Positions 1 through 64,000 of a stretch of 64,000 bases of DNA are shown piece by piece. A program made the translations under genes and the position numbers. The number at the start of each line of letters is the position of its first letter. The stretch's first letter is position 1. Source of the stretch: Tubiluchus corallicola (taxonomy: Eukaryota > Priapulida > Priapulimorpha > Priapulimorphida > Tubiluchidae); the NCBI GenBank assembly GCA_030141605.1, contig JAQGDQ010000003.1, positions 2,189,501 through 2,253,500 of the forward strand. The letters are read 5' to 3'. The notes under the pieces are model-generated. The model was not told where the DNA came from, ran no database searches, and saw only the letters and a program-made list of their open reading frames with translations.

Positions 1-1003
1 TATTGTTAGCAAGTTGACTAAAAATTAGAAATAATTCTGTCATCTTTATAATACGTTTTATTAATCTGTTGTTCGGTAATAAAGTCCTCAAACAATTTGA
101 AATAGGTGATATAGAGCTGTAAAAAGCAATTAAATGGTTTTTACAACAAAAGATTTTTGCGAGAAAAAGGTTTCTTGCAGTAGTGAACATCACTCTCTTT
201 GTTGCAAAATTTTTTTAGAAACCTTTTGTTACCGTCAAAGGAGTTAATCCCTGATTTAATACTAACAAACCCTTTGATCATCAGTTTTTGTAGGGAGCTA
301 AAGACCATTAATTATGGCAGTCTTTTACGTTATCATATGCATGCTATAAACGTAAATCGGGCTTATCAATTTGTCAGTTAAGACAGGCACAATTTAATAT
401 TGTAACATTTCTTTGTTAATAAAGCTCGACTGGGATGTCAAATTGATGTATCTTCTAGTGCGACGGTAATTTTGCTGTATAGATTAAAAAAATAATTTAT
501 CTGTTCAATGGTTAATATGTGAGATTCTGTTAACACTGCATAAAAACTTCCGAAAAAGTCGCACAAATTCTGATTCTAATTTCAGACGATAGTTCTCTGC
601 TTGTGTAATAATGTGTGGAGCTTTCTGGTTGGCTAACTTGTATGACGTGTGCAATGGTCGAAAAGGTACGCGTGTTATGTATGAACGCGGGTGATGCGGC
701 TCAGTCAGCTCATTCGCAAATCGCTTCATTGCTTAGTTATCGTCGATTCGTGCTCATGCTCAGTTGCTGTAGGTTTACGCCCTTCGAACGTTGCTTTTCT
801 TACCTTATTTCGGAAAATCAATGTTTTCCCGAATTTTCTGCATTGTGTTGCAATGATCGCGGGCGAAAAATTAATAGTGTGTATATTAATAGACACCACA
901 GAAGGCGGCAAGGAAAAGTATTCAAATAATTTACTAGTTCAGCAGTACATGCTGTAGAGTGTAGAGTTTGTAGACAGTAAGTGGCTTTTGCGATATTGCA
1001 AAG
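1..1003. other. 5' flank and probable 5' UTR of the SLC22 gene
   Basis: I see no supported gene here. The short open frames are AT-rich and resemble no family. The last few hundred bases before the ATG at 1004 are less AT-rich than the rest and probably contain the promoter and 5' UTR, but I see no convincing TATA box or other named site. Confidence 0.4.
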
Positions 1004-4000
1004 ATGGCTGAAAAGCACGGATTTGACAAATCTGGAAAAGGTGGCATAAACTATGTATACGAAACCAAAGAATTTGACGAAGTCCTTACGAGTATTAGCG
1101 ATGGATTTGGACGGTGGCAGACGTTGAAACTCGCCATTATTTTCCTTATTGGAATTCCGGTTGGATTCCAAAATTTGGCCTTTTCGTTTTTAGCCGCTAC
1201 TCCTGAATATTGGTGTAAGATACCAGAAATATCGGACACTTTGCCGAATGAGTTACAAAGACATTATGGTATACCACCTTCAAAAACAAAAGCAGGGCAA
1301 TATTCTCAGTGTTTAATGTACTCAAGAGCAGTAAGTACAACATTGTCCCATCAACAAAACGAGGTACGTTTTCACTTTACAGCTTACTAAAACTGAATGT
1401 GTGCCATATGTAACTTCTGTACTTAAGAATGTCAAGGGTGTTGGCTCAGACCTTCTGACTGGCTATCAATAATTAATTTGCCGTGAATTTGAGGAAAAAA
1501 TTAAAGGAAACTATTAATACACAACAAGCAAAAACAGACTAAGGTGTAAAATATTGTTTTTTATATTTAAAAGACTCATATTATACACATCAAAGAACCT
1601 AATTTAAAAGTAATTTTCTTAGCTTTTTGTTGCTCACTTTCAGCTCCTTGGCCCATTGGGTATTGTTTTCCTTTAGTTTTTTCAAATTTGAAGGCAGATT
1701 AGCAGGCCGTTAACCGTTACAAAATTTCCTCATATCTAACGTCATTGCTAGCTGTGCTTGCCAATTGCTAATTGCAATCATATTTACTCATTTTTATTAT
1801 ATTTTATTTCATTTTATTATTACTATTTTTTATTTTCTAAGTTAACCTAGCCTCCAATGCCCTCCATTTCCATTACATTTACTTGGACTAGTGGAACAAC
1901 TTTGTTGTTATTCAGCTGTCATAATAAATGTGTATTAAGTAACAATACATTAAAACCAACAGCAGCTTATTATTTTTTCTGAATCTCATTCTAGACGATC
2001 AGAAGAAACTACCTTCTCTTAGCACAGTTGTTTCAGGACAACAGGTTGAAGGAGCTGCCTGAAGGATTCTTTAGCGCAGAGAATGTAACGCGGTGTGAAG
2101 ATGGTTGGGTCTATGACACTTCTGAATTTGGAGGACAGAGTATTGTTGCAGAGGTAATGTAACAGTACGTTTTTATAGTTTTGTGTCTTGATTTGGTAGG
2201 TAGAATAGTGTTTAATATTACAAGTGAAATTTTCCATTGAGCACATACATTCTTCCAAATAATATTACATAGATGTAGGCAACTAAAATTTGTTCTGCCA
2301 TATGGGTTAGAATGCAGTCATAAAAGGCTTGGAGTTATAAAGAAAAACGCCTATATTTTTACATCTCCTCTGTTCTGCCTATCCATTTTTCTAAAGATTC
2401 ATTCCTGTTTTATAACCTTTCTATTGATCTGTTTAAGATTCTCATATAGTCCACAGTGTAGATAAGTGGCATTGTTAGTGGTTGTAACAGTTGTAAAGGA
2501 ATGTAGGTAAAATGGCACAGGAAAAATGGTACTGTAAAAATGGCACATTTAGTAAAATGTGTTTCTGGTTAGGGTTACAGTGGGGGATAATTATCTTAGC
2601 CATTTTTACCTCTAAAAAGCTATGCTTCATTACAGTTTGTTTGTTTGGCACAACTTGACCAAACACCATGTATAAAAACATTCATGTACTACCTGAAGGT
2701 CTCAGGAGTGCTTAGTACTTCTTTTTGTTATCTCCACCTGGACATACTACTACGAGTTAGTTTCAGGTTTATTCTGAGAAATTCTCATCTGTAAGACTGT
2801 GTAATACAGTCTATTACATTAGGTTATGTGTATAACCTAATAAGATGACTTGGTATGGCAGGTATACACTTGTGAGTCTATACAATCGCCAAAATTAATA
2901 GTTAAAGAGATAGACAAACACTATGTGAAACATTCATGCATTATTTATAATAAATCTATTTAATGAAGAACTGTTTTGAGTCTTTTGCAAGTCTATATTC
3001 TATATAATACCAATAGAGGTATATTTTTGTATGTTTGCTTGTTTATCTTTGTGTTAATTTTTTTTAATCAAAGGAATGAGACAAATAAGCTTAAAATTGT
3101 TTTGCTTTGGCAGAGGTCAATTGGTATCAGAATAACGTATGTGCCATTTTTCTTACTTTTCCATTTATGCCATTTTTACCTTTTCCATTTGTGCATTTTT
3201 TCTGTGCCATTTTTACCTTGCCCGTTGTAAAGAATTGGCAAATTTAGTGTTGTCTGGAAGTGCAATAATTTTCATTGTCATCATTGTTCATCAACATATA
3301 TAACAATACAGCTACAACTTTTAAGTTTTATCATCCACTGTGGTTTAGAATCGGTTGGATAAGACTCACTGGCACTGGTTTAACATGAACCAGTATTATA
3401 TTAATTACAACTGTGTTATTAATTATTATAGTGTTAATAATATTAATTAATTAGCTACCCACAAAAATTCAGGATCACTCAAAATTAATCAAAATAAAAG
3501 ATTAATTTAATTACATAGAATCACTCTAACGTGAGTGCTGTTTTATAACATGCAGCTTGGGAATTTACTGTAGTAAGACTCAATTGTCTTACAAATTAAT
3601 ATTATTGTGAGTTCAAGTTTCAGTACAGGCGACTAATAGCTGCTTACAAGAACTTACTTGTTTTATTATGCCCAACATTATAAACTTAAACAAGAACGAA
3701 AGCCTGAAAAACTTGGCCAAGGGCAGGATTTTCTTTATGAACAGTCTTTTTGTGCCGCAGCTTTCTTAATTTTATTTACTTAGCCAGTCAGTCTTATTTG
3801 AAAAAACCTTAGTTTGAATTCCAGACAACCGTTTGGCGGTTTCCGTTCACCATTCCAATGCATTGACCCATGAATATAACAGGTTCTCCAAACCTTCTCT
3901 CCACTCTAAATAACTGTGCTGCTAGCTTAGTTGTACGGACCATATTCGCATCACTAAATGGCTCTGCTTAGTTTGTTAGCTGTATCTTATTAGTGGCGTA

Positions 4001-7000
4001 TACAGCAGCATTTCAGCTCGTAAAACCAGCAGGACGCCATCTCGCAGTTTGAAACAGATGGAGCGGGTGTTGATGTTGTTTTTCCTGCTCCCATTTCCCT
4101 CAACTTTGCTTAGAGTTCAGCTAAAGAGTACATGGAACGCAGAGACTTGGAAGCCTAAACGTTTTGGCCAGAAACTGGCTGAGATGTTTCTATTTTAGGA
4201 TTTTATCAACAAATTCAGTTTTAAATTAGTGCAGTTTCTTAGCATATTATCTATACTTGTTCATTCTGTTAAGATTAACATTTATTGTAGAGGTCCTTGC
4301 ACTCATAGATGTACAACTCTATCAAATGAAATTTTACTTTCCCTAGATCGTCTCAAACTCTAGATATCAGAGTGTACGTTTTACTATATTTAGCAGTCAG
4401 ACTTATCTGATAGCAAAAAGTCTTAAAACTGTAATAATTATCAATAATTAGGTGTATTGCTAAAATTTGCGGGAAAGTGAATGTTAGTTATCAAAAGAGT
4501 GGCATGAGTGTATTTTTGAAAATATCTCATTTGATGCCAGAACCGTGGAAGGCTTTGGGAACTTTTTTAAAACTGCTTTAACAAATTCCTGTAAGTCTAC
4601 CATGACCACGGTCGACCAATCCCTGTATTAAGTTGCATGTAGATACATATTTATATGCTATATAAATATATATCAAACTTAAAGTAGTAACGTTGCATAT
4701 AAAATTGTGGAATAAATTTGATGGAAATTTTTAAATATAATGTTTTCAGTAAAGTGAGTTAAAGTAACTTTATCTGTGAAACATCAAGACGTTCCTGTTT
4801 AGTCTTCATCCTGTAATACAGTATTTAAATGCAGCATTTTTATTAATAATCATTCTACTTTGTTCATTTACAGTGGGATCTAGTTTGTGACAGAGCATGG
4901 CTTGCCGCTATGACACAGACAATCTACATGCTCGGTTTCCTAATTGGTTGTGTGGTATTTGGCTCGGTATCAGACAGGTGAATTTCTAAAATTATTTACG
5001 TTTGCAGTGGCTGCCTGTATGCATTGGTATCTCAGTGCTGTGAAATCTGACTAAAACGGTAATTATAATACAAAATGACACTATTTCTTAACTTTTCAGG
5101 ATATAAAGACAAGTGAGATCACACTGCTCAACGATTCTTACTGCTCATTAATCCACTAATATCCCATTTCTTTTTCCCTGTGACTAGAAGTATAACTAAC
5201 TACCTGGAATAATTTCCATGTGATTTTGCAGTGAGTGAAAATTTGAAGTGTCAATTTGATTTTGAATTACATGACGAATTACAACGTCTGGCGACACGTG
5301 TTGTGTCCATTTTTCTCTGGGAGACTAATTACCTGTCTTCTCTTACTAACTATAGGTGGCGGAGAGTGAATTGAGTACATGGATCTTCTGTGGAGCCAGC
5401 TTGCTACAGTTTTTTGTTTAGGTCTAAGCTGAGAAATTTTCAGAATTGCATTTATTTTTTATAGAGAATAATCGCATTTACACAATTTTTCAGACTTGGG
5501 CGGAAAAGATGCTTTTTAATCACCATAGCATTGATGGCTGGTATAGGAACAGTTATTGCATTTTCCCAGTCTTATCTTATGTTTGCTGTGCTTCGACTGT
5601 TTCTTGGGGCTACCTCAGCTAGTGCATTCAGTACTGGATTTGTTTATCGTAAGTGCAACTTAATTTTGTTATCGCTTTTTGAGTGCTTGGAAGAATTTGC
5701 TTCAAAGTATTGAAATTACATGTATAATATACATTTTAAAGTGTTTTGTAGCCTTAATATTTGTAGTTTTTATGCTAAATGAATGGCTGAATGTTCTGCA
5801 TTAACATACTAATTGGCATATTCTGCATATTTAAATTCAATATAAGTGATCAGTAATCTAATCCAGTAAATGTTTTTTGCTAAATAATTTTAGTCAAGCC
5901 AGATATATTAATATTTTTCCTTTTAAGAATTATTACTAGTCAGTGACTGCATGATATACATATATGATTACATGAAAAATTTAAATAGGATTGTTTTTAA
6001 TGTTGCTTATCATCTATCTATGTATAATTATAATATTTAACAAGCAATTGCAGGTTTGAAACTCCATCTGTGCAAGTTGAAAAGCTTTGCATATTTTTAA
6101 AGCACTTAGTAAGGCTATTAACACTATAATGTTCATATTTTACCCTTCTTTAGTTCAAAAGATATTTTCCCATCCTGGGTCTAGGTACTTTAGTTCATTA
6201 TGAACCATGTCCATAGTAAGTTTGATAGTAGTGTTAGAAAAATAGTAACATTTTTAAATTTAGCAGAAACATCCTGTGGTTATCAGCATTCCAAAATATC
6301 AGTCGGTAACAGTGTCTTGGGACAGTTTGTTAGAGGAATGGCCTAGTCATTGGAAAAGGACAGTTAGCACATTGTCAAAATTGGGTGGTTTGTTCGTGAC
6401 TTGTATATTTACACGAGTGATTAGGTAGATGGGCACTGTACTAGATTTTAAAGCCTTTTTGAACTTATTTTTCACACTTTTTATACCTAGCTATATTTTT
6501 TACATTTAGCTACATTTTTAGGTGGGACAAGTACATTTAGACATTTTGCCCAATGGTTTTTGTTTGTAGTTGGGCATTTATCTGCTTTAGGTCATGGCTT
6601 CCGCAGTGGAACTCGGATTTCATTGCTGAATGATTCTTAATGGAAATGGATCATTTCTGTCTCCTTCAAAACCTTCCCTGCATTCACAATGTTATACTTT
6701 CACTATTTTCGTTTGCCTTGACATGTGTGTAATATTTTTGCCTTTCCAGTGTATTGATTAACCATTTCTGTACATTTCCCTGCATTTGTAAAGCCATTCA
6801 CAACTATCCTTTCATTTGCTTGTTGGTTTATGCTGTTTTTTCACAGCATTTTATTTCAGCAATTGCGCTGATTTTGGGGCGAAGTCGGGGACGCCTGTAC
6901 ATGTGTTCAGGCAAAATCAGTGGGAAATCGTGGCGCTAGGATGTGCTTTGTGTATTCACTACACAAGCATTAATACATGTTGGATTACGACATAGCGATG

Positions 7001-10000
7001 CTTACCTACCTGGAGTAGCCAGAGCCACATTCATTGATGCCAAGAAAGGTAAGTATTATGAACACTCAACAACTAGATAACTTCTCTGGCAGGACCAACA
7101 ACTTTTTTATTAAAAAATGTTAAGACCAGATCATCACCGTGCTGTGCTATGTACGTGCTGGTCGTGTACATAGTGACACACGATTTTTTACTACCTTAAT
7201 TGTTCTTGAGCTTTTTAACCTGGACCGTTCGTCACTAAGTTATGACAGATGGCATCAGTGGAATCTCAACAATGAGGATAACACAGATAGCTGAACAGCC
7301 TTACTGCTTCCCTTTGTGTTTGATTTGCTGAGCTGTTGCAGGCTACAACTTTCTTTCAAGTGAGTGGTAAGTTACCGCAAAGAAGAACTCTGTTGACAGC
7401 ATCAGCCGATTGGTGCTATTTTGTTATATGGCTACTTGATTACATCATTTGGGACCATTGCTTTTGTTAGTGAAAACAAGTTTTAAAGACGAGATGACAC
7501 ATGGATGATGAAAGCAGCCTTGAGATATGGTATTATTCCCTTCCTATGATTTCATTTCTTCATACTACGGGTTTGGTGTTTGTTGCTGGATTGCAGAAGA
7601 ATGTCCAAGCAAAGAATGAAGCACTTCACTATATAGCCTTCTAATATGACATGTTGGGTACTCCATCTTTGATTACGTGATGCTGGCAACTCTTCTACAG
7701 GCATAACTTCAGCTTGTTTAGAACCAATAAAAAAATTACAATAAAAAACAATTCCTAAACCTTAGCCCTTGACAAGTATTTAGCTTTTTCGGGCTTAACT
7801 TTTTCAACATTTTGTAAGTTGGTCATTTTCCACTAAGTCTTACAGAAGATAAAGGCTTACTTGGAGAAGTTCAACACCATGAATGTGGACTGGGTACCAT
7901 GGATATTCCTGTTTGGATCTTCAGTTGGGTTTGGTAAATTGGATTGTGTATGTGTTTATTATTGATCAGTTTGCATGTTTTATGTGTTGTTTCATTTCAA
8001 TGATTCAAGAGTCAGTTAAGTCTTTTTTGGCAGTGATCTCATCTAGTTTACAAATAGGGGCCATAGTTAATTTACTGGATTACAAATTTTGGTGATTCTA
8101 GTTCTGATTGAGTTTCCTAACATTTATCTGATTGTCTTCTTTGTTTCTTTCACTCTTTGTTGTTGTGCAGTCCAGGCAAATCATCTTGTGAATGTAAGCA
8201 GAATCACTTCCTGGATTAGAGCTTTGTAAGTGCAAGCTGATTTGCTAGCCTATTGTTAATTTGTTGTCTTCAAATTCATTGCAGTTTTTGTGGAATCTTT
8301 CACATGCATTAAGTAAAAACTTTTATACAGAAAGTTTAATGGTCTAACTTTTACAAGTATTCTTTCAAGATGTTGAGAACAGAACAATATCCTATGCGTA
8401 CACGATGATTTATTAAGAGATGTGGCATTCTCCTCAAACCATTTTCTAGGTCAGCATCCATTAAATTTCGTTTGTTTTAATATTATCATAAGGGTTTTCA
8501 GACAGATTTTATGTCTGCCCATTATGCTGATTTAAATTTGCTTCAGTTTCATTTAGGATTGTTTTGTAACCGACCAAACTAGACTTGGCACCCTTGGCTC
8601 AACTTATTACCAAATCATTATTCGTTGTTAGGCAATAAAGGGAATTGTTAAGCCTTAGGTTTTTGACAGTAACTTGGTGAACATGTGCCTTTATCCCTTT
8701 TCCCTTTTTTTAATAATAATAATTATCACCAAACCTGCTACTGACAGTTATCTTGTATTTTTAATAATTTGATATAATTAGTACCTAACCAATTTCATTT
8801 TTACTGAAACCACTTAGCTATGTGACAGAAAGCTTTATTAACAATTAAACTGAGTGGTATAAATTGAATTGTGAGTACTCTTAGTTTACAGGATAGTTGC
8901 CAGCGGCTTAGCTCATTCTCCTATTAATGAAAAGATGCTCTACTGTTAACATTATATGTGGATTTATATTGTTTTTCACACTAGCTAACAGCTGCTGCAC
9001 TAAATTGAATTTCTATTGAGATTTGTTGCTTGATAATCTCATTGCATTGGAGCTAGCCAACAAGAGTTTTATTAATGCGAGATGCTCTTGCTAATTCGAT
9101 ACATTCTCCAAATTACTCAGTTACCAAATAATTTCAAAAAGCTTTCTGTTACTAGCTATGGTTACTCTGCCTATAATCTGATACCATAGTACCAGCTGTT
9201 TTTATTATAGTTATGCAGACACTCGATAAAAGCTTGTGATCGCAAATATTTTAGAAGCAAGTTACGGTAAAACAGGCCATAATTTGCATGTTAACATGCA
9301 GGTTCTTGTGTCATCATTACACTTTTAAATGTGTGTTCTTCTAGCCCTAGCTGCTGCAGCTGCTGCTTGAAACAAAAACAATAAACTTGCAACTTTGTAA
9401 GCTGGACCTTATAGCTGTAGCCTTCATGATACATATACACATATGCGGTTCTGGTTATTTTCCTGTTGGTCTTTCCTTTTCTCAGGTTCACTACACAAAC
9501 TTTGGTGCTAGCTCTAATTTGCAAAACATAAGGGAACTACATATAGGCAGCATAGTCGTGGATTCAGATATCCTATGACAAAATTGACAACAGAGTAATT
9601 TAGTTGATATCAACTCTCTTTATTTGGTCATTAGTAAGTACCAGCTCTAATACGGGTTTACTTAATTTATGGTCCATGGGCTCTATGGGTTTTCACTGCG
9701 TTCGTATTACCAGTTACTACATATATACTTCTGATTACTTAAGAAAGCCAGTAATTCTGAGGTGGCATGGGATTCTACTGTACACAGTTCATCTTTCCTT
9801 CAATGAACTTTTGCGAACAATTAAAGTTTGCTTTTTTTGGCCATTTTTCTAGGAAATGATGATTCATGATTCTAAAAAGGTTAAGAACCTTTGCTCTGAT
9901 CATATTGTAGTAATGAATCTTCATATAAGAATATATCTTCATATAGAATATCCATATAACTTATTAAGTTTTACTACAGGTAAAACTGCAATAAATAATG

Positions 10001-13000
10001 TGATCTGTTATAGACTATCGCTGGTGTGTTAGTGAGCTTTGTTACTCACAGTTTTTTCAGGTTTTACATTATGAGATCTAAATGATAAATTACATGTGTA
10101 TTATCTGCAAACAGGGTTGAAATACATTATATTCTGCATTAAATATTCATGTATAATAGAGTTTTCATACATAAGTCTCGATAATTGATGAAAGCCCATA
10201 CGTGTGAAATGATTTCAAGGAATTTGAGTGCTACATCATGTTAGGATGAATAACTTTTCATGCTCTCTGCTTTGCAAATTAACTTGTTGCTTCTGCTTGC
10301 TGGTTTGTTTTCTGTGGTAGTGCATGTGCATAGTAAATAACTACAACATGCACTGTTTTTAAAGTTATAGGTTCCACACCTTATATAGAGTAACTGTCCT
10401 CTTAGTGATCATTGTCAAAAGTACTTTTTCTGTGTAAAATGATCATGTTGGTAGCAAATGACATGCATGTCATCTCTTTGTCTTGTTATTAAAATGCTCG
10501 CTTTTATCGCCACATATTTATCAATTGGTAAAATATCTGCTACACTGTTTAACAGCTGTGGTTAATTGCACTACTCATTCGTTAAGGATTTCTTATTCAT
10601 TCATTGATTCAGCTGCGCCAACCCATATCCTGGTTCAAACATTTATTTAAGAGGATAGCCTCTTGCTTAACTCTAGACACTCATCTTATGATTTTGCATT
10701 CCATTTCTTGCTTCCAGTGTCCTAAATTCCTAATTTTTTAACCATTGAAAATAATATTTAGGACATTACTGACTTGTTAAGTATGAGACAATTAATCGCG
10801 TGCGCAGATGGGCTCGACATAGGCATGTTATTGTGTTCCAAGATGTTTCATACGTGGGTCACGTTTTTAAAAAAGTCTGTTTGTTCCTTGGTAGTTCAAA
10901 GTTCTGTGGCCATGTTAACTGTAATTTGTTATTCTCATAAAATGGTTAGGTGTCATTTTATATAATTTACCATCATTTTCAATTCTGAATCCTTCTTATA
11001 TTTGCATATACATGTACAGTTCTATTCGGTAGTTCTAAATAAATGTTTTGGTTACACTATAACCAAGGTTTAACATAAAGGGTGAGTCAGTGGCATAGCA
11101 GGGTCTAATACGTGGAGTCCAGGACTCTGCTAATTTTTATGTCTTTAGAGCAGATTTCATTTTTATGTCTGATTGCCAATAGATGAAGAAATAAGGTTGT
11201 CTATTGTGCAGTCTTGACAAACATTTTTTGCTGTTATCTTTTTTGCTTTTCTTAATAATAAAGTCGCCATTTTTCTGTGTGTGTTGTAGTTTTGGAAGTG
11301 GTGGGACCTCAGTATAGAAACCGAACTGGAAATATTTTTCAAGTGGGATTTTCTATTGGGTATATGCTGATGCCGTTGCTGTCGATATTGTTGCCATACT
11401 GGAGGCATTTCCAGTTATCCATTTCTTGCTGGATCATAATTCTTTTGGCTTACTATTTGTAAGTACTCATTAAGCAAAGTATTCCCATTTATTATTATTG
11501 TTGTTTTGCAAAATAGCTCTAAATTAATTTTAAGGCTTATGAAAACTATATGTACTGAAATACCAAGTAACTTGCCCAAGCTTTCCCCCCAGATTTTTCG
11601 AAGCTGATGTTAGGACTTTAAGTGAATTTTCACATTGAAATTGTCTGTGCAGCACAGTCCTCTCACGCAGTTAAAGCTTAAAAATTCGTTTTGAAATTCT
11701 ACAATCTACACCACTTACACATTGTCTTGTTGCATACAGAATTTTTGTTAGCTGTAATACTGTATAAAACTTGAAAATTAAACTTCTGGGAAACCATTTT
11801 ATCGGTAAGTCAATTGAAGCAAGTTTAGATAATACACCCTTTGCTAAATAAATGAAAGTTTATTTAGAATTATTTTATTCTGTCAGTATTGTGTTTTTGG
11901 TGAATCAGTGATGCACACTGGGATGGAGATGCAGTGCCGTTTTACCAGGTGGCTCAAACTTTTTCAGTTACATAAGTCTTTGAAACAAGTAGCCATAATG
12001 CTAAGTAATATAACTTTGTATAGATGTTTTGTGGGATATAACTGAAAATTTCCTTTTCTCCCTCTTTTTACCAGCACTGTTGCCTATTGTTGAATGTATA
12101 GCACAGTATTATTATATAGGTTAACTAAGTATTTTATATTAAATCAGTTAAAATGCGAAATAGTTTAAATTTCAGAGTTTAGCCTTTGTTGTCAGATTCG
12201 TCTATCGATGAGTGCATTACTGGTTTTGGAAGCATGTAGTGCTTATTTCTGATTAACATTAGTTACTAGTGCACTGTTGGTAATAATAATAGTTTTTATT
12301 GCAGTGTTGTTCCAGAATCACCACGTTGGTTGTACGCCAATGGAAGAGAAAAGGAATGCATGGACATTCTTCAGCAAATAGCTAAAACCAACAAATGTAA
12401 TCTGTCACCAAACATTAAACTAACTACAGCAGATGAACATGTATGTGGCTATGGAATTAATGAAATTCTAAATCATGTTTTTTCTATTATTAAACAACAC
12501 TTTGATATTTCTTGAAGTCCCACAAAATTATTGATTTCTTCATGTTCGAAAATTGTTACATTTTCACATATCCAATTTCCACCAAATTTGTAAATAATGT
12601 TAGGGTATGGCTTACTAAAGGTGTACTAGAAAAGAGGCCATTAGTTAATTTTGGTTAAGAGAATTTAATGCATTTGCATTCTGAGAAACACATTTATAGA
12701 TTTAAATTTATGGTAGTTAATTTCTAATTTATAAAATATCTGCCTGATAGTAATGTAAGTTTGCAGTGCGGTGTTTGACAGTGAAATCATTATTATATCT
12801 TGTGTTATTTTAATGATACTATAATTATAGAAAACCATTCACAGTTTTGAAACTTGTTTAGTCAATAAAGTTAACATGAAATGTTTTTCTCGTCTGTTCA
12901 TGTGCATTAAAAGAGTATTTTTCCACTATGTCTTATGCTTTAATGAGCTTGAGCTATTCTTAAATAGTACACTTTCTGACTCACAATAAGATTACATTTT

Positions 13001-16000
13001 AATTTTGGGAAAAATTTTACTAAGAATGGCAAGCGTTTTAATATGGCTTTGGTCTAAAATAGCCAGTCTTTTTATTTTTAAAGAGTGCTTGGAAACTAAG
13101 CCACGGAAGACTGTAAGCAGAGCCGTGTCTTGCTTTTGATAAAATCGTTAAGGCTGCAGGCAACAACCTGCTTAGATCTCAAGTTTCCTGTGCTGAACTC
13201 AGGAATTATATATAACCTTACTGCTGCATCATGACATGGCAAGCTGCAATGAATTTTATTGCAGGAGTCAAATAAATAAATTCTTCAACAAGTGAATATG
13301 ACTCCTGCAATAAAAAATGACAAAAATAAAATAAATTCTTCAACAAGTGAATCTATTTTTGTCATGTTTGCTATCTGAACTTAAAATAACTGTCTGGTAA
13401 TTTTCCTTCTCTTGAACAAACTATGCCGGGTTTTCAGCTTTCTTAGCATGTAAGAATGCTATAAATCTAGGTTTACTTTTTATAAAATTTTCTTGTAAAC
13501 ATAATTGTCTTGCTTGGGAATATAGTAATAAGTTCTTTCATAGCATATATTTCTTTATTTTCTTTTGCAGCAGCATTGCAACATCTTTGGTTAATCATTT
13601 TTACAATATGTTTTTATTAAGCAACATGGTTATGTATGCCTTTTGCAAGCTTTAATTTACGCATTTCATACAAATATCTCTGGCTACTATGAATCTCAAC
13701 TATCCCAACTTGCACAGCTTTTATATTAGTTTTTGTGCAAAAATAAATACTAACTACATCAACATGCAAATTAAGTACATTAATATATTGTCAAGCTTAT
13801 TGTTTAACATTGATGCCAAAGTATTAGTGACAATTAGACATTTTTTCAGGCACAAGCTGTGCTAAAGACTGATGGAACTAAACGAAAACCAAGCATTGTG
13901 GACACTGTTCGAACACCTAACATGAGGAAGAAATCAATTGTGTTGATAATTGAGTGGTGAGTTTATTTACTGGTGACAAAAAGTTATTTGGGCAGTACAA
14001 GTTTTTCACTAAAATTTCCCCCATTTTGACAAAGCTTTCCACAACCTAATGTATTAAAAAACTGATTACATCAATAAATTTATTTTGTGAGCTGTGTGAG
14101 AGTCATGTTTGAAGTTGTAGTTGAACACTTGGTAGAAAAAGAATAAAACACTATACTACATATCTGCACAAAACTGAAAAGCGTTTATTAGACTACACAC
14201 ACACACACACACAGGAAATCGCAACCGAGACTGGTTCAACGAGCTTGAAATCGGTGCACTAGTCAAGGACAAGAAAAACAGGCGTGAGCTCAGAAATCAT
14301 ATCCGACTTATGAAGAATCAGTGGTTCCAGGACCGAGCCAATGAAGTTGAAAGACACGCCCAAATGAAGAATTTCCGGGAATTCTACACTTCTCTCAATG
14401 CCGTTTATGGTCCGACATCGCGTTGTAACCATCCTATCAAATCTATTGCTGGTGACACTCTCAACTCATCCAATGATATCCAGAATCGTTGGATAGAGCA
14501 CTTCAGCACTTTACTGAATCAAACTACCGACGCTGACTTTACTATCTTGGAGAAAATACCTCAGTTACCAGTCATCGACGAGATGGATGGACTAGTCACC
14601 CTTGAGGAACTCAAGTACTCTATTCGCCGTATCAAGGGACGGAAAAGCCCTGGACCTGATGGTGTCCCACCAGAGGTTATCATCCATGGCCGTACTTCTC
14701 TCCAGAATCATCTTTTGGAGCTCTTCAACGTTATTTGGAGGACTGGTGATATGCCTCGTGACTTCAATGCTAACATCACCATTTTGTTCAAAAAGGGTGA
14801 TCGCAGTGATTGCGGTAACTATCGTGGCATTTCCTTACTCAGTGTTGTCGGAAAGCTTTTGCAGACATTCTTCTCGTTCGGCTGGACAAGATTTTGGAGC
14901 GTATCTACCCAGAGTCTCAGTCAGGGTATCGACGGGATCTGTCAATGGCCAGCTTAGTGATCCTGTAGAATACAACAGTGGTGTGAAACAAGGCTGCAAG
15001 TTAGCTCCATCTCTTTTCGGACTTTTCGCTGCAGTCCTTTTGCAGGTAGCCTTCGGCAGACTTGGCTCGACGAAGAGCATTCATGTTCGATTCAGATATG
15101 ATGGAGACATTTTTTACCTACGTCGACTCAAAGCAAGGATGAAGACACGAATGATGTTCCTGCGTGAAGCGCAATATGCCGATGACATAGCTATCTTCTC
15201 TGACAACCCGGAAGACCTTCAGGATCTCATCGACATTTACAATGAAACTGCAAAGAGAATGGGACTGCGCATTAACAAAAGGAAGACTGAGACAATGAGT
15301 GTCGGCTCTAGCGACAGTGTCAATTTTACCATTGACGGAGAACAGCTTGGAAGTGTGCAACGGTTCAAATATCTCGGAAGTTACATTTGCTCAGATACTC
15401 GATTGGATACTGAGCTTCATGCAAGAATTAATGCTGCAGCCAGCTCTTTCGGCCGTATGAGGAAACGTGTTTTCGATAACCATGACCTTACCATCGCCAC
15501 TAAACTGCAGGTGTACAAGCAATGCATCATTCCGCAGCTTACTTATGGTCAGGAAACGTGGACGCTCTATCAAGATCAGGTCAGGTCTCTTCGTTCGGTT
15601 CAGCAGAGACATCTGCGTCACATCCTTCGTATTCGCTGGGACGACTATGTGCCAAACGAAGACGTGCTGGCTCGTGTCAAGATGGAAGATATCGAGGTTA
15701 CGCTTACTAAGGCTCAACTTCGGTGGTTTGGGCATGTGGTCAGAATGAACGATAAGAGACCGACAAAGGCCCTTCTTCATGGAGAACTAACCAGTGGCTC
15801 TCGCAGTGTTGGTCGTCCTCTCCTTCGCTTCAAGGACAAGGTGAAGTTCTCTCTGAGGAAAGGTGGAATGTTGGACAAGCTGCCTTTCACAGTTCACGAC
15901 CGTCCTGCATGGAGATCCCTAGTCAACAACTGTGCCGAAAAACTCGATAAAGAAAGACGGATGCTTGGATACGCAAGAAGGTTCAAGTCGTGGATAAGAG

Positions 16001-19000
16001 ATGGTTTCATGGACATCTGACTCGCACTGATTTAGCCTTATCGGCTTCGACGTTGTACTACTACTACTACACACATATGTAGAATGACTGCTACACTGAA
16101 TACTGAGAACAAGAGTGTCCTGCACTGATCACTGAGAGTTAGACAGTAAGTAACATGAGTATCACGACTGCTGCACTGCACTGAGAGTGTGAGTCAGACA
16201 GGTGTGTAGCACGACTGCTGCACTGCACTGAGAGTGAGACAGTGACTAAAAAGTAAATTCAGTCAGTATATATAGGTATAGGTAATTATGCAAACTTGGC
16301 TTCACAAAACCCATTACTGTAAAATAGGGAGAGATCCAGTGAATATGCATATTCATTGGACCGTACAATTATACTAGGGGTGAGTTTAGCTAGTAAAATG
16401 TAAACGGATTAGTTAATAGATGGCAGCACCTAAAAATATACAGTTACAGTTTCCACAAGCTGATATTGCAAATGCACATTGTTTTAGTGTTTTATATATG
16501 TTTGATGTTTCACATTCTTCTAGCTTTAATCTATATGTAGCTAATATATTATGTAGTGAAAACTTTGCTAGCCTTATAATAATATATTTCAATGTGTCAT
16601 AATATTATCATTATGTCATTATGCTTGCAAAATTCTGATTTTAGCATTAAGCAGACTGCTTGTAATGCTTTTTATGCAGGATGGTTGTTGCCATGGTGTA
16701 TTATGGGCTGTCATTAAACTCTGTGAATGCTGGTGGCAATCCGTACTTAAACTTCTTTCTCTCTGGAATAGTGGAGGTTCCAGCTTATTTAGCTGCTATT
16801 CCAGTCTGCGCTTTATTTGGCCGTCGACTACCTCTTATTGGAACCATGTTGTTAGGTGGTGTGAGCTGTCTTGTTGTAGCTCTTCCCATGACCGAAGGTA
16901 AAGTGCTTATAGTTATTATTGTATTTCTGATGCAATCACAGGAAAGTATTTTATAAATACTTATTTTATCTGTTGCTGCTGATTAATTGTATTCCCAGCA
17001 GGATGTAAGTTGCCCAGGGAACTGAATTTTTTTCTAATTATATATGCCTCAAGATAAATATACCAAACTTGGTTTCCTTAGATAGATTCCCAGAAGTCAC
17101 TTGTTAACTGTTGTTCTTATAAATGTAATTGGTATTTTATTTTCATTACACTTGGACCTTATTTTACTTTTTAGCACATACATGGGTTATCGTTACTCTC
17201 TCGACCTTTGGGAAGTTTTGTGTCTCTGTGACTTTTGCCATTATCTATCTGTACAGCGGGGAAATCTATCCAACAGTGATCCGTCAAGTAGGCTTAGGAA
17301 GCAATTCTATGGGAGCTCGCATTGGTGCCATGGTAGCTCCGCAAATTTCCCTTTTGGTATGCTTACCCTTATTATAAACTTATTTACCGCACACTGCATT
17401 TGTTTACAATGAACAGAACCTATTGTAGGAATGAAGTATATTTTAAAAACAGCTGCCATGTTCTTAATATTTTGTTGTCATCAGCACTATGTTGCTTTTT
17501 CAAAGTTTTTGTTGAAATTTTTGACACTTCTTTTTGTGTTAGTTAATGCTTTGTGTACCTTCTTTGCTGGTGTTCAGTATGTTTCAGCTGTCCTAAATTT
17601 GTCCAAAAGTGAAAGTGGAAGCCTTGTTCGTGACGCCATGATTTTATCTATTTACTGTTGTTACTCATAGATTATGCCAGTTTGCTATGGGGAACTAAAC
17701 CAGCAAATTTGTTTTTTTCAACAACCTTTTTTATTCAGTACTGTAAGCAGTCATTTAGTGAGACTGTTAACAAAAATAGTGCACTGGAAATTACATAAAT
17801 GAACAATGTCAGTTTTTTAAATATATCAGGTCGTATATTTTGTGCACAATATTTTTGCTATTACAGCAATTCTTCTTCTTCCTAAATAAGTCTAGCTTAG
17901 CAGTCTTTACTGTTCTAAAACTTCTAATACATGCCGTCTTATTTTATTTATACAGAGCAATTACGGCAGGGAGATTCCGTTTCTAATCTTTGGTATATCA
18001 GCAATTGCTGCGGGAGTTCTTGCCTTGGTTTTACCGGAGACAAAGGACAGGCAGCTACCAGAATCGATCACTGATGGTGAACTTTTCGGAAAGTAAGTGT
18101 CTGTTGTTCTTTCCTTTTTTGTTGGCTTGCCTTTCTGTATGACTGTATTCCTTTCTCAGTTATTTGTTTCATACACATGTATAATGTTGAACTTGATTTC
18201 AAGGCTAAACATTTCTTTGAAGTGTTTTAAATAGCAATGTCAACTGATTTGATGCCATTTCACACTGTTTATACAGTTACTTGCAGCACTACTTAATACT
18301 GAAATATACCATTTTGATTACATGTCAATTATTATTTCATCGTGCCAAAAAAGATTTAATATAGACTGAGGCTTTTCTATACTCACATTACTTGCATTAG
18401 AATCTTACTAAAATACCTTTAAAGAACTTTTGTTTTTGATAACACATTACATAATGTCATAACTCAAGTGTACAAGATTCAATTCCTTTGTGCAGCTTAA
18501 CAGCTTTGAAGTAAAAACCTAACCTAATCGTCCTTCTTTTCACAAAAGTTCAAGGAATATATTCTGATGAACTAATCAACTAATTAAGTAACTAATTAGG
18601 CGCTTTTGTCGTGTACTAACTGTTTTTCCAGCATGCCGCGCAGTTTTCTAATAGTGCGATTGTTGAGAGTTGATGTCTTTGCTGTAAGGCAGACAGTCTC
18701 TTTAGTACTTTATCAAGGGTGGACTGGCCCCTCTGGACACCCGATTTTCACTTACTTCGAACATAGTTATTTACACCAGTATGGTGTGCTGAAAATTCTG
18801 CTCATTTTGGTAAATAACTCGACTTCTTTTGACATATCTAGAGTTAAGCGAAGTTAAATGGCAAATAGGAATACACTCTACACTATACTTTCATAAGTAC
18901 ATTGTAACAATTTATATGGCATTACCAAGTTGGTAGTTAATGAGTTGGAGTTAAAGTTGGAGTTTTTTAAAATAGCTAAAATTTAAAATTATACTTTTTA

Positions 19001-19838
19001 AAAGTTGCTTTAAACTGAAACCTTTGACATCAAGTTTGCATAAATGCTAATAATCAATTGCTTTTGGATAGTTAACCTCTTGGTAAAGATGTCACAGTTT
19101 GCTTTCGTATATTCGTGCCCCCTTCCCGATCCCTGTCTCAGCAAAAGTACAGTAAACGGGAAAAAAGTGCGCGCAAAGCCTTGTTTGTGAAATGGTATTG
19201 TTGCAACGCACCATTCCAAGTGAATTACACAGATCACAGATGATGGAAATTTATGGTGTCATTTCAGAGTAACGCCAAAAACTAATGTGCCATGTTATTA
19301 ATAATCTTATTGACCCTATTTACCAGCTTATAGAAAAACCTGCACATACATACCAGTGCCTGCTGTCACATTAGTGGGCAGGAGATGCCGTACTGTGTGT
19401 AGTACATTCACTCGTAGTGATAAGAAATGACAAAAGAAGGCAGTGCCTTTTTTAGCCAATCACTAACACGTGTGCTGGCACAGCTAACTGTACCAGTGTT
19501 TTGTGGTTTCATAAACTGAGGGCTTACCGTCAAATAAAACCGACATGTTGCTGCAAAATGCGAACAAACTAAACTTCATTGCAGAATTTGCAGCATGCTC
19601 TAGCTTTACAGTATACAGTAGTTTGCTGACCTTTTCTATTACATGCTAAACGTTATATACATATTATTCATGCGCTATAGAGTTTAAAACAAGTAAAAAT
19701 GTGCGAAAGCACTGACTTACCAATCTGACTGTTAATTTATAATTTTATTGTAAGGCTGTTTAATTTGTTTCTTTTAGAGATCAAAAGTTCTGGACGTTGC
19801 TGCCTCAGAAATCAGAAAAGCAATCACTGAGTGTTTAG
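1004..19838 (+). CDS. SLC22-family organic ion transporter (MFS), 11 exons
   Basis: Exons: 1004-1363, 1995-2153, 4874-4977, 5494-5648, 11290-11458, 12305-12440, 13850-13956, 16680-16897, 17175-17356, 17956-18092, 19778-19838. They sum to 1788 nt, or 595 aa, with GT-AG at every junction and phase kept throughout. The start has a good context (A at -3, G at +4). The protein is a 12-TM plasma-membrane major facilitator: TM1 near residues 40-65, a large Cys-containing extracellular loop, then the family signatures WDLVCDRAW, GSVSDRLGRKR and PESPRWLY, and a C-terminal PETKDRQLPES. TM11 reads GARIGAMVAP, with Arg at residue 518. Organic-anion (OAT) and OCTN members carry Arg here, whereas cation transporters (OCT) carry Asp, so an OAT/OCTN-like substrate range is inferred. 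An alternative donor at 1331 is also in phase and would give 584 aa. A LINE sits in intron 7. Confidence 0.93.
2499..3223. mobile_element. 725-bp inverted-repeat element with 9-bp target duplication (MULE-like MITE)
   Basis: The element lies in SLC22 intron 2. It is flanked by the identical 9-mer GTTGTAAAG at 2490-2498 and 3224-3232. The left end reads GTAGGTAAAATGGCACAGG and the reverse complement of the right end reads CAAGGTAAAAATGGCACAG, both followed by further copies of the AAAATGGCA motif. It encodes no transposase. A 9-bp target duplication is typical of Mutator-like transposons, so this is probably a non-autonomous relative. Confidence 0.7.
5649..11289 (+). other. SLC22 intron 4 (5.6 kb)
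   Basis: This is the longest intron of the gene, bounded by GTAAGT and a TTGTAG acceptor. The phase joins the last base of exon 4 to the first two bases of exon 5 to restore the family motif VYLLEVVGP, so no extra exon is needed between them. It holds one small inverted-repeat element (8808-9163); the remainder is AT-rich sequence in which I see nothing. Confidence 0.8.
8808..9163. mobile_element. Small inverted-repeat (MITE-like) element in intron 4
   Basis: The left end contains TAGCTATGTGACAGAAAGCTT followed a little later by AAACTGAGT. The reverse complement of the right end contains TAGCTAGTAACAGAAAGCTTT followed by TAACTGAGT. The two arms match over about 50 bp with several differences and enclose about 260 bp without coding potential. 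I could not define a target duplication. Confidence 0.45.
13254..13365. repeat. Two adjacent hairpins with different stems and the same 24-nt loop
   Basis: Hairpin 1 has a perfect 17-bp stem (13254-13270 against 13299-13315, containing TTGCAGGAGTCA). Hairpin 2 has a perfect 12-bp stem (13317-13328 against 13354-13365, ATGACAAAAATA). Both loops contain the same 24-nt sequence (13274-13297 and 13329-13352, core TTCTTCAACAAGTGAAT). The pair lies in SLC22 intron 6. Its origin is unknown. Confidence 0.8.
14211..16070 (+). pseudogene. 5'-truncated, internally deleted LINE (non-LTR retrotransposon) in SLC22 intron 7
   Basis: The frame opens at 14214 without a start (GNRNRDWFNEL) and contains the RT fingers (KGRKSPGPDGVPPEV, LFKKGDRSDCGNYRGISLL). 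Near 14860 the frame shifts, and around 14930 the segment that should carry RT motif A and its catalytic Asp is missing. From about 14950 to 16020 one long frame keeps motif B (YNSGVKQGCKLAP), the catalytic YADD box (QYADDIAIFSD) and the usual C-terminal region with LRWFGHVVRMND. The endonuclease is absent. The 3' end is a (TAC)n run followed by ACACACA, and the 5' junction is also a CA run, so insertion into a CA repeat with a short duplication is likely. It has the same orientation as the host gene and is noncoding for it. Confidence 0.88.
16075..16250. repeat. Minisatellite of about 40-48-bp units
   Basis: Two good copies (16161-16207 and 16208-16246) share CACGACTGCTGCACTGCACT and GAGAGTG, preceded by a more diverged copy with GACTGCTACACTGA and CACTGAGAGTTAGACAG. 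The array begins just after the LINE 3' tail. Confidence 0.6.
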
Positions 19839-22800
19839 TCGGCACTGCGTTTAGTAAACTGGTAGCTGTTCAGTCTTGTTGAAAATCTCATATTTTTATT
19901 TTCAGTTTTTTATATTTGGGTTGATAGTTGTAGAGTTTACGATACACAGAGTTTAACGAACCAAGTTATGATGTTGCCTTTACATTTTCTGTGAAAGCAA
20001 TAGCAACCATTGATATAAGTCATGCCGTACCTACAATATTTACATCAATTTAAACATTTTACAAGATCTTTTCTAGTGATGCAGCTCTCATAACAAAAAA
20101 AAACTGATGCTAGCATTTGCATTCTACTTTAAGCCATATTAAGTCAATTATAATAGCTCTTTGTGGTTTCCGGATAAATAGTGAATATTATTCTGCTATT
20201 TATTAGACTTGTTTGGATTCATACATTACTTGAACATGACTTTCCATTTATCATTTTCATTTTGAAATGTAAAATGAACTGCGTTTTGATGTGATTACAA
20301 GTGTGCAAACTTTGCTATAACCATGGATCACGGGCCAGAAAACTCATCAGTTTAAATCATGAACTTTGTTCGTTGGCTCACTTCATATTTGTATTGCTCA
20401 GTAGTATTTTAGTCGGTCAGACTGCGAAAATGTGGGTAATAACAGAAGGCAAGAGGACTATAAACATTCTACAAGTCTGAAAAATTGGCCTAGAGAAACA
20501 ATGGTTTCTTGTGACATCATGAAAAATGTTTGAATATTTTTGCATTTACGTATTGGCCTACCTTGTCCTTTTTTTTTGTAATTCAATTCCAGTCTTATGA
20601 AGTCGTTTGATTTTTTATATTGTGCCCATAATAATCAATGCATATATACCATCCCAAATGTCTTTATTTGTGGAATAGCAAGTGTATAATATTGCTTCCT
20701 TAACAACTAGATGCATAAAAAATGCATATGTACTGAGTACTGATTGTTCGAATTTGATGTGAACTGTGTGCACTTGCCTGTGTGGTAGGCAGGAAACTGA
20801 ATAATATTCCCAATGCCTTTATTTAAACTTGATGTTAGATAGGTTTATGTATTTGAAATGCAGCTAAGATGCATCATTACAGTTCAGTAGTCATGGATCT
20901 GATTTTCTTTCAAAATAATTATTGTTTATTATATTTTGTATATGTTGGCAAGATTCTCAAGTTTTTTTACAACATTATGGCTTAAAATTCCTTTACAAAT
21001 GTGACGTAATTAAAAATTCCGTATAAAAATGATTTGTTAAATACCGGTGAGTAAAGTATCTGAAGTGTGGAGTGGTAATGTGAAGTATCTTTTATTTAAT
21101 ATAATCTCAGGAAATTGATTTGAATTGAATCTGGTGCCATTTAATTTGAGTGTACTGCCATGTATTTTGAAAATTTATTGTCATTGTTCTGGTTGCTGAT
21201 TTATTGTGTTGCTTATCCGTACTGTATTTTTGTGCTAAGATCTCAAATAACATTTCATTTTGCAAAATAAACAACAACATTAGTTTATTAGTGTAACAGA
21301 ATCTCATTCCAAAATATTAATGTGAAAATTATTATAATTATAAACTGCATTACAAAACTTTCTTTTAATGTTTCTAAATAAGATCACGTGATATCATTGC
21401 CCCTATTTTTCATGCTGTTTTTGTGTTAATATACATTAACGTTGTAATTGTTTGCAAGGTAAATGTATGTATTGCAGAGCGTGTGGATTATTGTTGCATT
21501 AACCAGTATTGCTCCACTTGAGTCATTGTTATTATGTTGTTCTCATCATCCGTCCAGTAAACTTTGCAGATGTTTATTATGACTAGAATTATTTTTGTGT
21601 ACCTTTACTACATGACTCGAAATTACCTTTTTTTTGTTCATTGAAGCATTTAATGTTGAGTGTACAACTTAACCGATTGGTCAGTTGAAAGTGTAATCTT
21701 TAATAGGATATTAGGTCCCCCGAAGGTGTTTGATGCTACACTACTGGTTTACAAAAAAAACTAGGTCACGTATGCTGCTGTCACAAACTCTCAGAAATTT
21801 GCTTGCTAGTTTAGTGGCGAAAAGATCGCATTTTATCGGTCGTATTATTTATTGTATTCTGTTTTCGAGAGCTGTAGATTTACGAACAATTAAAACATAA
21901 CTCACACAAGTTTGTTTGGACAATTACACTCTTTTTCTTGAATTCGTATTGTAATGTTACTCCAGGTTTAAATAGCTGGTAACATCTTGTTCTTGCGCGT
22001 AAACAAAGCAACATCAGTATCCACTTTAAATGAATTTTAGACATCACTTGTCCCTTTCTCCATGAAACTGATGTTCATGAGTAATTGGCTCAATCAGTAA
22101 AAAGTATTTCTAGATATTAGATATGAAACTAATTAGTAAAGCACAATTTCAAATTGAATAGCTTCTATTACTTCTTCAGTATTTCTTGCATTTCACTAAG
22201 AATTGTTTTGCTGTCATTTTTTCGTATTTTGCGAGTTCTTTCATCAAAGTCATCATTTTTATTAATATGTATACAGTGTGATCAGCACAATATTTCTTTA
22301 ATGCATATTGATAGCAAGTTCAATTGCACTCCGTTTAACCCTTATGAACCTTCATGTTGAATTAACTTGTGATGTAATAACTAATGTTTCTGAAAATTTT
22401 TTGTACAGAATGTTTAGGAAGTATTTTTTTCTTTTAAATTGTAAAAGTTCATTGCTGCACATACTGTAAACTTTATATTTGTTCAAGATATTTTTATATT
22501 GATTTCTCTTTTTCCTAAAAATTGTGGTGGAGTACAAGAAATGTTTAATTTCTCTTTTTTTGAAGTCACGACCTTGTATTTTGTGTTCACGTCATATATA
22601 GTCAATGGTATTATTTCCATGTGCTAGTTTGCCACATAGCTTTAGTTTCCCACTATAGTGAATTTACTGTATGTTGCAATTTATTTTATACATAAATAAA
22701 TGTATTGTATAATGTATTATTATTATGTGCTGTTTTTTCCTTGTTGCTTTATATCATCATAAATTCATAATTACTATTATATTATTTCATTTGGTTTCTC

Positions 22801-25058
22801 AAAAACTACAAATTCGTTGGATACAGAAATGTGATCTAAAAATTGTTTCTGAATTAAAAATAGCACTACCCCCGCCAAGTACAGTAAAAAATCACTAACA
22901 ATAGTGCTATGGTGTAATTCAACTTCTCAGTAGCAAGATACATGTATTTTACAAACAGTAGTTATAACCATCCCAGATTTGTGAATCTCTAATGTGAAAA
23001 CGAAGTATGTGCTAATTGTAGGAAAGTGCTACAGTAAGTGGCAAAAATGTATTACTTTTAAAATTTGTTATTTTCCCATAGCTGCTAATAGCTTTCAGCA
23101 AAGATTTGCCTTTGTTTTCATGTATAATGGTAAAATGTTAGGGTGATGTTACACTGTAAACCAGTAATTTTCTTACAGTTTACTTGCACTACATATCATT
23201 TTAAGTACACAATACTGTACCTCACTAGATCCAAGACAGGAATGAGCGCAAAATAGAGCAACAAGTACAATTAGTTAAATTATTAGTTTGCCCATTCAAC
23301 ATCTCTGCAACTCTTTATTAAACTGCACTGTACATTAATATTACTAAACCAAAAGGTGTGAATAAAAGAAATTCAATTGAAAAAACAAAGCTTCTAATGT
23401 TACTGTAACATTTTAATTTCATTTAGCCAATCTGCAGCACATTTATAAGTGCCAGCATAATTAAGCAAATTGAAATCCAAAACTCTGTAAATCTGATAAA
23501 CTCACTTTTAGTTTTCATTAAACTCTGTATTTATTAAAAAAAGAAACAGATTAGGAGAGAAATGCTTTGTGAAGCATTTTTACTAAATGTGTTAGACAGG
23601 CTAACGTTATCAAGCAGTTAATTTGTCTTTTATCCACTTTTACTCGGTAAACGTTTGACGAAACTTAAATATCCATCCGTATGCAGAATATGGTCAATAC
23701 AAAAATCCAATATTTTTCTTCCCAAAAAAAAAGAAAGTGAAAGTTGTAGTTACAACTTAACTAGTCACATTTTTTGGATAACCCTTGTATTAGCATCTTA
23801 TCAAAGTAAATTAATTTAATCAGTTGTTGTACCTGTTGTTGTAACTGTGAGAACTGTAGCAAAAAATATCATAAGCAAGGGTGATGTATCATAAATGATA
23901 TCTACTGTTTACGGGATAAGCCACTGCACTCTTTATTAAAATCCTAACTTGAAAATTATGTTCACAGAAAGATGGAATCAATATATAATGAAACAATCAA
24001 TACCAATTCCTATGATCTTCTAATTGGCATTCACAATACATGCATGAGACAAAATAAATGGTTTATCACTTTTATTACACTTTGTGTCAATGTTTTCAAT
24101 TTTACATGTGAAACAACTATAATACAACATGCCAAGATTTACGGTAGCAGTAGTTATACCTGGCATTTCGAAAAAGTTTCATCAAATTATTATAAAAAAT
24201 CCCTTTCTACTACAAACATTACCAAAATTTTTGCATTGTGAGAAAAATTTGAAGCTCCATCTGTGCTCAGTTATCAAGGCATACACAGTGTATCTAAAAT
24301 CTAAACTGACGGGATTATTTTCTTTTTTAACTTGGTGATGATGATCGACGCTGCAGTGACAGACTTGGTCTATGCAGTGAAAATCTGAAAGAGAAAAGTT
24401 GGAAATGACTGTTAATCACACCCACAAAGCAGAAAAAAACAAAAGCAAGCAAAGAAACAAAATAAATTTTAAAGCGTTTATCAGCATTATTCAAGGCAGA
24501 CTAATTAGAATAAACTAAATGATTCTTCAACAAGGTTGTAAGAGATACATTAATAGCAAAAGAATCAGGTTCAGCTTTCAGAATAAAAGATCATTGTTTT
24601 TTTAGCTATTGGCGATGTATTTCTTTTTAAATGTTTTCAGTCTCTGTACAGAGTAATATACAGTTAAAGCAGCTAACTGCTGGAACCTGAAATGCTGTAA
24701 AAACATAGACCTGTGTGTTTTTTTAAGCATATGAAAAGGCGCACATATTGTTTTTTATAGGTGGTTGGTGGTACACAGTTTTAACTGGAGTTAGTTTTGA
24801 TTTCATTATATACCTTCCCGGGATTTCTTTATCCTCTACCGTCTGTCATATCATGTTCAGATAAGGCATGTGTAAGATGGTGTCACAAAAGATATTCAAG
24901 TCAATGCTATATGCAGATAAAAAGCACAGAAACATACCTTTGCAGTTTACTTTCAAGAAAAAACACCCAACAACTGATGCTGGTGCCTTACTAAAAGACA
25001 AAGAAGTAAAAAAATTATATTTGCAATAAGTTACTTACTGAATGTTACACATAGGATT
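19839..25058. other. Intergenic spacer between the converging SLC22 and COX7C genes
   Basis: This 5.2-kb AT-rich stretch contains no open frame that I recognise. Both neighbours end here, so it must hold both 3' UTRs. An AATAAA inside CATAAATAAATG near 22690, followed by T/G-rich sequence, is one possible SLC22 polyadenylation site but implies a long UTR. A GTAAGT on the minus strand at 25032-25037, just past the COX7C stop, could be the donor of a 3' UTR intron. Nothing else is identified. Confidence 0.45.
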
Positions 25059-25465
25059 CTATTTCTTCAATAGCTGATGTCTCACAGCAATAAATGGAAT
25101 GGCAAAACCACTGCCAAAGAAAATAATAAACTTCAGGGTGAGAGCATATCGATTTTTGATGCTAAATGGCATATTCTGAAAAAGAACATAATAATACAGA
25201 TAAAACATTAAGAATAACTTTAATTCGTATACCATATAACAAAAGTTGTAACGTTGATGTGGACTGATCTGATTTCGATTCAATCCCATAATTTCTTACT
25301 TATTGAAGGTCTGTTGCTATAGTAAGCCTCTTTTATAACTACCTTTTCATGGAAGATATTCAATCCTCTTGTCAATGGTTTCTGAATGCCATCAAGTTTA
25401 CTGGTTTTGCTGATACCTCTTATATTTTTACTATATATGCGAAATAGTGGCTTATAAGCTAGCAT
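25059..25465 (-). CDS. COX7C: Cytochrome c oxidase subunit 7C, mitochondrial
   Basis: There are two exons: 25465-25343 (41 codons) and 25175-25059 (38 codons plus stop TAG), 79 aa in all. COX7C is a single-TM nuclear-encoded subunit of respiratory complex IV in the mitochondrial inner membrane. Exon 2 holds the mature family core: MPFSIKNRYALTLKF, then a membrane segment with FFGSGFAIPF, ending VRHQLLKK, the hallmark C-terminus. Exon 1 begins MLAYKPLFRIYSKNIRG, rich in Lys/Arg and free of acidic residues, as expected for a matrix-targeting presequence. The junction (GAAAAG then GTAGTT; TTTTTCAG acceptor) is phase 0 and gives HEK-NMPF, at the position where the vertebrate protein also joins presequence to core. 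The presequence is longer than in mammals (63-aa precursor). The start is inferred from the presequence character; the ATG context is weak. Confidence 0.88.
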
Positions 25466-25599
25466 CGGTTTATCTTCTTCAGAAAAACGTTCTTTATCTG
25501 TTAATTACAACTTCACTTGTTTCAGTAAGAACACCAGCAAACGCTTCCTCATACTAGGTGTGTTCACATAGTAAAAAATAAGGGTGACCTCAAAATTGC

Positions 25600-26470
25600 A
25601 ACAGAACCTTTTCCAGTTGAGTTCAGTTGCAGATGCACCCAAGTTACCCATATACAAATTAAACCAAAATCAGCCCAGGTCAAATGTCGTAAAAACTTGA
25701 TTTCAAAACAGTCACCAACGTACCTACTCCTGGTTGAAACTGCATAAAAATCAATCATATTTTACTAGAAATGAAAATTCTGCCAAGCACTTTCATAATT
25801 GGACACGCCCTCACATGCACGCACGCACGCACACACACACACGCACACACACACACATACACATCTCTAGTCATTTTAAAGGCAATTTCAGTAATTGTTA
25901 AATCAACGTTTTATCATCGGACCTCTTGCTTGTAAAATTCTTTACCAGAATATGCTTCATTGTTAACAACATCGCCTGCTTTAAAAAAACTTAAACAAGT
26001 ACCTTCAATCACCTAGGAAATTAGTTACAATAAATCTATTTTTGATCTGTATTCATGTTTTCACATTTCCCAGTTAAGTGAGTGGCCACTAACATGTTTG
26101 GGACAATTTGTATACAAAAAACTTATCACTAAACCTTATAGTCAGGACCAGGAAAAAGTTTAACCTGAAATAAACTGTAACAGAAACTTTTTATTTGGGC
26201 TGAGTTGTACAATGTACACTCTGATTGGTAGCTCATGTCAGAAGTCAAATTAAATTAGCCCACGCAAAATGTCTCACATAACTATTTCTAAATACCTACC
26301 AGTACACCTGCTCTTAATCGAAATTGAATAAAAAACAGTCACATTTTGCAAAAAATTGGGGTTTGTCAAACAAAAATTCTAAAAGCAATTGCACTAAACT
26401 CTCTAGTCATTGTTAAAGCTATTAACACATTGTTAAATTAAGCTTTGTATGTTAGGTCACTGTTATTTTT
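25600..26470. repeat. Diverged tandem duplication upstream of COX7C
   Basis: Two stretches, roughly 25600-25930 and 26180-26460, share a series of short blocks in the same order: ACAGAA..TTTT, AATCAGCCCA against TTAGCCCACG, AAAACAGTCAC, CTCTAGTCATT, and AATTGTTAAATCAACG against CATTGTTAAATTAAGC. The first copy also carries a CA/CG microsatellite at 25811-25861. The duplication is old. It lies within 1 kb of the COX7C start and so may overlap its promoter. Confidence 0.5.
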
Positions 26471-26739
26471 TGGAGTTTAGGTAATAGTAGTAAAATAAAG
26501 GGAATATACTTAATGACATGTCCTTCCTTTAGAATTAGATCATACATGAATTATGAAATTTATTTCACAAGTAAAAATATAGTACAGCTGCAACAGTATT
26601 ACCAACAATTAGAAATTGTCGGTTGTGTGAGGGGAGTGTAGAAACAAGTGGTAATTTACACACTCTCTTACATACTAGAAGGTATTATTAGTTCATGAGA
26701 ACCTATAGAGGCATACGACTATTATATAACTATTACACT

Positions 26740-27125
26740 AATGCAATAAAACATGATGTAATGCCTGCGGTAGATAGGCTGGTCCAAGTAGTCCGGAGGG
26801 TACATGGGCTGCCTAAGTACTGCACCAAAATCTGGTCAGGAACTGAGCTAAGTTTATGTTAGTGGCAGTGTTCATTCTCCTTGTTTATTTAATAATAATA
26901 TAATTTAAAATGTCAATATACTTTGAACTGCTAAACACTTTTCAATGTGTTTTTAAGCTTGATTTTAATTGTAACTGGTACATTTATATGTATAGTTCAA
27001 TTTAATTACAGTTGCAAATTTGTTGTGCTAATTGTTTCTTAACTAATCTGTGCATAGTATAAAGGAAACTTTCATGTATACCAACAATATTTATAACCAA
27101 TAAAGATGTCTATGTCTATTAAATA
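26740..27125 (+). mobile_element. LINE 3'-end fragment
   Basis: This noncoding stretch ends in AATAAAGATGTCTATGTC, then TATT: a polyadenylation-like hexamer followed by a short direct repeat, as at the 3' ends of many CR1/L2-type LINEs. No coding part remains. Where it starts is uncertain. Confidence 0.4.
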
Positions 27126-27269
27126 AAATTATACATTCGATAAAACAAAATAATCATTAATTCTGAACTTAATGTATGTGTATATATACATTAATATATA
27201 TGCATATATATAAATTCTAAAAAAGCGTGTTTATATATATATAATATATACATAGATATATATATAGTA

Positions 27270-30200
27270 CATCTGCATCTACAGGACCAGTTAGGATCTG
27301 TCTTTCACATCCTGGTCAAAAATGGCAAGTACTAAAGGCTGCTAAAGATTTACACAAAAAGAAGGATTGCAAGGATATCTATGTAAATCCTGATCTCACC
27401 TGGCGTGAACGTGAGGACAATAAAAAGCTAGTCAGCGAACTAAAGTCAAGAAGGGCCAAAGAAGAAAAAGCTAAAATACATAAAAACCAAATAGTTAGCA
27501 TTGATGATGATAATATTACCCACTCTCCTATAAAGCACATTCTTCAGACCAGCATTCCGCATTCGTGCAGCAACAAGATGGAAATGCAATGGCAGCTTTT
27601 ACCGAAAGCAATTGTGTACCGATTTCCACGTCAGATGCAAATGACATGGAATCTGTCGAAAGGGAACTAGAATCTCCGGAACAAGTATGTGAAGATGATA
27701 GTGATGCAGGATCAAACCAAAAGACATCACATAAAACCTGCTTGCTACCTGAATTAAATCAACAATTACAACAAACTACTACCAGTCCTAGGAATAAAAC
27801 TTCAATTATCACTGGAATGATAGACCAGTATTTAACACCACCATTAACTCGCCTAAAATCGGTGGTTACGAAGAAAAAGTGACATTTGAACACCAACCAC
27901 TCAGCTGTAAATAGTGTATATATTTCTAATAACAGTGTGCAAACTAATACTGTAAATTTAATAGTGAAAAACAATGTGAAATCCGGTTCTGATAAACAAA
28001 AAAGTAAAAAGTGCAACTCTGAATCACTGAGAAAACCAAACCACAATAAAAATGTAAAACTGTTGTTTTCCAATGTTGACTGTTTAACAAATAAAATGCA
28101 GGATATAAAAATAAGATTACTGGAATTAAAACCTGACGTGATCTTCCTGTCTGAGATAAATCCAAAAAATGTTAGATATTCTTTGCAACACTCTGAATTG
28201 ATTCTGCCGGAATATGATATGTTCAGCAATTTGGATGAAAGAGGCATTGTCCTTTACGTGAGATCTGACTTGGCGCCAATCCAAGTTATGCATTTATCAA
28301 ATATTTTCACCTCCTCTTTATGGGTTAAGATTTTTCTGCTAAATGGTAAAGAAGTCTTATTTGGAGGCGTATACCGAAGTCCATCATCTGGTCATAAAGA
28401 AAATGAAAACCTGTTTAGATTGCTGGTACAGTTAAACAAAAGAAAAGAAAAATTGAAAGTCGTATGTGGAGATTTCAATTTTAGTAAAATAAACTGGAGT
28501 ATATGGAGTGCTTCTACACCAGAAATTAGCTTAGAAAACACATTCTTGGACACTTTACGTGATGGATATATGGAGCAGCTAGTAACCTTTCCAACTAGAT
28601 ATAGGGCTGGCCAAAATCCTACTTTACTATATTTATTGATTGTTAATAATCCGCACATTGTATCAAACCTACAGTCACATTTACCAATTGGTAAAAGTGA
28701 CCACTTAGTTATATCATGCAGCATTGAAGCTTCTTGGGAAGTTAAGATTACTAATTATAAGAAGTATAACTTTTACAGAGCAGATTATACAGCTATAAGA
28801 AACTACTTAAACTCAAAAGACTGGGATGTAATTTTTCAAGATAAAGACTTATTTGCCTGCAACAGCACATTGGAAGAAATATAGCATATAGTAAGAGATC
28901 TGTATGTACCAGTGCAAAAACAAGGCAATAGTCAAAAGCCAAAGTGGTTTAATAATGAAATAAAATTGAAACTTAGGCAGAAGAAAGCTGCTTGGAGAAA
29001 GCACCAAAGAACAGCTTCCCGTGCCAACTATGAACGATACGCTCGAACTAGGAATGATGTTACAACATTAGTTAGATCCGCGAGAAGAAATTTTGAACAA
29101 AAATTGTCGGAAGAATGTAGCAGTAATCCTAAAGCTTTCTGGGCATATGTAAATTCCAACTTAATGAAAAAAGAAAGGGTAAGACCCTTAAAAAGAGAAG
29201 ATGGTAGCATTGCCACCACCGATCAAGAACAGGCTAACGAATTACAAAATTTTTTCACATCTGTCTATACAAACGAAGATACAAGCCAAATTCCTCAGCT
29301 ACTACCAGTAACCGAGTACAAACTTGATGTGAGCAGTATCAGTGAATTAGAACTTAGTACAAAAATTAAAAAGATGAAGGTCAACAAATCTATGGGGCCT
29401 GATGGGATTTATGCAAGTATAATTAAGAACAACGAGGATATCCTTATAAGACCAATGCTACAGATAATGAACCAAACTTTATCCAGTGGTATATTACCAC
29501 CGAGTTGGAAAATGGCCAGAGTTTCTGCTATCGATAAAAAAGGCGAAAGAGATTTAGCAAAAAATTACAGACCTATCAGCCTGACATCAGTCGTTTGTAA
29601 ATTGCTAGAGGGAATACTAAGGAATAAAATCTACAACTTCATTACTGAACATAATCTCATGACAGTCAACATGGCTTCAGAACTGGCAGATCTTGTACTA
29701 CCAATGTATTAGTTTCTCTTGAAGAATGGATGGATTTACTTGAGAACAAAGGCGAAGTTGATGTTATCTATTACGACTTTTTAAAAGCATTTGATCGAGT
29801 ACCCCATCTGAGACTTCTGCAAAAACTTGAAGCATACGTAATTTGTGGTCACCTGCTAACATGGATTAATAGTTTTCTCTGTGGAAGAAGACAATGTGTA
29901 GTAGTTAATGGGCAAGAATCAGAATGGGCAAATGTGACCAGCGGTATACCACAGGGAAGTGTGCTTGGACCTATTTTATTCACTATTTACATAAATGATC
30001 TTCCTGAAGTTTTCAACTGCGGTAAGAGCCTGTTTGCAGATGACACGAAAATATATGGTAAAGCATGCTGCCTGGATGATTTTGAGGTCATGCAGAATAA
30101 TATTAATTATGCCGACCAATGGAATTTAACACTGAAAAATGTAAGCTCCTGACTGTTGGAAGGCATAGTACTGCAGGTCGTATATATAAAATGGCACATG

Positions 30201-31020
30201 GTCAAGGTTCTAAAGAAATTATAAGTGTCACAGAAGAAAAAGATCTGGGTATTACCATCGACGGTATGCTAAACTTTCAAACACATATAAACAACGTTGT
30301 CAATAAAGCACATGGAAGACTGACATTGATCAAACATAGTTTCCCTTACCTTGACGGACCTATGGTGACCAAACTATACAAATCAATGGTTCGTCCTATT
30401 CTGGATTATGGTGATGTGATTTGCAGCCCAAATCGTCAAGACATGATAAGAAAAATTGAAAGTATACAACGTCGAGCTACTAGACTTGTACCTGCCATTT
30501 CTCATTTACCGTAAGTTGCAAGACTTAAGATTCTGGGCCTTACAACTCTGAAATACAGACGCAAAAGACAAGATTTAATCCAAACATTCCGTATTCTTAA
30601 AGGCATAGAAACCATCAACAGTGAAATATTTTTTCACCGACAGACATATCATGGTATCAGAGGTCACTCCTACAAAATCAAGAACAGAACAGTTCCCCAA
30701 AGGTGGAACAGAAGAAGATTCACATTTGCAAGGCAAGTAATTAATGAGTGGAACAAGCTGCCTGACCATGTAATATAATCCCCCAATCCTGCCCAGTTTG
30801 AGTCTCGTCTCGATAGATTTTGGAAAAATAATGCTGAAAAATATATAGACCCCAGGTTGCCACAATGGCAACAAGAAACCCTATGCTTCGCTTCGTGATC
30901 ACAGTGTCGCCACCCATTATGTATTCTTAAATAGTGATAAAGTAAACAAGGAAGAATGGAGAGGTTTATAAGCTATGTATGCTGAACCTCTATCCTTCGA
31001 CGGTAACGGTAATGGTAATA
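27270..31020 (+). pseudogene. Long CR1-group LINE with ORF1 tail, endonuclease and reverse transcriptase
   Basis: The order is: ORF1 C-terminal domain (27286-27540, with QKWQVLKAAKDLH and PDLTWREREDNKKLVSELK); after a frame change, ORF1 tail 27565-27882 ending YLTPPLTRLKSVV; a TGA stop; then, in the same frame, ORF2. The endonuclease (about 28050-28730) has VKLLFSNVDCL, LSEINPK, GVYRSPSS, GDFNFSKINW and SDHLVISC. After one in-frame TAG at 28882 the RT follows, with motif A YYDFLKAFDRVPH, motif B GIPQGSVLGPILF and motif C FADD. Frameshifts lie near 29665 and 30120; late stops are at 30513 and 30776. The copy is nearly complete downstream of ORF1 and therefore fairly young. The 5' part of ORF1 is missing. 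The 3' end meets a TA microsatellite. Confidence 0.9.
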
Positions 31021-31216
31021 TAGCTATATATATATATATATATATATTTAAATTAATCCTAATCTCTTAATACTAATAATCATTATGTCTTGTTACATTA
31101 ATATAATAAAAATAGTTATATAATTCTTTTACAGGCCTCTGAACTAATTATATCATCTAATAATATGTAAGAGGAGTGTGTAAATGACCACTTGGCCCTA
31201 CACTCCCCTCACACAA

Positions 31217-34200
31217 ACTAAATTTGCCCACTGAAAATATTACTTTTATAATTGGGTTCTGTGTGAAATATAATATCATAGTTTACCTCGCCAGGGATTC
31301 CACCTTGGCTATGGGTACTTCGTCGAATCGCCGACGTTGCAAAATTCCTAGTCATTAAACTCAGTCTTCCTACAGTAGACATTCTAGCAAGCTAGTAATC
31401 AAATTCTCAAATCATGTACCATTAACCTTCAAGTACAGTGAAAATTTCTCAAATCGGTTTTCGTTTCAAAAAACGGAACACAGAAACCGTGTACTCGGGT
31501 TGACTTTATTTTACGCGCATGATGCAGTTGGTCTTAGATTAAGTCGCATACAATTACTCTTCCTAGGGTCTGAGATGCCTTACAATCTCGTTTGCAAATA
31601 CTTTTAAATAATTTCCCATTTCCTACAAATAAATTGTCTTTCTCAATACGTGTTATGTTTTGGATGAATGTTTTTATAAACAAGATAAAGCTTGTACGAT
31701 ATGATTTCCCACAATTATGACATTCTTTAAGTAGTACTGGCAAGTTATGAAAATATGATTTTATGTATAGACAGATCTTATACAGACAACCCGATTTCAC
31801 ACTTCCTGCTAATATAATGTAATTCACAATTCTTGTTGTTCCTTTCACAGTTCATTACCTTGAGTGAATTAGATAGAGAAAGCATGATTCCAGAATATGT
31901 GGGCTAACTAAGTTGAAACAGATGTGCAGAAAGGACAGTCGATATATTTTTATCAAGGCACAAAAAACAATAGTAAATTAATTGTAAAGGTCAATATAGA
32001 CACTATGTGTGTTCGTAAGTGAAAGCAAGCACAAAGAAAACTGGCAAAAGAATGACATGAGTCAGATGTATTCTTTAAGCTATTTTTATGAAGTCATGCA
32101 AGTATTATGCTTGTAACAAGCTGATTATTATTTATCTATTTTTGGCATAATGACTATCTTGTAGAAATATATAAACTATTAGTTGGTCCTGCCCTGCTGG
32201 CTACTGTTACAAGCTTATGATAGAGCTACAGCTTGGTGATCATTGAAGCATGAACTAATATATGTTGGCTTTGAGCAGTGATTCATGTTAAGCCAGTCTT
32301 GACAGAGCCCGCCACATGCTCTGGTTGTGTTGTTTTTCGATGTTGGTATTCTTACCTGGACTCTACCATTTGGGATAGTGTCACCACTGAGGTTTGTCAC
32401 TGTATGGACAGACAGTGTTTGGTGAGGCACCTTTACATTGCTTACAAGAACTCAGGTATGCATACCCTCTTATGTTGCCTTAAGAGACAAGTTTACTTCG
32501 GGAGTTCAACTTACGAACTAATGGTGGTAATAGTTAAACTAATTAGTCTTCATAAGTACGCTGCTCATGTAATGTGTTGCTGAATGCTGAGTTCACACTG
32601 GACTGTGTTCTTCCTCACAACTTTTATCTCCGACAACTGGAAATGACTCTTTAATGTTACGTTCTAGCGCAGAAGTTTACTCATCTGAAAACTGTGTGTG
32701 GGACTGATATGCCAAGCAGCAGCCAGCTTCCCTTTGTTTTATACTAACCTGATTGTATTTTTGATATTTGCTGATTGATATGTTGTTTAAATAAGTATGC
32801 AGACTTTATACCACAGTTTTTGTTTTTTCATTTACATTACTATCACAGAAATGGTTGATAACATAAAGAAAAACTGAAGTGTGTTTCAAAGTCAAAATTA
32901 CACTGGTGAGTTCCCACTATTCTGAATTATTTATTAATGCTAAAATTCCATGGTTGATCCCTGGTCTCCATGTTCTGACCCCCATAGTACCATCAGCCTT
33001 AAAGCTCGCGGCATGAAGATTTAGGATTAACAAACCTAAAGTCACTTTGAAGATTATGCTCATGTATTATTTACATATATCAAGTAAAGTTTTTGCCCCA
33101 GACCAGAGCTATCTTGTTACAATGCTATTAAGTAAGGATGATATTTTTATGCGGTTTGAAGGGAGTGAATACCTGGTATATGACTATGGAAATTGTTCCA
33201 CAATTTGACGCCATTATAATTGATGATGATGATAATAATAATCACAGGGTTGGTGATGATATTTATAATTATGGCAAATGTGGTAAAAATCTTCATTGGA
33301 ATTTTCGACGAAAAAGATGCAACCAATGCAAAACGCAAATTCTGTTAGTAGTGAATAATATGCCAAAAATTAATTATAGCTGTGGTAGTGACAGCAACAA
33401 GGAAGATCACAATAATGATGGGGGGTGATAATGATGATGATTGATGATGAAATCTGTGATTCAAATATATGACTAATGATCAATATAAATTGTGACAAAC
33501 AAAATTCCTTCTCTCTCGTGACATTCTTTGTAGCTTTGTGTGACTGCAGTTACATCACAAAAGCAAATTATGATATGTATATAGTAATGATAAAATTTAT
33601 AATAATGACAATGACAGCAACAGCAGCAATAATGGCACCCACAGCAACAAAAACCAAGATAACCAATATAAAACTCAGTATGAGGGACTTGAATTGAATG
33701 TAGCTAAATTACTTGAACTGCCAACAAGAAGTTAACAGTAAGTTTTGTAACTTTCCAAAAAGAGTAATCTTAATATTTTAAAAAGAATGGTTTCCTAATT
33801 AATCTCATCCATATGCAGAGCCTCTTATTTCACCACTAATTTTAAATCCAATCAATATTGTTCTTGCAACAAACGTTTCTTTTGTTACTATGGCATAATG
33901 AAATACTGTTCAAGTACAGATTAAAGAAGATAATGGCAGTTAATAAAGCAAGACACTATTTGAAAGTTGTATGAATGATATGTACTATTTTATACTAAAT
34001 TATTGGTAAATACAAGAACTGGAGCTTTGGAAATAAATGACAATCCGTTGCATAAATGGAATGGCTGAATAGGATAAAATTTGTGGATGTGGCTCAGTGT
34101 TCAAAACTTTGGAACATGTGTTGTTGCACTACATTTTTTGTGAAAATGAGAGACGATGGTTGTTTAGGTGCATGTTTCAGATGGAAGTGTGTGAGTTGGT

Positions 34201-34400
34201 TATTATATTGTTTCAAAAGATTGATTGTGGCAAAAAATCTTAGTGATATAATGAAGAGATATCGTGAGACTGGAAAATTAGTAAAGTGGTTTAAATTTAT
34301 TTATTTTGTTAGCCGCGTAACAGTCTTGCACTGCTCACCTTGCTACTTAATGTCACTTGATACTGTGATTATTAGCACTTCGTACATTACCTGTTAAACT
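31217..34400. other. Spacer with degenerate trinucleotide repeats
   Basis: I recognise no gene here. At 33215-33455 there are degenerate GAT/AAT trinucleotide repeats, which create Asp/Asn-rich open frames that should not be read as protein. A 104-codon minus-strand frame at 31534-31848 is followed about 20 nt later by AATAAA but matches no family I know. The rest shows nothing. Confidence 0.5.
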
Positions 34401-34401
34401 G

Positions 34402-36167
34402 AAACTTTTGCACCAGGGCAAAAATGGAAGGTTTTGAAAAAAGTCACAAATCTTCATAACAGAGAAGATAGCAAAGGAATATTCATTAATGCAGGAACGC
34501 CAGCAGAACATTAAGCTTGTTAAAGAGCTGAAGGAAAGACGTAAAAATGGTCAATTTGTTAAAATATCTAATGGAAAGATTCTGGTTCTTGATAGTTAAA
34601 AACCTGACTATCTAGTTCATTCTAGTATGACTGAAGCTAGTGATTCGTCTATTTCTGTAGCGAGCGATGAATTGCAAGATACTCAGGATTTCCCACTTGG
34701 TTCTACTGATGTTCAGAGACTGTCAGTTGAATCTATTAAGGTCAAGAGACCTTCACACAATTCTATCTCTGAATTTTCAACTGTGCAGTCCGTTGAGGCA
34801 AAGAAAGGTAGTGTGTTAGGTGATATTTCTGGCTATGTTACTCCTAAGCTGTCACATATTAAATCTGTTATTAGCTTAGGCCTTGACTTTCAGACTCCTC
34901 GTAATAATTGACAACTGTCTGTGAAGTCTAATTCTGTATATAATGTAAATACATTTACTTGCTTATACACTAATGCAAGAAGTTTAAATTCTAAGTTTCA
35001 TGAACTGGTTGCTCTTGTTGACATATATAACCAACTTATTTTAGGTATATCTGAAACTTTGTTCAATGAAAAGAAAGATTTATCTGAATTTTGTTTATCG
35101 GGTTTGCATAAACCATTTCGTCAAGATCGTCTTGATACATAGGATGGTAGTGGTGGTGGCGTTGTGTTATATGTGAGTACTGAGCTTGTAGCACAACAGA
35201 TTTTTCCTGCTGACGCTGAGAATTTTACTAATTCCGTATGGGTTGAAATTCAGCAAAGGCAATAAAAGAAATGTTGTTATTGGGTGAGTATACCGATTTC
35301 CTAATTCTAATGAAATAAAATTTAATGATTCTATGCTCTTTAATATTTTAAGCAATCTTGATTCTAAGGAAGTTATTATATTTGGATATTTCAATTATCC
35401 TGATATTAATTGAGAATGTTTGACAGCCTATTCTAAATCATCTTCTGATTTTCTGAATGCTACATTAGATGGTTTCTTTATTCAACATGTAAATTTTCCT
35501 ACATGTGATAAAAACATACTTGATTTAATATTCTCAACCAATGAGAATATTATTAGTGACGTTCAGTATGTTGGTAAGCTTGGTAGTAGTGATCATGTTT
35601 TTATTAGTTTTCAAATTGCTCTTGCTAGGGAGTATAATAGTTCTTCGCTTTTAGTTCCTCATCTAGAATACCGTGTGCAGCTTTGGAATCCCCATTTATC
35701 AGGAAGATATATTGCTAATGGAAGGTGTACAAAGGTGTGCTACAAGAATAATACTAGATTGTAAAAATTTGGAAAGATTAAATTATTGTAGTTTGACCAG
35801 GCTTGAATTAAGAAGAAACCGTGGAGGTCTTATTGAAGTTTATAAAATATTAACTCGAAAAGAAAACATTTTGCCCAAAAAATTTCCATAATTTAGTTGT
35901 TGATTCTGGAACTAGAGGACATAATTTAAAACTGTTTAAAGAGCGGTCTCGTCTTGAGATTCGTCAATATTCATTTTATGTGAGAGTTCCTAATGAATGG
36001 AATAATCTGCCTGGATTGCCGCACCAACCACAGTAAAGTTTAAATCGTTAATCGACAATTATTTTGCGGAAAAATATGGGGTTTCTATGAGTGTACTTGC
36101 TTAACCCCTGATCATGACAGTGTAATGGTATAACAGTAGGCACTGAACTGAATTGAAGAAAACTTTG
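34402..36167 (+). pseudogene. Deleted CR1-group LINE (ORF1 tail, endonuclease, RT C-terminus only)
   Basis: The element opens with the same ORF1 domain as the 27-31 kb copy (GQKWKVLKKVTNLHNREDS). The ORF1 tail at 34627-34911 ends YVTPKLSHIKSVI and stops at TGA, and ORF2 continues in the same frame: FTCLYTNARSLNSKFHEL and LGISETLF of the endonuclease, then several stops and frameshifts. Around 35640 the frame jumps to a C-terminal RT region (LLVPHLEYRVQLWNP, then VQRCATRIILDCKNL and NEWNNLPG), so the whole catalytic RT core has been lost. The 3' end carries an ACTGAATTGAA tail near 36146-36157. Confidence 0.82.
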
Positions 36168-36590
36168 TTTCAATTCAATTCAATTCAATTTCATTATATA
36201 TATATATACATATATATACATTATATATATATCTTGGTGGTAGTCTTTGAGTGCTGGATAAACATTGTGCTGTGATTGTATAATTTAATCTGGTTTGTGA
36301 TTATTTTAATTATATAGGTTTTGTGTTTTTACTAGTTCATTGTAGTTGTTGCATTAACTATTATTTCATAAGATCACATAATTTCTTATTAAATTTAAGT
36401 AGGCCATTTATGTAAATTGTAAAACTCATGTTTTTGCAGCATTGCATAATTTTATTTGCTATACTTTGAAATTGTACTTGTAGTTTAATTATTTTTTGTA
36501 ATTTTAATTTTTTGCCATGATACGGTTCGTATTTGTGCTATGAAATAAAATTCAATCGAATTGAGTTGAACTGAATTGAAGAAAACTTTG
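36168..36590 (+). mobile_element. 423-bp insertion with an ATTGAA-type LINE tail, bounded by a 24-bp direct repeat
   Basis: The same 24-mer (GAACTGAATTGAAG plus flanking bases) occurs at 36144-36167 and 36567-36590. The segment begins with the reverse complement of ATTGAA repeats (CAATTCAATTCAATT), passes through a TA microsatellite (36194-36232) and ends with ATAAAATTCAATCGAATTGA, a LINE-type 3' tail. It probably represents a second, 5'-truncated LINE end nested on the first. Confidence 0.5.
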
Positions 36591-37084
36591 CTTCGCATTT
36601 TCCAATTACTGTTTAGCGCAGGCAGCAGTAATGGCGTCTTTTATCTTAGTGAAAACTGTCCGAGGTATGATATTATACTTGAACTAGTTTAATGTTTGTG
36701 TCCATGATTTTACGACCAATTAACATAATTTTATAGCATCGTGCTTTTGTTTCTTCTACTTTCTCGTAATCAGGGTTTGTCATCAGGGAGTTGAACAGTG
36801 GTCATGACCAACGGCGCGTCGCCGAAAAACTTCTGCACTGTAAAACTAGTAAAAGAAAATTGGAAGGCATGTAAAATACTGCAAATAGCAGATGAGATAC
36901 TGTAATATGTAATGTCTCGGGCCTTATAGATTCGGAAATTGGTCGCAGTAAATCCAGTTATTTACTTTATATAATGATGATTTTGAAATGGATTAACATT
37001 AAAATTCAAGATTCAGTGTTAGTCTTCTTGAATTTACAAGCTTAGTGATAATGGTATCAGTATTCAATGTTGTGCCCTTCACCA

Positions 37085-37930
37085 CTTTACGGGTCTACCT
37101 AATTTGATTTACGTAGTTTTGGACGCGATAGACATAATTTTGAGCGTCCATTCACAAAACTGACGACATAGTCCGATGGACGTGGTCCATTTACTATTTC
37201 GATGAACTTGTTGCACGAAATTTTGGATGCAATGGACGTAAGTTGAGCACATGTTTGCTAAATTGATGGTCCTACGTAATCTTGGATGTGATGGACGTAA
37301 TTTCATGTATCCATTTGCTAAACTGAAGACCTATTCTGATGTTTTAAGTTGTCATGTCATGATATTATCTTTGTAGCTAGCAGTTATTAGCATTATTATC
37401 ACCTTAAATTTATGTTGGTACTAGTTTTTGCCCCATAGTAATTTAGCATAAACTTATGTAAATATTGTGTCATCCTACTAGAATATTTTGTTGCACTTGT
37501 CAAATTTATATTTTTGTATAATTATAAATTGTATTTCCTATGTATAATTGCCAATGTAATGGAAGGGTATTTGAGCAAATAAACTGAATTGAATTGAATT
37601 GACGGATCTGATCTGATACTATGCTTCAACGTACTGGATGTCCATTTGGTGTGTGTATTTGAATGCAATTTCTGTAATTTCAGGTGTTCATTCACTAATT
37701 AATTTAACTAAAAGAGATCGCTTAAACCTTGACATGGTGGGTTTAATGTTGAGGGCCAGCTGGACGTTAGTTAAATGTGATGGATTCTATATCACATCAC
37801 ATCTTGTTTAGTTTTTGCCTTGGAATTTTTATTTTAACTACGTTCATCACATCCATTAAATTAGTGAACGGATGTCCAATTTATGTCCATTGCATTCATA
37901 TTACGTTTGTCATGTTAATTCATTTAGAAT
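37085..37930. repeat. Fold-back cluster of about 65-bp repeats around a LINE tail
   Basis: On the plus strand at 37110-37345, diverged units share the consensus GATGNNATGGACGTAATTT, then ATCCATTTGCTAAANTGA. At 37735-37915 similar units lie in reverse orientation (CGGATGTCCAATTTATGTCC, ATTGCATTCATATTACG). Between them, about 37350-37602, is a LINE 3' end with AATAAACTGAATTGAATTG. No protein-coding potential is visible. Confidence 0.55.
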
Positions 37931-38014
37931 TTGCCCCACTTTACTCATCTTTCATTGTTCTAATCCTTCAACCAAGTCTCACCTCTAATTCCAGTATATA
38001 TATATATATATATA

Positions 38015-38839
38015 CGATGAAATCATTGAGAACAAATATAATTGTAAACTATTATACGATTGCAGTTTTGCTTAAATACGGCTTTATTGATCAGCAAAAT
38101 AGTTTTAATGGTTTTTTTGAAAGAAATAGGGCTGCTTTTAAAATACTTAGGACTAGAAACAAGGTGTACGCTTGCTCTTTTTTATGGGTGTTAACCCTTG
38201 AGAGATTGCATTTTTTAGTTTTTAATTTTCATTGAGGGCCGAATCTTTACTTTTTCAGAAAAAAATTACACCCGATCTTTGTGATTCTATAGTATTTGAT
38301 TTAAAGCATATGGAGCCTTCTACTTTGTAAAGATAAAAGTTGTAGCAATTTGAAGTGACTATTAGATTATGTTCATAAATTCGAGGTACAACAATTTCTT
38401 GAATTGCCGATTGAATAAATCACACATAGCAACTGCATTCAACAAAAAAATATCTAATTACTATGGTGAAGTTGCTGGAATATTAATCATCATCATATAC
38501 CATTTACGTCTATTTTAGATATTAGGCAGGAGAATTCTAAAATGAAATAAATCTGCCTTTAAGCCAACAATAATCCAGCAAAAAAACAGTCACTGCTATG
38601 CCAGTGGCTTGTCAGCACCACTTCCTACTTGTGAACATGATCAATGGCCAACAGTTTTATATTGAAATCTTCAATGGCAAGCCTATATTCAAATAAAATG
38701 GCTCTTATAAAAGCTTGAAATGGTCACTGTTTAATGCTGCAACTGCAACATTAACATACAAAACAAAATAAGCACAAGGAATGTAAAACTATACATAGTC
38801 CATACTCACAATTTTGCCAGTTTGATTTTCAAGCGCCAC
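38015..38839. other. Spacer downstream of ferroportin
   Basis: This AT-rich sequence starts just after a TA microsatellite (37995-38014). I see no gene. It lies beyond the likely polyadenylation site of ferroportin. Confidence 0.4.
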
Positions 38840-38845
38840 TTTATT
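38840..38845 (-). terminator. Candidate polyadenylation signal of ferroportin
   Basis: AATAAA is present on the minus strand (within GATGAATAAAGTGG), 261 nt past the ferroportin stop codon. The position suits a short 3' UTR. No transcript evidence is available. Confidence 0.35.
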
Positions 38846-39105
38846 CATCTCACATTTTTGTAAGACCAATCTCTTAAAGGTTAAATGATACAAAACCAAT
38901 GCAGAATCAATTTGCTTTAGGAAAGTTCTCGGATGCATAAAAATAAGCACACTTTCACTTCTATTTAATAGATTTTTTATGCAACAGTTATTAAAAAGTG
39001 GCTGAACAGTGCACTTTTATATAGAAAACACTAATTTCATATTTTGTGTTAACTGTAGTCAGAGACTCAAGAGCGCATAATTCATGTGATTTTTGTGGAC
39101 TTTTT

Positions 39106-42100
39106 TCAGTACTTGATTGCATCCGACTTACTTGTTTGTGTGGTCATGTGCCTTTTGGTAAAATATGTACAATATGATACAAAGCCAGATGAAACAAATG
39201 TGAACGAGAAAATGACCAGAAGCCCAAACTGCTGAGGATTGGGAAACAGAATGACAAGAAGAGACTTGAGCATATTCATTTGCATGTTCAGAGACTGTTG
39301 TACCCCAGTGACTATTCCGATCTTTGTTTCATCAACATTTTCTTGTAATATCTGTGTAACGGTGAGATCGATCATCCACAAACCTAAAAATATTAAAAAA
39401 ACGATTTGCTGCCACTACCTTTTGTCTTTGTTCTGATATGTACAAAACCATATTTCTAGAAAACAAGCCATTATGGAAATTACCTTTTTGGCATGCAATT
39501 TTGCAATATTTAATAGCTAAGTTACTTTTGAAATTATATTGAAACTGATTGCTCAGTTAATTATAGACAACCTAATTTTCAATATTGTTATTCGGGATAG
39601 ATTGATCTCACATTCATTTAAGTTTTTGAGACCAAGCATGCCTGAAAGGAAAAAATGTGGAAAAATCAGAACTTAGCCTGGATTTGAACATGGAATCTTT
39701 GAATTCCGGGTTCTGTTTCAGTCTCGATGATTTTCCAATCCTTCCTAGCGATTCATTCATTTGGGCGAAACCTTTCTAGGCACCTTACATTCTGCATTAA
39801 CATTTCTACAAGGACTAAGTTGAGTTGCAGTTCTATTTAATGGCCAAATAAAACTTGTTTGTTATTGTCGCATAAATGTGCATTGCAGTCTTGTAGGTAC
39901 TGCGAAGTGAGTTTAATTAGTTACCTATTCTAGCTGTAACTACACCAGTGAAGAACAAAGCCACGGATATCATTGATTCTGGAGGTGCAGATTTTATTTC
40001 TTCCCAAATTTGAGTGAAGCCATCTGTGGCTTCTGTGCTGCTTTGATTAACAGCTGTGGTTGTTTCAGTTGTATTTTCTGCTTTTGTAAATGTTGCTGTC
40101 AAGTCGAAGGAACTGCCTGGTGCCCACATTGATGCTAGGGACAATATCAGGCAGGCAATCTAACAATATAAATAAGCTTTGTGTTTAGATTTAGAAGTTT
40201 ATCAACAAATGTTGAACAGTTTGAATAAAAATTCATAACGATGTTAGAGTTAAATTTGTACATGGGTAACAATTAAAATATCTAGCCTTTTATGTGCAAA
40301 CATAGTAACGCTATTCGTATTAAGAACTAAGTCACCTGTCCAAGCAATGAAAATAAACCTGTCTTATCCAAGCCTATATGCTTTCTCAGAAGAGGAAAAA
40401 TGAATGTTCCTATAATTCCAGTAACTGCAGCAGCAGCATTGAGAATGCTAAGAAGAAATTCACTCAAGCCTTGGCTGTAACCATAACCTAAAATGTATTA
40501 AAATAACATGTGGAATGTCATTGCTTAGGCAGATACTATTCAGAGTATAAAGACGCCTGTTAAAAGCTATACGTATGTCTAATGAAGTCAGCTTTCATAA
40601 TGATGTTCAAAAGTCATTAATGTGTATTTATTTAATATGAAACAGATTACAAAATTACTTCTATGTGTGTATCACTCTTATTTTAGTTTAGTAAATGCAG
40701 ATGTTGTGTGGGTTGTTTTAAAAATTTAGAATACTGCTGTTTCCCTAGAGTTTGCTTTATTGACAAGGTATATTTCAGTAAAAGATATGCTTGGGATATT
40801 ATTCCATAGTGCTTGGTTTTTGCATGCAAATTTTCACTTTCACAAATGAGACAATCAAATGTCATTGTGACAATAATATTTAACTTCGAGTTTCTAACTT
40901 ACAATTAAAATATTTAAGTACCAATAGTGATATTGTCAAATCCCATAACTGTCATGTAAAGCAGTGCCAGTCCGGCTGGTGCTATGTAGTGATGAAAGTA
41001 TGTGCTCCAGTCTTTGAGTTTCTTACATTTGTTTCTTAAGCAGACTGGCTCTGAATAGATAAATAAACTCTTATAATAGCTATCTTACCGTAATTTGCCT
41101 TACAGGTTACATATGGTCTGTTTTTATTGGTAAAGGTCATGGGCGCCGCTACAGTTTAAAAAATTTAACGCATAAGCAGCTAGCGGGTCTGGTTAATGTA
41201 ATGGGGAGGGGTAATGTATTTTCCTGTACTTAAGCACATTTTGGAGGCCTCAAATGAGATCTAAATTCTGGTACATAGACTTCCTCAAATGCAGAAAAAT
41301 TCTGCTTTAATAAATATATTTTACCTAGGTTTACCTAGGTAATATTCATTGTATTTTATTGTAATCTTAAACCTTAAAAGCAAGTTCTTAATCTTTAAAG
41401 CAAGTTCGTAATACACTGCTGCAGATGACCTGTTACTTAACCTTAATTTATTTAGTGTCAAGATTATCTACCGAGCAAAATGTGGATAGTCAAACATAAA
41501 ACTGATTTGAGACTGTTAAATTTACAGTCCACCCACTTTACATACAAAATTTAATAAGTTGGGTGCCTGCTAATTTTGCCCACCAGGCGCAGCTAAACAG
41601 CAGAACATTTACTGCGTTTTAGAAAATTTTTGCTGTTGTCAGAAGCTGTTTCCTCAGGCAGGTTCACTTGTTTAAAACTAATTATTGTGAAGATAAACAC
41701 GGGTTGATGTGTTTCTTGGTTTACTGCTAAAAATTTTATTTAACCATGATTTTTTTTTAATTTAAGAATTTCTGTGGATGCGCATGCATCAGTGCATCCA
41801 CGTGCCAGCACCCGTGGTAAAGGTAATAGTAAGGTCAGGGTATTGTTCTTCTAAATGCCTGTGTGGTATGCTACATAAGTGTTGCAAATCAACAGTTTCT
41901 TGGTACTCTATGCAGCAGATGACTTTACTATGAAGCATGCCATATTCTGTGTTCAAACAGACCTGTTGTTGAGCCTTAAATTGCTTACCTTTTGAGTGCG
42001 ATTTGGCTTCTTTCTGTGGTATTTCTTGGTTATTATCAATTGTACCATATGTAAGTGACTGCGCGGAACCTGTTTCATCTTTGGTAGTTTGATAATCTGA

Positions 42101-45100
42101 GACTTTACCATATTTTTCATCTGAATCAGTTGTATATATTATAGTATCATGTTTTTAAAATCGGTGTTGTTGCATTGCAAAACTGTTACTGTTTACATGA
42201 AAACATTTTGCACTATGTTAAATATTACACAGTTCTAAAAAAAATTCAAGCACTTAGAAATGATGCCTGTCTTAATTATTATTAATTTTTTTTAAATCTG
42301 TTCAACACCTACCTTCCTTTCTAAGTTTCTTTGCAGCAAGTTTTGGTACCTTATTGAGCAGCTGCCGAAGAAGCAAGTACTCGACGAAAAAAGCAACAAT
42401 AAAATACACGGCTATAAAATAACATGCTACTTGCTGAGACACATATGTCATCAATTGAGCTGTAATTAGAGGTGCCACTATATTTGTTGTGAGGTCGATT
42501 CTTCGCATAATGGAATTGATATCTGAAATAAATATTTGATATCAACAGTGCATCGTTTGGAACAGAAACAGAAGTTTGTAATATTTAGATTATGCATTGT
42601 GCAATGGTCACTTTAAATCTGTCTAACTTCACATCTCACTGGAAAATTTCTAATAAATAGCCAGTAGTCTACCCAATTATTGAAGAAGAAAGCTCAATTC
42701 TGTAACAGGCTATGACCTGGCTAGTTTCTAGCTACACTATTAACTACTAATGTAGACATTACTAAGTCTATAACAACTGATCAGATTTGGAAGCCAATTC
42801 ATTTACTTATTAATTTTGCTATATTTATGTAACAAACTTGTGAGGTGGTATAAAAGCATTTAGCAATATGGTTGATCTTATCCAAAGTCTAATAAATCAA
42901 ACAAGAATGTTTAACTTACTGGACAGACAGTTTGTATCTTTATCTGCACACACTACTACCCAGTCCCATTGTATTGTAATGTTTATAGCTACCATGGCCA
43001 TTCCACTAATGTCTGCCAGCATGATTATCATAGTATCGCATAAAACATTTGCCCATCCATTCCAGGCTTGCTGAATTGTTTTGGGAAATTGCAGAAGCAG
43101 TACGATAATTGCAGAACAGATCACTAAGCTTGAATTCTGTATGAGAAGAATTGACCTAACAGCTGAAAAAGATGAAAAGGGAAGACTCTGAGAATTGGAA
43201 CAAAATTTTAAACTAAAACAGAAATTTATTTGATTATATCTGCATGACATGTTTTTGCTACAACAAGGTTCCCAGTGTGGGAGGAACGAATAAATTGTAT
43301 TCCAAGAAAGAGCTGCTTTTCATGGTAGTAAATGATGTGTGTGTTGCCTTGCCAAGTTTGTAAGTTCTTTTGATAACAAAGAATTCCAAAGCGTCGGCTT
43401 TTCCTTAGAGACCATAATGCTAGTTTTTAGTCAGCTCCAACAGGAACGGATGGTTAAAATAGGGGTCTGTGTACTTCTGTCAGTCCATTCGTTGTCCAGT
43501 GTGTACTATTAGTATTTTGCTTGTATTTCTACAATGAATGATCGGATCAACATGAAACTCAGACGAATAATTCTCTTGGACATGCCAAACAGCCTTCCAC
43601 AATAAAATTTGTGATTTTCAGTGTCTGTCTTAGTTATAGTTAATTAGTTAATTTTCAGAGGCCTAAAATTCTGAAGTTAAACATAAAACTAGTTGCAATA
43701 GTACGAGAGAAAAGCTAGTTGCGTACACTGGACAGAGGGATAGATGCCTGGATAGGACCCCTTTATAAGAGCTGGCATTATATTGTAATTTAAACTCAAA
43801 CCTATACCTACTGTGTACCTCTAAGTCTATTTGTTTTATCCAGCCAGTCTCCAATTAATGCCCCAAATAGCAGAACGCATCCTGAATTAGTAAAGCTATA
43901 TATGGCTGTTAAACGGAAGTTCGATTCCGGGTACAGAGCTACCAGATACACACCAAAAGCGAAACTCCACATTCGAAAGCCCTAAAATAAATGGATAAAA
44001 GGTCAGGGTGTTTACCCTGTTAAAGAGACACTTCATAGTTTTATTATTACTGCCACATTCTTGTTAGGGAACGACGATGCTTGCTTGCACAATGAACTCC
44101 ATCAAAGAGTAACTACCCCTTGTATTCCTAATTCTATAATTATTCTTTATTATCTTTTGCCAAACTTTATAAGCTTTTAAGAAATACAATAGGTCAGTAA
44201 TATATATTGTAAATCCCTAAAAATATTTTTTATTTACCCATGCTGAAACTGTATGACAACAAAAGAGAGGCCACAATTTTTTCCATTGTACTGAACCATC
44301 TTTTTTGTCATTGCTCTCCTTTTCTGTGATATTGGTATGTTCGTGTGCATCCTCTGCAAAATAGTAAAGTTCAAATTTGATTTAAATGAACATGGTTTGT
44401 GCTATACACAGATTTCAGGTTTATGGCCATGTATTATTAATTGATCAAGACTTGTTGCCTGCAGCCTTTTTGCAAGTTGTGGTCACAAAAAGTTTGTCTT
44501 TTTTATTTCTGACAGTTTTGATGTTGGATCTCGATAATTAAAAAAATAGTTGTTTGTCACGGAATTTTTCGCATAAATGAGGGGCTAGGTTAGGATAGAT
44601 GCAATTTAAAGTGCAGTACATATTACTAAGCTAGTTACACATGGCAAAAAATGTGTCTGCAGCAATGGCATATACCATCACAGACAAAAGTTGCCTGCAC
44701 ACCGCAACACAGTAAACATTTTCTAAATGACGTGTGAAAATGAAATCTTGCTTTTAATTGGTCTGATGTGGTTGTGTCTGATGGAAATATTTGTTTATGA
44801 TTTTTCTAGCGTATAGATGAGAAAAATCTGTGTCATTCAAGTTGCCGCACAGATTTTGCCCTCATGTGTCCTGGTATTCTCACACATCCATACACATAAA
44901 GTCAGCGTCCCACTGTTCTTTTCCTCGCAGCTTCTGTCCTACCATCACTCTTTCTGTCTTGCTTCTTCCGCTTAAAACTCAGTAATCATTTTACAAAATA
45001 TTCTTGCTTTAACATTTGCAAAAGTTTGAAGAAAAATGTATAACATGGCCTATTTTTCTTCCATAATACATATAGTTAAAGTGGTGAAGACATGTTACGA

Positions 45101-45148
45101 GACTACTTTATACTTACACAAATAACTCATAATCGTCTTACCATTCAT
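39106..45148 (-). CDS. SLC40A1: Ferroportin (SLC40) family transporter, 10 exons
   Basis: Exons on the minus strand: 45148-45142, 44353-44238, 43981-43819, 43162-42920, 42522-42313, 42120-41989, 41050-40922, 40487-40336, 40159-39925, 39383-39106. They sum to 1665 nt, or 554 aa (human 571), with all phases consistent. Ferroportin exports ferrous iron across the plasma membrane. Recognisable blocks: LIGDWLDKTNRLR, IQNSSLVICSAII, IMRRIDLTTNIVAPLITAQ, YMTVMGFDNITIGYGYSQG, TARIGLWMIDLTVTQILQEN and FPNPQQFGLLVIFSF. A long hydrophilic loop (about residues 235-300) and an N-glycosylation-rich extracellular loop (ENTTETTTAVNQSS) sit where the human protein has its loops. The residues matching human D39, H43, C326 and H507 are Phe43, Ser47, Asn330 and Lys502, so metal binding must differ. 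Exon 1 (ATG AAT G) is short and inferred from phase, donor GTAAGA and context; the other exons are firm. Confidence 0.92.
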
Positions 45149-45613
45149 TTTGCCACTAGATTATAGTTTCTTTATGATAAGCAATTTCCCTGAGTATTTT
45201 AAATAGAGTGTGACACTTTTACATCAGTTATTACTCTTATATCAGTGAAGCAGGAGTCACACCAGTTCTTTACATTGCATTTTACAGCTGCGCCATGTGT
45301 TTGATTTTTTCACAAGTCTGTAGTTAGACTGTACTTGCAACTAACTTGAGTACACAGGGACATGATAACAAACTCTGCCAACTAATGTATCAGATACTAA
45401 ATGTTGTTAACCTTTACTACAGTTCATGATTGTTCATCACTGTACATATAGACCTTAGTTCTTCATGCTGTGTGTTGGACCTTATATGGAAATAGAATAG
45501 TAATTAGAATAGTAATTTAGTTATTTGAAAATACATTTATGCTATATATAGAAACAATAAGAAAAAATATACAGTTAATATTATGATTTAATAATGTCAG
45601 CATGCATATAAAA
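45149..45613. promoter_or_regulatory. Probable bidirectional promoter between ferroportin and SDHD
   Basis: Ferroportin starts leftward at 45148. If the candidate first exon of SDHD is right, that gene starts rightward at 45614, leaving about 465 bp for both promoters. The sequence is AT-rich without a clear TATA box. I see no convincing CAGTG-loop iron-responsive element in the short stretch upstream of the ferroportin ATG. Confidence 0.35.
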
Positions 45614-45629
45614 ATGACAAGAACCAGAA
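45614..45629 (+). CDS. SDHD: Candidate first coding exon of SDHD
   Basis: ATG plus four Thr/Arg codons and one base, followed by a GTAAGA donor. The phase (one base) fits the acceptor at 46574 and would give MTRTRRTYPSLRAY, a basic, acid-free N-terminus suited to mitochondrial import. An upstream in-frame ATG lies at 45602. The only evidence is phase and composition, so another exon elsewhere in 45149-46570 could be the true one. Confidence 0.3.
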
Positions 45630-46573
45630 GTAAGAATTTGTTAGGTGCTTGCGCCATTATAGGCTCATCCTAATAATAATTGAAAAAAGAACAAAAAACG
45701 AGGGTTTTAAGTAGTTTAAAAGGAAAAAGCTGTGCAAAACAGAGACAGAAGTGACTGATAAAAGAATGTTCAAAAAGATAGGAAAAGTGGTTTGTGAAGA
45801 TTCTCCTCAAAGATATCAGAAAGCACTCTGGGTTCTACTCAAAAAAAGAAATCAAGGTTATGACTAATGAGTCACACAGGAACAATATGTAGTTATGGAG
45901 ACTAATTTATATAAGCAGCAAACAGATATCGTTTAACTGACGATTTAATGCGGTATATGTTATAACTGGTATATGTCATCCCCATAATTATGACTATTAG
46001 CTATTTGCACACATTGGCTATTAGCGACTTATACTGGGTTTCGTTATAGTATTTACTACCACCCAGTGTACTAATATGGTTGAAAAATTGTATATCAGAA
46101 TTATCATCTATATTTGCATCAAAATAATTAGGTTAGTGACTGCAAAAATTTGAAGATTGTAAAAATTGTTATAAAGAATAATTCCATTATTAGGAAATCT
46201 GGTACACAATTTAAATTCATTATCGTCTTTAATATGATTGAAGGAAAAGATACTCATTAGGCAGTTGCCACAGACCCATAAATCAGAATTAGTTCTTATA
46301 CGTTCGAAATTGGTATTGGACAAAGGAGTACACTTCAAATGTATCCATGAGACAAGTTGGATGGACTTGGCCTGTTGATATCTAGTTCAATAGTCAATCT
46401 TTGCCTCCATTATGTGTAATCTGCTCATTAATTTGCCTTTGTTTGCCAATTAATTTTTTGTGTTACAAAACAGGTTATGTGTTGAACTTCCTGTGCTACT
46501 GAGTATATACTAAAACTGAATTTAACAATTTTGTAAAGTTTGTTCATAATACGTATTGTTCTTTTATCTTTAG

Positions 46574-49500
46574 GGACATACCCTTCTCTTCGGGCATATA
46601 CACTATTCAAACCAGTCATCCCTGCCACTTCAGCAGGACAAAAGAAACAATTTCATACATCGAATGTAAAAGCTTTAGCTGGAACTATGCAGAATCCAGT
46701 GGGTAAGTATTGAATTTCCCAGATTAAAGTCCAAGACTCCTGTTAGAATTTAATGGCTCATTTGCATGGGAAGTGTAACTTTTGAAAAAGAATAGTCAAA
46801 GTATGCATTGTAATGCATCGTGTGAAAGTTCATAATTAGGCATTTTCAGCTGTATGCGTTTATGGGTTTTCAGGTGGGCTTGTACTGGAGTGGTACGAGT
46901 AGGGCTAGAAATTGTGATCTTTAATGGGAAGGTACTGAGGCATAGAATATGTCATGTGGCAACTCTCAGAAAAGCAAATTGAAGTGTTATGGCAAAAATA
47001 ATGTTTTGGTGGTGAGGTTTTGGTTCGGGGATACTGGAAGTTTGACCTTTGATAAACAATGTGAAAAGCGTTGTGTTTTGCAACATACCATCAGGAACTT
47101 TTTCATGACAAGAGTTAAACTGTGCATACAGTGTAGTCGACATTAGAGATCATATCGAACAAGAGCCACAGCTTAATGATGATGTATGTTTTACAATTTG
47201 CTGACCACCAGGAGTGCAGATAAAAGGCTATAAATTAATGGTTATAATAGAGAACTCAATATACTCATTTTTTGAAGATGACATTTGAGTGATTTTATTT
47301 GATCATACAATATGACCATTTGACATCTTGACACTTATTAAAAGACACTTTACTTGAAATGTTAACGTCCAATGGTCTTCATACACGTGTGTGAATGAAA
47401 GTTACTGATTATTCTAAGATTTATTGGCAAATGGCACATTGTTTGTCAGAAGACAACCAATATTTCATTTTCTGATAAATAAAAAACTAAAAGATTGAAT
47501 GAGTCCATTAAGTTGTTGTGGTAAAATAAAGCAAAATAGGTAACTGTCACTGTCTATCAATAATCTATGTTTTTCTGCCAAAAGAATAAACACATGTTTC
47601 AATCACGATTGCATTATCATTAATAAAATATACAGATTAAACGAGACAAATAGGTACCTTTACATTGTACGTCCCAAAAAATTTTCCACACAGAATTATA
47701 TTACTTAGCATTATACTTACCTGCTTGAAAGACTTGTGTAACTAGAAAAGAAGATTTTTAGTAATTTAAAATGTTGATTGTCTTAGAAATATCACTGACT
47801 CACCTTCCCATCACCGCTGACTCGCCAAAAATGTATTTTTAATCTTATTGACAAGATACAGTAATTTATACTTTTGCTTTGTTAAGCTACAAGTGCTCTG
47901 ACTTTTTTTTCAAAACTTTATGCAATGTTACCTAAACTTGTTTCAAATGACCTACTGTCAAACTGGCTGTGACTAAGGTCATCTCGGGAGTTTAAATCAA
48001 ATTTTATACAATGTTGTTGCTAATACAAGCTCCATGCACAGTAATGTTTAGGTGATACAAAATTTCAAGATGAATTTTTCTAACTTTATGTAAGTAAACG
48101 GTTTTCTTGTGATTTAAGGTTTCCTTAGGTAGATTAGGTGCGTCAATCATTTTCAAAATCTGAATACTTGTAATTCTAAAAGCCACAAAAACATAGTTGT
48201 GATGACAATTCAGAGCAGACAAACATGTCTAATGACACTAACCATCCATCACAAAACTAAATTATATTTAAACCCTTAATTCATGTCTTATTATTTTCAG
48301 GTGAGAATCTGCCTGTATACACTGGACACTGGAAAGCTGAAAAGTATTTAGCTATAGGATTGGCTCTTACTGTGCCGACTGCAATTATTGCACCAAACAA
48401 TGTCATTGACTATGCTTTGGTATCTGGCATGGTTCTTCATGGACACTGGTATGAATTAAATTTTTATTTTTCTCCTAGTCATGATTTACTGTGTCTATTA
48501 AGTGGGATCCATAATTATGAAAGATTTAATGGAGAATGAACGTTGAAATTCAATAGCTGTTCCTTAAGGGAGCATGAAATTTCCTTCTTTTATTTTTGGC
48601 CCATCTGTCCCAACTTCTACTGTCAGATCTGGGGACCATTTCTAATTTTATTTGCATTATAATCATAATCAGTGTTGCTGACAATTGTTTAGTTTTAGTA
48701 TTTACATAAAATGTTCAGATATTTCAGCTTTTTACATTTATTTTTATTTACAAAATGAGTGAACTTAAATAGATATAGAAATAGATATAGAAATATTGAA
48801 ATATTTAAAAATTGAAGTCAAATATAAAACTCTCATTTTTAATTTTTACTTGCCATGTATAAATTATGCATTCTAATTTATGTTATAATGATATTTCTGT
48901 TAACTGAGGTTGTAAACAATCAGTCAGGTGTCACGCTCTCTCTGAAAGTCTTAGAGTAATAACTTACCAACGTTTGATTAATATTGACAAATGAACTTTG
49001 CAAATTTTAATATATTTGTTGCCATTTATTGTATTGCATGCTGGCTGAAAAATCTGATTCTTCAAAGTTTAAATCTGATGTTATATTGGCTGGCTTGCAC
49101 AATTTAATGCATAGTTGCTGTTTACTCAAAAATGCATTGTAAGGTTTTGTGATGTGCTTATTGAAAAGTTTGATGGTGATGCTATATTGATCGAGATTAG
49201 GTAATTGCATTACAAATTAATAACAATTTAGGAATATCACGGGTCATTTTGTGGGTTGATTTTTACCGATGTCCTATATTCAATGAACTGTCATAGGCTT
49301 CCAATGATATTGACTTGCATATATCCTATTATGTTTAGAAAGATGTTCTGCTAAAATATGATCATTTTGCATCACCATTTAAGCATTTAGCTGGAAGTTT
49401 TACTGTCTGCCAAAAACTTACTATTGTCGCTGTACTATATGAATGTGATGATGCATAAATTATTTAAGTGATGTTTTGCAAAATGTTACCGTTTTTCAAC

Positions 49501-49738
49501 CATTGCATTTTGTCTTACTCAGTTATGAAAGTATTGATTATAATTTGCCAAATTTAGGGGCGTTCAAGCTATCATTGGAGATTACGCACATCAGGGAAAG
49601 AAAGGAAGAGCGGCCACACCTTTTTGGACAAATCTCTCGATTGCTGTGTCTGCATTTGCTTTTGCGTCACTGTGTTATTTCAATTACAATGACGTAGGTT
49701 TGACGGGTGCCATACGTTTATTATGGACAATCACGTAA
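46574..49738 (+). CDS. SDHD: Succinate dehydrogenase cytochrome b small subunit (CybS), mitochondrial
   Basis: Exons: 46574-46702, 48301-48448, 49558-49738 (stop TAA), about 152 codons plus the missing 5' end. SDHD anchors complex II (succinate to ubiquinone) in the mitochondrial inner membrane, together with SDHC, and helps bind heme b and quinone. The first listed exon encodes a basic presequence. Then follow TGHWKAEKY, three TM helices, LHGHWGVQAIIGDYAHQGKKG, and the typical C-terminal LCYFNYNDVGLTGA. The first His of LHGHW aligns with the heme b ligand of bacterial SdhD, and the Tyr of GDY with its quinone-site Tyr. Phases join HW-GVQ exactly as in animals. The 5' exon is uncertain (candidate at 45614). 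Confidence 0.9.
46703..48300 (+). other. SDHD intron (1.6 kb)
   Basis: Bounded by GTAAGT and a TTATTTTCAG acceptor. The sequence is AT-rich, and I see no element or exon in it. Confidence 0.7.
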
Positions 49739-52256
49739 AAACTAAAATAACACCGTTTTGCTCATTACAAAACCGGTCTCAGTAACCTTGCAGTGTAGTT
49801 TTGAAAATGACATCTGTACGTAGTCTAGCCAAAAAGTTCCTTTTAATACGTTCATTGCGTTAACTTGCGTATAAATAGTAAAGCTATATATATATATATG
49901 TGTGTGTGTGTGTGGAGTTGCTTCAAAATTATCCTGCTCATTGTCATAGTGAAGTTAAGTGAACACAAATTGAATGCAACACGATTTTCACAGAAATGAA
50001 GGCAGATGCTAATGTCAGTATATTACTGTAGTTGTTGTAGCTATTTAAGTAGTTATGTCTTTTGTTATTTGGCAGTAGAAGTCCAGTAGTTTGTTTTAAG
50101 ATGTTATGCATTTAAAGATAAAGGTTTTTGTTTTCTTTTTATTGAAATCGGGAACTGACTGTAATAGTAATATACTTTAAAATATCTAGAACCGATTGGC
50201 ATGATATTTTGTTGTAACGACACTATTTCTAGAATATAATTTGCATAGTATAACATCGTTATAGCAAACTGCTACGGACAAAAGAAAACGTACTCTATAA
50301 CCGAGGTGCTCTAAGCATATGCGGCTAATCATATATATATATATATATATCACTACTAAATGGACAAGCACGTTAATAATAAATATGTACGAATAATATA
50401 TAATATGTGTGGCTTCATGGAGCATATAAAGTTTATAAGATGCTGTCAAATATCAACTACTTTGCAGCATATTCAAATTCTATGAAATGCATTTTATGTG
50501 ACTTCTATAAATTAAAATTAAGTTAAAGTAAATCGAAACTAGAAAAGTGTGTTTTGTATTGCTTGGATACGTTCACTTGTAAAAATACCTAACATTCGAT
50601 TAAGTCAGTTTGCACAAAATTTGTTTGTCCCTTGTATAAAAAGTTTGCAACAAACTGCAATAGGGTTCATCACCTGATGAAACATCTCAGGAGTGCACTG
50701 CCAGTGTATGTACGTAAAACAGCTGAAACAGCAACACATTCTTTTACACAGCTATAGTAGACAAAATGACTTTCCAGTATGACATTAGAAACTCCGCATG
50801 CCACACGCCCAACTACTTTTTTGCAGCACCAGTAATGGTGGTTCAAATTTTATTTTATATTAATATGCAAACGCTGACAAAGGTAAAATATGCAATAAAT
50901 ATACTGTAATGCAAGCAGTGGTCCCGGCAAAAAGTCTGCAATATGCAATAGCCTTGTACGTTGTATTCAGCGCTGTTATGCTAGTTACATAAATGATGAA
51001 AATTAGTTCTTTTCTGTGAGTTTGCATCACCGGTGCACACTCATTAAATCGTGTTCGCTGTAATGGTGTCATACTCTATTATATTATAGTGTTCTGTATA
51101 TTTAATAAACGAGTTCTATAAGTTATTGTCACGTCAGTCAGAGGTACTTTGTGCAGTTTTACCTGAGTTGTGTCGTGAATGGTAAAAGTTTTGACCCTGT
51201 GCAGCTTAGTTTCATATGAAACGTGTCAGTGCATAATATGTATACTGGTTAAAGAAAACACTTGCTGTTGTGTTTTTTCTTTTAATGGTAAGTATCTTTA
51301 CCTGTATATTATATACACTAGAAATAAACAAAGTGCAATGCAGATGGTCTTCACAGAATTTGTACTTACTTTTTTCCGTAATCATTGCTCTGTAACCATT
51401 TGGCAGCAATAACAATTACGTTTTACCTGCCAGAAAGTTGAAGAGCATAATTGATGCATCAACTGATGATATTGACAAATGCAAATATAAAGTACTTTTG
51501 TAAGAAACTAAAACATGTACATAACTAAACCCGACATAACATAATAAGCATTTATACCTACACCTTTCTTGCAATCAATAACACAGAATAGTGTGGCAAA
51601 CCACATCAATGTCCAATTAATTCTGCCTTTGCGAAAAGCTTAAATAGTTGCACCATAATATTAATAAGCTTTATTAGCATTTTAACAGCATCAAAAGTGC
51701 ACATTTCCATCTGTTCAAAGATTAATTAACCTAGAAACTTGTTCAACCCCAGCATTTGCAAGTACATTTACCAGTAATCTATTTCAAGGGACAATGTAAA
51801 GAAAAGGGTAGCATTACTTGGCTGGTTATCAGCAACTGGAGTTATTAGAAAATGAGCACTGATTATAGTGGTCATCTGTTGATAGGTTATTCAAGTGAAG
51901 CGACATTTAGTTTCACATTGCTGCTTTAGCCACAATCTAGCAATGTGTATTCATTTAGTTATGAAATTGTGTACACATCTGTGCAGAACACAACTATGTG
52001 CTTCTTTGTTACTTGCAAATTTAGTATACGTGCCTACTTGAATGCGTCAAACATGATCGAGAAATATAGAGATATGGCACTTCCTAGATGCAAAATTTTA
52101 ATACACTTTATAAGACTGGAAAATACATATTTCATAGGGAACCTCGAGCAAGTCACTTTAACAACCAGCATGATAATATAAAGTTTATGTCAATGCACAG
52201 ATACAATTGTCTTGTAGAATTCAAAACAAATTTCATCGTCAATTTGTAAGGCACAA
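49739..52256. other. Spacer between the converging SDHD and VPS72 genes
   Basis: Both genes end here, so both 3' UTRs lie within. A TA/TG microsatellite sits at 49885-49914 and an AT run at 50331-50350. Possible polyadenylation hexamers are AATAAA at 50378-50383 (plus strand) and at 51670-51675 (minus strand). No further gene is recognised. Confidence 0.45.
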
Positions 52257-55200
52257 TCATACACTGAGTGGCTGCTCAACATCAGACTCCTGTTTTACAT
52301 TAGTTTCCATACCAACTTCTTCTTCGTGTATGGCGTTGGGAACATAGTCAGCTGTTTCTACATGACTAGCCACTGCAGTACTGCTCATGGACCCATCCAC
52401 TGGATTGATTATCATAGCTGCTTCATTCAACACAAGCACTCTACTGTCATTGGGTAATTCACCTTCTTGATCAGTGGTATCATCAGCTGAAAACTGATCA
52501 ATATTTTTTTGCTGAAGCGAGTTCTCGACACCTGAAGTGTTACCTTGATCAGCTGTTGAATACTCCAGTGTATCTTCACTATCTGTATGTGTTGTAGCAG
52601 TGGAGGAAGTAGGAAGTCCATCTGTTGTTGAAGCATCAACTGCAATAGATGGCGGTATAGCATAATCCGTGTCAGCCACTCTGCTCGCAGTATCTGGTGG
52701 AACTGCATCTGTAGTATCAAAACCAGTCATGGCCCCATTTGTCGTTATTGTTTGAGATGGTAAAGAAGGCATACTGGAAACAGTGTCACCATTAGTAATG
52801 CTATTACTAATTTCACTAACCTTCAAATTATTATCAATACTGTTTCTTTCAGTTTTGAGTCTTTTTGCTGCCTCTTCAATTTCTTTCTCTGTTTTGCACT
52901 GTTTCCTATATTCCAACCATCTCTTCAGTGCAGGACTTTGTTTTCTGTCACTCATTTTATTATCCAGCGCTGAGTAAAACAGTTTTCTAATTTTCTGGAA
53001 TGCATTTAATGTGGAATATGGACACTGGGTTATGGGATCAAAATACTTGGCTGGGAGACGTGTTATCGGGCAAACGTAACGTAATGGTGGCTTCAACTTT
53101 CTCTGTGGAAAGTATTTATCAAATGCTTCATCGTCAGTGAAAGTGATAAAATTACGCGAACATTTTTCCATTCGTACACTAGAATCCTTGGCCTCTTCAG
53201 TGCTGTAAAAAATTGAAACTATACTAGTATGCATTTCACTTTATTCAAATAGTTAAAGTGTTAGATAACTATTACACAAACTAACTTGGAAAGAAATTTG
53301 TTCAAATATAAAGGCCTGGGTAAGAATTAATCTGCAAACCCGTACCTCTTACCAATTTTATTATAGAAAGGCAACGTGAACAAATAAACAGGTGAATAAG
53401 TGAATAATGAGCAAATAAATAAAATATATAATTGAATATAAATATGCGCAATAAAATGAATAAGTAAAATATGCTTACCCGTCTACATCAATCTTTTCTT
53501 CTGCATTGTTTACTTCACTTATCTCCTCAATAAGCGGCATTGTAACAGAATGGTATCGAATTATTGGCCCTGTGTACGTACGTGTGAGCTGACGTGATCG
53601 CTTTTTCTCCAACTCCATTTTAAAGTAAGTATCTAAAATTTGAAACACATTTGCATTTTAATTAGTAGACACTGATAACTTACATAACTCACAAAAGACA
53701 GCAGTTATAAGCAAAATTGTAAAACGGCAGACAGAAATACATGAGTAAATTATAAAACACAGTTTTGCGATATTATTTTACTGACCTAAAGATTTTAGAT
53801 TCTCCTCTTCTGTAATTTTAGCTTCTTCCAACAGTTCCTCTTGAGTAAGTCTGCGTACCTTATAGTAACAAGTAACAATTGATTATATCAGTAATTAGTA
53901 AACAAAAATACCAACAAGCAAACGAAATGCCAACAAGATGCTTATTTATTCAACGATGTTGGTTACTGTGGTACCATTAGTGAAGCACAAGTGCATCTAA
54001 TGATGGTAAAGTGCCTCCAAATTTCAATAAATTTAACGCCCCCATTAAAGACAATATTCATAGCAAATAAATAATTTAATATTTGTAGTTTATGTGATCT
54101 GATCATCATAATTATGTCATCAAATGATATACTCATAAGCGATGATATACTCATCGAATGCTCGAGTTTTTTGCAAGCTGCTGTAAAACAAAAATGATTT
54201 GTAAGAGTGGTCAGTGTTGGCGGTCATCTGCACTCTGCAGTTTGCGCTGAGGCTATGTTATAGCAATTTAGAAAATATTCGTCTTGTTAGCATGGCTTGT
54301 AAAAGCAAACCATGGTATAACTGAGGTTTAATGAGTCATCAGAGGCAACTGGCAAGAAGAGCAATAAAGCATACAGTTTAACATGTGCAAAATACAACTA
54401 ATCTCATACATGTCACTTAAGAGAAAAGTAAAAGCAGATTCACTAGATTGCTAAATGTAACAAACTATTTTTACTATGAGTCTTAATTTTAACTACACAA
54501 TCAATTATTACCGTCTTAGGGATAAATTAGTGACCGTGCAACATGCACAGTCTTCATATCTAAGAACTATTTTGCGCACAATATTATTTTAATTAGTTTT
54601 TTTATTACTGACTCAAACTTTATTCGAATATCTTTAATACTGAATTCAAATACAATTCAGAATAGAAATTTTGAAACTCGATATGATTCGAATGCGAAAG
54701 TTAAAAATTCGATTCGAATTTGATTTCTGGTAGAGTTTACTCACAAGTCACAACTAGTCATAAGTTAACAAAGACAAATCGGACTAACCAGACAGTTAAA
54801 TTGATTCCATCTACACTGCAGGTGTGCAAAAATACAGTTCATAGAAGAGAAAATCAACAGATCATTTTGAAAGAGACTGACATATCTGATTTCTGACTTA
54901 TGCAATAGTAAATAATAGGACCCCTCTACATTTTACAACTTTGCCACAATAATTCAACCACCTATACTAATACTGCAAAAATTTCTCTTGAACTCCACAC
55001 CACACACACTAGGCCAATATTAAATGCCCACTCAGGTGACTTGTATTTAAAAGAATTGATCCCTCACTAAAATGCAAACCAACAAACTAATGCGGCATAA
55101 AGGACAATGCAAGTGCGCTGACACTTGAAAGCAACAAAAAATGTAAAAAAAATCTTGAGAACATAAAAGAAAATTCAAATAGTGTTTCAAACAAATTATT

Positions 55201-57928
55201 ACAACTAAAAATACCTAATGCAACATATTAAAATAGGTGTGGGAATTTTTAATAATTTACTATTCGAACATTCCAAGGAAAAATTATTCGATAAATTGAA
55301 TTTTCGTCTTGGGATAGTCTCCTTCCAAGCTCACTGCGGTAGCCTGCTCGTACAAATAGACAAACAAAAATACAGCACAGCAGTTACTGTATCACTGTGC
55401 ATGTTAATTGTTGAGATGGAATGATAAATTTATGCACACCCATGCTCTTGTCTGGGCTGAACCATGTTAACTGTGGAGCCACAACTCCTGAAATTTACTG
55501 TTAAATATTCCACTATGAAGTTAAAAATGAGCAGTGCACGTAAATGATTTAATATAGAGTTTGCTGATTTTTGATAATTTAGTAAGCTTTTACATAACGA
55601 TCATTCTATGAAGTTTAAATAAACTTTTTTCAAAAAGTTCCAATACCAAGCTCTTTGACACCTCAAGGACAACTAAGTGTGTGCAGCATAACCAACTTCC
55701 CAGTAAATTACCCATGGTAATTAGCTGACAGCTTACTGCCACATACAGTTGCAAAGATTGTTTTTATCAGAACAAGGGTGTTGGCTTGTATAAAGGTTTT
55801 TTATATATGTGCAGGTGACACTCAACAAGTGGTCAATAGGATAATTGAAATAAGCTATAACAATCAGCATGTTCCCTGGAAAGTTTCAGACTAATGGCAA
55901 TTACTTTTTTGGACATTCAACTATATATAATATTGTGGTGGATCACAAGAACCAAAATTGTCCCACCAAAGTTTTAGGCTAATGTCAAACATGGCAATTA
56001 AAATAGCACTTTTAAGACATGCTACTATATACAGTTGTCCAATATGTCCTTTAGGAGGTCTTAGGGAGTTCTGAGTTCAAATACTGATGTCACCACTTTA
56101 TCTTATTCAATATCTTATTACAATAAATGCACTAGGTGTCAAATTCACTTGATATTATAAACCATTGATTTTGTGGTCTATTTTTCTAGACTAGAGAATC
56201 GCTCCGTGGCAATGTATGTGCCAAGGAGCGGTCATCACACAATATATACTGTTTTCGCTTGATAGATCGTACCAAACCAGACCAGGGCAAAGCCGATATT
56301 TCAGGTGTTGCAAAAGCATTCAAAGCTTCGAATAGTCGATTATTCATGGATATCTTTAATTAAAAAACAACAGACACAAATTGACAGGACCATGAATCAC
56401 AAACAGTGACTCATAAATGTTGTGACGATTAAGATTTTTGCATGCAATTTCTGAAACATGTTATACTTACTTCTTCGTGGACTTTATTAGTATGTTTCGT
56501 ATGTTTTTTCCGATTCGCATCTCTTTCTTGTATTCTTTTTTCCAGCTGTTTTCGGCTAGCTTCTGTTGATCTTCTAGATGATTTTCTTCCTACAGAAAAA
56601 GTTGGTGTACAACAGCAAGTTTTATCTTTTATGATTAAACTTCAATAATACTGCTTAAATACATACACAATCCCACAAAGTATATATGTATAGAACTTTT
56701 TATAAATAAGCCGCCCTTGCTTTACTCTCTTGCGATCATATTCTGTCTAAAGGTATACAGACTAACATCACGTCTGCACTAAGAATGCCATCAAATTTCC
56801 ACTAGCACAAACATTTAAATAATATTTACAGCTAAACAGTCTAATAAAGTAAGCTTCATGCATTAGACTGCTAACAAGTAAAAATGCTGAAAGAAATTAG
56901 CATTACTTGTGGCTAATTATATAATTTATTACATACGCACTCACCACTTAAAAATGCACTAGCATGCACACTACCATGTTTAACAAAGTGTTTTCTCTTC
57001 TCCACGGGTTTTGCTGACACTGTGGGTTTCACAATTTTCTTCTTTTTTGGTGGTTCCTGTACAGTTATAAATAGTTTGTTAAAATGAACAAAAATTTTCT
57101 ATAATGAAATTACAAACAACACTTGCAAATGCAGTTACCGTATTTCAATTCAAACAAATATTTGAATTCATAAAATCTTAAACCTAAATGTACTTTATAT
57201 GCTTTTGTGACGATTCCACATTTTCTTTTGGGTCCATCACCTTCTTGGTCACTGACGACTTCATCATCCTCACTAGCACTAATATCAGAGTCAGAAGAGT
57301 CATCGCTATCTGACTTCTCTGAATCATATTCTTGATCTTCTTCAACCTGCAAGAAATATATATTAACTTGAACATAAAAACAGTCCAGCACATTAGCAAT
57401 GACAGTTTCGTTAGCCAAGATGATTATAATAGTACATTGCAAAATTTGGCTAATTTTTATGTAAAATCGTGTTATTGTAAACAGCTGTCCTTATGTATAA
57501 CAGCTAAGGACAAACACACTGGTGGCTTCTGAGCACCTAACTACTTAGTACTATTAGAATGGTAAAGCTTTTCATATAAACAGACCAATTGTTTACCAAA
57601 ACCAGAGTCATAAAAAACAAACTGCCATTAAAATTTCAGTTACGTGATGCAAAGTGAATGTAGAATTTTGATTGTGCAGTTGTAAAAAATGAAGTTATTC
57701 TGCAACTGAATTCTCTTAAAGAAAATATTCATTTTGTAAATGTCACCTAAAACTATAAAACTTCAGTCAGGATGTACATAAATTTCATAAAAATTATGAC
57801 AGCTAGGAGGTATTTACATCTTCAAATCCACCGTATGTTGTTTTATAGAAATCATCCTCTTCTTCGGCGTCTAGCAATTTGGACATTCGATTGCCAGCAT
57901 TACTTCGTTTCTCTCTTGTTGCAGCCAT
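52257..57928 (-). CDS. VPS72: VPS72/YL1 histone chaperone (H2A.Z exchange), 7 exons
   Basis: Exons: 57928-57818, 57346-57194, 57056-56945, 56589-56471, 53858-53786, 53632-53479, 53202-52257. They sum to 1668 nt, or 555 aa, all in phase; the ATG has G at -3 and +4. YL1 is a nuclear subunit of the SRCAP/SWR1 and TIP60 complexes that binds H2A.Z-H2B and helps load or evict it. Residues 1-37 carry the H2A.Z-binding start (LLDAEEEDDFYKTTYGGFED), followed by an acidic stretch, VTKAYK, a basic helix, LTQEELLEEAKITEEENLKSL and TYTGPIIRYHSVTMPL. The YL1-C domain is at about 255-320 (RNFITFTDDEAFDKYFP, CPITRLPAKYFDP). Beyond it lies a Ser/Thr/Asp-rich tail of about 200 residues absent from the 364-aa human protein. 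The last exon alone encodes 314 aa. Confidence 0.95.
53859..56470 (-). other. VPS72 intron 4 (2.6 kb)
   Basis: AT-rich. It contains several TTCGAAT-type palindromic motifs around 54615-54725, 55260-55310 and 56325-56345, perhaps remnants of a small element. No exon is needed: the flanking exons join as HEE-VRRLTQEE in phase 0, as expected for the family. Confidence 0.6.
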
Positions 57929-58920
57929 TTCAGAAGAGCTTTCTTCAGCTTACCTGCATCAAGAACATTAAAGGTACATTGAGTGACTCTGAAACTGCTT
58001 TTTTGCAAAATTTTATACTTCACACGTTCATTAGACAGCACAATTTTGGATCCTCAATTTCCAATCTGCAGGAGTAAGCTAAGATCTTGGGTCACAGCCT
58101 TGTAATATATGTACACGATTTTAGTTGCCCATATTACATATTATTACAGCACAATTCATAAGTATTTGTTAGTAATAATTTATAAGAGTATTTATATTAG
58201 TTAGTTAGAACATAATACAATATATTTGATGGATTTCTTCGTACGAAAAATCTGGTAGGTGGTTTTCCCCTTCAGTAAACCAGTACAGCTCATAAGCTAA
58301 TTATGTCACGATTATTAATATCAGTGTTATTAAGATTGGAAATACTTTGCGCAATAAATATCCTATTCACTCCAAGGGCAGAATTCATGTTTAAAAGAGA
58401 CAGTGTTTTTAAAACAGTACTTCTTGACCGATTTATACATGCCAGTATTATTAACAGCATTTCTCTTAGCTGTTAAAAATTCAGCACAATTCAATTTCAA
58501 TAAAAATTCAAAGGAAGAAGTCGCAGAAATCATTATCGCCATGGTAGAATGTGAGTTCTAGAGTAGGGCAAGCATGCAATGCAATGCCTTTCGATATTCA
58601 ACAATCATCAATTTTACACTTCTGTCAGTTTTAAAAATTAAACTGCCATAGAATGTACAACAATAAGCATTGAACACTTTAAAAAATACACACTTGTTAC
58701 TTACATATTTGAAAAAAACCACAGTAATGAATTCACAGCTCTAATGAAATCAGGCATGCACCTTACTTATTTCGGGAGACCGAGACAGATTATATGCAAG
58801 TTGGTGGGCTTTCATTAAGCCAGTTTAAACTTATACCGTTAATTGATATCCGAGGTAATCTACATTCACTGGAACATCTAAAGAAAATACATTTGGATTT
58901 TGACATGTTAAACATTCTTA
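57929..58920. other. 5' flank of VPS72
   Basis: This should include the VPS72 promoter and 5' UTR (the sequence just upstream of the ATG reads GCTCTTCTGAAATGG). I identify no specific site and no other gene. Confidence 0.35.
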
Positions 58921-58925
58921 TAAGC

Positions 58926-59215
58926 TAATTCAGCACAAGTCTTAGCGGTTTTGAAACTTATTGCTCTCGGCACTAGTGCAACATTGTCTTGGTAGCCTAA
59001 TACTCCTGCAAATTTGTTTGTAAGATGACACCCGACTGCAGCATTTCTCTGATTAAAAGTTCATCAATGTACAAAGTGAATACAATCCCAGAGAAAACAC
59101 TTCCCTGTCTTACACCCTTCTTTGTGGTAAATTCCCGTGAAGTACTTGAATTCCATTGAATACTAACTCTTTGATTCATATAAACGTTAAATAAAAAGGT
59201 TAGAGCTTTAGTTGG
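58926..59215 (-). pseudogene. Reverse transcriptase fossil of a non-LTR element
   Basis: Minus strand: one frame gives TTKKGVRQGSVFSGIVFTLY, matching RT motif B. After a small frameshift the next frame gives CHLTNKFAGVLGYQDNVAL, where active relatives have a YADD box. The catalytic YADD is thus YQDN, and the copy is dead. A little more may extend to about 59326. Confidence 0.75.
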
Positions 59216-59434
59216 CAATTTGTTTTGAAAAATAACACTATTGGTTTTTTTACATACAAAGAATTTTTTAGCGAATAAAGTGAATGGTTTCTGAATCCAG
59301 CGTTTTCTTCGTACTACGTTTCTCAAGTCTCAGCCTCAGCCTCAGTTAAAGTATGACAAATCTTCGAAACAAGGTGAAAAACTTCGTCGTCATACCAAAG
59401 TGTAAAAGAGGAAGTTGTACGACACCGACTAATC

Positions 59435-61335
59435 CACTAGCCCAAGTAGGACACTTCCGGTGAAACCCATGTGCTAAAAGTAATGTCGTACATGGGCAGC
59501 CCATGTAGGACACAAGCAATTTTTGTCGAGAATCAGCAATTTTGTCAAATTTTTAAAAATTCTGTGAAAGTTTCTTCATTTTATTAAAAATTGTGCTGTT
59601 GGTTGAGTTGTCGTCAGTTTGGCGCCATGAAAACTTGCTTGACCAGGTGTTTAACTTAGCATGCAGTAGGTAGGTATTGTTTTGTGGTGACTTTTCTATC
59701 TCGTTCACTGAACGAGAGTTTGTTTGTTAACAAAGCAGCTCATTTAGTACTCTAGCGTTGTTCAGCAGTATGGTTATAATAGTGGTGAAATAAAACAGTA
59801 CTACAGGTAATGTCCCACATTGAAGTCGTGTAGGTTATGTAGCCTGTTGTTATGAGTGCTAATAATGATACCAAATTGATGACTCACCACCTGATTGGAT
59901 GTTACCGACTCTGTAATGACTCTTTATCAGGCTTTTTCTGGATTGTCTTCCTCACTTTGTTTAGCATTTTTATAGATCTAGGTTTTTTCCTGTGTATTAT
60001 ATTTTGTGCGCATAAAAATTCAAAATAATGTTCAAACATTTTTTAAATGTTTGCTAAAGGCTTAATGGTTAGTGTATCTATTTTGTGTATCCGTGTCTTC
60101 GAAAATTAATAAAAGATAGATTTGACTTATTTGCTTAACTATTTACATTGAGCATAGAGACTAAAACATAAAACTAAATTTGTTTTACAAAAAGTAACTT
60201 TTTAATAATGATGGATATTCCTTGGCAATTTACAAATGTATTTTTTACAATAATATCATCATTATGATTAGTTCCATTAATAACATCATAACATTAAACC
60301 TAGTATCTAATGCTTTAAAGAGAGAAACTATGCACACAGTTATTACAGAAATAATTGCAAATTTAAAAATGAGACAGATGCTGCTAAGCCTTCACAACAC
60401 CAAAGAGTAATTTTTAACATTTAGGAAAAGCAAGGATAATTAGCTTTAATATTATCAGTAGTATTGTAACAGGTAGGGCACTGTCCTACATGGCTCGCAA
60501 GTTCAAGGACACATAGATCGCTAGGACGTTTACTTAGAAGAAAACAATTATTTACCCAAGAAGTAGTGAAACGGAGCACCTGTCTGTGAAGCGAGACAAA
60601 ATCAAAAATGATATACCTTAAATAAATAGAACTCACAGAAAAGTGGTTTTTTTTCACTTCAACAACATTAATATCGAAACCAAATTTAATATTGTCCGTT
60701 CTACCATCTCAGAATAAAATTGTTTTATTTTATCAGATGTATAATAAATTATTCAACGTGTATTGACGTTGTTAATTATTATTATTATTATTACATAAAC
60801 AAGGACAACGGACAGTGCCAATACACTTAACGACTCAATTCGCGACCTGTCTCTAGTGACACGAAAGAGTGATTTTTAACTTTTTAGGAAAGGCAAAGAC
60901 AATTAGTTTTAATAATATCAATAGTATTGTAACATGTAGGGCACACAGGTCGCTAAAATGTTTACTTAGCAGAAAACAATTTTTTGTCCAAGAGGTAGTG
61001 AAACGGATCACCTGTCTGTGAAGCGAAACAAAATAGAAAATGATACACCTTAAACAAATGTTGAAATCGCCTAAAAAGTGCGTTTATTTCACTTCAATAA
61101 CATTAATATCGAAGACAAATTTAATATTGTCCATTCCACTAGCTCAGAGTAAAATTCTTTTATTTTATCAGATGTATAATAAATTATTCAACGTGTATTG
61201 ACGTTTTTAATTATTGTTATTATTATTACTACATAAACAAGGACAGTGCCAGTGCGCTTAACAACTCAATTCGAGACCTGTCTCTAGTGTCCTACTTGAG
61301 CAGCCCATGTACGACACGTCCTACTTGGGCTAATG
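59435..61335. mobile_element. 1.9-kb non-autonomous DNA transposon with terminal inverted repeats
   Basis: The left end reads CACTAGCCCAAGTAGGAC and the reverse complement of the right end reads CATTAGCCCAAGTAGGAC. A second, inner pair of blocks follows: GTCGTACATGGGCAGCCC (from 59485) and the reverse complement of GAGCAGCCCATGTACGAC (61299-61316), each joined to a TAGGACAC motif. The CACTAG start fits CMC-type (CACTA/Chapaev) transposons. Alternatively the element ends at GCCCAAG with TA on both sides, a mariner-type target duplication. No transposase frame was recognised. Confidence 0.65.
60408..61287. repeat. Tandem duplication inside the 59.4-61.3 kb transposon
   Basis: Copy 1 (60408-60868) and copy 2 (60869-61287) agree closely over most of their length, for example CACCTGTCTGTGAAGCGA, ATAATAAATTATTCAACGTG and GACCTGTCTCTAGTG. 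Copy 2 lacks about 40 bp found near 60478-60520 of copy 1. Scattered substitutions show that the duplication is not very recent. Confidence 0.8.
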
Positions 61336-64000
61336 TATTACACGGCTCCCAGCAGAAGTGACGAAATTAGCCTATTGTTACGTATTTCGTTTTTGCGATT
61401 AGTGGCTACGCTGGCGGCATCAAACGGCGGATGATTAAAAAATTTCGAGCAGCGCATTGACTGTAATAATAATATTCTTAAGTTCACCGATGATGTTGGC
61501 ATAGACGCAATTTCGATAAACCGAAATCACTTTTACGTTTTTAATAAAAGAAGAATATCTCAATTAAAAGCAATTAATAGTTTAAAAAAACGAAAACATT
61601 TCATAAAAAGGAAAAAATTGTAGCAATAAGTTTGTATTATGTACTTGCAAATACCTCTTCAGTTTCTTGTCAGTAAAATTTTATTGTTCTTCCTGAGGAA
61701 AGAGGCTAGCTGACTGTGTGATGGGCTGCCTGCTATGTAAAAAAGTAATGCATTTTTTATTGATTTATTGATTTTTCTCTCTCTCCCTCTCTTAGAGAGA
61801 AAGAGAGGGATGGAGAAAGAGAAGAGAGAAAGAGAGAAAGAGAGAGAGAGACAGAGAGAGATCGTTTCTGTTCCTTTTGTTGAAGGTTCTGCCATTTGTT
61901 TCTTGGTCATTTTACTCCAATGCGAGATAGCGAATTTGGCACATTAAAAATTGCACCCATTTACGTGCCCTGCAATTAATCTGTATAATCACACATATAT
62001 TATATTGTAGGTTTGTGTATAAATAATTCGCACACGCACGCATGCACACAACAAGTAATTGCATATGGTGCGTCATGTATAAATAATCATTACAGCAGTA
62101 GAGATGAGTACGACTGAATTGCCAGCCTAGGGTGTCGTAACGTCTTGATACACCCATGCACACAGACTCACATACAAGTATGATGTATGCATTATTACAT
62201 ACAAAGATTCTATGAAGCTGAGCCTATATATTTAACTATATAAAATGATTGCCCTTAGCACCTAGGCCTGTATAAAATCAATTAATTTAAGCCCATCAAT
62301 AAATAATATTTATCAAGACTTGTCAGTGGATTTAGCCGCAGGTGTTTTATTAGTACGCTTGTACAAGCACATTTTTTACACGTAAACAAACTGTATTTAA
62401 TGAACAATTAGTTTGACGTAAGTCTAACTGAATCTTAAAAAAATAGGCTAAATATAAGTGATGTCTGCACATGATATATAAAGTGTTATGACACGCCTGC
62501 CGATTCTAATTTATGCGCCAGATTGGCTTCTCACCTGAATTCCGTAACTTGATTTTGACCTAGTTAGTTGGTTGTAATAGAGGTGAAAGTAATGCCGGCT
62601 GCTTAGGATGACAGCTCTGATGTTTCGTTTTGTTATTTTTTGTTCACTGATAATAGAAAAGAGGAGTAATGTCATAAATGCATTTCCGTTTGTTCAACGT
62701 GATTTTATAACCAACTCCAACTCATAACGAAGGCCAATGCATGATTATATGCTTTTTAAACATCTTTCAACTTGGAGATAACAAAACTTGTAGATACTTA
62801 GATTAAGTTTTGTTCTGGAAAAATTAATTGATCTTCTGAAAAAATCGATTTTTTCTATGAAAGGTATTACACATGAAAGTCAGGCCTAATATTTCTTCAA
62901 GTTATATTTCCTGATAAGAACATATTAAGTAGGAATGTTTTTTTAGAATATTTCCCCAGAAACAGAATACTACCAGGTACTTGCAAACTTTCTTTATGAT
63001 CAACTTTCTTAACGTCTTTTGTAAATAAGCCTATTAATTTTCATGAGATATGATTATAATAGTTTTTATTTTAACTACTAATTATTCTGTATGCCTTATG
63101 CTTGCTTTAAATAATATTCAAAATATAACAGCTGCTATAAATCGCCAAAGAGAGATGTTGGCCTCGCAGTCTTTGCTTAGTGTACAAAATATTTAACTTG
63201 TAACAAACTGTGTTATAATTAACATTTTATTATAATTACCTGGCTGCATCCTTGCGAAATTTAAAAAGACATTTTTATTTGTGTTTCACAACTCACTGCT
63301 GAGCGTATGTTAACGGGCTTTGCTTTGGTTGTCTCACAATTCATCTGCGACAGGACACGCAGCTTGCGCTATGGCGTACTTGATAACAACAGTCCGTACT
63401 TTCCCAAGTATAGTGGTATGTATATGGTGGTAAACACATACGCAAGTATATGGTGGTACCAAAGTATAGAAAACTCTTTATACACGTTGGTCACACGACG
63501 AATATTGGAGCGACCGTGACTTTAGTAACAACTACAAACATTTAGAAGGTTGGATTAATGATAAAAAGAATTGTAAAATATTGGCACAGAGAAAGGAAGA
63601 GAAGATAGTTTATATGGTAAATACTAGTTTAATATAAAGAACGGCAAGCACTGAAAGTGTTGGGTTTAAGTGTTCGTGCTAAAGTGCGATATTTCTTAGA
63701 TAACTTCTTCTTGCAAATGCTTTACTATTCACTTACATCTTTAGTATTGTATCCTGTGTTTTGGCATTGCAAAAACAGCTATCCTAAAATCCCTCGCTAC
63801 AGCTCAAGATAAGATAGTGAAAATCATTACATTTAGTCTATATCCTGCTATGTTACACCCTCTTATGTAATACTTAAACTGCTAAAACCTAGTGAAATTT
63901 ACTAATTAGAGCTGGCGAAATTCATGTATCATTTCAAAAATAAGAACTGACCTGAACTATTCTCTAACTATTTTACTCCCATATCTGAAATCCGTAACTA
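61336..64000. other. Right end of the window, no supported gene
   Basis: A GA/CT microsatellite occupies 61775-61862, with CT repeats running into AG repeats and therefore able to fold back. The open frames at 61912-62163 and 63307-63519 match nothing I know. The sequence around 63300-63400 is less AT-rich than its surroundings and could include an exon of a gene outside the window, but I cannot support one. Confidence 0.4.
61775..61862. repeat. CT/AG microsatellite capable of forming a hairpin
   Basis: CTCTCTCTCCCTCTCT is followed after three bases by AGAGAAAGAGAGGG and further AG repeats, so the two halves are near complementary. Confidence 0.8.

Follow-up and report, generated by a model that had tools for sequence, protein, structure and literature searches.

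A ferroportin-family gene of Tubiluchus corallicola with replaced cation ligands, and its sister copy with the usual ones

An intact SLC40 gene of ten exons

The window analysed here is the whole stretch of 64,000 nucleotides from the T. corallicola assembly. An intact ferroportin-family (SLC40) gene with 10 exons is located on its minus strand at 39106-45148; it codes for 554 aa without internal stops, and all nine introns (9/9) have GT-AG ends. Exon 1 (45142-45148) is tentative: a first exon of 7 bases carrying the ATG (ATGAATG, then GT) is a plausible prediction whose phase fits. The N-terminal tail and the start of TM1 are encoded by exon 2 (44238-44353), TM1-TM2 by exon 3 (43819-43981), TM3-TM4 with Trp161, the counterpart of human R156, by exon 4 (42920-43162), and TM5-TM6 by exon 5 (42313-42522). 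Exon 6 (41989-42120) corresponds to the central cytosolic loop, exon 7 (40922-41050) to the first part of TM7, exon 8 (40336-40487) to TM7-TM9, exon 9 (39925-40159) to TM9, the extracellular loop and TM10, and exon 10 (39106-39383) to TM10-TM12 and the stop codon, all in the same orientation.

Using phmmer against the PDB, residues 31-536 of the protein were aligned with residues 27-541 of human ferroportin (8dl6, E 1.3e-115). Entry 6vyh, which we take to be tarsier ferroportin, was also matched (E 1.9e-114), and the bacterial BbFPN (5aym) was matched in three pieces (E 7.1e-07). The Pfam profile FPN1 (PF06963) was matched over positions 6-430 of 430 (3.4e-124; 415 bits at a cut-off of 24.6). 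Thus, the rebuilt exon chain, phmmer and Pfam bear out the proposal of the earlier note that the exon chain yields a full-length SLC40 protein. The full-length profile match, the homology of the TM core and the presence of most of the inner-gate network place it in the SLC40/ferroportin family. Its likeness to vertebrate SLC40A1 comprises the fold (by homology), the nearly complete PF06963 profile and 13 of 14 listed inner-gate residues, and 212 of 496 residues aligned with human SLC40A1 are identical. A search of NCBIfam with the protein gave no match. In the 10 kb around the gene, four weak Rfam matches and nothing over the gathering score were found, so that no iron-responsive element was recognised there. 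Among viral contigs searched for relatives, 10 stretches fitted a pattern and none was confirmed.

Replacement of cation ligands

In the alignment to human ferroportin, Phe43 (codon TTT, 43976-43978) stands at Asp39, a ligand of S1 and of Ca2+, Ser47 (AGT, 43964-43966) at His43 of S1, Asn330 (AAT, 40932-40934) at Cys326, and Lys502 (AAG, 39265-39267) at His507 of S2, as had been read before from the letters. The alignment revealed further changes, namely Phe217 (TTT, 42401-42403) at the Ca2+ ligand Asn212, Ala220-Phe221 (42389-42394) at Ser215-Met216, and Asn499 (AAT, 39274-39276) at Asp504, all on the minus strand. The replacement of D39, H43, N212, S215, M216, D504 and H507, the lack of Cys326 and the changes R156W and R489I distinguish this copy from vertebrate SLC40A1. 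Hence the Ca2+ site of a functional ferroportin (D39/Q99/N212/E219) reads F/Q/F/E, with Phe at two ligands of the N-lobe Ca2+/Fe2+ pocket, and the S1 metal site D39/H43 reads F43/S47. At the S2 site (His507 with D325), K502 and N330 are found, although D325 is kept. Also kept are S35, Q99, N100, E219, T320, D325 (as D329), D181 and R466 (as Arg461).

Technical explanations for the replacements were rejected. The alignment has no gaps in the stretches holding the ligands (TM1 around WGFRMWSF, TM3-TM6, and from ISVALFF up to where the human fragment stops), so the ligands are not displaced to shifted positions. A splice error is rejected by the GT-AG ends of the nine introns. A single-base sequencing error does not explain the changes either, since the codons at D39, H43, N212 and H507 each need at least two changes (at sites 39, 43 and 507, from any D or H codon).

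The statement of the earlier note that all four described metal ligands are replaced is correct letter by letter. It is nevertheless overstated, since Cys326 is reported to be missing from invertebrate ferroportins in general (PMC8235187) and human ferroportin with C326S still exports iron, D325 and D181 being proposed to compensate (PMC12594662). Asn at Cys326, the residue linked to hepcidin regulation, is common to both ferroportin genes of the genome. A hepcidin profile had no match in the genome, and none in the controls, so that its silence carries no weight; the same applies to mollusc haemocyanin. COX1 was not matched in the assembly either.

D39, Q99, N212 and E219 were called 'strictly conserved', and in human ferroportin iron export was abolished by D39E, while N212Q left modest residual activity (PMC6079014). 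In BbFPN, the mutants D24A, N196A and their combination bind metal more weakly (PMC4633820). The human D39A mutant is said to be unable to transport iron (PMC12594662). The weight of D39 is, however, disputed because of two liposome assays cited in PMC12594662: in one of them D39A was similar to wild type, and in the other the tarsier D39A-H43A double mutant showed a modest decrease only, the S2 double mutant being slower.

A sister copy with the usual ligands

Two ferroportin loci were matched in the 343.5-Mb assembly. The second ferroportin, for which the earlier note had proposed to search, is located on the plus strand of another contig (G000 C2192:34799-55216); nine exons without stops were found, the first exon was not. 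This paralogue has D39, H43, N212, D504 and H507, and Asn at Cys326. Of the 14 cation ligands listed it lacks Cys326 alone, whereas the window copy lost seven of the other 13. The two proteins are identical at 270 of 538 aligned residues and share GFDN in TM7, while the loops of the paralogue are longer. All nine intron phases (9/9) are common to both genes; since the splice sites of the paralogue were picked by visual inspection, guided by the window gene, this is not independent evidence, and an alternative donor is possible for the central-loop exon (44256-44444). The local GC content is 0.40-0.42 on the paralogue contig versus 0.34 in the window. Contamination was considered and rejected, because the repeats of the paralogue contig are present on many other contigs. 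Two of these, C1248 and C478, also carry the retroelement that is present in the window, and GC contents of 0.33 and 0.35 were measured for 9-kb stretches from two contigs bearing such repeats. The window contig (C1915) was absent among the repeat matches listed, for which 40 candidates were scored.

For a wider comparison, 47 bacterial ORF hits were reduced to 34 BbFPN-type ferroportins (Bdellovibrio and relatives) by dropping identical ones. Q99, E219, D181, N174, R466, D84 and G490 are present in 34/34, as in the window copy, and H507 is likewise not conserved (His in 1/34, mostly Leu). Asp is found at H43 and His at D325. Unlike the window copy, the bacterial proteins have D39 (33/33 with a residue at this site) and N212 (34/34). 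Twenty of the 34 came from a scan with two patterns, one of which spans D39 and allows Asp or Phe; in the 14 obtained by pattern-free searches for the whole family, position 39 is Asp in 13/13 with a residue and position 212 is Asn in 14/14. One of these whole-family searches matched 19 of 191 genomes. The bacterial ORFs, human, tarsier and the paralogue have 25 invariant columns in common; 20 of them are unchanged in the window copy and five are broken (D39F, N212F, G193A, G204A, N493T). A further set of 35 columns has a conservation of 95% or more in the bacteria and is common to human and tarsier. Nine of these are broken in the window copy and three in the paralogue, each of the three being broken in both.

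In a tree of the four animal proteins (animal outgroups human and tarsier only) and eight of the 34 bacterial ORFs, the window copy and the paralogue are sisters (SH-aLRT 95, bootstrap 96). The branch of the window copy is longer (0.49 vs 0.29), and this, the nine broken conserved columns and the unproven short first exon would fit a pseudogene or relaxed duplicate whose frame is not yet broken. We consider this very improbable. All nine introns and the full 554 codons have stayed intact despite deep divergence (dN 0.44 over 538 codons, with no computable dS; differences at 66% of third and 29% of second codon positions), and the family-invariant residues are mostly kept. The relative-rate test counted 58 changes in the window copy only and 46 in the paralogue only (p = 0.24; in the core 51 vs 36, p = 0.11). 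An intact frame and a rate that is not significantly raised make decay unlikely; together with the common intron phases they support the view of the earlier note that this is not simple decay.

The chances appear about even that the replacements are an ordinary variant of a whole clade, related animals carrying them in one of two ferroportins. The duplication is old, and a second ferroportin without C326 exists also in some cartilaginous fish (PMC8235187). This fish case is, however, silent on D39 and N212, and we found no description of a natural ferroportin without D39 in the titles and abstract beginnings of the part of the journals covered. A clade-wide occurrence would be compatible with the interpretation preferred below; it would lower the rarity of the window copy and leave its function untouched.

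Gates, ligands and possible function

Residues of alternating access are largely retained in the window copy (R40, D181, R178, D473, R88, D157, Q481, G490 and Y318). The sole loss from the inner-gate list is R156W; R489 is Ile in both copies, and its inclusion changes the tally to 13/15. With ligand and gate lists compiled from papers after the alignment had been seen, 7/13 ligands and 1/14 gate residues are lost (Fisher p = 0.013). C326 and R489 were omitted from these 27 residues since the paralogue differs there from human, so that the paralogue keeps all 27 by construction, and 27/29 with both restored; adding them back gives 8/14 vs 2/15 for the window copy (p = 0.021). D39, H43 and H507 are lost in 3/3 (p = 0.02), and the list of 13 ligands also differs from all columns that human, tarsier and the paralogue have in common (p = 0.04) and from the core (p = 0.02). 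Two comparisons do not favour this contrast: with a narrower ligand list 5/11 are lost (p = 0.16), and against conserved polar core residues the excess has p = 0.08.

The suggestion of the earlier note that the gene may serve a different metal or substrate would fit these observations. We give an even chance to the explanation that a ferroportin arose by duplication and exchanged Ca2+-activated binding of Fe2+ for a different substrate or role. The duplication would have occurred in the animal's own lineage, later than its split from vertebrates. In this second ferroportin the machinery of alternating access is largely retained, but the Fe2+/Ca2+ site of the N-lobe is mostly lost through D39F, H43S, N212F, S215A and M216F, and the C-lobe site lacks its His and Asp (H507K, D504N). 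With Phe at two Ca2+ ligands, binding of Ca2+ and Fe2+ at the N-lobe is expected to be poor or nil. The protein also lacks both histidines, H43 and H507, for which titration during Fe2+/2H+ exchange was proposed. In the C-lobe pocket D325 is still present, as is R466, which is invariant in the family, and a lysine is new. If the protein moves anything, free Fe2+ would therefore be a less likely substrate than a metal-carboxylate complex or an anionic or neutral compound. Ordinary iron export would be left to the paralogue, and this division of labour, like the changed substrate, is what we infer from the replacements. Ni-EDTA is bound in BbFPN by R348 and H261, the residues aligned with R466 and D325 of human ferroportin, and a complex of metal and anion was raised there as a possible substrate. 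More specifically, two Phe might plug the N-lobe pocket while the C-lobe, with Arg461/Lys502/Asp329, moves an anion, an organic compound or a metal-carboxylate by a Ca2+-independent rocker switch; in this detailed form the proposal is rather doubtful. As another diverged ferroportin branch, plant MAR1/IREG3/FPN3 acts in iron homeostasis and moves aminoglycosides too; it resides in chloroplasts and mitochondria and is approximately 20% identical to plant FPN1/2 (PMC8525433).

Alternatively, the protein could still export Fe2+ or another divalent metal without the classic S1 and S2 sites, using D325, D181, T320, Q99, E219, Asn330 and Asn499, all of which are present; with S35 and N100 also kept, some cation binding may survive. 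The normal export by C326S and the transport by D39 mutants in liposomes agree with this, as does the grouping of H507R patients with a form described as full iron export (PMC7934381). Further, BbFPN transports Fe2+ and Co2+ (PMC4633820) and belongs to the type in which H43 is replaced by Asp and H507 usually by Leu. We nevertheless think such export quite unlikely: bacteria without H43 and H507 still keep D39 and N212, D39E and N212Q abolish or reduce human efflux, and Phe at both positions is far from the usual metal-binding side chains.

A weak or dead transporter fits R156W and R489I as well. A transport-dead protein could have kept its fold as a partner or regulator of the active paralogue, or as a sensor. 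The conserved frame and helices and the human D39E and D39A results agree with this; R156W moreover strikes a gate residue whose mutation strongly alters transport in human ferroportin (PMC12246770). Such a role is unlikely in our view, since a non-cycling protein would not need the inner-gate residues that are kept. To our knowledge ferroportin needs no partner, which also counts against it.

A natural paralogue that dropped its ligands and mostly kept its gates, beside a sister with both, is a ready-made experiment. Exchange of the seven residues between the two copies would assign transport, Ca2+ activation and proton coupling to their sites.

Metal-ligand positions of the window ferroportin

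The ferroportin (SLC40) gene of the window (39106-45148, minus strand) has ten exons encoding 554 residues and is intact: 9/9 introns are GT-AG and the reading frame is free of stops. The least certain part of the model is the first exon, which comprises seven bases. The protein covers positions 6-430 of the 430 of Pfam FPN1 and matches human ferroportin with an E-value of 1.3e-115. The sequences 8dl6 and 5aym were recognized as human ferroportin and the bacterial ferroportin BbFPN (Bdellovibrio type), respectively, via papers naming other entries with identical sequences, and 6vyh is presumably tarsier ferroportin.

The metal site S1 of ferroportin is formed by D39 and H43, and S2 by C326 and H507 (PMC12594662). 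According to the HMMER alignment and a separate MAFFT alignment, which concur, the window protein has Phe43, Ser47, Asn330 and Lys502 at these positions. Thus, the four replacements described in the earlier note were confirmed, and its human numbering proved correct. Cys326, which is required for hepcidin binding, is reported earliest in cartilaginous fish, while invertebrate ferroportins are described to have a different residue there (PMC8235187). Since the second ferroportin of the genome, like the window copy, has GFDN in this region, Asn330 probably represents no loss. Human C326S is reported to export iron normally (PMC12594662). Further, human H507R is grouped with the ferroportin disease form characterized by full iron export and hepcidin resistance (PMC7934381), so that Lys502 alone does not prove lost export.

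Judged from the alignments, the replacements in the N lobe extend beyond these four residues. By homology to the Fe2+ site of BbFPN (PMC4633820), bacterial and human ferroportins form their N-lobe cation pocket from S35, D39, N212 and S215, M216 lying close by, and the reported Ca2+ ligands are D39, Q99, N100, N212 and E219 (PMC9883014, PMC6079014). In the window copy D39, N212 and M216 are each replaced by Phe and S215 by Ala, with S35, Q99, N100 and E219 unchanged. Strict conservation of D39, Q99, N212 and E219 is reported for the whole family, D39E being inactive and N212Q retaining modest residual activity (PMC6079014). On the other side, D39 mutants still transported in liposome studies cited in PMC12594662; together with the retention of D325, D181 and E219 this would speak for a metal exporter working via leftover ligands, a reading which we consider quite unlikely.

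Among 34 distinct bacterial ORFs, Asp is present at D39 in all 33 with a residue (one gap) and Asn at N212 in 34/34, while the position of H43 is occupied by Asp in 33/33 and that of H507 by Leu or Ile in 33/34; the same pattern was found in the 14 ORFs originating from searches unable to favour Asp39. Since bacteria keep D39 and N212 but not the two histidines, we regard the former two as the deep loss in the window copy. D39F and N212F, along with R156W and W224R, are its four most radical replacements (BLOSUM62 score -3). Mutation of R156 is reported to affect transport by human ferroportin strongly (PMC12246770), and R156W is therefore in line with a transport-dead partner protein, which seems to us rather unlikely. 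No natural ferroportin without D39 was described in the titles and beginnings of abstracts searched, a coverage lacking most subscription journals, and this silence is weak evidence of novelty.

The second ferroportin of the genome

Family profile and protein searches, which weak matches may escape, revealed two ferroportin loci genome-wide, one in the window and one on contig C2192 (34799-55216, plus strand). The latter is the second ferroportin with the usual residues for which a search had been proposed: it retains D39, H43, N212, S215, M216, E219, D325, D504 and H507. Nine exons without internal stop were rebuilt, and the first exon was not found. All nine intron phases are common to both genes, but are not independent, because the splice sites of the paralogue were chosen with the window gene as guide. 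Repeats shared with other contigs make it very likely that C2192 comes from the genome of the window.

In a tree of four animal and eight bacterial proteins the two copies are sisters excluding human and tarsier (SH-aLRT 95, bootstrap 96), with branches of 0.49 (window copy) and 0.29 (paralogue), so that the duplication probably occurred after the split from vertebrates. With a dN of 0.44 and a dS too high for computation, the duplication is nevertheless old. The paralogue differs strongly from the window gene in third-position GC (0.55 vs 0.36) and local GC (0.41 vs 0.35). Two of its introns harbour tandem arrays of similar units, open in one frame. The units of the first array (C2192:45982-47199) are dispersed over dozens of contigs; the second (about 35.6-36.2 kb) is matched over most of its length only by C1246 among the matches listed, in which other contigs match the stretch preceding it.

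Neighbouring ORFs and repeats

Beyond the 5' end of the window ferroportin gene, on the opposite strand, lies an exon-like ORF (48261-48536, plus) resembling the small membrane subunit of succinate dehydrogenase (CybS, E 9.4e-5, under the Pfam cut-off). Two minus-strand ORFs (52260-53240 and 57113-57490) are of the YL1/VPS72 chromatin protein type: YL1_C passed the cut-off (E 2.5e-12) and YL1 stayed under it (E 1e-4), the search of the longer ORF covering its initial 160 residues. Putative exons of an MFS transporter, which we take to be SLC22-type, are the plus-strand ORFs at 974-1387, 5465-5710 and 17129-17374; the last two gave weak MFS_1 matches under the cut-off, and the first gave no MFS_1 match in the family search. 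A putative non-LTR retroelement with reverse transcriptase (27883-30600, plus) was recognized by the appearance of its translation, and its part 28885-30600 has copies on many contigs with up to 94% identity. Finally, a 238-base match of 97% with the same coordinates (38934-39171, +) was found on C2254, C628 and C457; ten further contigs among 40 scored candidates carry it at equal identity. This recurrence points either to contigs that are duplicated in the assembly or to a very recent burst.

Pattern of loss and proposed substrate

In a relative-rate test with human as outgroup, the window copy has accumulated 58 changes and the paralogue 46 (p = 0.24); for the core only, the counts are 51 and 36 (p = 0.11). 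Bacteria, human, tarsier and the paralogue have 25 invariant residues in common, of which the window copy retains 20; under a less strict criterion (conserved in 95% of the bacteria and shared by human and tarsier) it breaks 9/35 columns vs 3/35 for the paralogue. Its losses amount to 7/13 cation ligands vs 1/14 inner-gate residues (Fisher p = 0.013), with lists which were taken from papers once the alignment had been seen and which omit C326 and R489, where the paralogue differs. With both restored, the numbers are 8/14 and 2/15 (p = 0.021). The statistics support a loss that falls more on the ligands than on the gate, without being strong, since the ligand excess over conserved polar core residues has p = 0.08. 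The biological weight rests on the identity of the changed residues.

R40 and D181, the proposed latch, are retained in the window copy, as are R178, D473, R88, D157, Q478, Q481, N174 and Y318; with most of its gate machinery kept, the transporter would still rock. In the N-lobe pocket the acid and one amide are gone, and binding of Ca2+ or Fe2+ in this lobe would be poor or absent. Also missing are both histidines, H43 and H507, proposed as the residues that are titrated during Fe2+/H+ exchange, the direction of proton coupling being disputed (PMC12594662). The C-lobe pocket keeps R466 with D325, which align with R348 and H261 of BbFPN, the residues reported to hold Ni-EDTA, and it has an additional lysine (Lys502). 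We infer that the substrate may have changed, with an anion, a metal-carboxylate complex or an organic molecule as candidates: preserved rocking, poor cation binding in the N lobe and a lysine in the C lobe would fit such a change.
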